DNA of 64,000 nt, taken from the NCBI GenBank assembly GCA_030248295.1, contig JASANH010001563.1, forward strand, positions 434,001 through 498,000, in the 5' to 3' direction. The notes under the pieces are model-generated. The model saw only the letters and a program-made list of their open reading frames with translations. It made no database searches and was not told the origin of the DNA. Within the stretch, counting starts at the first letter, position 1, and each line of letters starts with the position of its first letter. The position numbers and the translations under genes were made by a program. Source of the stretch: Mesodorylaimus sp. YZB2_4 (taxonomy: Eukaryota; Nematoda; Enoplea; Dorylaimida; Dorylaimidae). Of this stretch, positions 1 through 64,000 are shown piece after piece.

Positions 1-884
1 TCTTCAGAGACAAAATTCTGACTTTTTCTCTAGGGAGCTATTTAGCATGAACACAACACGTGCGCAAAAATTCGCCGTTGCATAGAATTGTTGATGAACT
101 TGGTTTTAACTGAGTGCCTAGAGGCTAATTAAAGTCCACATCAACAGCATGAAATTCATCTGTTCCCACAGAATAGCTCAGATTATAATCATGTTCATGC
201 TTTACCACATCGCCAAACGCAGATATGTGGCGCACAAATGACGGGACCATGACGCATATTTAAATCGATTACTCAGACGAGAGTCGAACACCTTAGGAAA
301 AGTCCTGCCAAGCTTGAAAACCAGATGTCTCCCCCGCTGGTCAGCTGGATAATCAAAAAGTACAAGACGAGCAGGAAGACTTGCGGGCACGATTTGGATG
401 AGACACCTCGTTTTTCTCGGCATCTACAATTCAAGTTTGTCACACGTTCACATACTGCATGTGTGCGACCATGCCTAATCAGGAGAATTAAGATATACAT
501 GCCGATTTAAAAAAACCTTTTTAGAAAAGTAATTTGATGCAAGTGATATGGCCAACAAACTAATACACAGGCAACTTTTACACGCGTATTCTTTATGTCC
601 TCCAGGTAGTCTAGAAGCCAATTTTGCAAATACAAGTTCAGAATCTTATTTTTAGCTTGAAAAGCTCTTCCAGAGAATATGTTAGAAGCGTGAACAAACA
701 AGAGAGGCAACCGTCCTTCATTTATTCCCCATCCCCATGCACACCCTGCCATTGGTACTCTTCTCACCAACACTCCCAATCACGACAGCTCACATTCGTC
801 ACACCGCCTACCCTTTCCTGTGGTCTACGATCTGCTCGCGACGCGACCTTCTACTGAACGTATTCTCGCACTGGCCTTTCTATA
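1..884. other. No supported gene (left edge)
   Basis: Short overlapping reading frames occur on both strands, but none resembles a known family and none has convincing splice sites linking it to another. I see no RNA gene here. The stretch may be intergenic, or it may be the untranslated end of a gene lying outside the window. Confidence 0.5.
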
Positions 885-889
885 TTCTA

Positions 890-1050
890 AGCAAGGCTAT
901 GAGGACCAGCACACAGCAGCGTCTCTCTGTGGCTCTCCACTCAGAACACCTCCACACGAGGGCATTCTGGACAGGACACCGACTTCCACGGACAATGGTC
1001 GGTGTAAACGAACGCCGAACCACTGCATCACCGAGGCCGCCCCAGCACTA
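890..1050 (-). repeat. SINE fragment, family A (internally deleted copy)
   Basis: This block matches the longer element at 61605-61985 at both ends. The shared tail side includes the words GCTGCTGTG and GTGGAGGTG. The shared head side includes GTGATGCAGTGGTTCGGC, which resembles a tRNA A box. The middle of the longer copy, including its B box, is missing here. Read on the minus strand, the tRNA-like head comes first. Sequence divergence between the two copies suggests they are old. Confidence 0.65.
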
Positions 1051-1665
1051 GCCTTTTATGGTAGGCTTTAAAAAGTATCGCAAGTTCTACTGTACCTTTA
1101 TTGCGCTATATGTGCAGCCATTGTCTTATGAGTATGCAATATATCCCGGAGGTCCTTTCGTTCTCCCTTAGCCTCTGACGGATTGTAAATACACACTGCA
1201 TGCACCAGGCCATTTGGTATTCATGCGTAGACGTCCATTCGTTTGTCTGATTGACTGTGAGAGATGTGGTATGACCATCTGTCAGTGTCACTACATATGC
1301 CTCGCGTGCGGTCGGCAAATAAAGCCGATATATTCTACTGTCACTCGATTTCGCCCAGCTAGGCTTTGCATACCCTCACAACACGTTGTGCGCCAGCAGA
1401 AAAGCTAATTAGTGGGCACCTGTTTAGTCAGGACATTTTGTGCTGTGCATATAGCCGAGTCTCAAGAATCCCAACAGTCTAACGACAGTCGAAACAGCCA
1501 GTCGTAAGCCATGCAGCATCCATTTACCCATAGGCAGTGTAACAGAAGTGGCTTTACACTGTGCTATAACGTCTGATCCATTGCAAGCAATAGGGCATTC
1601 ATACGTTTTGGCGTCCTGGGCAGCTGGTCTGTCCTTCGTTGTCGCAACATCCGCCCAACCTCGCT
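1051..1665. other. Intergenic, 5' of the pseudokinase gene
   Basis: About 600 bases with no supported gene. It should contain the promoter and leader of the downstream plus-strand gene, but I see no clear TATA box or other named element. Confidence 0.4.
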
Positions 1666-2826
1666 ATGTTCCGTCGACTGCGGCCTGGAGATGTGGTTTG
1701 TAAGAAATGGATATTCACTCGCCGACGAACCACTTTCTGGAACTGGCTCGAAGTGCGCAATACGGAAACGGGCGAAACGGCCATGTGCCATTTGGTAAGC
1801 CAAGATTCAGCCAAAACTCGCTCCCATTACGCTCCTTTGTCCTGTTGTAGGCCACGGAGCTGGTCATACGATTCTTGCCCGAGTATCGATTTCGGGCCTT
1901 GATAATCAAATATCTAACGCAGTCGGGTCTTTCGTGCATTCCTCAATTCGTGTCCTATGATATCCTCCATGAACCCGAAGCCTCATACGGCTGCCTGATG
2001 GTCAAGCCGTTCGGTCCGTCTTTGGAACGTCTGCGAAATCGGTTGAGCATGATGCAGCTCGGTCAAAACACTCGATTCTCCTTGCTCACATGCTTGCACA
2101 TCGGATTGCAAACGCTGCGCGCCTTAAAGGAATTTCACGACGCGGGGTAAGCACGTTCTGTCCCTCATTTTTCTTGATGCCTTGACGCCATTTCTTCTAA
2201 GATTTCTGTACCGTCCCATCGAGCCGAGTGGGTTCTTCCTGGTCTCATCCTCGCCCACCCAGGAGGTCGTCATCATCCCGCTTCACGCGAGGCGATGGAG
2301 CAAGTTTGATTATTCCAATGAGCCACTGCCGCCCCGTCGTCCACTCGACCAGTCGACCTTCTGGTACTTCGGCTCGACTGCGCGGTCGGTCCCCAGCCAT
2401 TGGCGGTACCCTCTGCGCTACGCCTCCATCAACGTCCTGCGAGGCAACGAGCCAACTCGCGTCGATCAACTGTGGTCCTGGTTCTACATGCTCTTCGACC
2501 TGACCATGGGATCGAATCACCCCAAGAACTGGCTCTCCGAGTCGTGGCTGTACTTGACCACCATCAGTCGGGTCATCGATGGCAAGAAGGCCAAACACGA
2601 GTCCGCAAGCGAGTGGCTCGACGAGACACCCATCGAGTATCTGCGAGTTTTCGAGTATTTGCAATCGCTGTCGCCCTGGCAAGAGCCAGACTACAGTCAA
2701 CTGTCTCTGCCCTTGATGAAAGCTTCGAGGCGAGAAATCGAGGGGGCGGGTGGACGCAAGGTGCTCGACTGGGAAGCAGGCGGCCAGCACCACGCCATCC
2801 TCAGATCAGTCGTCGAGGACGCCTAA
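1666..2826 (+). CDS. Casein kinase 1 / tau-tubulin kinase-like pseudokinase
   Basis: Exons 1666-1794, 1851-2146 and 2202-2826 join in frame to give 349 residues. The fold is recognisable from CK1-family landmarks: an N-lobe strand ending NTETGETAMCHL, the helix-D phrase LQTLRALKEFHDAG, and the activation-segment phrase RYASINVLRGNEPTRVDQLW, which matches the CK1/TTBK pattern RYASINAH-x-G. The catalytic parts are altered. The glycine loop is absent, the VAIK lysine position reads MCHL, the HRD-x-KPxN loop reads YRPIEPSG, and the DFG position reads PLH. It is therefore very probably inactive as a kinase and may act as a scaffold, which is inference. The ATG at 1666 is the first in-frame methionine; the frame stays open upstream to 1639. 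The gene converges with SFSWAP. Confidence 0.85.
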
Positions 2827-2935
2827 GAAGAATGCTACGATGCCATGTAGTTCATACTTTGTCAACAGAACATTTAGCATCAACAAACTGCCACTGAGTT
2901 TGCTTGTCGTCTCTCCATCACTGCTCTAACTTATC

Positions 2936-3469
2936 CATGGCTATACTATGTGATAAATCATTGGCTCGCCCGCTACGCATCCTGGCGGCTGGCCAAGTTG
3001 GCTCAGAACCATGTGCTTGGGCTTATTCTTTCCAAGAAAAAAGATATTTCGAAAATAAAACCATAGAAGGGCATAAAAAGGGCAAAAGTGAAAAGTAGTA
3101 CTTAAGGTGCTATGTTTGGATGAAAAGTCGAAGTTTTAAAAAATCCCGCTACGCAGGTTAGAAGAATGCTTGTGCTAATGTGTTGTCTGCTCGAAGCGGG
3201 AAATAGATAAGCAATCACCGTTCACCTGACAGCGTTATTCCTGCTACAGCTTACGGTACGGCGGGAATTTAGAAAATTTTGAACTTTTCATCCAAGCATA
3301 GCACCGAAGTACTACTTTTCAATTTGGCTCTTTTTTTGCCCTTCTATGGTTTTATTTTAGGAATATCTTTTTTTCTTGAAAAGAATAAGCCCAAGCCTAA
3401 GCCAACTTGGCCTGCCGCCAGAATACGTAGCGTGCGAGCCAGTGATTTATCACATATAGTATAGCCATG
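2936..3469. mobile_element. Foldback MITE-like element with ~215-base inverted arms
   Basis: Two long imperfect inverted arms face each other across about 100 bases. The left arm starts CATGGCTATACTATGTGATA at 2936. The right arm is its complement and ends TATAGCCATG at 3469. Inside the arms, AAAACCATAGAAGGGCA and AGTAGTACTT also recur in inverted form. There is no coding capacity. I find no clean target-site duplication at the edges. It fills the gap between two converging genes, so it may lie in one or both 3' ends. Confidence 0.85.
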
Positions 3470-3570
3470 AACTCATCACTCCGCACTCAGTGGAATCCAA
3501 TATGCACACACACGCACTTACATTTGAACGCAAACCTTTGACAATTCGTACAAGACAATACAGTACATAG

Positions 3571-6331
3571 TTAGGCATCCTCCCATGGCTTCATTCCAGT
3601 GTTCACTACCTTAGAAGCAGTTTGGTCTCGATCCTTTATCAGGCGCAAGAAGATCTTCGCCTTGGCTCGTCTTTCTTCCTGCTTCTTCCTCTCTGACTCA
3701 TCCGTCTTGGCTCCCTCTTCCTCATCCACGCCCAAGGATCGTTTCACCACATTGTCAAGAATCGGTGACGATTCTGCATTTTCTCTGTCACGAGCTTTTT
3801 CTTTGGCATCGTCGCCCTTCGGCGGAACAGGCACGAAAGTTGCGAATTTGATATCTTTTGATCCTCGTCTTTTATTTTCCTCGCCGTCATCCTCATCATC
3901 TGATCGAGACGGGGACCGTCTCGATCGTTTCACTTCCCTTCTCCGCTCCCTGTGACGTCTTTCTCTCCTCTCCTCGTCCTCTCTGCTTCTAGACCGGCTT
4001 CGATGTCTTCGCCTTGAAGATCTCGATGAAGGCGGCGAGTACCTTCTTGACGATGACGGCGATCGCCGGCGCGACATGCGTTTTTCTAATTTCTCGTGTT
4101 TCGATGTTGCTAAAGCTGGCGAAGCAGTCGCCGACCGATGATTTTGACGCTCAACTTCCTGTACCACTTTCGATTCCGCCTAAGCAGAAAAAACACTGAT
4201 CGTCAATCAATTTTAGCAATTCATATATTCCACACAGACTCACCGACTTCTTGTACTGCACTCGATAATGAGCCACCCGCTGACGATAATAAGCATTAAA
4301 CTCGTGTTTCGGCTCGATGAAATTGTACAACGGATCTTTTCGACTGCGAACTACGTTTTCGAAAGCATCTCCGTTCCGAGCCACGTATTCCGCTAACCGG
4401 TCGATAATTGGTTGTAAGTCGACTGACGGCGACACCTCGGGCGTCTAAAATGTTGATCTTTCAATCAAGGAATCAGCCTGTAATCCTCGTTCTCTACTAA
4501 CCTTTACTCCTGGTTTTTGCTCTTCTTGTTTCTTTAATTGCTGCGAGTCATCAACCGTCTTCGCTATCGTTGCCATTCCTGATAGAGACGAAGACGAGGC
4601 CGAGGCAGAGATCATCAAGCTCGGATGAAGATAATCGCCACCTTCGTCGTCCTCATCGCTCTCTTCGGGCTCTGGTTCTGAAATCAAGCCAGCTAATGTA
4701 CACGTTTCAAGTTGTCAATGACAGTCATCGACCCGATCTTACCTACAAATTGATACTTGCCACGTTTTATCATGTTTAGTACATGAACGTAGTAAGGTCG
4801 TAACGGATTGTCAAAATCTAAAAATCCGAAATGATGCTCCGCAGTTCTTTGCTTCGCTTTGATTATAATTTCCATTTGCGCTCCTTTTTTCGCTACGAAA
4901 GCCGCCGTCTTGGCTATGATGCCATGGATCTGCGTAGTTTGGGGCTGAAACAAGGAATCGCATAGCTATTAGAGAGCTTACGGACCATCTGAATCAAGCA
5001 AAACTTACAGCCACTGTACCAATCGGCAATTCAAGCTCGGGTGGGGGAACAAACGGATACTCCTTGCGACGAGGGCGGCCCTCTTTCGCACTTTCATCGA
5101 CGAACGGTGACGATGCGGCAGATTCCGTTGGTGATGAATCGCTGGCCAATTCGACGGGGGCCGAAACGTTCGATCCGCAATTGGCTTCCTCTGAAATTCT
5201 TACATCAGGTAACATCAGGCGTGCACAGGAACTCGTCCTGCAACTCATGCCTTGACCTCAACTTACCTGCGTCATCTGCTGCCATTAGATCACGGTATCG
5301 TTCGAACTCCAATTCACCCTCGTCCACATCTCCATTTTTATGCTGCTCTTGCTCATTATCCGATCGACGAGATTTCGACGCCTCGTACGAATCCAATTCT
5401 TGCAAATGCAGACGCGCATCGTACCTAAAAGGGATCAAGAATTAAAACGGAACTTGGCGCCTTTTCTCGTCACAAATTCCGATCTTTAGAGGGCCTGTGT
5501 TCTCACACTTACTACGAAACATTTTTGAACAAGAATGGCAGCCAATCGATTCGAAATTGAGCCTAAAAACAGAAGAACATTATTCATTGCCGATAGGACC
5601 CCGGCTAGCGCTCGCTCACAAAGAGTTGCTTACTGCACTTGGTATCAGCATACAATCCGCCCAGGGCATAGGCATTTGCCTATATGTAATTGCAAAGCAA
5701 GGGGCTAAAACAAAATAGGCCACCCGGGAACCATTTCTTCGCAAATTTTCAACGTTTTATTTTGCAGGCATTACAGTGATGTCCTTTAGGATTAAGTCCA
5801 AATAGTGAATGCCCTCTTCCGCTCTTAGCAAAACGTCTAAGCTCTCCCAAATACTGTAATAATAAAAGTGCACGAAATCACCGTATATCGATTTTTATCC
5901 AATAGGCTACATAGGGCTAAGCTCGTCGAAAAGCAGAATCCCTGTCCATCCCCACAGGTTCCCGATAGATGCAACAAATCACACATCTTGCCCTCACAAA
6001 GCCAGAAACTTACTTGTAAAGTTCTTTCGCTCTCCATCGTCCATGCTAAAAAAGATCAGCGCCAACATGCTCTCTCCGCAGGAACCAACGGCACCAAGCT
6101 GCAGGCCATCGTAAAAACATCTGATTATTCAATTACCAACCTGTCCATAGTAACTGATGCATCGCTCGGGTGGGCCATCAAATGTCGTTCTTCGTTGATG
6201 TAATCCGCTTTCTCATCGTCCCGAAATATTGTGCATCCATATCCGACGGCAATAAGCTCTTCTTCAGGCCTTTGATCGACCTCCGTGACGTACCGACCGT
6301 GTTTGATCCGTTTCGCCAATGCTGACGACAT
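3571..6331 (-). CDS. SFSWAP: SFSWAP (suppressor of white apricot) splicing regulator
   Basis: Seven exons (6331-6141, 5424-5267, 5190-5009, 4944-4743, 4677-4502, 4444-4244, 4179-3571) join to 572 residues. In order the protein shows the N-terminal SWAP domain, with GYGCTIFRDDE and then MDRYDARLHL across the exon 1-2 junction. Next comes a first SURP module (IHGIIAKTAAFVAKKGAQME), the family phrase GGDYLHPSLM, and a second SURP module (IIDRLAEYVARNGDAFE). It ends in an arginine-serine-rich tail (RSRSRSRE). SURP modules bind SF1 and related splicing factors, and the RS tail mediates SR-type contacts in the nucleus. Intron 1 (716 bases) is about ten times longer than the other five (57-76 bases). 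Drosophila su(wa) represses splicing of its own early introns, so this may be the regulated one. Confidence 0.95.
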
Positions 6332-6602
6332 TCGAACTGTGATTTCAACAAATATTTCGTACGCGGCAGACGAGAAAAATCGAAAAAAACCAGTGAAGAT
6401 AAGAAATACGAATCTGAAACTGAAAATGGAAATGCAGACTTCCACGCACACCAATGGGCAATTTTTTCGGTAAAATATAGTTTTAGACAAAAAAATCCGG
6501 GATTACAGAACGCGATAACAACTGGTGTTTGCAATCAAATCACAATTTTCCCGACAAAGATTTATTAGTATCCGAATATACAGAATCTGCATTTCTACCC
6601 TA

Positions 6603-9600
6603 TCACTTATGTTTCTTGCGATGATGCTTGCTAGTTGGTGGTGGCGGCGCAGCAGCCACAGTGACTTTAGCACCAGCAAGATCTTCCTTCTGATCACTCG
6701 CAAATGCTTCCAACTTCGTTTCCGCGTTGAAATGGAACATTAAATCTCGAATTTGCTCTTGAAGATCGGCGATTTCCTAAAACCGGGTATTCGATATGAA
6801 AGCTGAATTTGATTCCCATCGGAAGCCAATCGCAGCGACCCCTGTCGTCGCGACTCACTTCCTATTCTCCCACTCCACTCACCTTATCTTTCGCCTCAGT
6901 CACATTTTTCAAGTTCTGTTCCAGTCCTCGCACATGTGCAGCCCACTTTTGTTGGTCATCACGCAGAATGGCGTTGGTGTCCAATTCCGTCTTCAACTCC
7001 GTCGATGCTTTCACTGCTTTGGCCACCGCCTGCGCTAATTTCTTCTCCAGCTGATGCTTGTCGGTTTGAAACTGTTTCACATCGCGACGTAGAGTTTCGC
7101 ATTCTTTAAAGACCCGCAAATTTTCTTCCTTGACTTTCTCTAGCTGCAAAAAATCAAAAACATTCTCATTGTCTGACACAAAATGCTAATTGCAGTAGAG
7201 TATGGTTCAATCCGCCCGTTCTATAAGTCTTCATTAGTCTTTCATCCGACGCCATCCGAAGCGGCATCAGGACCGAAACCTCCCCCTCTACAGCCTTATC
7301 CTCACCTGACTTTGCATCTGTTTCTCAACGGCCGCCATTTTCTCTTCAAAGTACAATCGTTGCGATTCCAACTGATTCGTCAGCAGATACGTGTACTCCA
7401 GTGTCACTGCGTCCACTTTCTCATCGGCTTGCATCTAAACACGGCAGCCAGCATCACGCTCATACCCACTCACCTAGCTATCATCACTTACAGCAGCTCG
7501 ATTGGCCGGATTGTCGAACTCGACAAGCTTCCCGTCCGATTTGCTCAACATTAATCTGTGCACGTAGTTGTCACCGGCGTAATCCCACACTCGTTGACCA
7601 CCCACTTCCAAGGAAAATGTGTGCTGCGTTTGTTGATAGTGCCTACAAACCCTCGTTGCCTTATTGGCTACAACCAGATCTTTACAAGCCATTCTTACAT
7701 GTACGCATGCGCCTCCGCGTATCGACCACAACCAATATGACCACAGATAAGACAAATCCACAGGTCCTAAAATCGAGACTAGTCCTTTCTTACTACTAAC
7801 CATATGAACCATGTACTCGTACCTGCTGTTTCCCGCATATGGAGCACGCCTGCTCCTGCGTCATTTCTGGTGTCTGAGAATATCGACAAACCGGGCAGCT
7901 GAAAACTGATCCACTAAGCGTATCGCAAGTCAAAGAAAATGGCTTCTCTTACCTCGCATCTCCCCACTGGGACAAGCAATTTCCGTGGAACGAATGATTA
8001 CACAGTACGGTCAGAATACCGTCCACAGTCTCATCCTGAAACGGACAAAGCAAAAGCTAAAATCATAAATCGAATGTTCTGTTAGCACTCACCATTCGTT
8101 CGAGACAAACCGGGCAAGTGGGCAACTCTGTATAATTCTCCACCGGCAAGCTCGCACCCTGCAACAAGAATTCGTGTAGAGAATCGGACATTACGCAATG
8201 ACCCGCTCAACAAGGAGACGTCCGCACTGATGCTGCGAATGGTCGCAAAATGTTCCTGGATATTAAAGAACATATTCTTAGAACTGGCAGCTGATGGCCC
8301 TCCAATAACACAAGGGCCAAATATCCGGCGGATATTCGACCCCTGCGAGAGAGATAGGCGGGGCTTATTTGTTGGACAAACGGCCATGTGTATTAGATAC
8401 AAAGTTTAGTGACTTTGATCGACTTTGATTTGATGAGGGTGTTTTATGGTGCCAATGAACATTTTGCGACATTCGCAACATGAGGTCCGGATTGCTACCG
8501 CGTGGTAACCAGTACTCGATTCCCTAATCTGACATGAGAGACTTGATTTACCTCGGACTCCTTCATCACCTCCACCCGACTCACATAGACCAAATGACAG
8601 ATATCCTTCTCGATGCCATTGAACGGCTTGCCATTACAGCTAGCGTAGCAATCGTCGGCCGACGTCTGATCGCGGAATTCCACAACCACCATGTACTGAT
8701 TAGGCGACGAGTCACGTATGATTCGCATCTTGCTTATCATTGTTCTAGAAAACCCCTCACTCTCAAAAGTAGAAGACAAACTAGCGAGGAACGGCACAAG
8801 CCCCACAACTGAATATGAGATTAGGACAAGTGGCAAAATATGGGGCTACCCATAGAACGTGTTTGTTAAGATTTAGCGTCTTCTGCCCATGTGCTTAGGA
8901 ATGAGCAGCAGTCAAAGCGACCAGCCCTGCATGTTCTGTGGGTTGTGTTTTAATGCCCGCTCATCCGGTCCGGACACCTACAAATCAATACCCCTGAATG
9001 AGGTCAAATCTTCTCGGCGTACACTTGACCCCGCGTTGATCGCTTGCCTGGATCACATGCGTAGAAACAGCCTTTTAGGCATGTATCTTACAGGTACTCC
9101 AACATTTTTAGCACTTCGCGTTACAAATTGAACTCTGAGGTTCGCCTAGTTGCCTTGAAAGCTTACCCATACGGAGCCAAAAATTGTAGCAGATCATGCG
9201 ACGTGAATTTGGCCGGTACGGCGATCATGCACAACGTCTTACTCAGACCCGAGCCTACAGCGGCTGCCGAAGTCGACGCTGCAGCGTCTGAGTCGATCGC
9301 GCTGAAACACAACTTTTCTTCAGTGATGATTTTGCCCATAATTAGACCCCACTCAGACCAGCTCAACTACCATATCGTATGTGGGAACAGGGAAGTCCTT
9401 CGGGTTCCTTGGCTGAGCAGTTGTGAAAAGGCATAACCCAAGTTTTGTAGCAAAAGGGTTATATCCCTCCCCACCCGACCCATGCTTCATGTAACAACGG
9501 AAATTGACGGGGTCGCCTCACCTTCTGTCTCCGTTGCTCATACATCATTTCTCATACACTTACTTTCTTCGGTACAAATGTAAAATTCCTTGCGTTTTCT

Positions 9601-11962
9601 CAACGAATGGATTTCCGGAATAAAACGGCATGACTTCCATGTTATCTGAATCAGCCCCATCGCTCGACGGTTTCTTGCTCACGTCCGGTCTCAACGTCTC
9701 CACCGTCAACTGCTTTGACTGGCGTTGACCTCGTTGTTGCTTCGATTTCTTCTCCATATCTTGAACACCACTTACTTTCGAGCCTAAGGCCAAAGAATCA
9801 GAAATAAAAAACCAGATCTCCGGGCGGGAATCGAACCCACGCCAGGGTCCTGCACGGGTATGAAAATCGTACCCTACCCGTCCCCGCTGGACGACTTCCT
9901 TACCCGTACCCATACCCATACCCGTAGCCGTAATTTTTCAAAAATTTACCCATACCCATACCCGTACCCGGTTTTTCGATGAATGTTCGAATGGAGTACA
10001 AAAACAGAAAATTCATGAAAATAATTCCAGAAAACCAGAGTTTTCAACGAAACTCTATCAATTTCCATAAAAGATTTTTTTGAAGCAGTATTCAGAGCCA
10101 AATGCTTTAGCGCTAAAAGCCTAAATAATGTCTATTTTTAGTAGTGTATTGGTTTTTTTGTTCCTCTGGAAATAGACAACTCAATCTAAACTTCAGTGCC
10201 TGAAGCTGACAACGAGACAATCTAAAACCCTGAATGAAACTGCATTCATGTTGGAGAGAGTGATGAATTTGAACTTGATAAGGAGTACCTTTCAAAATGT
10301 TTAGCTAAAGGCAATATTGGCAGTTATGGCTGACCTATGACCCAAAGGTGACCAATGCACACAGTCTACCAGAAATGAGCAGCTGCCCTATGATACCTAG
10401 ATCCCTGACACTGCTACCTACATAGCGTGCTTTACTTTTGAGTAGTGTAGCTTGTTTGCAGAGGTCATCAAAAAACTACTGTAGCTACCACTATAAAGCA
10501 AGCTAGTTTGCGTGCAGGAGCCAGTTTCTCAAGTAGATATGACTTGTCTGATGGTGAGTCGCAGGACAAGCATACTAGAAACTCCTATACTGAATAAAAG
10601 CGACACAGCTGTTATAATCTAAGGAGCCGGGGTCGTGGCCTAGCGGGTTAAGGCGTCTGCCTCTCACGCTGGGTGCGCACTTACGGCCTCGGTACACAAT
10701 GATTGTCGTTTAATGTGCTCCTTAGTCCTCCAGTGCGCTGTATTGTGCTTGGCTATGGATAAAATATGGAAGGACATGACATGACAACCGCTGACCTAAG
10801 AGTGAAAGTGACTAGGATCCTGCAATGGGTCAGGGTTGCTGCACTGGTGCATATCTGTCATATACAAGTATGGACTTCTTGCGCCAAACCCTAATTTTCC
10901 TCGGCCCCTCTTAGAAGCTCAGAAACACTCGTTCATCTTTTCTTCTACTTTGTTTCAAAGTTTTCTAACTGATGATGCTCTATGTATACTGCAGTTTTAT
11001 CTCCCAGAAATATTCACTTAAATCCAGCTTTTATAGCATCATTTTATCCTTGTTTTTTTATAAAGGTTTTCACGCTGCTTTGATAGGAGCTCGGGCAGAT
11101 AATCAAGTAGTCAATCAGTCAGTGGTGTCCCACCACAAGGGGTCATGAAGTCCTCCACGGATAACGCCATAGCGACAAAAAATCAGGTTCTTTTTTTGCA
11201 GTGAACAACCATTTTCAAATCTCAAAAACGCTTTAATATCTTTTTATCGATATATTGGTAGTCAAAATATATGTTTTCATATAACCCATTTCTTTGAGAC
11301 TACACGCTCTTCACGTGCCACGTGTAAATTCCCAAAGAAAACAGATAGTTAACGTGGACTATGGAGATCCCAAAATATATGAATATGGATATGAGTTCGA
11401 TATATATATTATTTTGATATTGATATGTCAAATGATACCTATATCGATTAGACATAGATATGGATCCAATATCAACAGTACTATCTGTTTTCTTTAGCAA
11501 TGTACACGCGGCCTATGCGGTAACGTGGAGGGCGTGTATATTCTCAAAGAAAACAGGTTATACTGTAGTAAAAACTAGCCTCAAAATAGCAGACATCAGA
11601 ACTGTTTCGTTAAAAACAGTCACACAATGCATAAGGATCCAAATTTGCAGCGCTGTCATAAATATGAATCAAAAAATGGTCAAGCGAATACCCGTACCCG
11701 GCGAACCTTACCCAAACCCATACCCGTACCCATACCCGCCGGGTACGGGTTTGGGTATGGGTATGGGTACCCATGCAGGACTCTGACCCATGCTGCTAGA
11801 TATAACCCTGAGCGTTTCAACCAGGCCAACCCGGGGCACATCTAACGAAGCCGGGGCGTAAGCCTCATATCACCCAGCAGTCCACTCACCTCGATCAAAG
11901 TCACTCAGCACATCAGCATCGTCATCGAGCTCGAATCGAAGATAGACCGTAAGCACAGGCAT
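6603..11962 (-). CDS. BRAP: BRAP / BRAP2 RING-type E3 ubiquitin ligase (IMP)
   Basis: Twelve exons, the first at 11962-11890 and the next at 9783-9564, then ending at 6603, join to 538 residues. The start exon [12 protein letters not shown] matches the family's N-terminal strand. [20 protein letters not shown] is the conserved BRAP entry motif. An RRM-like domain follows ([17 protein letters not shown]), then a RING finger ([20 protein letters not shown], later CPVCRY). Next is a UBP-type zinc finger ([15 protein letters not shown] and [13 protein letters not shown]), a long coiled coil, and a lysine-rich end. BRAP ties ubiquitin signalling to Ras-MAPK by restraining KSR and also retains nuclear-localisation-signal cargo in the cytoplasm; both are known for the family. 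Intron 1 is 2.1 kb and holds three repeats, unlike the 55-620-base introns elsewhere in the gene. Confidence 0.95.
9818..9975 (-). repeat. tRNA-Glu-like remnant fused to GGGTAY minisatellite
   Basis: On the minus strand a run of GGGTAT/GGGTAC units is followed by GTCCAGCGG (A-box-like), then a TTTTCA loop in a GGGTA/TACCC stem, then GGGTTCGATTCCCGC (B-box-like, about 9826-9840). The order resembles a tRNA-Glu (TTC anticodon). The acceptor halves do not pair and the D region is swollen by GGGTA units, so it is not a working tRNA. It lies just upstream of the BRAP exon 2 acceptor. Confidence 0.6.
10623..10786 (+). mobile_element. tRNA-derived SINE (Ser/Leu-like head, CATGA tail)
   Basis: The head GTCGTGGCCTAGCGGGTTAA followed by GGCGTCTGCC resembles the D-arm and A box of a class II tRNA such as tRNA-Ser. 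The B-box region (GCCTCGGTACAC) is degenerate. The element ends in TATGGATAAAATATGG then ACATGACATGAC, and this tail recurs at about 39060-39092. It lies within BRAP intron 1, antisense to the gene. No anticodon stem or acceptor pairing supports a functional tRNA. Confidence 0.65.
11688..11795 (+). repeat. Palindromic GGGTAY/TACCC minisatellite
   Basis: Units of ACCCGTACCC and ACCCATACCC run into their own complement around position 11740 (CCCGCCGGGTACGGG), giving a hairpin-like block. The right edge TACCCATGCAGGACTCTG closely matches TACCCGTGCAGGACCCTG in the element at 9818-9975, but in the opposite orientation. Both copies lie in BRAP intron 1. The block is non-coding; the short proline- and tyrosine-rich reading frames through it are by-products of the repeat. 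Confidence 0.75.
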
Positions 11963-12197
11963 GAGTGCATAACCTCAGCCTCCTGTCAATTATAAAGACA
12001 CTGACAATCTTCGTTTCTATAACGTTGGACAAGTAGCACGGGGTGTGCACCCTTCGCTCTCAATCCAAGATCACACTCTGCGGCAGAATCATTTCATTTC
12101 CCATCAATACATCCACAGAAATAAAAAGAACGCATCATGGAAATCAAACAAAACGTCAGATACTACTAAACAAATCCATCTCCGCCTTCCCGATGTT

Positions 12198-15100
12198 TCA
12201 ATCCTTCCTGCTACGAGAAGACCTGAAAAGGAAGAGCAGCTAAATACGTAGAAAGCATGCTTGCCTTCCATATATAGATGACACGGCAAAGTAGGGCTCT
12301 TAATTTGCCCGATTACAGCAGACTACTGAGCTAATCCACGCAAGGCCCCCCCCCCCCCCAATACCTCACCTTCTCTCGTCTTCTCGGCTCTTCGTTGTCG
12401 TTTGAGAACTGCTTCCTCCGTGTTTCGACTTTTCGTTGGTGCTAATCAAAGTGGATTGCTTGCTCGAACTGCTCGACACTTTCAACTTGCGTCGTTCGCT
12501 GGTCGAGCCACTGTTACCACGATCCTGAGCCTGAGTGCTCTTGCCATCTACGGTCACACAGACTGAGTAATCGGATTAGAGGGAGAAACGCAAGTTACAT
12601 ACCTTCAACTTCCTTCTTCCTCGAAGATGAAGAATTGGGCACTGGAGACTGAGTTGACGATTTCGGACTTTTGTCACGTTTGCTGATCTAAAACAGCACC
12701 AGTCTTCCTTCCTTGCCATACCACACCTCACTGTCCCCAAACCCCGCATACCTCGGACGACTTCTTCTCGTGACGATCAATTGCCAACGCCGAGTGGCTC
12801 GACGTCCGTGGTAATTTTTCTGAACGGTCCCGCTCTCGATCCCTGCTGTCCCTGTCCGACCCATGCCTTCGTTCTGAAGAACTTTCGCGTCGATGACTCG
12901 AAGACGACGATGAAACGACTGGGGGCGGTGTAGCTGGCACTTTGTCCGCACGAGGGCTCTGTAAAGACGATATTGCATCGATGCTTGCAGTGGCACTTGA
13001 ATTTTGGAATGATGACAAATGGGGAAGATGATTGAAACCACATCGGCACCCGACCGTCGATACAATGCATCAGCTGAAATTAACGTTCACCGTCACCGCT
13101 CACCTGATCTTCAACTTTACGTCGCTTCGATTCTGCAAATGACACAATTCAATTATTAATTTATGACCAATCAGTAATTACCCAGTCTGCCAATGCCGTT
13201 TGCACCAATTATCCCGCCCAAATCTTCAAATAAGCCAAGCTAATCAACGACTTACTGGGCTCGGCCTCCTCCACTTTTTCCGCCGTTTTTTTGGACGATG
13301 CCCGTTTTGGCGACCCATCCGCGGCGGTCGATTGCTGTTGAGCCTTATTCCCAGCCGATGCCCCATTCGGATTCGTAGTTCCACTATCCGACGCTGCGTC
13401 TATCGATCTCCTCGACCGTTTCGCCTTCGGTTCACCATCAGGAGTAGTCTGCGGTTGAGTCGCCGATGGTCGAGCTGTGCCGCTGCCTCCATTCACACTG
13501 CTCGATGCTGCCGGTGCTGGCGAGGATGGTGTCGCTTGCGATTTCTGCACTTGCTGTTGCTGTTTCGATTTTTTATCCGATGTGGCAGAGTCTGCAGGGC
13601 GTGTAATCGCAGCTGAAAATTAAACCACTCTAATATTTTTGTCCAATTATTGCAACGCATTCTTCCCTCCCAAAATCAGAGTCTTTGCTCACCCGAAGTA
13701 TGCTCTCCATCAGCTGCTGCTTCTGAGTTCTGAGTCGCCGTCGGTTTCTTCGCCACAGCAGTTGTTGTCTTGTCCTTGCGCAGCGTTATTTTTGCTCCAG
13801 CGCTTGCTCCAGTCCTAAATGAATCCTATGTGTACTGATTATACTCCTTAATCAAGTAGCCTCCGCTCACTTGCTTGCCGCCGGTGCCGTACTCGCAGCC
13901 GCCGGTGCAACTCCGTTCTCCGTTTTCGCCTTTGACGCTTCGGTCGCTGACGATGAAGCCGCTTGAACGGGCCTGCTGGAGCCTCCACTTCCGGCCGATG
14001 CAGGTGCAGGTTTCTCCGACACTGCCGCCACTGCTCGTCCTTTCGTGCTCACTTGAGTCGATGTTCCCTGCAGTCAAACTCCAATTCCGCCCCCAGCCAA
14101 CCAACAGTCGCAAACGCTTACCGTTTTCTCTTTGTGATGCACATCCGATCCCATCAAAAGCGGCCCCTTCCTCACTTTCAGTTTGCCCCAGTAGCTGATT
14201 GAAAAAGACCTGGAATTGCAATTCACATCACCCAATTTCACTTTTACCTCGCCGCCAGAATATGCAGATCCTGTCGTTTCTCTTTTTCCTCGTCTCGAAT
14301 TTGCACAACCTTCTTTTCGATAACATTCGTAAATGTGACAGAATTCGGATACTGTGGCAAAATCTACAAAATAAATCTACTCTAGCATTGATCTAAAAAT
14401 TAAACAAAAACATCACAAACTTTTCTCAAAATAAGCAGAGCGTTTCGCACAGGAACGAACGATGACGATTGCATGGCCGTAAGGAACGTCTAAAACCAAC
14501 TTCTCGCTTTCTTTTCCCGCACAAACCAAACATCGAAGCAGATTCTTGCCCTGGTCAGTTTAAAATGCCATTTGTGCACGACGTGACGAAACGTTTCAAA
14601 ATCCACCAAACTGTTTGCCGGATCCGCTTCATTCGCCGGGTTTCGAAATCGTGTAATAAATCCAGGAAAATTCGTGCATTCCTACAAAACACGCGTGCAA
14701 GACCCCAAGCAAAGGACGCCAATTTTTTACCTTCTCAAACGTTTCCTGGTCCTTCCACCAATGCATCACCGTCTCCAAGGCAGCGCACATGAAGAGACCA
14801 TAATGATTCGCTTCATTCTCCGACAACGAAAACAAAATGGGCCCCAAATCGCAGAAGATCTAAATAAAGGGCACGAGTCGTTATCTTCGTCGTAAGGCTA
14901 GACAGCTAAACACTTACCCGATCGTAGCAAATCAGTGTCGTAAAACTGGGCGTCTTAATACGATGTAAAACTTGTATGAATTTAGCCGCGTACAACGCGT
15001 CCACATCGGAGAACATGATTCGAGGGAGTAAGCACACTTGCAAGAACTGTGCAATCGAGGCGTTCCTGGCCGCTTCTATATATAAACCCTCACGCTTGTC

Positions 15101-18100
15101 AGTAACTGAGACCCTAAATCCTATCAGCTTAGAGGGGCATTTACTCGAAGGAAACCATTCTTGTTTTTCCTCCATTAATTGCGCCATAACTCGCTCGACG
15201 TGCTCGTGCTGTCTGCGCTGTTCGTCTGCCAGTTTGCTCTCTAACTGCTGACATCGTTCCTTCTCTTTTCGTCTCTTCGCATCGCTAAGTTCACGTGATT
15301 CGTCCGATTGTTGAACTTGCTTCTTCAAACGCTCAATCTCCCGTTCATAGGCTGACACAGGCACACTCAAGTCGTACATGTTCAACATCCAGAATACGCA
15401 GAATATTCTCGGCCTGAAAAATAAAGCGCTTATTAAACTTCGACTGGGAAAGGGCTCTTAATTTGAGACGAGGCACACAATAACTTGAGCCTTGAGCGGA
15501 AATGGAACATCGCGCATCTTGGATTACCAGCCCAGAATCTTGCTCAGACAGCTTGAACAGTGATTCCAAAGGGGGGGGGGTCGATTCCCGCTTCAGATTC
15601 TTGTGAATGTATCTTGTCAGCGCTTACTACTGGAATAACCCACAGTGACTGCCTCTGCCCCGTGTGATCACAGCTAACCTACGAAGAGAGGGATAAGTAC
15701 TATAGTACACATGCCAATCCTAGAACTGCTCTATCCTCACTAAGGCTATTCCCTATACTTCTCTACAAATACATAATCTCATTTCAACCCACCTTCCCCT
15801 TCACCCTTCTCGCCACTTACTTCATATCTACCCACGTTTTGGCCGGAAACACGTTCGCTAATTCGCTCGACAACGGACCAAACACAAATTCCCACGCGGA
15901 CTTGTAATGTTGCAGCTGAAAAAAATAGTTCCTCAGGCCTCTACCACCCACATAAGACAAGACAATTTACCTTTCTCTCCTGATTTAAAGTAATCTTATT
16001 CGATCGATCGGCTTTCTTCAGCTCTTCATATTTCGCCTGGAATGGGCCCAAATAAATTAGTGCTCACTCCTACTCCCCAGTAACATTTACTTACCAAAAT
16101 CTTATACGCATAAGCTGGTCGAGAGAGAAACATTGCCGTTTCTGGGGCTAAATGATACGACGATATCAAATCCGGAGCCGACGGCATTCGTTTCACGTAG
16201 TCCTCGGATTTCAGGCTCGAAGCCAGAAAATCGCCAAACTGAACGAGTGTATCTTGGCACTAAAACAAACCATCTGACACCGCGCCCATCCGGCCACCTC
16301 CCACCATCTCACTTGATCCAACATTTGCCCGGCCAATTTAAGATGCAGTCTCTCTCCTTCATTGAACACGATACATCCTCGTTGTTGGCCCATCAGAATG
16401 CACAAACTGACCACCAAATCCTCTTGCAGCAAAGCGTCCTTCAGTCGATTCGCCGATCGTTTCGTATTTCGTACTTGACCAAAATTGCCAGCTTCCGATT
16501 TCAGGGTATCGCCACCACTCAACGCTTCCAGCTGCTCCCGAGTCAATCCGCTCGTGGTCTCCACGCCACTCATATTCTCGATGATTTGACGCAATACCAA
16601 CAAGTCGAAACTTTTGCCGCTTTTCAACTGATTAGCCACGTATTGGAGAATACCCGTCAACTCGATGTTGTATTTCTTGCACACGCTGCCCACGAATGTT
16701 GCTAAACTCTGCAGCCACGGCGACAAGGTCGCATCAGATACTTTCAACTTTTCTTTTTCAGGACTCGACAAATGCTCTATTATGCTATCTGAAAACCAAA
16801 CCATCAATTTCGGAATACCAATCCTAAAAAATCATATGATTACTCACATGCAAGAGCATCGTAACTCAAGTTGGTCAAATATTTTAGTGAATCGACCACG
16901 GGTCCAATTAAATTTTCAAATTGCTGAATTTGATTCAGAATATAGTCGAATACTGCAGTGGCGCACGAATGGCTTAACTTGCCCAACTGACGACCAGTTG
17001 TTTTCGTTGTTTCTTTGCTTACACGTCTAAAATGCCAGACATGCAACAAATACGTCCAGAATTGGAGAATACTACGCTTACTTCATAATATATCTAGCTT
17101 TTCCGATCGTCTCTCCTTTGGCGATTATCAAAATCGGATGTCTCTTCTCGTGTTCTCCTTTCAACCGTCCGTACATACGAAATCTACAATCCAAGAAGGC
17201 ACATTATCAATCAGCATATACGAAACAGTTGCCTCACTTACCTCGTCGTATACGGGAACTGGCTCAACAAAGACCACAATTCCTCCGACATTGGACAATT
17301 ACTTCGCAGACGACCCAGCGAAGGCAAAAGGACGTCTTCGCAAATGTCAAAAATCAATGCAGGATCAATCTCCCCCGGTTCGGTTTGACATGCTACCTGC
17401 AAAGGCAGCAGCACAAGCAGTGCATTTAAGCAGGCATCAGACTGAACCAGCTCACCTTGGCGTACGCCGCACAACATAATCGTATTAACTTCGTCATTAA
17501 AACTGGATCGATTGACAAATGAGGTCCTAAGTAGGTAGCTATGGGTAACACGTCCCGTACAAAATCTGCCAACGACGCCACTTTGTTCTCGCCGTCCGTT
17601 GAATCCGACCGGCAAGCAGCAATGCAATATCCGGGACAAAATCTATGACAGGAAAAAAGTAAAATGGATCCATCGAATGCCCATAATTCAACAGGCGTGC
17701 TTACTTTTCGTAAACACCAGAAATCATAGAATCGATCATCCGACACAAGGAACTCGCCACACTCGCGTGTCTGACGGCATAGAATTCAGGCAACCGATCC
17801 AGCAAGTACTTGGCCTCCTTCCACGCGTCCAAACGTAGTAATGCTTGCGTCAAACCGATCTTCTGATTACTCGTTGATGTCGGCTGAACCGGCACATCGA
17901 TTGGTCAACTTTGCTACCCTGTTCTAATCTTACACATACCTGTTCTCCAGAACCAGCGTCTTCTGGATTGGCTTCGTTTGGATCCCAGTCAGGACCCAAG
18001 GCCGAACACGATAACGTTTTGCAACGAGCATTAGCCGCTTCCAAGACCTCTCTGTGTTCGACCAAGATCGGATCGACTTTTGGAGAAAGCTGAAAAGTAA

Positions 18101-19796
18101 AAAAAACATTTTGATCGACTAGGCCTACGACTCACTGACCAGGGCGACCTACGTAAGAACACAGCTCTGCAATATCGATCATTCCGTGACTGATCAATAC
18201 AGCCGCCAAGAGATACAAGGACGCCGGTGCGCTCACTGCTGCCGCCGCGGCTCGTTTAGCCGTGTAGAATGTGAATTTGAATCCAATAATGTGACATAAG
18301 TCGTCGGAATTTGGTTGATACGCTTTCAACAGCTCGATGTAATAGGATACGACGTCGGACTGAGCCACGTTCTTAAATACTGGAATCTCGTCCAGAGCAG
18401 ATTCAAAACATTCCAAAATAATATCTAACGCGCGGTTCGGGTCCAAATTGAATTGACCTGCAACGTAGGTTTGTCAAAAAAGGCGGTAAAATGCAAAATC
18501 TGATACTCTCATTCTATGCGAGTCCAGTACACGTGAGACAGCAAGACGAGCCATTTTTACCTATTTTTAACATGTCTAGAAACCAGAAATCTAAATAACA
18601 AATTTTTAATAAAAACCTTTCTTGACTTGTAAGACGAACTGACTATGTTTCAAATCAGCATTTTAGTTTTCACAGTGGAGATATACAAATTTTATGATTT
18701 ACCTGGTCAGTTCCTCGATCAAGAGGAGAAAAATCCGTGAGTCCAAAAAAGTGATCAAGTCAAAATCAAGCTAGCGGCCACCAGACGAAGCTGGATATGC
18801 AGCAAGGCATCTTTAAACAATGCGAGGCGGTTTGCGCAAGAAACAAGCAGGTGACCGATATTTTTGCTCACAGACACACAATCGAACAATTTATTACGTG
18901 CCTGTTTTCAGGCACTCAAGGCTGCTAGAATGCAATCAAACCTGATAGCTTACCAATCAGACATCTCACGCGATTCAATGTTTCGACGGGCGAAATTCCA
19001 GCATCGTGATGGCTCAATTCTGTGACCAGCTTGGCATAGCCTTCGCTTTCTTCACGCAGTAAATTGAATTTTAACTGCTTGAAACTGAAACATATTCTGA
19101 CTTACGTCAGCGGAACGGAAATAAACGAGTCTGTAACTTCGTGACTTACAATAACTTCGTTTTCATTTTGACAAATTTCGTATTGACCGATGCATCGTCA
19201 TTGATCGTATCAATATTCACTTTCGCAACATCGTCCGGAATTATGCCCTACAACATAAAAACTTTTTCCAAACCTAAACTTTGGCCACGCGGCTATTAGA
19301 ACTATTGATACTAAAGTCTATGAAACTCAAATTCACGGACGGCTTATTCTTACATGCCCCATCTTCAGCAAACTTCGAGCATAAACCCATGGCCTACCTC
19401 TGCGCATTTCTTCATCAGTGCGCTGAGTCGACGTCGGGAGTCCGCATCAGTCTGCACAGCACTCACGGCCACATCTATCATTTCCAATATGTCGAACACG
19501 AAAGAAGGTGACGAATCTTTGATCGGAGAGCTTGTCTGTACAAAAAAAACCACTCCGCTCCGATGTATTCATTTTAAGCCGAAGCCATTATGTATAGCTT
19601 CCATCCTTACCAAAAGTTTACGCATTTTTTGCACCGCTTCTTCATCGTCGCTTGCGGACTTGCCGTTCTTCACACAAATTTCCAAGACTTCTTTGGCTAC
19701 AAACCAAGAAATAAGTTAAAATTAAGCCCATTTCTGCGAAGGCAACTCTAACTTACACAACTCCGCCATTTGTAAATCAGATTCCGCTGAAGTCAT
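12198..19796 (-). CDS. THOC2: THO complex subunit 2 (TREX mRNA export)
   Basis: About thirty small exons start at [13 protein letters not shown] and continue in family order. Landmarks are [17 protein letters not shown]-like residues near 18450, the phrase [20 protein letters not shown], then [54 protein letters not shown] and [18 protein letters not shown]. Next come [40 protein letters not shown] and [14 protein letters not shown]. The C-terminal third is low-complexity, rich in Ser, Ala, Lys and Arg, as in other THOC2 proteins. THOC2 is the scaffold of THO, which couples transcription to mRNA export in the nucleus. The last coding exon is probably 12222-12198 (SSRSRKD), joined in phase from 12370. 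If that intron is retained, translation ends at a TGA overlapping the donor at 12366-12368, only seven residues earlier. Confidence 0.94.
12346..12359. repeat. Poly(C) tract, 14 bases
   Basis: An uninterrupted run of C in the probable last intron of THOC2. It is one of six such tracts in the window, all within or beside introns (see also 15571, 30431, 33801, 57917 and 61538). Confidence 0.95.
15571..15580. repeat. Poly(G) tract, 10 bases
   Basis: A run of G inside a THOC2 intron, followed directly by TCGATTCCCGC. That word resembles the T-loop of a tRNA lacking one T, so the tract may sit at the edge of a decayed tRNA-derived repeat. That link is weak. Confidence 0.85.
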
Positions 19797-20666
19797 TTTG
19801 CGTGATTCCCGAATGTAGAGGGGTCAAACCGTGGCCAGTTGCTGCTCCAGGCAGCAAATCATATAATCTCGGAAATGATTAGGATATTTTGATATATTTC
19901 TAGGAGGACTCTATAAAATATAAAACAGAACAAAACGAAAATTCATAATAAACACTAATTCCACCACAGCTCGAGAAATCGAGAAACAAAACAAAAAATC
20001 ATTGTTGCCGAGCAATTCGCACTGAGGTAAAATATAGTTTCAGGAACGCTTCGGTGAATAACCATTTTATTTCACAATCTTTCACTTGCATTGGACAAAA
20101 CAACACACATCACAAATGTGGGCTACTACATCGCAGAATCAGTTCCAATGACACGATATATCGTTTCGACCCAGTCCTGTCCTTTATCCTTATATGCCCA
20201 CGTAGCACACATGTCCGTTCCCGTCCCTCCACCGTCTGCTCCTTCGAGAATGACTCCTGAGGAGCTAAAAAGTAAAGCCGCCATTGCAACACAAACCAAA
20301 CCAGCACTGCGTGGTGAGACAAGGAACGAGTAGAGGCAAATGACAAAAATAATTACTGCGAATGCTCCTCCTCTGGCCAACATGCTCCTGCCACAATTGA
20401 TCCATAACAGGCGCGTCCTCTTCATATGCCTACATAGATACAATACGCGTCAATACAATACACATACGTCTTCGTTGAACTTGCTTAGCCAGGAAAAATG
20501 AATGCAAGTTAGAAACGCCTTGTCCCTAATGACTGATTACAATTCAAAACAACGATCCCCTTACTCAACCCAACGCTTCGCATAGTACATAAAGAAGAAA
20601 AGCGCAAGAGTGAACCTGATTCTGTCTCCGTGATCCTTCAAATAACGTCGATCGAACGTTGCCAAT
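19797..20666. other. Spacer between THOC2 and SRSF1
   Basis: The right part must carry the SRSF1 3' untranslated region and the left part the THOC2 promoter. A minus-strand frame at 20126-20443 has hydrophobic stretches. It lies where the SRSF1 3' end is expected, has no recognisable family, and is not called as a gene. SRSF1 3' regions are long and regulatory in other animals. Confidence 0.4.
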
Positions 20667-21769
20667 TCACGATTTCGATCGTTTGCTAGCTCGCCTATTG
20701 TGAGAACGAGAGCGGGAACGAGACGAGCTCGAAGTGCTGCTGCGAGAGGCCGAACGAGAACGGGATCGCGATCGACGGGCCGGCGAATAAGTTGGCGAAC
20801 CTCGACTGCGCCTGGGTGGAGTAGATCGTGAACGAGAACGTGAACGACTGCGTGAAATGCTTCGACCGTTTCGTTCTGCGGCACTCCCAGTATCCTCTCG
20901 GACACGAACATACGTCACTTCTCCCTGAAAAAATATGAGGGAACTGAAAGGCCTATTCCGATCAAGTCCAGAAAAGCTTACTTCGTGCGAACGAAACTTG
21001 GAATCGTCTAATTTTCGCAATGCATATTTCATATCATCGTAACGCAAAAATTCTACAACGCCGCAACCGTCCTTGAACACGTCTGCGTAGCAAACGTCGC
21101 CCGCTTCCCTCATGTGATCCTTCAAATCTTGCCACGAACCAGTTGGAGGCAACCCTGGAACAGGAAAAGGGAAGTTACCTCCAGTGAAAAACTCCTGCGC
21201 TGTTCTCCGCCAAAATGCTTCCCCGTTCTGGATTTGACGATTGTAAACCGAGTTTGAAATCCAGCAATATATAAAGAGCCTACGCATTACTGTGCGATCC
21301 TACAAAGCCCACTCCAAAGCCCGGCGACGTACCTGACACCAGCACTCGATAACTAGTCCTCCTGGTTCCTCCAAACCCGCCACTCCTTCCTCCTCCATTT
21401 CGACCACCACTACCACGGGAATTACTGCCGTTAGCTGAACTGCCACCACGAGATCCGTTTGTTCGAGGAAATTCAACACGCAATCGATATCCATCGTAAT
21501 CGTAACCGTCTCGATCACGAACAGCATCTTCCGCGTCTCTGAAAAAAAACAACGACATGGCTACCAAATTTTTACAAAATCTTATTCTAAATTTACCTCG
21601 CATCATCAAATTCGACAAACGCAAACGGCGGACCTTTCTTGTTTTTCAAATCGACGAAAGCGATTTTGCCATATTTTGAAAATAAATCTTCGATATCTTT
21701 GCTTCGAATATCTGGAGGCAAGTTGCCCACGTAAATACGTGATTCGCTGTTTTTATTCCCGTACGACAT
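20667..21769 (-). CDS. SRSF1: SR splicing factor SRSF1 (ASF/SF2)
   Basis: Four exons (21769-21597, 21538-21333, 21154-20982, 20924-20667) give 269 residues. The first RRM begins [20 protein letters not shown] and continues [17 protein letters not shown] glycine- and serine-rich hinge follows. The second, pseudo-RRM carries the [20 protein letters not shown] signature that distinguishes SRSF1-type proteins. The tail is an RS domain beginning [13 protein letters not shown]. The protein binds exonic enhancers and promotes splice-site choice, and also acts in mRNA export and translation. It is divergent from the LC8 gene, with 643 bases between the two starts. Confidence 0.96.
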
Positions 21770-22412
21770 CGTTGATTATGTCGAACAAATAAAAGTTTTG
21801 TTGTATAAAAACCAAAACACTTTCAAAAATCTGATAGAAAGAAGCTTGTTTGAGCGAACAGCGCTTACCGTGTGCGCTCCCTTGTTGCGAGTGGACCATT
21901 TCGTTTTGCTGACAAAAAATGTTTAGACCGCCCATAGGTGTGGCTACGGGACGCGGCTAAACGGACTCGGCTAATAGACCAATCAGAAGAGGGCGCAAGA
22001 TCGAATCGAGAACGTTCAAAACCGGAAAACGTCCAATCGAAAGTAGTGGAACAAGAATAACGATCAGGTCTGTCATTTGGCCGTTGCCGGACGACCGAAG
22101 ATAGGTGGGCATTGTTTCGTTATTGACCGAATCATTCTCCAAGAGAACACTTCTCCCTTTGTGCCTCAATTCTTGCGCTTTTACTCTGGTCGACACCACG
22201 TCGTGGCTATATTCACCAAGTTGGAAAGTAAGCTAACGGGCGAAAGTTTAAATTTTTAAATTTTTGTGACATGATTGTCTTGTTTTTTAATTTTGTGTCA
22301 CATAATTTATCAGGATGTTTCATTTTCTGACTTCTAGACTTCAATCTAAAGGACCGAGTTTCGAAATACGTATTCATCGAGTCCCGCGGTATCGCGAAGC
22401 AACCTTATCAAA
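21770..22412. promoter_or_regulatory. Shared divergent promoter region, SRSF1 / LC8
   Basis: Two start codons face away from each other across this interval, so it must contain both promoters and leaders. I see no TATA box near either start. That would fit broadly expressed genes, but this is inference. Confidence 0.5.
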
Positions 22413-23129
<717 letters not shown>

Positions 23130-23708
23130 AAAGACTATCGATTCTGGTGAGACCCATTGGAAAAACTGAAAAGATATAAATGATATAAACATATATAAAC
23201 CATGATCTGCGTCTGCTGGTTTTCTTTTTTGTTTTTTCTCAGTTTCATTAGAGCACGATCCCGTGGATGCCTTGGATAGCGTAGTCTGAGCACTCGTTTC
23301 CGTGTTGTTATCATTTCATCTATGATATAAAATGAAAATGATATTTTGCTGAGGCTTTTTGCCACCAGGCGTGGAATGGTGTGCTTTGGTGAAATGGAGC
23401 CATCACTCAAAACGGACGGTCAGCCGAGGCAGATGGTTCTAGCAGGAGGCAGGTACAGGGTGCATGGGCGGGACGAGTGGATCGATTGGCGGACGAGCCA
23501 TAAGCAGGCGTGTTGTCAAGGCGACACGGGCCTTAATAGGGATGCCAAGGCGGGTATTGGATTTGGACGAATCGATCGAGGAGCCGTCTCGGCAGCTCGG
23601 CAGTGTGCTCGCCATTCGTAGCAACAGCTCGTGCTTGGACTAAGTAATTTGGCTTTTTGGCCAGTACACGTCGTCGAGTAAATAGTACGCACGGCCGCAT
23701 TCCATTTC

Positions 23709-23716
23709 TATAAAAG
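23709..23716 (+). promoter_or_regulatory. TATA box (TATAAAAG)
   Basis: A consensus TATA box lies 148 bases before the ATG at 23857 of the histidine-rich gene. Few genes in this window have a TATA box, so this one may be more tissue- or stage-specific than its housekeeping neighbours. The functional reading is inference. Confidence 0.5.
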
Positions 23717-23856
23717 GCTGTTTGGCCTGTCCTGTTCGCTTGTGCGGGGCGGAGAATGGGAATCCAGTTCCGTCACTGATCGTGCGCCCATTCTCAACTA
23801 CTCCACCATTTCTACTCGGCACACAGCGTGACCAAGTTGGTCAAGGTCGAGTGAGG

Positions 23857-26800
23857 ATGACAATGGCTCACAGTCGGAGCAGTCCTCCCAGCGGCGGTGT
23901 GGGCTACCAAAACGAGGACGATATTAATCTCAGATTACCCTATGTGTTCGGCAGCAGTCGTCCTCGAGATTTGTCATATTTGGATTTCCTACCGGCCAAG
24001 TTACGCGTCTACAACACTCGCCTCCGTTCTATGCGAGTCAAGGGTGAGCCGACCCTCAGCGATTACCTCAAGCAAATTCGGTCGGCCCTGCCCGGCCGCG
24101 GCTCACCTGATCGACGTATTCGCGACCGGAGCGTGGACAGTGCCAGTCGATATTACGTATTCGGCAGCTCCACTCCCAGAGACCTGTCCTATCTGGAAAG
24201 ACTGCCCTGGGAATTCCGTATTTACGACGTGAAATTGGGATCGAGATCGAGGAAAGATGAGAAGCGAAGCAAGACCACTTCCTTCAGCTCAACGGGTACG
24301 TAGCCTTGTCCAAGGCACCACGTCTTACAGGGGAAGCCCGGGGTGGGTTATCACATGTTGGGTGCAGAACATTGGAGTGGATCGATTCCAGTCCCCCCTA
24401 CTCTGTCTGTGTAGAGAAAGAACAAGATGACGCAAACTTGTGCACAGCCGTATTCTCAAGGAGTGTTCACAGAGGCGCTGCCTCGCTGTACAGCCTGCCC
24501 TTCGACATGCGGGCTGCTTTGATCCTCCCTCAACCTCGTGCAGTGAAAAACCCCAATGCGTAACGTGTCTCCTTGTCAACAGCCAGCAGTACAATGGTTG
24601 TCCTCTCGTGGCCGCATGGCATCAACTTCAATCACCCTGCCCGACGCTCATCCATCACCACACCGTGTACAGCATATTTCACTTTTGTAATTCACCCTTT
24701 CAATATTGAAATAGTAGCCATTTTGACAAATGCACTCTCGCCGTGCACTGAACTGGGTCATTTACCAGTTCAAGGCCGTTGCAAAAAGGCGTGCACGACA
24801 CTGGCGTCCCGTCTGTCCCACTTGGACCATGGGCACAGATCGTATCAGCCTCGCACAAAAAGTTCGGCAAAGTTCACAGTTGGAAACTGGCCTTTTTGTG
24901 CGCCTGGCCCACACGTGGCCCACAGGGGATCCCTCCTCGAATCAGTATTCAAACCACTTATAGAATCCAAATTGACTTTTTGATATCGGCATGCGCCTTT
25001 CTCAGAAATCCCCGCCGCACTAGAAGAGGCTCATTAGAAAGCTAGACCCTCGTTCTAGGTTCAAATGGACGCCACGGCGGACGGAGAACGTCATCGCTCA
25101 ATATGCTCGATAGCCCTTCTCCCAACGGCAAACTCGAACATCAGGCCACCACTAGGACTGCACGCTCGCAGTCCAGGGGCAGACGCGAGCCGTCCCCAAC
25201 CAAACAACCCATTAGACAGTCACCAGTCAATAAGAAACAAGCCCCGACCCCGTCTCGCCCTGCGACGGCCACCAACGGAGGTGAGACGTGTTGTCTACAA
25301 GACTCTCCCCCTTCTAGAACGTTGCCCATCCGACCCGATGATCTAAGCTCCGCAGTGTCTCGCACCAGGCACCCCATCGATCAGTTGTCCTCTCTTTACA
25401 CATCTGTTTTTCTAGGCGCTACGCAAAAGATGGCCGTGATTCGGCCCAAAGCTAATGGCACTCCCAAATCGAAGGCCGCACCAGCACAGACGCCCATATC
25501 GGCCCCGATCCAAGTCCACTGTCCGAGCGCCTCGCCCAGCAGTTCAGCCCCGCAGTCTCACGAGCTGACCACATTCGAGGCCTCTTCTCCCACCAGTGAC
25601 GAATTCTTCGTGGTGCCCAACATGGGGCTCGAAGCGGACACTGGCAACGGACACTCGGCCCACGATCACGTGGATATTTCTCCCAACACCATTCTGAAGA
25701 CCATGGAAGACGTGCATCACGTGGTCACCAACACAAGCATCGAGACCAGTCAACGTGGGAGCGTGAAAGAGGAGCATACCTTCGAGGAGGGCGACTACCA
25801 AGAGCACATCGAACATGCCAAGGTCAGGTTCGAGGGGGCCCGTGAGAGTCAGCACGAGGACACCGAAGGACACCCTCACGGCTCCCATGAGACCGAAACG
25901 GGTCCCCGCACAGATTCGACTCAGCATGGAGCTACCACGAATGATTACCCAATCGATAACACTGATCACGGATCATCAGTCCACGAGCAATCGATCAATG
26001 TTGACGGGCACGGAATGGGTGGTCGTCAAAGTCAAAGCGAGGTCGATCACGGAGACGTGACTGCTCACATTGTCGGGGGCCACAGTCACGAAGTTAGCCA
26101 CCATCATCGCGAACAGATCGATGATCTCCCAGCTGACAAGACAGGCCACCTGGACGAAACGGACAGCCGGGAAAGCAGTCCCATTGAACACCACGGCCAC
26201 GAAGACGTCCAAGGTCACGGCCACCATGATCGAAGTGATCACGCACTGATAGGTCACAGCACTCATCATGATGAGCTTGACCACCGCCTCCACCAGCACC
26301 AAGAAGAGATCTTCAAGCAACACACTGATCACCAGTCGGATGGTACTGATCAACGCACTCATGGACCACAAAGTATCGGTGCACCTGATCACTATGATCA
26401 CAGGTCGATGATCAGTGATCAGTATGAACAGCACGAAGAAAGGCGACGTGGCGAGTACGAACAGGCCAGCCACATTCTGCATCAAGAAGACAGCACCCAC
26501 CAGGAGGACGAAGTCCACCACGCACAACCCAGTCACCACGAGGAGCCCGAAACGACGGTTCAACACATTCAATATGTTCACCAGGAGCCCGTTCAGTCTC
26601 CCCAATTCGATCACCCTGATCAACGTGGCGAGCACGAAGAAATCCACGATCACTCCAGCGATGGCCATCTCCCCATTGGTCAGCTGATTGATAACCACAA
26701 CCACGTTGACTACCCAGGCGACCACCACGAACAACACGTGCATTTCGCATCGCCACCCAGCATCACCGTGGACGAGCCCTGTCTCCAAGACGAGATCCAG

Positions 26801-27088
26801 GACCACCAGACAAGCCAAGACGAGAACCGCAACCCGGTCCATGTGGTCAAGGAGGGAGCCAGTCATGGCCAGACCCCTGAATCTCACCCCACCAACCCGT
26901 TCGATCCACCCGCGGCCCACTCCGATATCGACGAGGCGGCCTTGGCCAGCTTCGTGCAGGACTACGTTCCCGTACAGAAGATGTTGCATTCGCTATTCTT
27001 CGACGAGGCCACTGGTCTCAACGATCTGGGCCTGGCCAGCGCGGCTGGTGGCGAGGGCGGCCACAGTCCGCACGTCGACGGCCAGTGA
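23857..27088 (+). CDS. Unrecognised His-rich disordered protein with N-terminal tandem motif
   Basis: Exons 23857-24295, 25059-25280 and 25416-27088 join in phase to 777 residues; I do not recognise the family. Residues 28-146 hold two copies of one motif: YVFGSSRPRDLSYLDFLP with RVYNTRL, and YVFGSSTPRDLSYLERLP with RIYDVKL. A basic Ser/Pro-rich linker follows, then about 450 residues dominated by His, Asp, Glu and Gln with phrases such as EHHGHEDVQGHGHHDRSDH. The last 60 residues are more ordered in appearance (EAALASFVQDYVPVQKML, then LHSLFFDEATGLNDLGLAS). There is no signal peptide and no membrane segment. The His-rich part could bind metal ions or act as a pH-sensitive spacer; this is only a suggestion. 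The gene has a TATA box and converges with synergin gamma. Confidence 0.75.
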
Positions 27089-27360
27089 CCGCCTCGACGA
27101 TAAATGACCCTTAGCTAGTTATTTATCTCATCCACGTTGTCCCGTGCTCTTTGATAATAAGCCGAGCAGCTCAAATCCGTTTCCTTTCGCGCACCGCACC
27201 GTACAAGAATAAATATGATAGCATGTATTCGCCCAGGTCCGTCATAAGTAACATCCTTTTGGACTAGTACCAAGCTCGCCCTTACACCAGCCACACTTAA
27301 ATGTACACTCAACAACGCGTCAATGTCCACATTGGTTCCACTTGGATATTGATCAACCCC

Positions 27361-30300
27361 TCACAACAAGCATGGAACGTCCAATGCTGGCAGAACTGAA
27401 TCGATGCAGTTGATCCACAGGTTAGCGCACTGAAAAGGAAAGCACGGTAGGGTCTTCCCTGCTGACAGATAAATATGTTCAGCCAGGTGTGGCTTCAGGC
27501 CTAGACGCCACAGTAAGTTTAGGTTCCTCGCCTACTGCTAGTTCGAGACTGACCACTGCTAGAGTCTTCATCGTGACATGTTTGCTCTCAGCATGTGGGT
27601 TACAATCAACAACCCCACCCGATCGATCGACTGAACATACCTGCGCGTGATACTGCCTTCCTCCATAGGTCAGCTTATAGTCGAAGCTGGTGCCTTGATC
27701 CGTCTTGCAAGTCGCATCCACATTCAACAGGCAAACACCACAGCACGCAATCTTCCGCCTCTCGTCCACCGAGCCCGTCAACGGCACCGATGCATTTCGA
27801 AAATCAAGATTCTCAGGCGTTGGCTGAAGGAAGCAATGAAAAGTAAGACAAAGGCCAAATAGCACAATGCACTTGATAGGTTACCCCCTCAATGCGCTCC
27901 TGCCTCTATGGAGAAGGCCCGCACAACAAATACTTATCTGCCACACGAGCAGAGGACGCAGGCGCATGCCTCATGACCGAGAAACACGTAAAACACAAAA
28001 CCATCAGAGGCAACCTCCCACTGAATTACGGGCCCTCCTAATCCACTCAACACTTCCGAACTTACCAACAGTCCACTGAACGTCACATAGCCGCACAGAC
28101 TCGTCCACGTCGAGTCGATATCGGTCAGCAAATCAATCAGCTTGTCCGTTTGGAAAGCTGAAATCAGAACAGTCAACCGCCAACCAGCTCCCGCGTTCAG
28201 ACAAGCTTACCCATCGTCTGCAACGACAGTCGTATACGCCTCGACACGCGATAAATTTGCACATTGCCGCACAGATATTTCGAGCCTCGATCCGTGGCCA
28301 GTATCTCCTTCCGCACGCCCTCGTCCCCCGCCCTCGAAAACACACTTTCCGCCTGCTTCAGAAGTTGCAAACAAGCTTCCAAACACTTCGTCCACGCGTC
28401 CACATGCTTCTCCGCACTAGCCGATTCCTACAACGAAAACCAGTCTTGGCTGATCAACCACATCAGTCGCAGCAGAACATGCTCACCCCATTCTGATCGC
28501 CATTCTCTCTGAACGCCGCGTACCTATCGACCAGCGAAATGGAGCCAGCCGGCGACCGCATAACCGCCGCTAGCGACTGACCAGCCTCCGTCTCCCCTGC
28601 AACAAACCCACTCCACTCCAGCTCGCTCACACTAATCAGACCAGCATACCTGACTCCGGCTGTTCAAAATCGAACTGCTTTAGACTGTGTAAATCCAGGC
28701 TATGGATGGATGGTTCCTTCGATTCGCTCCTCACCGACCCAGCATCGTCGTCCGATTTGGCGTATCCACTCGCACCACCCAGATCCAACGATTCGTAGGT
28801 CTGTCGTATTAATTCGTTCAGATCTTTCTTGGGTATATTGGCCACATTGACAGTGAATCCCGAAGCAAGTTTAGGATCCGTTTGACTTCTGGCAATGGGC
28901 AGATTGGTCGAAACCAGGGTTGCTATTGCCGCATTCGAAGAGGATAACAGTTCATCATTGGCTCTCGGTGTGATTCGATCCGCTGACATCGTGCTGGGCA
29001 TCGCAGTTGCGAAATCACCAAAACTGTCGTCGTGCACTCTCGTAATGGGCAATTTCGGCTGATCCAAAGGACCAGCAGCTATCTGATCTGATTCAGTAGG
29101 ATGCGAATCCTTGTCTCGCTTAGCGTATTCCCCCGCCTGTTTGTCCAACGGATCGGCCAATGCTCGCAACGCCTCGTACGGATCTTGGCTCTGACTCAGA
29201 GCAGGAGTGTCCACAAGTTTAGGAAGTGGTTTCGACGCCGTCATCGACGTCATAACCGTGGAAGCTTGGAAATCAGTAAATTCGCCAAAATCGTCGCTGG
29301 AAACGGCCGAAGACGATGAGGCCAGGACAGAACTCCCCGGCGACGATACACCGATCGACGAAGGGGTGTTTAGTTCCACAATGCCATTCGATGGGCGACG
29401 TTCCGCGGGTGTGTTTAAGAGTGGCGGGATAGTAGGACTTGGGACAGCGGGCATTTGCTGCGGTGGATATGAAACAGCAGCGGGCGGAATGGTCAGTGCT
29501 GATAGTGATAAACGAGGAATCGGAGGGCGCGTCATACTCGAAAGCGATTCCAGGCTAGCCAAAGTACCAGTTTCCTAAATTAAAACGATCATGCTTTTTG
29601 GTCAGCGACCACGTTCAGCTCGGCTTACCTGCGCCAGTGCCACCAAAGCCAAGGCAGCGAAGAATTCCTCCTTGATTAACTGTCCAGGCTGCGATCGATT
29701 AGTCAGAGCCCAAATGGTCCCCAATATCTCGTTCGACAGTCCCGACGTCCGCAACAGAACGTACACGAGCCCCGTGTCCGGCAAGCCACCACCGTACGGT
29801 CGATTCGGAGGCAAACAAGCGTTCAAATATTTCAGATACTCCTGCGGAAGTTTTGATTTGTCCTTCGTCCACGGCGGCAGGAAACACATTGGGGCGCCGA
29901 TTGGTGCACCGCCTTGGCGACCATCCGGGCTGACCACTGTTGACATAGCTAAGGAAAAGAGCACGTTTTAATACATACGTGTTTTTATTTAGCATTAATG
30001 AGGTGATGGTTACTTGGTATAACAAACACGCCTTCCATTCCACTAGCCGATTTTAATCCTTGCGGCGAAAAATCGCCCATTGCACTTGAAGGATACTTGC
30101 CATTGTCGAGTCGGAGACCAGCAAAATGATGCATCATTTTCTCCAAATCTAAAATAATTTTCAGAAACAGACGTTCAACACTCAAATTAACTCACTCACC
30201 TTTGGGTGTCAGGTGAAGGGCAGATGGTGGTAAAGCTGAGCCGCCTTCAGGCGGCAGCACAAATTGGCCAGCTGAAGGTCGATTCACCGGAGTTGCAGCA

Positions 30301-31204
30301 AGGTGTCTCATTTCAAGCCCGGGCATAGCTGCGACGAAGGGAGGAGCAGACGCGGGGTAATTAGCTTGATTCCCGTACATGAAAGCTGATGCTGAAAAAA
30401 CAAGCGTTGAGGCGAAACAACATAATTACCGGGGGGGGGGGGGCAAGTTTGCTGTCTATTTACCCCCACCACAAGCGAGTAAGACCGCCCCACTAGATAC
30501 AGGGACGTACTGTACCTGCATAGACAGCATAGCAATCAGCAAAAGTTAACGCCTCAAGTGTTCGTAAAGGGTTCATAAACAGGCCCAATAATCTTACCGA
30601 ATCTAATGACCTGCACAAAAACATTGCTCACCTGCGGGTGCTGGTCGACGATTCGCAGACACATTTGTGGCTGGCATATTTGGCGCCAAGGGTTTACCGA
30701 GCATCTGAGCGATCATAGCGTCCGGAGTCGCTGCGTGTGTTCCTCTCGTATTCAAATGCTGCAATTTCGATCGCTGTTGCTCATACTCTCGCATTTTTTG
30801 AGCTTGTCGCGCCATGTCTCCAGTCAAAGGAATCCTAAAGACGACAAAAATCGTGTTAGGGTCACCCATACTAGACCTTAAAGTTGTAAGAAAGGAAACA
30901 TCTGCTTTAAAAAGTTTCCGGCCCTGAGCTGTAATTTTTGCCACCGGTTAACGGAAACTAAGTGACAAGAACGGCTGCTTGGGTTTGGAAAGCAAGATGA
31001 CTTGGAGTTTGATAACCTGAGCGACCGCTGTTCCCATCGGCAGCAGGGGTCTTACCCTCCATGTTGTTGCCCTGATATCGGTGAGGGAAACTGAACCGGC
31101 ACATTTCCCACATGACTAGCACCACCAACGAATCCTTGTGGAGCAAATGCCAAATTTTGGGCCGATAATGTCACTGCTGATGGTTGTCGTATTTGCTCCG
31201 ACAT
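27361..31204 (-). CDS. SYNRG: Synergin gamma (AP-1-binding EH-domain protein)
   Basis: The start is MSEQIRQPSAVTL at 31204. Exon 1 joins in phase to IPLTGDMARQAQKMREYEQQ. An EH domain spans about 29950-29633, with PPWTKDKSKLPQEYLKYLNA and then LSNEILGTIWALTNR. A Ser/Pro/Thr-rich middle follows, with an acidic DFGEFTDFQ motif of the kind that binds clathrin-adaptor ears, and a second DSFGDFATA. The conserved C-terminal module reads CGVCLLNVDA, YKLTYGGRQYHAQ, and a final 69-base coding exon (27429-27361) CANLWINCIDSVLPALDVPC. That last exon is too short to show as a long reading frame but is required by homology. The protein links AP-1/GGA adaptors with EH-ligand cargo at the trans-Golgi and endosomes. 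Confidence 0.92.
30431..30443. repeat. Poly(G) tract, 13 bases
   Basis: An uninterrupted G run inside a synergin gamma intron, reading as poly(C) on the coding strand. It is another member of the recurrent homopolymer set. Confidence 0.95.
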
Positions 31205-31688
31205 TTCCTCCGAAAAACACCCAACTCGTCGAGCGAAACGACCAAACTAATTGAAGGGAGGGAAAGCCGCGAAAAGAATCGAGAACATACTGTACATCCA
31301 TCGCATCGATGCGGCACAAATCGCACTTGCAGGCGACCCAGTAATTAGCACCTATTTAAAGTCAACAAGTGATTAATAGCAGGAAAATTTTAGTTTCAGG
31401 AAATGTATTCTATGCAGTTGCATCTCGATTTTGAAGGGGTTACGCGACCTGGCATCATGCAGCAAATAAAATAGGACGAACTTCGCCAAATACTTCAACA
31501 ATTTTAGCGACTGCTTACGACTTCTTTTGTTCGCGTATCTGAAACTAAAACCAAGGCCTGGCAGCAAGTCTACCGTCTGCCATTTCCCACCCAAGCTCTT
31601 CGGCCGCTGCGCTGGGATCAGCTGATTGCTCTTGGCTTGGATGACTTTGCTATCAAAGTTTTCACGAATTTCTTCCTGATTTGTGACC
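31205..31688. promoter_or_regulatory. Shared divergent promoter region, SYNRG / SLC66A1
   Basis: Two start codons face apart across 484 bases, so both promoters must lie here. No TATA box is evident. A minus-strand frame of 108 codons inside it shows no family resemblance. Confidence 0.45.
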
Positions 31689-32645
31689 ATGTTCGGCAAG
31701 TATTATCCCCTGTTGTCTCTCCAGCTCGACCCTCTGGGCGAGTTCGATCAGTCCAACCTGACCGACTGTCCGGGCGGCAACGAATGGATCATGACTCATT
31801 TCGGGCAATGTGTATCGACTTCCTTCCAGTGGACTTCGTTTATTCTGGGGTTCGTCTCCTTAATTATTTGGTTTTTTCCTGGTTTGCCTCAGATTTATCA
31901 AAATTATAAACGAGGTAGTTGTGAAGAGGCCCTGTCGCCCATTTTTTTGTTTCTTTGGGCTCTTGGAGATTCCATGAATTTGACGGGGGCCATACTCACC
32001 AAACAATTACCAGTACAGATTTACGTTGGTTGTTATTACATGCTTCAAGATTGCATTATTTGGGGTCAGTTCATTTATTACAAAGCCAAGAACCGATGGC
32101 GAGTACGATTGGAACAGGATCTAGGCACCACGCATCCTCGATCGACCTCATTGAATGCATTGCTGTTTGGTGCTGCATTTCTGATTTCGGGCGGTGCATT
32201 CTATTCAAAATCATTCCCTTCCATCGAATCGGCTCAATCGATCGATAGTTATCGAAGCCGTACCCTCTTGGCCCCAATATTCAATGGTGCCACCGACGAG
32301 ATCGGTTACGCGTGCGGGATCATCTCGTCTGTGAGTTACCTGAGTGGGCGCATTCCTCAGCTGATCAAGAATTACAAACGCCAATCGACCGAGGGCGTAT
32401 CGATCGCCATGTATATCTTTATTTGTCTGGGCAATGCCACCTACGGGGCATCAGTCTTGTTAGGATGCGAAGGCGACCCGATCATCTACTACGCTCGTCA
32501 CTTGCCGTGGTTGGTGGGAAGTCTGGCCTGCCTCTTCTTGGATTCATTCGTCTTCTTGCAATATTTTCGATACAAAAATCTCAGCAAGGAAGATTTACTG
32601 CCTATTATCGACGACAGCCTCGACCGATCTGACCCTATCGCGTAG
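31689..32645 (+). CDS. SLC66A1: PQ-loop lysosomal cationic amino-acid exporter (SLC66A1/LAAT-1 type)
   Basis: A single uninterrupted reading frame of 318 residues, the only clearly intronless gene in the window. Two PQ-loop motifs are visible: FFPGLPQIYQNYKRGSCEEA near residue 60, and LSGRIPQLIKNYKRQSTEGV near residue 221. Each follows a hydrophobic helix, and the overall pattern is seven membrane segments. The phrase LSPIFLFLWALGDSMNLTGA is typical of the SLC66A1 (PQLC2) group. Relatives export lysine, arginine and the cysteamine-cysteine disulfide from lysosomes. There is an early glycosylation site (NLTD). The absence of introns among intron-rich neighbours could mean retroposition, but no poly(A) tail or target duplication is visible. 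A related cystinosin-type substrate is less likely. Confidence 0.9.
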   Translation: MFGKYYPLLSLQLDPLGEFDQSNLTDCPGGNEWIMTHFGQCVSTSFQWTSFILGFVSLIIWFFPGLPQIYQNYKRGSCEEALSPIFLFLWALGDSMNLTGAILTKQLPVQIYVGCYYMLQDCIIWGQFIYYKAKNRWRVRLEQDLGTTHPRSTSLNALLFGAAFLISGGAFYSKSFPSIESAQSIDSYRSRTLLAPIFNGATDEIGYACGIISSVSYLSGRIPQLIKNYKRQSTEGVSIAMYIFICLGNATYGASVLLGCEGDPIIYYARHLPWLVGSLACLFLDSFVFLQYFRYKNLSKEDLLPIIDDSLDRSDPIA

Positions 32646-32894
32646 ACTAAATATGGCACTGCAGGCAGCATATTAAAATAAGGCCTATAAAAATATGTCT
32701 AAGAATATTCCAGTCCTGATATTCCAGTCCATCTTTCATCGACTTCTCATTTTACGTCCACGTCGACCCATCGCTATGCGTCAACGCTTCCTTGAAAGAT
32801 ATCAACGCCTGTTCGGCCCAATTTTCATCGTTCAATGGGAGAAAATACCTGAAATTCTGTATTTGTACTTTTATATTCTTTGTTTTATCTCTTT

Positions 32895-35122
32895 TTACTT
32901 TTCCATGATGTGATTCAAGCATCGTCTTTCCTCGTTACTCAAATATCCCCAGCTCGCCGTTAGGTTTCTTTGTACTTGCGATGGGCTAGAAACGGATGCA
33001 ATTTTATCGTTACAATAAAAAGTACAAGGGTCTGATACCTGTCCATCCCAACCAGAGTCGTGGCCACGCCTGGGAAATTAGCGCTTTCATGTGCGGCCAA
33101 TTTCGAAATATCCACGCCTTTTTTCTACAAAAAGGACTTGCCAAAGATTCGAAATTGTATGGTTTAGTTAGGTACCTTGCAAAAGTCGGCCGCCGCCTTG
33201 CAAGCCGCTTTGATGCGATCGGATGTCGGATGCCAAATGGGTGGTCCATTATTGGTTAGCAGTCCCATGGACATTGGGGCCGCATTGATAATACCCACAT
33301 TTTTACTCTGAAACAAGCTTTCTTAGTAATTTCGACGAAGGGGCATCGAGAGTGCCATACCCTGAAAAATGAAATGTAGTAACGTAAACTGGAATCATGC
33401 AAAACTGAGCGACTATAAGTCAGGATCACATCGATGGCCACTTCCGATTTTTCCACGATGGACCTGAAAGAGCAAGACGATCAGAGCATCGGCAGTTAGT
33501 CTGCAATATCCCTCAAAGCAGGCTCCCCCTCACTTTAGGAAATCCAAGTCGTATCCAGTGATGCCGATGTAGCGTGCCTTGCCACTTTGCTTGGCTTCTT
33601 GTAACACGGGCAAAGTCACATTCAGGATGATCTCTTCCTTCTCGCAAAATTCCACGTCATGAATCTGGAAGCAGAGAATGCGGGGTTGAGTATGATAACG
33701 CGAGGGGACGCCATAACGTCAGTTGACACAGCAGAAAGTGAAGCGGAAGTTGAGTCACGCGGTTAGGGGCTTGCGGGAGGGACCCTAATTGAAAGTTTAT
33801 CCCCCCCCCCCCCGAGACAATGTGCAGCTCGATTTTCACACATCCGCTCATCCGTTAATCCGCTAAAATGTTTCTTACTTGGAGTCGGGAGTACCCAAAA
33901 TGGAGACCCTTTTTCATATTGAGGGGGGAGGGGGTAAGCCGAGCTGGAAATTGGACACGGGGTGGGCGAGTCAACCAGGCTCCTTTCGAGCGGATGCCCC
34001 CTCCCCTTTAAAGACAACAAGCACCTACGTGCAAAATGTCCACGTAGGGTAAGTGAAGGCGTTCCAAGGCCGTGTCGATTTGACGCCGTGTCCTTTCGGC
34101 ACTGAAATCGAACATTTGTTGATAATCTTTTTCGTATCGACCAATCTTGGTGGCGATGTAGTAGGCTGAGCGCGGGATCTTTTTCAGGGCCTTAAAAGGA
34201 TGCAGAGGGCGAGTGAGAGTACCCATTCATGCAGGGCACTGATGGCGCACCACTGGCAATATGACTCATCCAGCTGCCATGCACTTGAACATCACGTGAT
34301 CACCTATTGCGGTCCCCTTTATTCTGGCAGCCTGACCAGCCGTGCCCCTGTGGTGTACTCGGTAACCCAGTCAGTGCGGGAAGCACGAAGCGTGGGGCTA
34401 ATCCTCACCAGGGCCACCTCTCATACACAGCGCCTCGCTCGAGCTGGCGAATCCTCACCTCGCCCAGTGCTTCTTCCGATCTGCCTTGTCCATACCAAAA
34501 CGCCGTATCGATGAAGTTGATGCCACTTTTCAGGGACTCCTCGACAATACTGTTCACAGCAGCTTGATCACACGAGTAATAGAGGCCTCCGAAAGGACCG
34601 CCGCCTGCAATGTAATGCAACCCTCGTGCCTGGCGGGTCTTGGCGAGTCGGAGAATGATCGATACTCTCCCCCGGCTGGGAGACATCACCCTCGGGTTGA
34701 TGTTTCAGCCGCAGGCACAGTCGCACGGAATGCCTACTCCAGTCAGAGTTTGTGTCCCACCGACTTTGGTCGGCCATATCTCTCCTGCGCCTGCCGGGCT
34801 TGGTTGCAGTCAGGGCACTGATCTACTCGTAAACCGTTTCGTTTGAGTTGTCTGCGAAACGTACTCGGGCCCACATTGCACCGACATGGACCTGCCCGTG
34901 AGCCACGGTTCATTAACTTAAAATGTTTGCGCCCATCTGGACGGAGTTCTGCACCACGTCAAGAACACTGCCATCATTGCCACCCTTAAACCCGATCTTA
35001 CCCAAACTCAACTTGGACACGAACATATCCGTCCATCCCAACTTCCGATACTCCGTCTGCCTGACGCTCGCCTCGTCGTGGAATCCCTCGACAAGGGTCG
35101 GCGGCCACTTTCCTGGACTCAT
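32895..35122 (-). CDS. Aldo-keto reductase, L-galactose dehydrogenase-like
   Basis: Eight exons (35122-35002, 34604-34459, 34190-34029, 33664-33534, 33463-33361, 33307-33176, 33124-33039, 32985-32895) give 323 residues. The TIM-barrel landmarks are in order: EYRKLGWTDMFVSKLSLG; FIDTAFWYGQGRSEEALGE with the catalytic Asp and Tyr; IATKIGRYEKDY with the Lys; YVDILHIHDVEF with the His; RYIGITGYDLDFL; GIINAAPMSMGLLTNNGPP; and GVATTLVGM. The final exon ends in LNHIMEK. This subgroup oxidises aldoses such as L-galactose using NAD(P)+; the true substrate in animals is not established here. The apparent reading frame past exon 1 (KIGFKGGND) is intron read-through after a GTAAG donor. Confidence 0.9.
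33801..33813. repeat. Poly(C) tract, 13 bases
   Basis: A C run in intron 3 of the aldo-keto reductase gene. It is of the same kind as the other homopolymer tracts listed. Confidence 0.95.
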
Positions 35123-35920
35123 ACCGATTTGGTCCCTACAACCACACTGTCACCATTGACACAGAGCCCACGGCTGAATCAAGTAGGTATTCGGTCAGCA
35201 CAAACTGTCGCCATGGCGGGCCTCACAACGGGCACACATCTTTACTGATGGCAAGGCACTTCAAGTCACACACCACGCATCGCCCCAACCATCCTGGGCC
35301 TACAGGTCTCAAGTTATTTCTCGTGCTCCGTTTCGAGTTGGTGGGGTCTCACACACCCGCTCTGGTCGTGTGGTAAAACACAATGTCTCACTCGGCCATG
35401 TTGGATCGACCACTCGTGTTCGAACTGGCCAGCAGCTTCAATGCACTCGCCTGCTCTGCCCAGTAATTCTGCCCTTGCGCTGGTCTGCCCTCGCTGATGC
35501 GATCGAAATGCTCCTTTTTCCTGTCCTTCGTGCTACATCTTTCGCTTCATGCCCACGAACCCACTCTGGAATTCTCACCAATCCAGACTCAATAAACACT
35601 GCCCACCCACACTGATCCGTCCATCGCAGCTTGCTCACCTCGTCGTAACCGGCCGCATGCTCTTGCACAAAACCAAAGCCCAATCTGTCGGTACTGCCAC
35701 CACTGATAAGACCACCGTGCACCCCTGCCAGCCATAATCCCACACGCTCCTGCCATAAAACCATCACTCTTATCGTAAACGTAGGAGAGCCGACCAAGGA
35801 CAGCAAATGCATCCAACCACCACTGCAAACTGCACTTTTATTACTCACGACTCCAACACAGAATACAACTCGGATTCACGAATATGCTATCGAATCAGTG
35901 AAAATTAAATATCTATTCCA
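35123..35920. other. Spacer between the aldo-keto reductase and NFX1
   Basis: About 800 bases that must hold the promoter of the reductase and the 3' untranslated part of NFX1. The plus strand is noticeably richer in C than G. A 136-codon minus-strand frame at 35438-35848 has no recognisable domain and is not called. Confidence 0.45.
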
Positions 35921-38900
35921 TCAGCGACGAAGAATTGGTCCTGCAGCCAACTGCAGTGTTTTCATACTGGTCGGACTGGACCCTGCCTCTATCTGATTCG
36001 CTTTTGGAGGTACCACACGAGCGCTCGCTTTCGCACTGTCCTTTTGAACCACCGTCGATAAAAGAATACTCGGCACTTTCGATTTGCCCCTGAAACAAGA
36101 TTGAAACCTCTTGATACACATTCCATCATATCCAAGCCAAACTTACTTTTTAGCAGAAGCAACTACGTTACGTTGAGGCTCTTGGTCGTACGCCACCGTG
36201 TCAATTTCAAAGTAAGGCGCGTATTCGTGAATGATTCGGCGCTGGTTCCGATTCATTGGCGGAAACACGTGACTTCGGCTCAACTGCTTCGACTGAAATC
36301 GTAAACCTATCACGTGCTGCACACAGAGATGACAGCCCAGTATGATACTCCAAGGGGCCTACTTATTTAGACCCTGTCCTACCCCACTAATCAACTCACT
36401 TTCTCAGCCGACGAAACCAAATCCGTGAACGCCTTTTCGATCCCAAGCATAAAATCAGAGCACGCCTTGAACTGCTCCTTCAGGAAGTCAGGGTAGGCTG
36501 GCGGTCCCAGTTCCCCCACCAAATCATCCGTGTCGATATTCAATGCTTCAACGAAACGACGATTGCGTTCGATCCTTGCGCATTCCTCAGTGCAGTCCAA
36601 GCTAAAACACGCTCCAGCTGTATCATTGGTAATGCAAAATCAGAATCTCTCATCTTACCACTTGTATCTCTCCACACTCTCCTGTCGCATCAGTTCGCCC
36701 AAATCGACCTCGTTTTTCACATCCGCCTTGGTCGCTCTTCCCAAAAATCGCTGCGATGCCAGGCGATCGATTTCAAAGCAAGCCATGTTCTCTGTGACAT
36801 GACCGCACTTGCAAGTAACTTTCACCTAAACGATGCAAGTCAGTACGAGTGAATCCATCCACTTCCAAGTACTCACCACAGACTCGCATCGCTTCTCCTC
36901 GGGACAAGGCGTCTCCCCGTGACACTTCACAGCGCACGGATGCCCGCACGCCGATCGAGGACGCACGCAGGGCTGCGTGCATTGTTCACCGTCAGCACAG
37001 CACGCACCAGGATGGCAAGAGCGAATACAGGAATGCTGCTTACACGGGAGACTTTGACCACACGGTTTGCCGCATGATATATCGTTCAAATAGCACGGGA
37101 TATTCTTCCGCATCTAAACAACGATAATCAGATAGGACACGATTTCTTACATCCCAAAACACGTCATACCTCGTGCTGTCCATAGCATAGCTTCGCTGTC
37201 AGGTAAGTGCACGGTGGGCACTTCACATCGCTATGACAATTGTGGGTTACCGGATGATCACACAGGTGCTGTCGGGTGCACAGCCTCTCGCAAGCGGGCG
37301 GCTTCGTTCCACACCGGATCGGTGGGTAGATGACACTGGCACCGCAAAGGCAGGTCAATTCTTCGAAGCCTACAATAAGTTCTTATCACGCGATGCTACT
37401 CTCCGATAACAGCAGCAATGACTTACTGGCTTGCAGGCACGGTCGACACTTTCCACTGTGGCATAATGCTTCGCAAGTATGAATACCACACGACAACTTT
37501 CGTCCACATATTTGCGTGCAGATATGGTCCGCATCCACGCAACACACTTCGGTGCACTTGTGCTGCTTACAGCTCTTCTTCTTCGAACACCGACGCTCGC
37601 ACAACAAAGGATGCTCAGCTGAAAAGGCAATATCCAATGACTATCCTATAATCGAGCTCACATGCACTTACCATCGTAGTTGGCCAATTCCACACAAGGC
37701 AAGCTCTTCGTGGTTGCACCACATCGACATCGAACCGAAGTAGTCATTGGACAATTCGGACATGGTCCCGGGTGGCATTTCGACTGACACGTATGACTAT
37801 TTCCTGACATAAAACGCGTCCTCTGATTGCTGTCTTCGTTATTTCAACTTCTCAAACGTACCTTCCTCTCCGCACGGCAGTTTCTTCCCGCACACGTTTC
37901 CACAAACTGGAAGAGGATCAATGCATGAATCTCGAACAATCGACATTTCTTCCAAATTGAACTTTCCGCAACAGCACTTGCGCAATTCCTCGGGATCGAA
38001 AGAGCAATTGCCGCATTCGCCTTCGTGGCAATTCTTTGTACAGCGATGAACACCGCATTTGTGTAACTTGTCGCATGGAACCCCGCACGAATAAAGGCCC
38101 CCGTTCGCGGCTGATTTATCACCGCAAGGCACCAGACGTTGAGACTGACCGCAAAAACACTCTGTAGAAAAAGACGTCTCGTCAAGCCTTTCACCGCCAT
38201 AAGCACTGCTCAATTACCTTGAACAGTTTCTTCGGCGCACGGTGCACAATCACCAGCATGACAGACACGTTGACACTGGTGAATTGAGCAATTAAGTAGT
38301 TTGCCGCACACTTGACCGCACTGAAATCGAAACCCGCGGTAAAAATGTTTCGGGCTAACGTCTTGATACCGGTGCTCACCTGGAATGCCTCCGATCCGCA
38401 TCGCACTCTTCGCGATTGTCCCCCGCACTCGCATTTCTTATCCACAGTCAATGGACAGCCATCGCACGGTCCGGGATGACAGAGATCGTTGCACGGGTGC
38501 GGACACTCGTTGCCTCTTCGCTTTTGACACAACTCACCGCACGTATGAGGCACGCTGGCGTTGCCACGTTCAGACCACGTGGCGTGCGTTGGGTTCTTCA
38601 TTTTACCACAAAAGCATTTGTACTCGTTAGGAATTGATCGATTGACGCTTTGACAACCCGGACAGCGCCATTCTGACGAAAAATTCCCGCTGTAGACACT
38701 AGGAGGCATTAGGTTACAAGATACTTACCTGAAGGCGCAGCGGGAACAGTTGGTCCATCTTGCTGTCCGCAACTGTTGGCCCATCGTTTGGCGCATCGTA
38801 AGTGAAAGACACTGAAGCACAACTGGCACGACCACACGGCGTGCGTCCAGCGAATCCGTTCACAACAAATCATACACTCGTAAGATTCCTTTTGGAGTCG

Positions 38901-39475
38901 GTTCGATATGGATACTACAAAAAATGGGCATCCGACGAGGTAACACAGGATATCCGGCATGAGATGATATCACGCTGTATCTGAAACATAATCGCCAGAC
39001 CACCCTTCTTTGACCTAACAAGCTATCTTTCGGGTGTGCCTCGATTATTCGAGGCTGGTTGGGTATGGATTATAAAGTATGACATGACATGAGGTGTAAT
39101 GCTAGGTCCCGAAGGCCGAAGCAATCATACCATTAGGACGAAGAACGCTGCACACACCCATAAGTTTAAAGGTACACTCAAGAATATACGTTTACGTAGG
39201 TAGCTAGATAACTTACTCTTTAAATTGTCACTGTCGGGCCCACTTCCGCCACCGTCTTGCCTCCTTCCATTTCCATTTCCTCGATTCCGAGACCGGCCAT
39301 AGTCGTAATGACCGCGCTGGCCATTCCCGTGACCATGCCCGTTACTGTGATCTCGCCCGTGATACCGACTGTTCGTGAACTGCAAACGTGGCACGAATTC
39401 AGCAGCGTCCGGATTCAATCGCCAGCTGAATGCATCAGAAGCTGATGCTTCGGCCGACAACTGACGATCGACCAT
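35921..39475 (-). CDS. NFX1: NFX1-type zinc-finger RNA/DNA-binding protein (shuttle craft)
   Basis: The N terminus carries a PAM2 motif ([11 protein letters not shown]), which binds the MLLE domain of poly(A)-binding protein, and a Gly/His/Arg-rich stretch. It joins in phase at 39217/38914 to a RING-type finger ([20 protein letters not shown], then [10 protein letters not shown]). A long series of NFX1 Cys/His repeats follows, for example [40 protein letters not shown] and [20 protein letters not shown]. Near the C terminus is an R3H domain ([20 protein letters not shown]), then about 65 disordered residues. Relatives repress transcription through X-box elements and stabilise mRNAs with PABP. 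In-frame codons continue upstream of the ATG at 39475 to a possible acceptor, so another 5' coding exon cannot be excluded. The N-terminal region is much shorter than in human NFX1. Confidence 0.92.
39060..39092 (+). repeat. SINE tail fragment (CATGACATGA end)
   Basis: GGGTATGGATTATAAAGTAT then GACATGACATGA matches the 3' end of the SINE at 10623-10786 (GGCTATGGATAAAATATGG then ACATGACATGA). It lies in the first NFX1 intron and looks like a 5'-truncated copy. The preceding bases share no obvious head. Confidence 0.5.
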
Positions 39476-40015
39476 GCTCGCCAAAATCGATTGGCCTCTT
39501 CCGGCTAATCAAAATTGTCAGACGAATAAAAATTCACTAAAATAGTTGTTGTTCTAGGTTCGCACTAGTTAATAGGTCCTAAAAACGAGAGATGATCAAC
39601 CCCTTTTACTCCAAGCTGTGTGATTGCGCAACCAAAACGACTATCTCATGCAACTGACAGAAATAGTAAAATAAAGTTTCAGATTATCTATGTACCCGGG
39701 TATACTTTGGGAAAAGCGGCTAGCCAACCCTTGTTAGGTGGCTTAAATAATGTAGACCCTCTGCCACTCCTGCTTGTATAGAACTGTTTTATTTGTTTGT
39801 ACTTTTAGCGACAGATCCTAACTGAACCGAAAACTAAGCCTTCGTGTCGAGACTCCGCAGCGCGTTGATTTGGTATAGTCCAGCCGGGCGAGGTGCGCTA
39901 CGGAATCACACTTCTCGGGAAATTATCGATAGAGCAAAGTTCGTCGCACCAGAAGATCGATACTGCCAAAAGGTCTATTAGGAGTTTTTCAATTTAGTTT
40001 TCATTAATTATAAAA
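39476..40015. promoter_or_regulatory. Shared divergent promoter region, NFX1 / ATP synthase beta
   Basis: Start codons of NFX1 and the ATP synthase beta gene face apart across 540 bases. Position 39924-39931 reads TATCGATA, identical to the DRE element bound by DREF at Drosophila housekeeping promoters. It lies about 90 bases before the ATP synthase ATG. Whether this animal uses DREF is unknown. Confidence 0.4.
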
Positions 40016-42396
<2,381 letters not shown>

Positions 42397-42687
42397 GTAT
42401 ATGAAATGATAGATAACGAAGGCGCCGTTTCGTTTTTGGTTTTCAATGAAGATTGTTAGTGCGATGCGCCGTTAGTTCTTTTCCCGATAAAGATTTAGTC
42501 AATATGTTTCTGGAGAATCTACTGCCTAGCATTTGTTTTCTGAGACGAGTGTTCGGTGTTTCTTTATTTGAGGGCTGAGAAAAGAATAAATAAGTGTAAC
42601 GTCCCCCGGCGAACCAGTTCTAGGCGAGACCTGTGCCGAATGCGGGGCGGATATGGAAGTAGGTGACGCGCGGGCCAGTGTGCGGAG

Positions 42688-43773
42688 ATGCGGCCCTGCG
42701 AGAGGTGTGTTTGGCTGGTGTGCCAAGTGTGTGTGGGCATGGCCGTGGGAGTGTGGATCGGGCTGGTCGTCTGGTTTCGTCCAGCTGGGGACTACGTGAT
42801 TGGACAACGGGTCGACAGGCAGACTGTGTTGGAGAGAGGTGAGCGGCACGATCGGTCAGTCCCGTCCTTATCAGTTGCAGTGTTTCAGGGCCCCCAGTTC
42901 GCATCCTATGCGCAGTGACCATCATCACCAACAATCGTCATCACCGGCTGGCCATCAACGGCACGTACGGCAGTCGGTGCGACCTCGTCGTCTACTTCAG
43001 TTCGTTCGGTGGTGATCGGCAGTTGCACGTGGTCAGTGTCAGGAATGCACAGGCGGGGACGTGGCCGTTCCTGGTGGCCGTCATCGAGCATATGGACTCG
43101 GTGATTAGGGTAGGCCCAGCTGAGATGACACCCTCGCCCGTCACCCACGACTCCGTTTCAGCACTGGCCCTCCCCCGTGCCCACATTCGTCCTGCTCGTC
43201 GACGACATGACCTACGTGCTGGCTGACAACCTCCGCCACTACCTGGCCCGGCACCCCGACACGGCTGTGCTGGGTCGAGTGAGCAACCGAGACTCGCTGC
43301 TCCCCGCCCTGCCCATCCTCGACTTCAATGCGGGCCTGGTGGTCAGTGCCCAGCTGATAGGCCGCATCGTGCCGCATCTGCACTCCAGTCCGCAATGCAA
43401 GCCCAGCCAGGCGCGCATGGCGCACACTTTCGCCCACTGCTTCCAGGCCGGACTGGACGTGCGGGCTGTGGACGGGGCTGACGTCGAGCACGGGGGCCAT
43501 CGATTCCTGCACAAATCACCACGCCAACTGTTCGACGATGATCACAGCCAAGAGTCCATGATACAACGTCTCAGGTCATGGATCGGAGGGCGGGTGAGGC
43601 CCGGTGATCAGCTTATTCATCTCGATCAATCCATCGACTATCGATCTTTTCAGGACCCGTCCAAATACTGTAGCGATTCAGCCATTACTTTCGGATCGAT
43701 CCCCTCCTATGATTTCTATTTTCTGGATTACCTTATTTATCGAGTTCGACCGATGGGTATCGATTTTTCGTGA
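42688..43773 (+). CDS. Divergent C1GALT1/Cosmc-family protein lacking the DXD motif
   Basis: Exons 42688-42838, 42889-43109, 43162-43593 and 43654-43773 give 307 residues. A single N-terminal membrane helix (VWLVCQVCVGMAVGVWIGLV) fits a type II Golgi/ER protein. PPVRILCAVTIITNNRHHRL matches the family entry strand, and GTYGSRCDLVVYFSS matches the 'ETWGKRCD' block. YCSDSAITFGSIPSYDFYFL plus YLIYRVRP matches the C-terminal CCSDLAVSF module. The metal-binding site reads VDDMTYV instead of DDDTYV, and the usual Glu-Asp pair before the Cys reads RMAHTFAHC. Loss of both points to a non-catalytic, Cosmc-like role in folding T-synthase, or to a changed activity. Intron 3 (60 bases) has no stop and keeps frame. 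The gene starts 292 bases after the ATP synthase stop. Confidence 0.8.
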
Positions 43774-46700
43774 TCGTTTTATTTCTGTAACCTATTGTAA
43801 CAATCTGTAGATGACCTTATTTTTGGTGTTCCCAGTTCACTCTTGCTGGCTCTCATTGTATGCTTTCCGACCTCAGCACACATGATTCCCACATTTTATC
43901 AGTCCAAGCATACTGTACACCACGTACAAAACGAACGCCGCATTTCTCATAGACAAACCAAGTCGACTGCACAGAATCCTCGCCAGAGCACAATCTCGTC
44001 TACCCTCGAGCCTGGAATGGACAGTACTCCCACACCCAACATCATCCTCACCAAATTGTCAGTTGACCACAAAATGCACAAAAACTCATCATCGCAAGGG
44101 GCTTCTATCTATCAACTACCAAACCCATTCCCGTCTACTCAAGTCCACCCTCTAAAATGTCACACAGACAAAGATCCAAACCAACCCATCAAGGAAATGA
44201 ACCGAACCATAAAAAACACGTATCAGTGCAAACAATACAAGCTTACCATGCGGCGAGTAAAGACCACTAAGCAACTGAAAAAAAAGCATCTACATTTTTT
44301 ATTCCTTGCCATTTTCATCTAAATATTGAAAAATGGCAAAAATTGCAAACTACTCGCATTCGCTAAGCTTATCACACACAGCAGACGTAATGCACACAAA
44401 GCGGCAGCGTCCTCATCTTTGTCAAAAGAATGAAAGAAATAGTAAGCCATCAAAAAACCAATTCCTAATTAACCCCAAAAAATGCTTCAGTTTTTATTCG
44501 TTCTAAATTTTTAATTGATTACATAATCCACCTGGACGAAGTACAGCACCGAAAAGTGTAGTAAAATTTCATTTCTTCTAAAAATCATTTTAGTCCATTT
44601 TTCAAGGGTTATTTTGAAAGATAAGAAAAAGCGAAGCGGTTTTTTGTGCGATTCACAAGGAATGGGGCGTATGTAGCTAAATCGCACTTTCTGCTTATCG
44701 AAAAAAATCGCGAATCAAAATTTACAGTTGGGATAAATCAGAAAAACCATCTAATTTCTACTCATCTCCAAATGACGCCTACACACTGCTCATCACGTCT
44801 AACGTCATCCCACTCTAATAAACCGCGAGTATTACGCAATTGGCAGCATAGAAAAACATTGAATTTGAAAAAACTGAAACTTGTTAGAAAATCAAACTGA
44901 TAATCTACTTTGAGGAATTAAAGAAAATTATTACTTTTTAAATCTGGCAAAAACGACTGATCAGAATTTTGGAAAAAATTGCAAGAGTCCTCAGGTTTAA
45001 ATACCTAGTTTCAAAAATGTTGTGGACAGCTAGTGTAAAGCAACAAACACACGGACGCGTAAAAAAACAAAGAAAAAAGATTGTGCATCTTTCCGAACAC
45101 AATCAAGGCTCTTTCGTTTTACACGAATAATCTATACCCACGCACACACCAAATATGGTTCGCGCCATGCATGCACCCATAGGCCCGTATTATAGATATT
45201 CGAAAAGGAACAGGAAGATCTGTTAAAAACTGAAAAAATTTCTTCCTTCGAGTCCAAAAACTGTTCACCTGCCAAAAAAGCAATGCATTCCGCGTAAAAA
45301 AACACGAGACCCGCCACCTTTTAGTAGTAAAAAATAGGAGCAAATATAGTACACGCTACTAGTACTAAGACACATCTCAAAAAGACCCCTGCCCCGAGAC
45401 ACGATGCCAAAAACAATTTAACAAACGCAACAAAATTTGCGTTTGTTCACTTTTTACAATAATTACATTTTGTATACGCCCAAAGAAAATTGCTATTTCA
45501 AAAAATAAGTGTCAACGACAAAATATATTTCACTAAATCAAACTAGTTTAATTTTCTTATTCGCCAAAATTTGTCCAGATTTTACCCTTCCAAAAAGGTT
45601 TTCCTAATCGGAAGCGCATTCAAAAAAAAAGGAGAACAAATTTATGAGAAAATGTTATTCGTAGCCGTTACCTGAAGCGGTCACTAAAAATTCAAAATTC
45701 GACACGCCAAGTTATCTACGCGTAATTGATATGAAAATCTAGAGCTCATTTAAGTGAACGCCGGGACTTCGGTGATCAAAAGAAGCAGTTAATACATAAA
45801 TGACCATCTACAAATCAACTACGCCAAACAGAATTCGCCTATTAAAAAATCACATCTACCCATCTATAGTTCCCAAATTTTCATAATTCCTACCGTAATT
45901 ATTGAAAGAGAAAAACGTATTATGACCGAGTGAAAACCACAAAAAATTACTCATTCTGCTCTATACAAGGACGTATACGGCATTATTCAAATAACGTGCA
46001 TTGATTTCCTCGAGTCGTCAAGAGACTTGGGAACACCCGTACTTATTTACACAACAGAACAGAGGCGCGCATTGACGCCTTCAAAATAACAATTACACAC
46101 TTTAGGCCCCCTCGACAAATCTCACAAAAAATCGATTAAAACGCGCCTTTTCAGATCCCTAATCTAATCGATAAACAACATTGCACTCGCTGCGCTCTCA
46201 TTCCTGGGGCAATCTCCAATATTACACGCACACCATATTTGGGCTTCCATTGCCTCGTCCAAGCGTCTCGGAAATTGCCATTGTAAATACCCATTAAACA
46301 AAATCGGCTCTCCATGCCTCGATCGCACCGCAGTCCCTCCAAATTAGTCCCATGTAACCAATAGGAAGCCAAAGACAAACTCATTCCTTGCTTCCGTCTT
46401 CGAATGGTCAACATCATCAAAAGCACACAAAAACATACTCCTGCTCTGACACACCAATGTCCATTCCAGCAGTTCGTCTCTGCGAGTCGACTCGTTCCTC
46501 AATGTCGGCGTACATCCATACACAAACCCGAAGCAAAAAAAAGATAAGAAAACCCATGCCACGAAATCCCGCTAATAAAGCCGCTACGATATCTTGAAAG
46601 CTAACTTCTAATTATTCGCCTATTTCATCACAGGACAAAATGCCTTAAGCAACCACTATAACCAGGACAAAAGGTAAGTGTCGATCGCCCCTGCCCACTA

Positions 46701-47048
46701 CCCCACCGCGCGCTCAATACGCCTACGTCCCCTCGACTCACGTACAATTCTGTACTTCGCTATAAATGCAGCCTACCACACTCCAAAAACGGGCAGCCTC
46801 CGAAGAAAAATCGTCTTGAGTATACTGCAGATGGTACATCCTAATCACGGTCAGCACGCACTCGCCGGTAGACTACCAAAAAAAAGTAAAAATCACAATC
46901 CCTATTTCGTCAGACAAAAAAATAAAACCATTGATGAAAACCTAGCTACTGTCATCAAAAAGTATAAAAAACTGAACCCTTCCACATCCCGACCGATTAT
47001 TCATGATTCCAAAAAACCTTTCGTTCGCCTACCGTACTTTGACTTTAT
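43774..47048. other. Gene-poor A/C-rich stretch (probable MEIOC 3' region)
   Basis: 3.3 kb with no supported gene. On the plus strand it is strongly enriched in A and C and poor in G, especially 43900-46900. Many A runs are present. Reading frames here are short and of low complexity. The simplest reading is a long MEIOC 3' untranslated region transcribed from the minus strand, plus intergenic DNA. I see no inverted repeats, RNA genes or coding exons. Confidence 0.45.
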
Positions 47049-50356
<3,308 letters not shown>

Positions 50357-53120
50357 ACGACAAACAATCGCTCCTCACTTTTCCTCTTTACGCAAGGCGA
50401 CGACGACCAATTAACTTCGTCGCTGATATTTGCGAGAACCAACAAGGAATTATTCGTTATGTCAATGTGCTTGCCTGAAACAAAACACACATTTAAATTT
50501 TGCCAAAGCAGAAATCGCTCGCGTCCTAAACTCAAATGTAAATTGCAAAAACAATCCAATACGCCTTGGAGATGGCGGGCGGAGAAAGGGACGAGCGGCT
50601 GGCACCGCCACCGCAAACCACCCGGAGAGAGTTACGTCAGTCAACAAGGGTTCGACGGCCGTTACAGCACGAGTTCGTTTCGATTGCCAGCAAATGTGCA
50701 CACTGTCGATGTGTCGTGTTGGCATTCGCGCGATTTTTTTCGAAAAACCATCCCCACCGCGTGAATGAGAGACAACGCGGCCTGTTTATCAGCTGATGGG
50801 TGCAAACCGACGACCGCCGCGCACAGCTAAATGCACACTGCGCAAACGAGCACTGACACGGACAACACCCGTGCCAGGTACGTAAACAAAATGAGCAAGG
50901 GCCGTAAATACCAGGAAATACAAGGCCCCTCGCCAAACGTAACCTACTCGCATCACTCATAGCAACGCAACCTAACGGGCGCCAGTTCACCGAACGAGTA
51001 ACAATTAGCTAATGGCCAGGCAAAACAACTGCGAGCCAGACGAGTCGCGACTGATTCGGGGGGACGAGCCAACTTGGAGTGAGCACTCGAGACCTTATCA
51101 GGTGGCAGACCTAAGCCAGCAGAGACGACCAAAGTTGAGGGACAGACTGAGCGCCAAGGCTAAGTTCTTTCAAAAGTTAGAAAACAGACGGTCGTCTGGC
51201 TAGACTTGGCAAAAATACCGTCGTCGGCCTTCTGGCGAGGTCCTCTCTTATTTCCTAAGTATTACCATTTTTCTCTGACGACAACCCACCATTCCAGCCG
51301 TCCGTCCGGCGGCCCAGTCGCGACGCGACATACATATTTTTGAAGATTATAAAACGCCCAACCAAGACAGAGAACAACCTTGTTGATACATTACGCACTG
51401 CTCCCAAGCCCAGACCGAGTGGCGCTGCCCCGCCGACAACGGAAATCGACGACAAGAAAGCAGCCAGGCCAGTCTCCGACGTCTGAACGCCATTTACCAA
51501 TAATCGACGACGGCTCCTTTGTTGTCTTGGTGGCTTTCGGTGCCAGCCAGACGCCACGCAACGTGCCAAAGACACCGTTATACCAACAAACAACCCTTCC
51601 CCACGACCTTAGCCCCATCCCCGCCACCGACACCAAGGCGCATATCCATCCCAGGAAAGGCCTAACAGCCGAATTAGCGCTACCAAACGCTTCTTTCATC
51701 AACCCGCGCCCGCCGTTCCTCGAAACTGATGTTGATGAGAACAAGTGCACAAACCAATGCTCTAATAACACAGCTTAGTCACCTCCGGCTGAATCGCCCT
51801 GTTCTCTCCGAGCCATCTGCTCAGCCGCACAATCAATCTCACACTGACTATGAGACTGTGACAAAGCCCTACTCGACTCTCGTCAAGCCAACTCGCTTCG
51901 AGCGCTTTGTGACTCACGTTTATCCGCTTCCTCGTCTTCCTCTCAACAACGCCCCATCAAGGACTTGTTTACCAGCCCCAGCCGGGTGCACTGGACAGCA
52001 CGAGACCCCTTGGAACATGTCTTCTTGGCTCCATCGACATGTTGATAAGTCCACCCCTTAACTACACGTGACACACACAACTACCGGCTCGGACAAACAT
52101 TCACACTCGGATTGGTTGACAGCCAGCAAATCCTACGCCTTCTTAACGATCCAACATTCGAGGAAGGATGCCAAATTTGGGAAGCGCTCACTAAAAAGCG
52201 CAGAATACACAAACAAAATTGACGTCAATGCACGCCATGCCAACAAGACTTTAACCAAGTAGCACGGTCGTGCACAATCTTTGCACGTTCCAGAAACTAG
52301 GCGAAAATGTTACAAAGCTGCACATTTGCAAAACAAGAACCGACCGCACGGCACGGACGGAAAGAATGGATAGCACTCGAGAATTCAGACTTTGCAATAG
52401 TCTGTTTTTGTGGAAGCCAGTCCTAACGTCATTATTGCACAGACAGACATGGCGGCCGCATTATTCCTTTACGTCACCATATTAGCACAGTGGGAAGCGG
52501 GTGGCCTAGTTCCCCACGCACCAGGCCACCAATGGGCAGATACTCTTGACAGAATAACGTGTTCCACAACGTAAAACGTGCGCGTCATTGAACGAAATAA
52601 ACACACTTCACCTGCTCACCGCGACACACTCTCCCAACTCAAATTGCATGGAATGATTGGCGTGGACGAGCAGGACCCCGTCGCCAAGAAGAGGCAATAC
52701 CTGAACAAAATGCCCCGCATGGCCGAGTCGTGCGCTCGCCCGTCCGACGAGGATGCGCCTGATCGAGAGTCGATATAGATGGCGGAGAGCGGGCAGGCGT
52801 CAACAAGAACATGCACTAAGGACAAGAATACACGATACATCGACCATTGCAATTTAGATGTAGAGCAAATATCGCGGTCACTCGGCTCGGCCCGTCTTCA
52901 ACTGCGTGACTGAGATCTTTTTCCACCTTTTCCATCGTAAACAAGCACGTTTCTCTCGCTGCCACCTACTTGCCCACTACCTGTCTATTTCTCCCCGCCT
53001 CCTTACTCCATGACCTGGAAAAAATTATAAAAGCCCACCAAATTACAAGGAGAATTCCACCATCTTCTCGATACTAGGTCGCGCGTGGACTAATCCAATC
53101 GTAGGACATCTCGATCGAGC

Positions 53121-53228
53121 ATGGCTCTCGGCCAGTCACAACACGATCACGAGAATCGCTCGTCTTGGAACCAACATCGCTGCTCGCCCGTGCACTCGTC
53201 ATCGACTAAAGCTGGAAACACCAACTAA
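53121..53228 (+). CDS. Possible small ORF behind a TATA box
   Basis: A 35-residue frame starts 88 bases after a consensus TATAAAAG at 53026-53033. The product would be His-, Ser- and Asn-rich (MALGQSQHDHENRSSWNQHR at its start). There is no known homolog in my memory. Chance could produce both TATA box and frame, so this is only a candidate. Confidence 0.15.
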   Translation: MALGQSQHDHENRSSWNQHRCSPVHSSSTKAGNTN

Positions 53229-53331
53229 GCCTGGCCAGAGAATGTTAGGCGCTCCTGCAACCGACTCACGCGCTAGCTACGCACAAGCATATCGATCAGG
53301 CAAAGGAGACCAGCCAACCATTCATCAACGG

Positions 53332-53544
53332 CTACATAGCCCCCTTTGGTGTCCGTTGCCATAACCGCCGCTCCTCTGCGCCAAGACCGATGACACAGCA
53401 TCTGGCCAATGACGCATGATGAGGACAAAAACAGCTACACCCTGTCCTCACCATCAACCTCACAAAATGTCTTCTCGACTGACGAGTCATCCACTCGCAC
53501 ATCGGGCAATCCCGCAGATGATCATAAGCTAGAAAACGTGACAT
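53332..53544 (-). CDS. Possible small Cys-containing ORF behind a TATA box
   Basis: A 70-residue frame starts 51 bases after a consensus TATA box read on the minus strand (53602-53595), which is close to the expected spacing for a start site plus a short leader. The product contains CPMC, CSCFC and CC, and is basic. No family is recognised and no splice sites are needed. It may be spurious. Confidence 0.18.
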   Translation of the reverse strand: MSRFLAYDHLRDCPMCEWMTRQSRRHFVRLMVRTGCSCFCPHHASLARCCVIGLGAEERRLWQRTPKGAM

Positions 53545-56500
53545 TCAAGCAAGAAAGCCATATAAGCAAGAGATAACAGCTACGTCGCACACTCCTTTTA
53601 TAACATTCCCAATAGCGGGGCTCACGTTAGTGCGCAGCGCGTGGGCGTCATTAACACCATCTACAAGAGCAAATACGCATGCCAGAGCCGACTCGCATCA
53701 GCCTGTGCACGCACGATTCCGGACGAGACACGAAGGGCGAAGCGGATACACCTTGCCTTCTCAATGACATCCAAAGTGTCCATATCGTCGAGTAAGAGTG
53801 CGCACAAAAAAGTATGTTGCCTCCTTTATAGGCGGACAGATCACGACATAGCCCATTCCATTTCACATATCCACGCCTTCTGGCTCGTCCCAGTCCCCGC
53901 AATGTGACGTAAGTGGGAAAATGGCCATGCGCGTAGGCAAAGATGTTGAAAAACATACAAAAGAGAGCATGCAGACACTTTCAGACTGACTGACTAGCCA
54001 AATTGAACAAGTTGACTTGACGCGACTCCCGTCCCACCAATGACGTCTCCATCTATTTATCCCCGTGTCTCCCCAACAATGCTCCAAATAGCTAGTGTCT
54101 AGACGAACCGTCCAACCCGAATTGGCTTTACAAGAAAATTGCCGGGATACTAATAAACCAATACTCAGCCAAAACACTCGCAAAAACTAGTCCAGATGAA
54201 GCCCAGCGTGCCCACTTCCGTCCCAGCTCACAGCAGCCATGGACTGGAGCTAATAAATCAAGTTGCGCGCCCAAGACCCTTGTCTCAAACAGCATCGAGA
54301 TGGGACCTGTCGGCAGACAGTGACAAGTGCCAGTCAACGGTTCGCCCATAAAATTTATTGGCTGAACCAAATGTCAGTCAGTCAGTCGTCGGCCCGGGGA
54401 TGAGCGAAAGCGCTGCGACGACCTTGATTCACCCTCGCAGACGTCAGCGACAAACACTAATTCAAAATTTTGAGACGAATGAGTGTTGTTATTTGCCGTA
54501 GAACTTGAAACACGTCTGCCGCGTCTTGACTGCTCGCCGTCGTTGCAGCTGCTCGACGCGACTGCGCAGGTAATAACCTCGAGTTGCGACAACAAAAAGT
54601 GCCAGGACGACACTAACAACCATTTCAACACCGTCTCATTTTTGGCCAGCCAATACGTGTTTACGACAAACAGTCACCTCGAAACGCACGCGTCGCACCG
54701 ACAGGCACAAAATGAAAACGTGCACTGTTTCAATAGGTCGAAAGACCATTTCCTACTCACTCGCTCAACAACTGCCGCCTCGTCGCCGACGGGGCTCAAG
54801 GACGCCTCCGTCGTGGAATGTCTGCCTCCCCGGCGGAAATCACTTGGCACGACGAGACGAACATATGCTAACGCCTCGCTCCTCCGACGACCAAGGACAA
54901 CGGGCTGAGCCGAGTCTATAATTTGCCAGGCCGTGCCAGACGCGTGCGGACTCTGCACATCCATACGTGGGCATGCTCTAGGCGCCATCACCCGTTCGCC
55001 TAGGCCATTGTTGCGTAAGAAATAGGTTGCACTCGAATAAGACACAGCGAGTAAGGTGAGACGGACTAGTTGTGCTGGGACAATACGCGCGAGTGACCAA
55101 GTGGGTCAGCGAGAGCCTAATGGAGTCGCAGCTATACGGTCTCTTCTTTGCCAGCATTGTTCTCCGGGGGTGTCGAGAACCGCAAAAAAAAACAACCCAG
55201 TCCGCCCAGTTTATGTTGCCATGTATACCAATATGGCACCGAATAAATGACGGCCTGACAAGACAGTGGAGCGATCCAGAAGGAAGGGTGATTGCCAGTT
55301 CCCCTGCCTCATCGCCCTCCCCACCGTGATCGGTAACTATGCGACGCAAAGCATGGGAAAGCACCAAACGCACTCACTTCAGCCGACATACAGAACGTGC
55401 CTCGAGGTGGAAAGAGGCGAGGTGCACAGCTATGGGCGTGCATGTAATCGAGCTCGAATTAATGATGTTGCTCAAGGACCGAGAAGAACCTACAACGAAG
55501 GAAGTGTTATGACGCGCATTCCATCTTAATTAAGCCTCGCTGAGCACGCACACGAACACGAGTAAAAAAGCATGCTCGTCGATAAAATGGACAGCCTACT
55601 CCACTGACCAGTTCCTTGTCCAGACCTTCTATTGACATGATCTAATAACAACTAACATAACAATTATATTTCTAGATTTTCCATATTCGCACTTCATTGC
55701 CTAAAAAGCCTTTTTTGAACTTTTAAATCCTAATCTAGCCAATGCCCTCTTTCCGCTCCTCTTACAAAGCTCAAACAGACATCGCACGATAAACATAGAC
55801 TGGGTTGCGTAACAGAGGTATGAGAAACAAAAGTACACATCCGGCATTTCCCAATATAAACAGCAGCTACGCAACGTATGACACAAAGCCAACACGAAGC
55901 TAAATCGTAAATCCTTGCACGAAAATGTAGGTGCAATGGCTACGAAGTACCCAATGTAAAATCCACAATTCAATGTCTTTGAAGGTAATAAAAACCTAAC
56001 AGGAACTTTTTGTTTCCTTATCGGAAGTTAAAGAGCCAATATTGGTAACAAACACACTAAACAGGAACATGAAGGAATGTCTAAAGTTGATCTGCTAATT
56101 AGACACTGCTTGAAAAAACATCCTGTTTTTCATTTTTCATATCATCTACTAAGGATATATTTATCCGTGATGTAGGATGTTATCTTTTGTTTGTATATGT
56201 TAGAAGCCTAATTGACACTGCTGTAAGTAGCAGCCAAGTCTATTTTAGTCGTGCTTTGACTAATGTATCTCGAAATATAAATAGCTCCGATTATCCCACG
56301 ATTGATCGATCAATCAATCGATAAAATGCTAGAAGTACGACAGAGTAATGCCTCACATCTTCCAGTTAGACACATAAAACGCAGAAAAATGGAGGATGTC
56401 AGTGCAGTCCACTAAAGACGAATATATGCACACAGGCCCAGGCTACTTTTGTGTCCCCTGCCCTGCAAAGTCTTGACCCGGGAAAAGTATGAGGAGAATG

Positions 56501-56857
56501 ACTAGGATCTTACTTTGCCGTATCTTTCCACACCCTTCTTTCGCCGTTCGAAATCAAATTCGTCGATTTCTTGAACGCCAAACGAATACGCATCGATCCA
56601 AAAAAGGCGTAACGGGAATATCGTCGGCCAAGCAGGGAAGACAAATTTCAAACGGGGCGTAAGTGCGGTGCACAAAAAAATGACTAAACCGCCCACGACA
56701 CACCGTGTGAAATAAGCAGCTAACACAACCTGAAGATCAGATGTGCGCGGGGACCATTCCAAGAAACCATGGCGCTCTGTTCTTTTTGTCGACTATTCCG
56801 TAAATTTAGTAGGAAATCAGATATTTAGTTTGAGTTTTGAATTTCAAATTTATTATA

Positions 56858-58176
56858 ATGGCTCCGAAAGCACCGAAAACTAAAAAAGGTAAGTCTTATA
56901 ACGTTTTCAGTCAAATTTAGAATTGGATTCTGTAGGCCTATCTGCTTTTATATGCCTGGATGATCTAGCTGTGTACTGTATGTTGAGTCGAATCTTTTAG
57001 AAACTGGTGCCAAGGCTAACACTCCACCAGCTGCCGATGCGCCGAAGCAAGCCGATACAGTAGCCAAGAAGCCGAAGGACAAGCCAGCGAAATCTTCCGG
57101 CGCTTCGAAAGGTAGGTGAACTGTACTTTTGCAGTTAGACTGTTGCTGCCTACCTAAAATTTATGGGTTTGCTGGTAGCCTCATAAACTTATACTTGGCA
57201 CAGTAGATAGCCTAGGTTCCTAGTGGTTCTGTACTCTGTGATGTACCTGGCCTTTTGCGTTTCAGCTTCGGCTAAAGCCTTGAAAGTGAAGAAGGCTATT
57301 GTGAAAGGCGGTCATTCGCATCGACGCCGCAAGATTCGTACGTCGGTCCATTTCCATCGCCCGAAGACCTTGTCGCTGCCGCGCAAACCGAAATATCCCA
57401 GGAAGAGTGTCCCGGCTCGAAACAAGTAGGTCTGCCACTCCTCGGGAAATAATTACATAGTCCTACTGGCTTAGTATTGTCAACGGATGGTGCTTCTGTC
57501 CAATATTAGATGGCTGATAGATTGATTTTTAAATTTTAAGTTGACAGCGGCGTCAGCGTGTCGGTTATTTTAGGAACGTGCCCATTGGCTGCGACACGGG
57601 ATCATTTTTAGACGACCTTATCTCTTTTTTCTTCTGCTTAGAATTTGTCTAACTGCCTTTTTTTAGGTTGGACCATTTCGCTATTATTAAGCACCCGTTG
57701 ACCACGGAATCGGCGATGAAGAAGATTGAAGACAACAACACGTTGGTCTTCATCGTTCACTTGCGTGCGAATAAGCATCAAGTCAAGGCGGCCGTTAAGA
57801 AACTCTACAACATCGAAGCCGCTAAAGTCAACACCTTGATCAGGTATAAATGTTGCAGAAAAAGCTGCCCAAGTCAAGATCTAGTAGGGTCAAATTTGAT
57901 ACCGTTTTGACCATAACCCCCCCCCCCCCCCCGGTGTAAATGACCCAGTGAAATCTCTGTTTCATACTTCTTGTTTGGAGGCTATCGACACGGCGTCCGC
58001 CTTGAAAGGTTATGTCTGACTTTTTGTTTTTTTAGGCCCGATGGTCAGAAGAAGGCGTACGTGAGGCTGGCGCAAGACTATGATGCGTTGGATGTTGCCA
58101 ACAAAGTATGGTTCTATTTGTTGTCCCTTGCCCTCCCTACCTCAATCGAATCTTGCTTCAGATTGGCATCATTTAA
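56858..58176 (+). CDS. RPL23A: Ribosomal protein L23A (uL23)
   Basis: Six exons (56858-56888, 57001-57111, 57266-57425, 57667-57843, 58036-58105, 58162-58176) give 187 residues. The lysine- and alanine-rich extension at the start is typical of animal uL23. The core reads [45 protein letters not shown]-like [20 protein letters not shown], and [20 protein letters not shown]. The invariant end VANKIGII requires a 15-base last coding exon. The protein lies at the peptide exit of the 60S subunit, where it contacts SRP and the nascent-chain complex. Intron 4 contains a poly(C) tract. Confidence 0.97.
57917..57932. repeat. Poly(C) tract, 16 bases
   Basis: The longest of the six homopolymer C/G runs, in intron 4 of RPL23A. 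It is on the coding strand. Confidence 0.95.
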
Positions 58177-58363
58177 AATGGGACGGCTTTCGTGTCGCGT
58201 GACGCGTTATATTGTTGCACGTGGAAGTATGTTGTTGAAGGTTTGAAAGTGAATAAAATGAATCGTATTGCTCAGTGTCTATTAGGTCCAATATTTTACG
58301 CCTGCTATGCGCGTCAGGTAGACAGCATTAGAGTTCCAGTCCACATTTTGTCTCTCCCCGAGT

Positions 58364-61300
58364 CTACCTTTTATGTGCATAAGGACATAGGTCCGACAAA
58401 GGGCACCCATCTGGATGGTTCACGTAAAACCAACACTGTCGTTTATCATTTTGCCGATACCTCTTCCAGTCCACAGTCCAATCGCGTATGGACACCTTGC
58501 CCTTGTGCACTGAAAGATGCAGCCGTCAAATTCCAGCCCTCTACCCCACAATGAACACATATCATACCGTTAAAGATCTGATAATGGTTTTTCATTAGCG
58601 TCTGCAATCCTCCACACTGCGCCTTCAGCACTTGCAGCTGTTCCTCGTTCATCAGCTGCGCGCATTCCGGAATTGTGAGCGAGCCTGCAAGGAATCGGCT
58701 GCACATTTTGCACGACCTCAACTGACCGTGCCTCACCTCCAACATTCCACTGGCTTCCATCCCCCGCATCCACAAATCGTTTTTCGTGCAGTAATTCCGA
58801 AGCGATTTTCTTGACAATGGCATCGATGGACGCTTTCGGCAGGGCAGTACAGTTCTTTATAGGTTGCTTGGCCTCCCGAGGTGCAAATCTATCAATCCAA
58901 GTCTCTGATGGCTCCTGCTCGACTGAATTGGACCGAGTGGTCCTGTTATCGCCGAGCAGCACCCGCATGCTGGCCTCGACCACCTTCCCGTCAACTTCAG
59001 GATTTCTTCGTCCAACAATGCACGCCTGCAAAACACAAAATGCTACTCATACTCTTGTTCTATCGGGCGGGACTTACCCGTTTTGTGGACGGGATCTTCA
59101 AGATATCATCATCACTGACGAACCCGCACTCCTCTCCAATCCTCTTCACATATCGTAGGTAAGATCGATACGTGCTCAGATCGGCGTCTTTGCGTTGGTA
59201 CTTGCCTCGGAAATCCCAAGCGCAGCAAGGAATCACAAAAAAATTGCATGATGCTGAAGACCTAAGGCAAAACACGATTCTGACTATGCTGATCATCATC
59301 CAAAATATAGCAGCCACAGTGGCTACCATACAATAGCCACCCATCACGGACTATCCCCTCAGCACCTACTTGGAGGCAATGACAGGAATCCACGGCGTCA
59401 GTTCATCCGAATGATTGCCAATAATCCAGTCGGCCTCAGGGAACAAGTGCTCATCGGACGGCTCAAAAGCACGTTCCTGAAACAAGGAACAATCAAACGA
59501 CCCGCAAACCACGAACCAATAGACACTCACGATTAGTGCCACATCCGATCCAAATAAGTCCCATATATTCCTTTTGCGCAAGTCAATGCCGTAGCCAGGA
59601 TGCTGAAACACAAATTCGGGTTATATTCCTCGCCCCATGCAGCCCGTGAATGTGTCCCCTGGGATCCCTATCAGCCATATCGGGGGCTGACACACTCACT
59701 GCTGCCCATTTACAGCAGAGGATGCTCGACTAACTATGACCACGATTTTCACTGGCAGCCTGCCCCTAAATGTGACCCCTCGCAGAGGTATCCGAGGGGA
59801 CATACCCACGCCCGAATGAAGTCAGAGGCCTCAGCAACAGCAATAGTTATAAGCCGGGCGTCAATGCTACTAGACACCAACCTCACAAGCACACCACGAC
59901 TCACTTACCTTTTCCATAGTCAGCAGATAGACCAACAGTCCGTTGCCGCATCCCAAGTCGACGAACGTCTGCATTCTGCTGCACCGACCCGCTATCCTGT
60001 CCTCCTGCCAAAGCGTCTAAACAAATGAGGTGTCTTAAGATGGTGGAAGTCTGTGAGACCAAGGCTCCCTTACCAGCAAATAGGCCGCGGTGGCAATGTC
60101 CTCGTAAACGAACTTCTTCGGATCCGTTCGCTCGGGCCAAATCTGAGCAGTAAGACACCATAAGCCCATAGTCCTGCTGGTGCAGTACCATTTGTGTACT
60201 AGTCACACACAAAGAGTGCTGAACTTGATTGAGGCAAATGCCTTCGTGACTTAAAGTGGAGATTAGTGCTCTCGCTAGATCTATGAGCTGTCCATTCACC
60301 CTTGGCAGCACATTGTCACCACACCCTTCGTTGTGTCGGACCACCAGAGTAAACTTAAACAAGGCTCATTCCTGACCGTGAGAAGTACTTGGTGTTGTGT
60401 ACAGTACCTATGACGGCTCGCGGTAGCTAGCGAAGACTCGACCACTTTTTTAGGCTGGCATTTACGAGACTCCAATGACCTTGACTAGGGTGGTGCTACC
60501 AATGACTAATACGCAAGTAGACGCACTCTAGACTAAACGCACGGCCAACTGCATGATAGCCTACGCACGCCCAATGCCTATACCCAACAGAGAGAAAACA
60601 AAGCCTTCACCTAATCCCATAAAGTGATGCCTTGTCCAGTCAGACTACCCTCTCCCATTCTTGTTCTCTCCCAAGCCATGCTAGCCCCAGAAGCTTCTCT
60701 CCCCACGTGATCTCTCCTTTCTCTGCTCCACGTACCTCCACCAGTCGTTTGCCATACTGGGCTTTCAGTCGATTATAACATCTGTTGTATGTTTCCAGGT
60801 CAATCAGTCTCAGCGGACGAGTCAGGGGCTTGCCGACCTCGCAGTTGTTCATCCACCTGATCAAAGTCGGCATTAAACAGTCCGATAGCCACTTCACGCC
60901 CGTCCCACTCTCCAGTACTCTTTCCACCGTCAGTATGAGATTCCTAAAAGCACAACTACTGAACCAGGTTTTTGTTTGAATGGTGCAGGCACAATTGACA
61001 ACAGGCGCTAAGTCAGGCTACAACCCGCGGATCAGCACCACGCTTCTCCACCTAGCCTATCGCCCCTCCAAGATCTCGAGCAGCCCTGGCATATACTTAC
61101 GGCCGATCGTCGTCTTCCTTGGCCAACCTGACAGCATGCCTGACAGTGACGTGCGGCCATCGCAACTGGCTCTCACTCGATGCTCGAGGTAAGAATGCCG
61201 CCGTACACGAGTGCTCATCTAAAAGTGAGAATTTGTCCTCATCACTGTTCAAGCACAACACAACACGCATACGGCATCCCCACCAATGTAACTGCTACCC

Positions 61301-62311
61301 TCACATTCCCTGATCATGAGCCAAAAATATCGGAAGCCATCGCCGCCAGGGCAGCGACATTTGACAAGCAGATCAGTGAACCACTGGTCTCTGAGGTCGT
61401 CCTCGAGATACCCCGCCCCGATCACTGACAGATACATTTCTGGCGCCTGTTACGCACCGCCCAAACCAGGGAGCCATCTTGTTCATCACCGCCGACAACA
61501 AACTTGAATTTTAGTTAGACCCCACGCCGCCCCAATTCCCCCCCCCCCCCCCGGGACTTTCAACCCGTTTTGCCTATAGCCAGCCAGCAGTTATGATATG
61601 ATAAGCGAGGCCATGAGGTGACCAGCTCTCACAGCAGCTTCGCTCTGTGTGTCTCCACTAGGGGCACCTCCACGCGAAGCATCCTAGACCAGACACCGCT
61701 TGACTTGCTCGAACGATGGCGGGTGGCCTGTGAACTTCGTCGGTGTTCGACAGCCGACTCTGCCCCCTCGTTTGGCTTCCGTCTCTTCACTCGGAGCACC
61801 TTTTGGGTACCGGGTAAGTCACCCACGGTAAGTCACTCACGGCCTGGCGTGCAAGCTCAGCGAGGGTTTATGGTTCGCAAACTGACCTCCATCACCAGGG
61901 ATCGAACCCGGGACGAGTCCAGCCACTCGCTCCCAAGCAATACGGAGAGACGAATGCCGAACCGCTGCACCACCGCGGCCGCTAACAACAAACTCTCGCA
62001 GGTCCCCCAACCCCCTTACCTCTAAACATGGCTTCCTTCATCGTCCCAAAATAGTCCGCATTCTTGGGCAATAACCGTCTCATCTCCAATTTTCCATTCA
62101 CCTCGCCACTCACCCTCGCCATCACAGCTTTCACGAACGCCCTCTCCTCCTCCTTAATCTCGATAGCCTCTTCTGGAAAATCTGCCCCACACAGCCTCTT
62201 GTTGACACAATGCGGTTTCCTCCACCAAATATCCACCACTCGCCAGAAAAGGGCCTCGCCCACCTCATCGCTATCTCGTTGAATTGCAAAACTGAACTCT
62301 TGCACCTCCAT
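58364..62311 (-). CDS. TRMT44: TRMT44, tRNA(Ser) (uracil-2'-O-)-methyltransferase
   Basis: Eleven exons (62311-62020, 61182-61101, 60943-60736, 60142-60074, 60016-59909, 59602-59531, 59476-59370, 59261-59078, 59025-58737, 58684-58568, 58509-58364) give 557 residues. The SAM-binding core reads IWPERTDPKKFVYEDIATAA, QTFVDLGCGNGLLVYLLTME and HPGYGIDLRKRNIWDLFG, then ADWIIGNHSDELTPWIPVIA and NFFVIPCCAWDFRGKYQR. These are the Trm44 motifs. QCGGLQTLMKNHYQIFN precedes a final exon with VSIRDWTVDW and a CCCH finger (CWFYVNHPDGCPLSDLCPYA plus H). Relatives methylate U44 in the variable region of tRNA-Ser. The gene converges with RPL23A, only 187 bases apart, and intron 1 hosts a SINE. Confidence 0.94.
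61538..61552. repeat. Poly(C) tract, 15 bases
   Basis: A C run in TRMT44 intron 1, about 50 bases from the tail end of the SINE at 61605-61985. Confidence 0.95.
61605..61985 (-). mobile_element. SINE, family A, tRNA-derived (full copy)
   Basis: On the minus strand the element begins GCGGCCGCGGTGGTGCAGCG, with A-box-like GTGGTGCAGCGGTT (about 61960-61974). A B box follows, GGGTTCGATCCC (about 61899-61910). The body continues to GTGGAGGTGCCCC and GCTGCTGTGAGAGC, and ends near CCTCATGGCCTCGC with ATATCATA-like bases beyond. A shorter relative lies at 890-1050. It is inserted in TRMT44 intron 1 in the gene's own orientation. No coding capacity is present. Confidence 0.75.
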
Positions 62312-62666
62312 CTCGGCCGATCTACAAGGCAAGTTCCATTAATTGAAGTTACTCCCGATTAGAACCACTATAAAGCAAACATGCCCCCATCCCACACATC
62401 CCAGCACAAAATCGCATCAAATATGGGTGAAATCACTGGCACCTCACACAACAACCCCTGCGAAATAACTTTATTCCATGTCGAAATAAAAAGATTTTGA
62501 CCAAGCCAGTATTCTGGCGAAGGCTTCTAGTATACCCCCCAGGCACTGAGATTAATCCATGATAAAAGGCACGCATATACAGCCAGACATACGTGGCATC
62601 ATTTCTAGTTCCAAGAAATTTTGTACTCAAACACATTTTCTCTACATCTATATAAACATGGAGCCT

Positions 62667-63953
62667 TCACGAATCGAACGCTGTTGGATTCCCTGACCCG
62701 ACGGGCGAAGGACGCGACGCTTTGAACTTGGTACCCAAGATGTCCTTACTGTCCTCGCTAGCTTCACTCCCCAATGCCTTCCGTTTGACTGGGGTGGCAG
62801 CCGAGGGTCCGCTGTCCCCACTGCTCGACGTGGCCACCGACGACGATCGACTTTCAGTTGCTTCGTCTTCCGGCGATCCCCGCTCGCCCTTGCAGTCCCC
62901 GCTATGTCGATTCATCTTTGGATCAGAGATTTTTTGAGAAGGATTATCTTTGAGGCGTTTCCGTAAGCGTTTGTTCTCGACCCGCAGTTCGTCAGTTTCG
63001 TTTCCCATCAATTTCAATTTTTTCAAAAGACGTTGTATCTTGTCATTTTGACTCCTCACATCGTCTCGGCATCGTTTAAACGCCTTTTCTTGCTTTCTCA
63101 GTTTCGATACTTGCTGCGCCAATTTTGCTTTTAAAGTGTCGATTCTTCGTTCTTTTTGTTTTGCTTGTCTCGCTTCGGACTTCAAATTATCCAATTCCGA
63201 TTTCAGATCGGCGCAATCGGGACAAAACAAACCACGCGGTCGAACCTCCTTCGTCGGCGTTTTGGTTTGGGTGGTCGCGTGTTGTCGCTCGGGATTAATC
63301 GATTCGGTCCACGAACTATTGCCTAGGTGGACGTCAACCAGATTGGACAGGCGAATACCATAAGCACCGGAAAACTGCCCGACGGCTGCTTGGGTGAGTG
63401 CCAGGTGCGCAGAAGTATTTCTGAGGAACGTATCGCTGAAAGACGACAAGGAACTCGATTCCACGGAGCCACGCACACCATTCATCGAGGCTGGTGGAGT
63501 ATTGCTATCGGAAGCAGCTGAAGGCGAATGCCCGCCGCTGTTGTTAAGTAATGCCGAAACTACATTTCCGCTGAACAAGTCGCCGATTCCATTCTTCTGT
63601 CGCTCAGATTCATACACTTTCAGTTTCTGCTCATACAGACCTTTGATAACTTGGAGGTTCTGGCAACGTTGTTTCGCTTCCTTCGACTCGGTTTCGGCTT
63701 GCTCACTTCGCGAATTGGCCTCTTGGAGCATACGTTGGTATTCACCGACAGCGTCCTCGAGCATGTCCTGATTAAGTAATAGCTCATCATACAGCGTTCG
63801 ATCGACCTTCGCTTCTTCCAGGGCAGAACTGAGGCGTTCATTTTCTTGAAGAATTTGCTCGAGATTTTTTTGAAGTTCATCATCCTCCGATCGTAATCTT
63901 TCAAATTGCGCATCGCGTTTGTCAAATGCATCTTGTAACCAAGCCAGTTTTCG
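62667..63953 (-). CDS. 3' end of an unidentified coiled-coil protein
   Basis: The last coding exon, 428 residues, begins after a TTATTTCAG acceptor at 63953 and continues beyond the window on its 5' side. Residues 1-125 form a long heptad coiled coil (LRSEDDELQKNLEQILQENE). A Ser/Asn/Gly-rich linker follows (SGGHSPSAASDSNTPPASMN). A CPDC-containing segment leads into a second basic coiled coil (KLAQQVSKLRKQEKAFKRCR, then LRVENKRLRKRLKDN). The tail is Ser/Glu/Lys-rich and ends PTAFDS. It could be a centrosomal or motor-associated protein, but I do not recognise the family. Its stop is 356 bases from the TRMT44 start on the same strand. Confidence 0.8.
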   Translation of the reverse strand, partial: RKLAWLQDAFDKRDAQFERLRSEDDELQKNLEQILQENERLSSALEEAKVDRTLYDELLLNQDMLEDAVGEYQRMLQEANSRSEQAETESKEAKQRCQNLQVIKGLYEQKLKVYESERQKNGIGDLFSGNVVSALLNNSGGHSPSAASDSNTPPASMNGVRGSVESSSLSSFSDTFLRNTSAHLALTQAAVGQFSGAYGIRLSNLVDVHLGNSSWTESINPERQHATTQTKTPTKEVRPRGLFCPDCADLKSELDNLKSEARQAKQKERRIDTLKAKLAQQVSKLRKQEKAFKRCRDDVRSQNDKIQRLLKKLKLMGNETDELRVENKRLRKRLKDNPSQKISDPKMNRHSGDCKGERGSPEDEATESRSSSVATSSSGDSGPSAATPVKRKALGSEASEDSKDILGTKFKASRPSPVGSGNPTAFDS

Positions 63954-64000
63954 CTGAAATAAGAGGCATCCATGAATCGATGACTGCAAAAGTGGGTCAC

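Follow-up and report, generated by a model that had tools for sequence, protein, structure and literature searches.

A nematode gene encoding two copies of a module found in the MAP7/ensconsin of the same genome

What kind of protein joins a tandem 30-residue repeat to a long acidic, histidine-rich tail, and does its repeat belong to any known family? The question is raised by a locus in a 64-kb stretch of DNA from the nematode Mesodorylaimus sp. YZB2_4; this whole stretch, 64,000 nucleotides long, is referred to here as the window.

Gene structure and immediate surroundings

The coding span given in the preliminary description, 23857–27088 on the forward strand, proved to be right. The frame is open as far as a TGA stop codon at 27086–27088, and three splice-compatible exons, joined at GT–AG sites with both introns in phase 1, yield a protein of 777 residues that is open throughout. 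Exon 1 (23857–24295, +) contains the start codon and both repeats, with a GTACGT donor after position 24295. Intron 1 (24296–25058, +; 763 bases, GT..AG) separates it from exon 2 (25059–25280, +), which is basic and Ser/Pro-rich and resembles the P-region/linker of MAP7 by composition only. Intron 2 (25281–25415, +; 135 bases) is itself open in frame, so that a transcript retaining it would encode 45 further residues and meet no stop. Exon 3, including the stop codon, occupies 25416–27088 (+) in the splice model. The frame of this model scored best of the six in each of the three exons by codon usage, trained on one gene, the paralogous MAP7 on contig C29 described below. By frame and splice sites the gene model appears well supported, and splice sites, phase and frame together predict that the three exons form one transcript.

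A TATA-box-like TATAAAAG lies at 23709–23716 (+), 148 bases upstream of the ATG. It is a consensus match only, and across the whole window the same string occurs twice in all on the forward strand and four times on the reverse strand. With an AATAAA polyadenylation-like signal (a string match) at 27208–27213 (+), this box fits a gene of such extent. A scan of 23600–23900 for bacterial-type promoters found nothing, and such a scan does not apply to animals. Just upstream on the same strand is the exon that encodes the C terminus of a dynein light chain (approximately 22952–23129, +; Dynein_light, E = 3.5e-31), and further along the window, at 31680–32642 (+), is an exon of a PQ-loop transporter (E = 1e-35).

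Homology of the repeats to a stretch of MAP7/ensconsin

Repeat 1 (23941–24030, +; YVFGSSRPRDLSYLDFLPAKLRVYNTRLRS) and repeat 2 (24154–24243, +; YVFGSSTPRDLSYLERLPWEFRIYDVKLGS) share the consensus YVFGSS[R/T]PRDLSYL..LP....R[V/I]Y. They align with a score of 103, against a maximum of 46 among 1000 shuffles, and the two conserved 30-residue repeats noticed earlier are thereby confirmed. Their 30 codon pairs comprise five that are identical, 14 with synonymous differences only and 11 that encode different residues, giving a dN of 0.39 (NG86) and a dS that was not computable, which we read as saturation. This pattern suggests that the duplication is old and that selection on the protein has preserved it. 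Across three module pairs dN is 0.39–0.48, while dS could be computed only for repeat 2 with MAP7, at 1.83. Judged by these codons, the repeats are a module kept under protein-level constraint.

Profile and structure searches with the window sequence gave no family for the repeats. No Pfam profile covered them in exon 1 or in the spliced 777-residue protein; neither of these nor the large exon gave a credible family, exon 1 giving Gpi16 at E = 0.18, and a PDB search with exon 1 returned one chance match (E = 0.73). A HCV_capsid match to a 680-residue open reading frame (E = 0.0038, 17.9 bits, cut-off 22) was rejected as low-complexity basic sequence and is not among the results for the spliced protein. 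The single-sequence AlphaFold model of exon 1 was uninformative (pLDDT 33.9), and a scan of viral contigs for the pattern gave 18 stretches, none confirmed as a relative. A literature search for the strings YVFGSS, PRDLSYL and FGSSTPR, with most subscription papers outside its scope, found no match.

The genome of the same animal (145 Mb) held a relative. Exon 1 matched at least two places, itself and C29:615530–615673 (−; E = 1.1e-5), and repeat 2 matched at least three, namely the two in the window and the one on C29 (three of the three candidates scored), both counts being lower bounds. By blastp, repeat 1 matches the C29 module with E = 9e-8 and 60% identity over 30 residues, and repeat 2 with E = 4e-9 over 38 residues. 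Exon 1 aligned to the complete C29 protein with a score of 105 (highest of 1000 shuffles, 60). The C29 module, YAFGSSTPRTLAYLEHLDNSMRVYNSRLGS, is present in a single copy directly after a helix-like stretch that is long and rich in Arg, Glu and Lys.

A genome search with PF05672, the Pfam MAP7 family, gave a single candidate at C29:612550–613068 (−; 16.2 bits, E = 0.513), approximately 2.5 kb downstream of the module on the same strand, its score falling below the cut-off because introns interrupt the domain. When the nine exons of this gene (616213–611602, −) were spliced into a protein of 987 residues, the C-terminal part matched Pfam MAP7 with 73.9 bits (E = 1.6e-20, cut-off 28.5). The best of nine PDB matches to the N-terminal part was human ensconsin (7sgs, E = 0.022), a match that is weak by itself. 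Shorter queries were less informative: the module exon alone found four chance PDB matches and not ensconsin, Pfam on pieces of the exons did not find MAP7, and Pfam on the spliced N-terminal part gave only CTNNB1_binding (E = 0.54). From the spliced PF05672 match, with 7sgs as the best PDB match, we take the C29 gene to be this animal's MAP7/ensconsin. The repeat is then a module of MAP7/ensconsin, since its C29 copy lies directly after the N-terminal helix in a gene with a MAP7 domain, and these comparisons show, at the level of sequence, that the module is homologous to the stretch after that helix. The suggestion that the repeat stands outside any known family therefore falls. The related view of it as a conserved binding module holds as to a conserved module, and fails as to its independence of known families. 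Calling the module a feature of MAP7 is our own definition, based on its presence in the MAP7 of this one genome.

As far as we have searched, this module of MAP7/ensconsin is undescribed. None of the titles listed by a literature search on the evolution and duplication of MAP7/ensconsin in invertebrates, with most subscription papers out of scope, describes such a gene. In the family (MAP7, MAP7D1–3, Drosophila ensconsin), the C29 member carries YxFGSSxPRxLxYL...R.Y once, with basic Ser/Pro-rich and then acidic sequence after it. Human ensconsin (7sgs, residues 152–181) has WSWGGS at 160–165, at about the position of YAFGSS in C29, a likeness (aromatic-x-aromatic-Gly-[Gly/Ser]-Ser) drawn from position and six residues only, with no statistics, and PRxLxYL...RxY is absent from residues 152–181. 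WSWGGS hints that part of the module may be old, although six residues prove nothing, and a literature search for WSWGG returned only papers that by title are unrelated to MAP7. Both nematode genes have a phase 1 intron after the module exon, which says little, as four of the eight introns of the C29 gene are phase 1.

Absent MAP7 domains and the composition of the remainder

MAP7 combines an N-terminal microtubule-binding helix with a C-terminal kinesin-binding domain, and neither was detected in the window protein. The kinesin-1-binding MAP7 domain (PF05672) is absent from the 777 residues, in which Pfam found no family at E up to 1. For the helix, tblastn of the 987-residue C29 protein against the window, both masked (E up to 1) and unmasked (E up to 0.01), matched only the two modules, a search that a very divergent helix may escape. 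Since neither defining domain was detected, we do not file the window protein as a MAP7: the repeat belongs to MAP7/ensconsin, and the protein as a whole, judged by its sequence, lies outside the family definition. It differs further from C29 MAP7 in having two modules in place of one and a much longer His-rich tail.

Net charge is +28 over residues 1–250 and −80 over residues 251–777. The basic linker-like part, residues 151–250, has a net charge of +16, with no significant sequence similarity to MAP7. The structural MAPs tau and MAP2 likewise combine a basic Pro-rich part with an acidic projection, and they share with the window protein both this charge layout and the disorder expected from composition; the window protein is probably disordered. 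It has no tau/MAP2 repeats, as follows from the lack of any Pfam family at E up to 1.

The acidic region covers residues 281–715 (25595–26899, +; coordinates converted by hand from the splice model). Its 435 residues include 67 His, 48 Glu and 43 Asp, in agreement with the His/Asp/Glu-rich region of about 450 residues described previously. An origin from tandem-repeat DNA was rejected, as TRF gives one 15-base row. In C29 MAP7, too, the module is followed by acidic sequence with some histidine, at most seven His per 60 residues compared with up to 16 per 60 in the window protein.

The last 61 residues (26903–27085, +) have no Pfam match and only a weak, post hoc similarity to the C terminus of MAP7; no relative was established for what had been called a conserved-looking C terminus. 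Near the end of the protein, an NPF tripeptide within NPFDPP (26894–26902, +) is a potential EH-domain ligand, NPF being the classic one. A downstream gene on the opposite strand, presumably synergin gamma, encodes an EH domain (29605–29967, −; PF12763, E = 1.7e-5), and this proximity is probably a coincidence.

Possible function and competing explanations

We tentatively favour, at somewhat less than even probability, a MAP7-derived accessory protein in which the doubled module binds the partner of MAP7, the basic part binds microtubules weakly and the acidic tail forms a projection. Present twice, the module would engage bivalently the partner or surface that it engages in MAP7; the Pro/Ser-rich basic segment would add weak affinity for microtubules, as the MAP7 linker does; and the long acidic tail would form a projection repelling other microtubule proteins. 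If the three parts act in this manner, the window protein could tune MAP7 or compete with it on microtubules, without recruiting kinesin-1. In a bolder version, which we consider possible but doubtful, the module is a short linear module of invertebrate ensconsin with a partner of its own, and the window protein would be a stand-alone, bivalent MAP7-like regulator that competes with MAP7 or scaffolds it on microtubules, with an acidic His-rich projection that may be tuned by pH or metal.

Published work on MAP7 bears on these roles. Two structural accounts describe the human microtubule-binding domain as a helix that spans approximately residues 66–148 and whose ends are dynamic (PMC10908866, PMC10232616), and in the isolated domain on microtubules the residues after 148 are dynamic (PMC10908866), so the module may not be in contact with the microtubule. 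A further study (PMC6446838) explains the action of MAP7 by two helical domains and the linker that joins them, a family architecture with a single homologue in flies, where MAP7 proteins are said to be essential cofactors of kinesin-1. The same study reports that the P-region of the linker binds microtubules, that the proline-rich part of the linker binds them weakly in COS7 cells, that smaller P-region fragments lacking the N-terminal helix show no enrichment on microtubules in HeLa cells, and that MAP7-Ct does not cosediment with microtubules (PMC6446838). The C-terminal half of MAP7 (residues 353–749) neither binds microtubules nor displaces tau. Binding thus failed for most MAP7 fragments that lack the N-terminal helix, which speaks against the favoured reading.

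How the remainder of the protein relates to MAP7 distinguishes two other histories. In one, which we judge unlikely, the gene is a degenerating or fast-evolving MAP7 duplicate that lost both helical domains and kept the rest with no specific role on microtubules. The window protein and C29 MAP7 do share an order of module, then basic, then acidic/His sequence, and blastp gives weak pieces in common, of which several lie in the same order in both proteins (E = 0.37, 1.4 and 1.6). However, these pieces are individually not significant and two are out of order (552–571 with 36–55, and 666–677 with 976–987). A weak similarity between the last 77 residues and the C terminus of MAP7, reached by 11 of 1000 shuffles, also speaks for a duplicate, with the qualification that the pair was chosen post hoc after a blastp piece; a comparison of the last 60 residues with MAP7 in full gave a score reached by 59 of 500 shuffles. 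Decay also sits poorly with a frame open over 777 codons and with a module that is doubled and under strong amino-acid constraint. In the other history, somewhat unlikely in our estimation, an unrelated gene, one encoding an acidic His-rich protein, captured the module exon of MAP7, and the module was duplicated in tandem later. This would suit the finding that only the module is demonstrably common. The similarity of exon 2 to MAP7 was reached by 207 of 500 shuffles, and that of the remainder, tail included, by 42 and 35 of 300 shuffles that preserved local composition (in windows of 20 and 50 residues, respectively) and by six of 300 full shuffles. Against capture stand the matching order of composition and the lack of a second copy of the acidic tail in the genome that could have been its source (a self match only, at E up to 10). 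From these sequence comparisons, the likeness to MAP7 outside the module appears to be compositional, and they did not establish homology for exon 2, for the acidic region or for the C terminus.

The preliminary description had also proposed metal or pH sensing from the histidine content, and this remained unsupported. On that account, which we consider very improbable, the His-rich region would bind Zn2+ or Cu2+ or change its charge with pH, the repeats being an independent binding module. The density of histidine given above is in its favour, as is a possible faint spacing, seen as an autocorrelation peak of 0.133 at lag 13 among lags 1–39; yet the other 38 lags are at or below 0.071, Pfam recognised no metal-binding family in the 777-residue protein at E up to 1, and composition alone does not make a sensor. 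A literature search pairing His-rich with MAP7 returned no match.

The accessory protein derived from MAP7 remains the reading that we prefer. That a separate gene has kept, and doubled, only the stretch after the helix suggests that this stretch has a function of its own, and the window protein would be a natural separation-of-function protein with which to test the module.

Apart from the locus, the assembly contains several copies of mitochondrial COX1, with 15 matches on 11 contigs (C73, C273, C47, C741 and seven others). A TAA or TAG lies inside seven of the 15, and several matches are probably nuclear mitochondrial insertions. The C73 copy has no stop under the invertebrate mitochondrial code (ATA Met, AGR Ser, TGA Trp). 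Its lysine codons are four AAA and no AAG, and the lysine of GIKVFSW is kept, which we take to speak against the flatworm and echinoderm codes. This copy may itself be a nuclear insertion.
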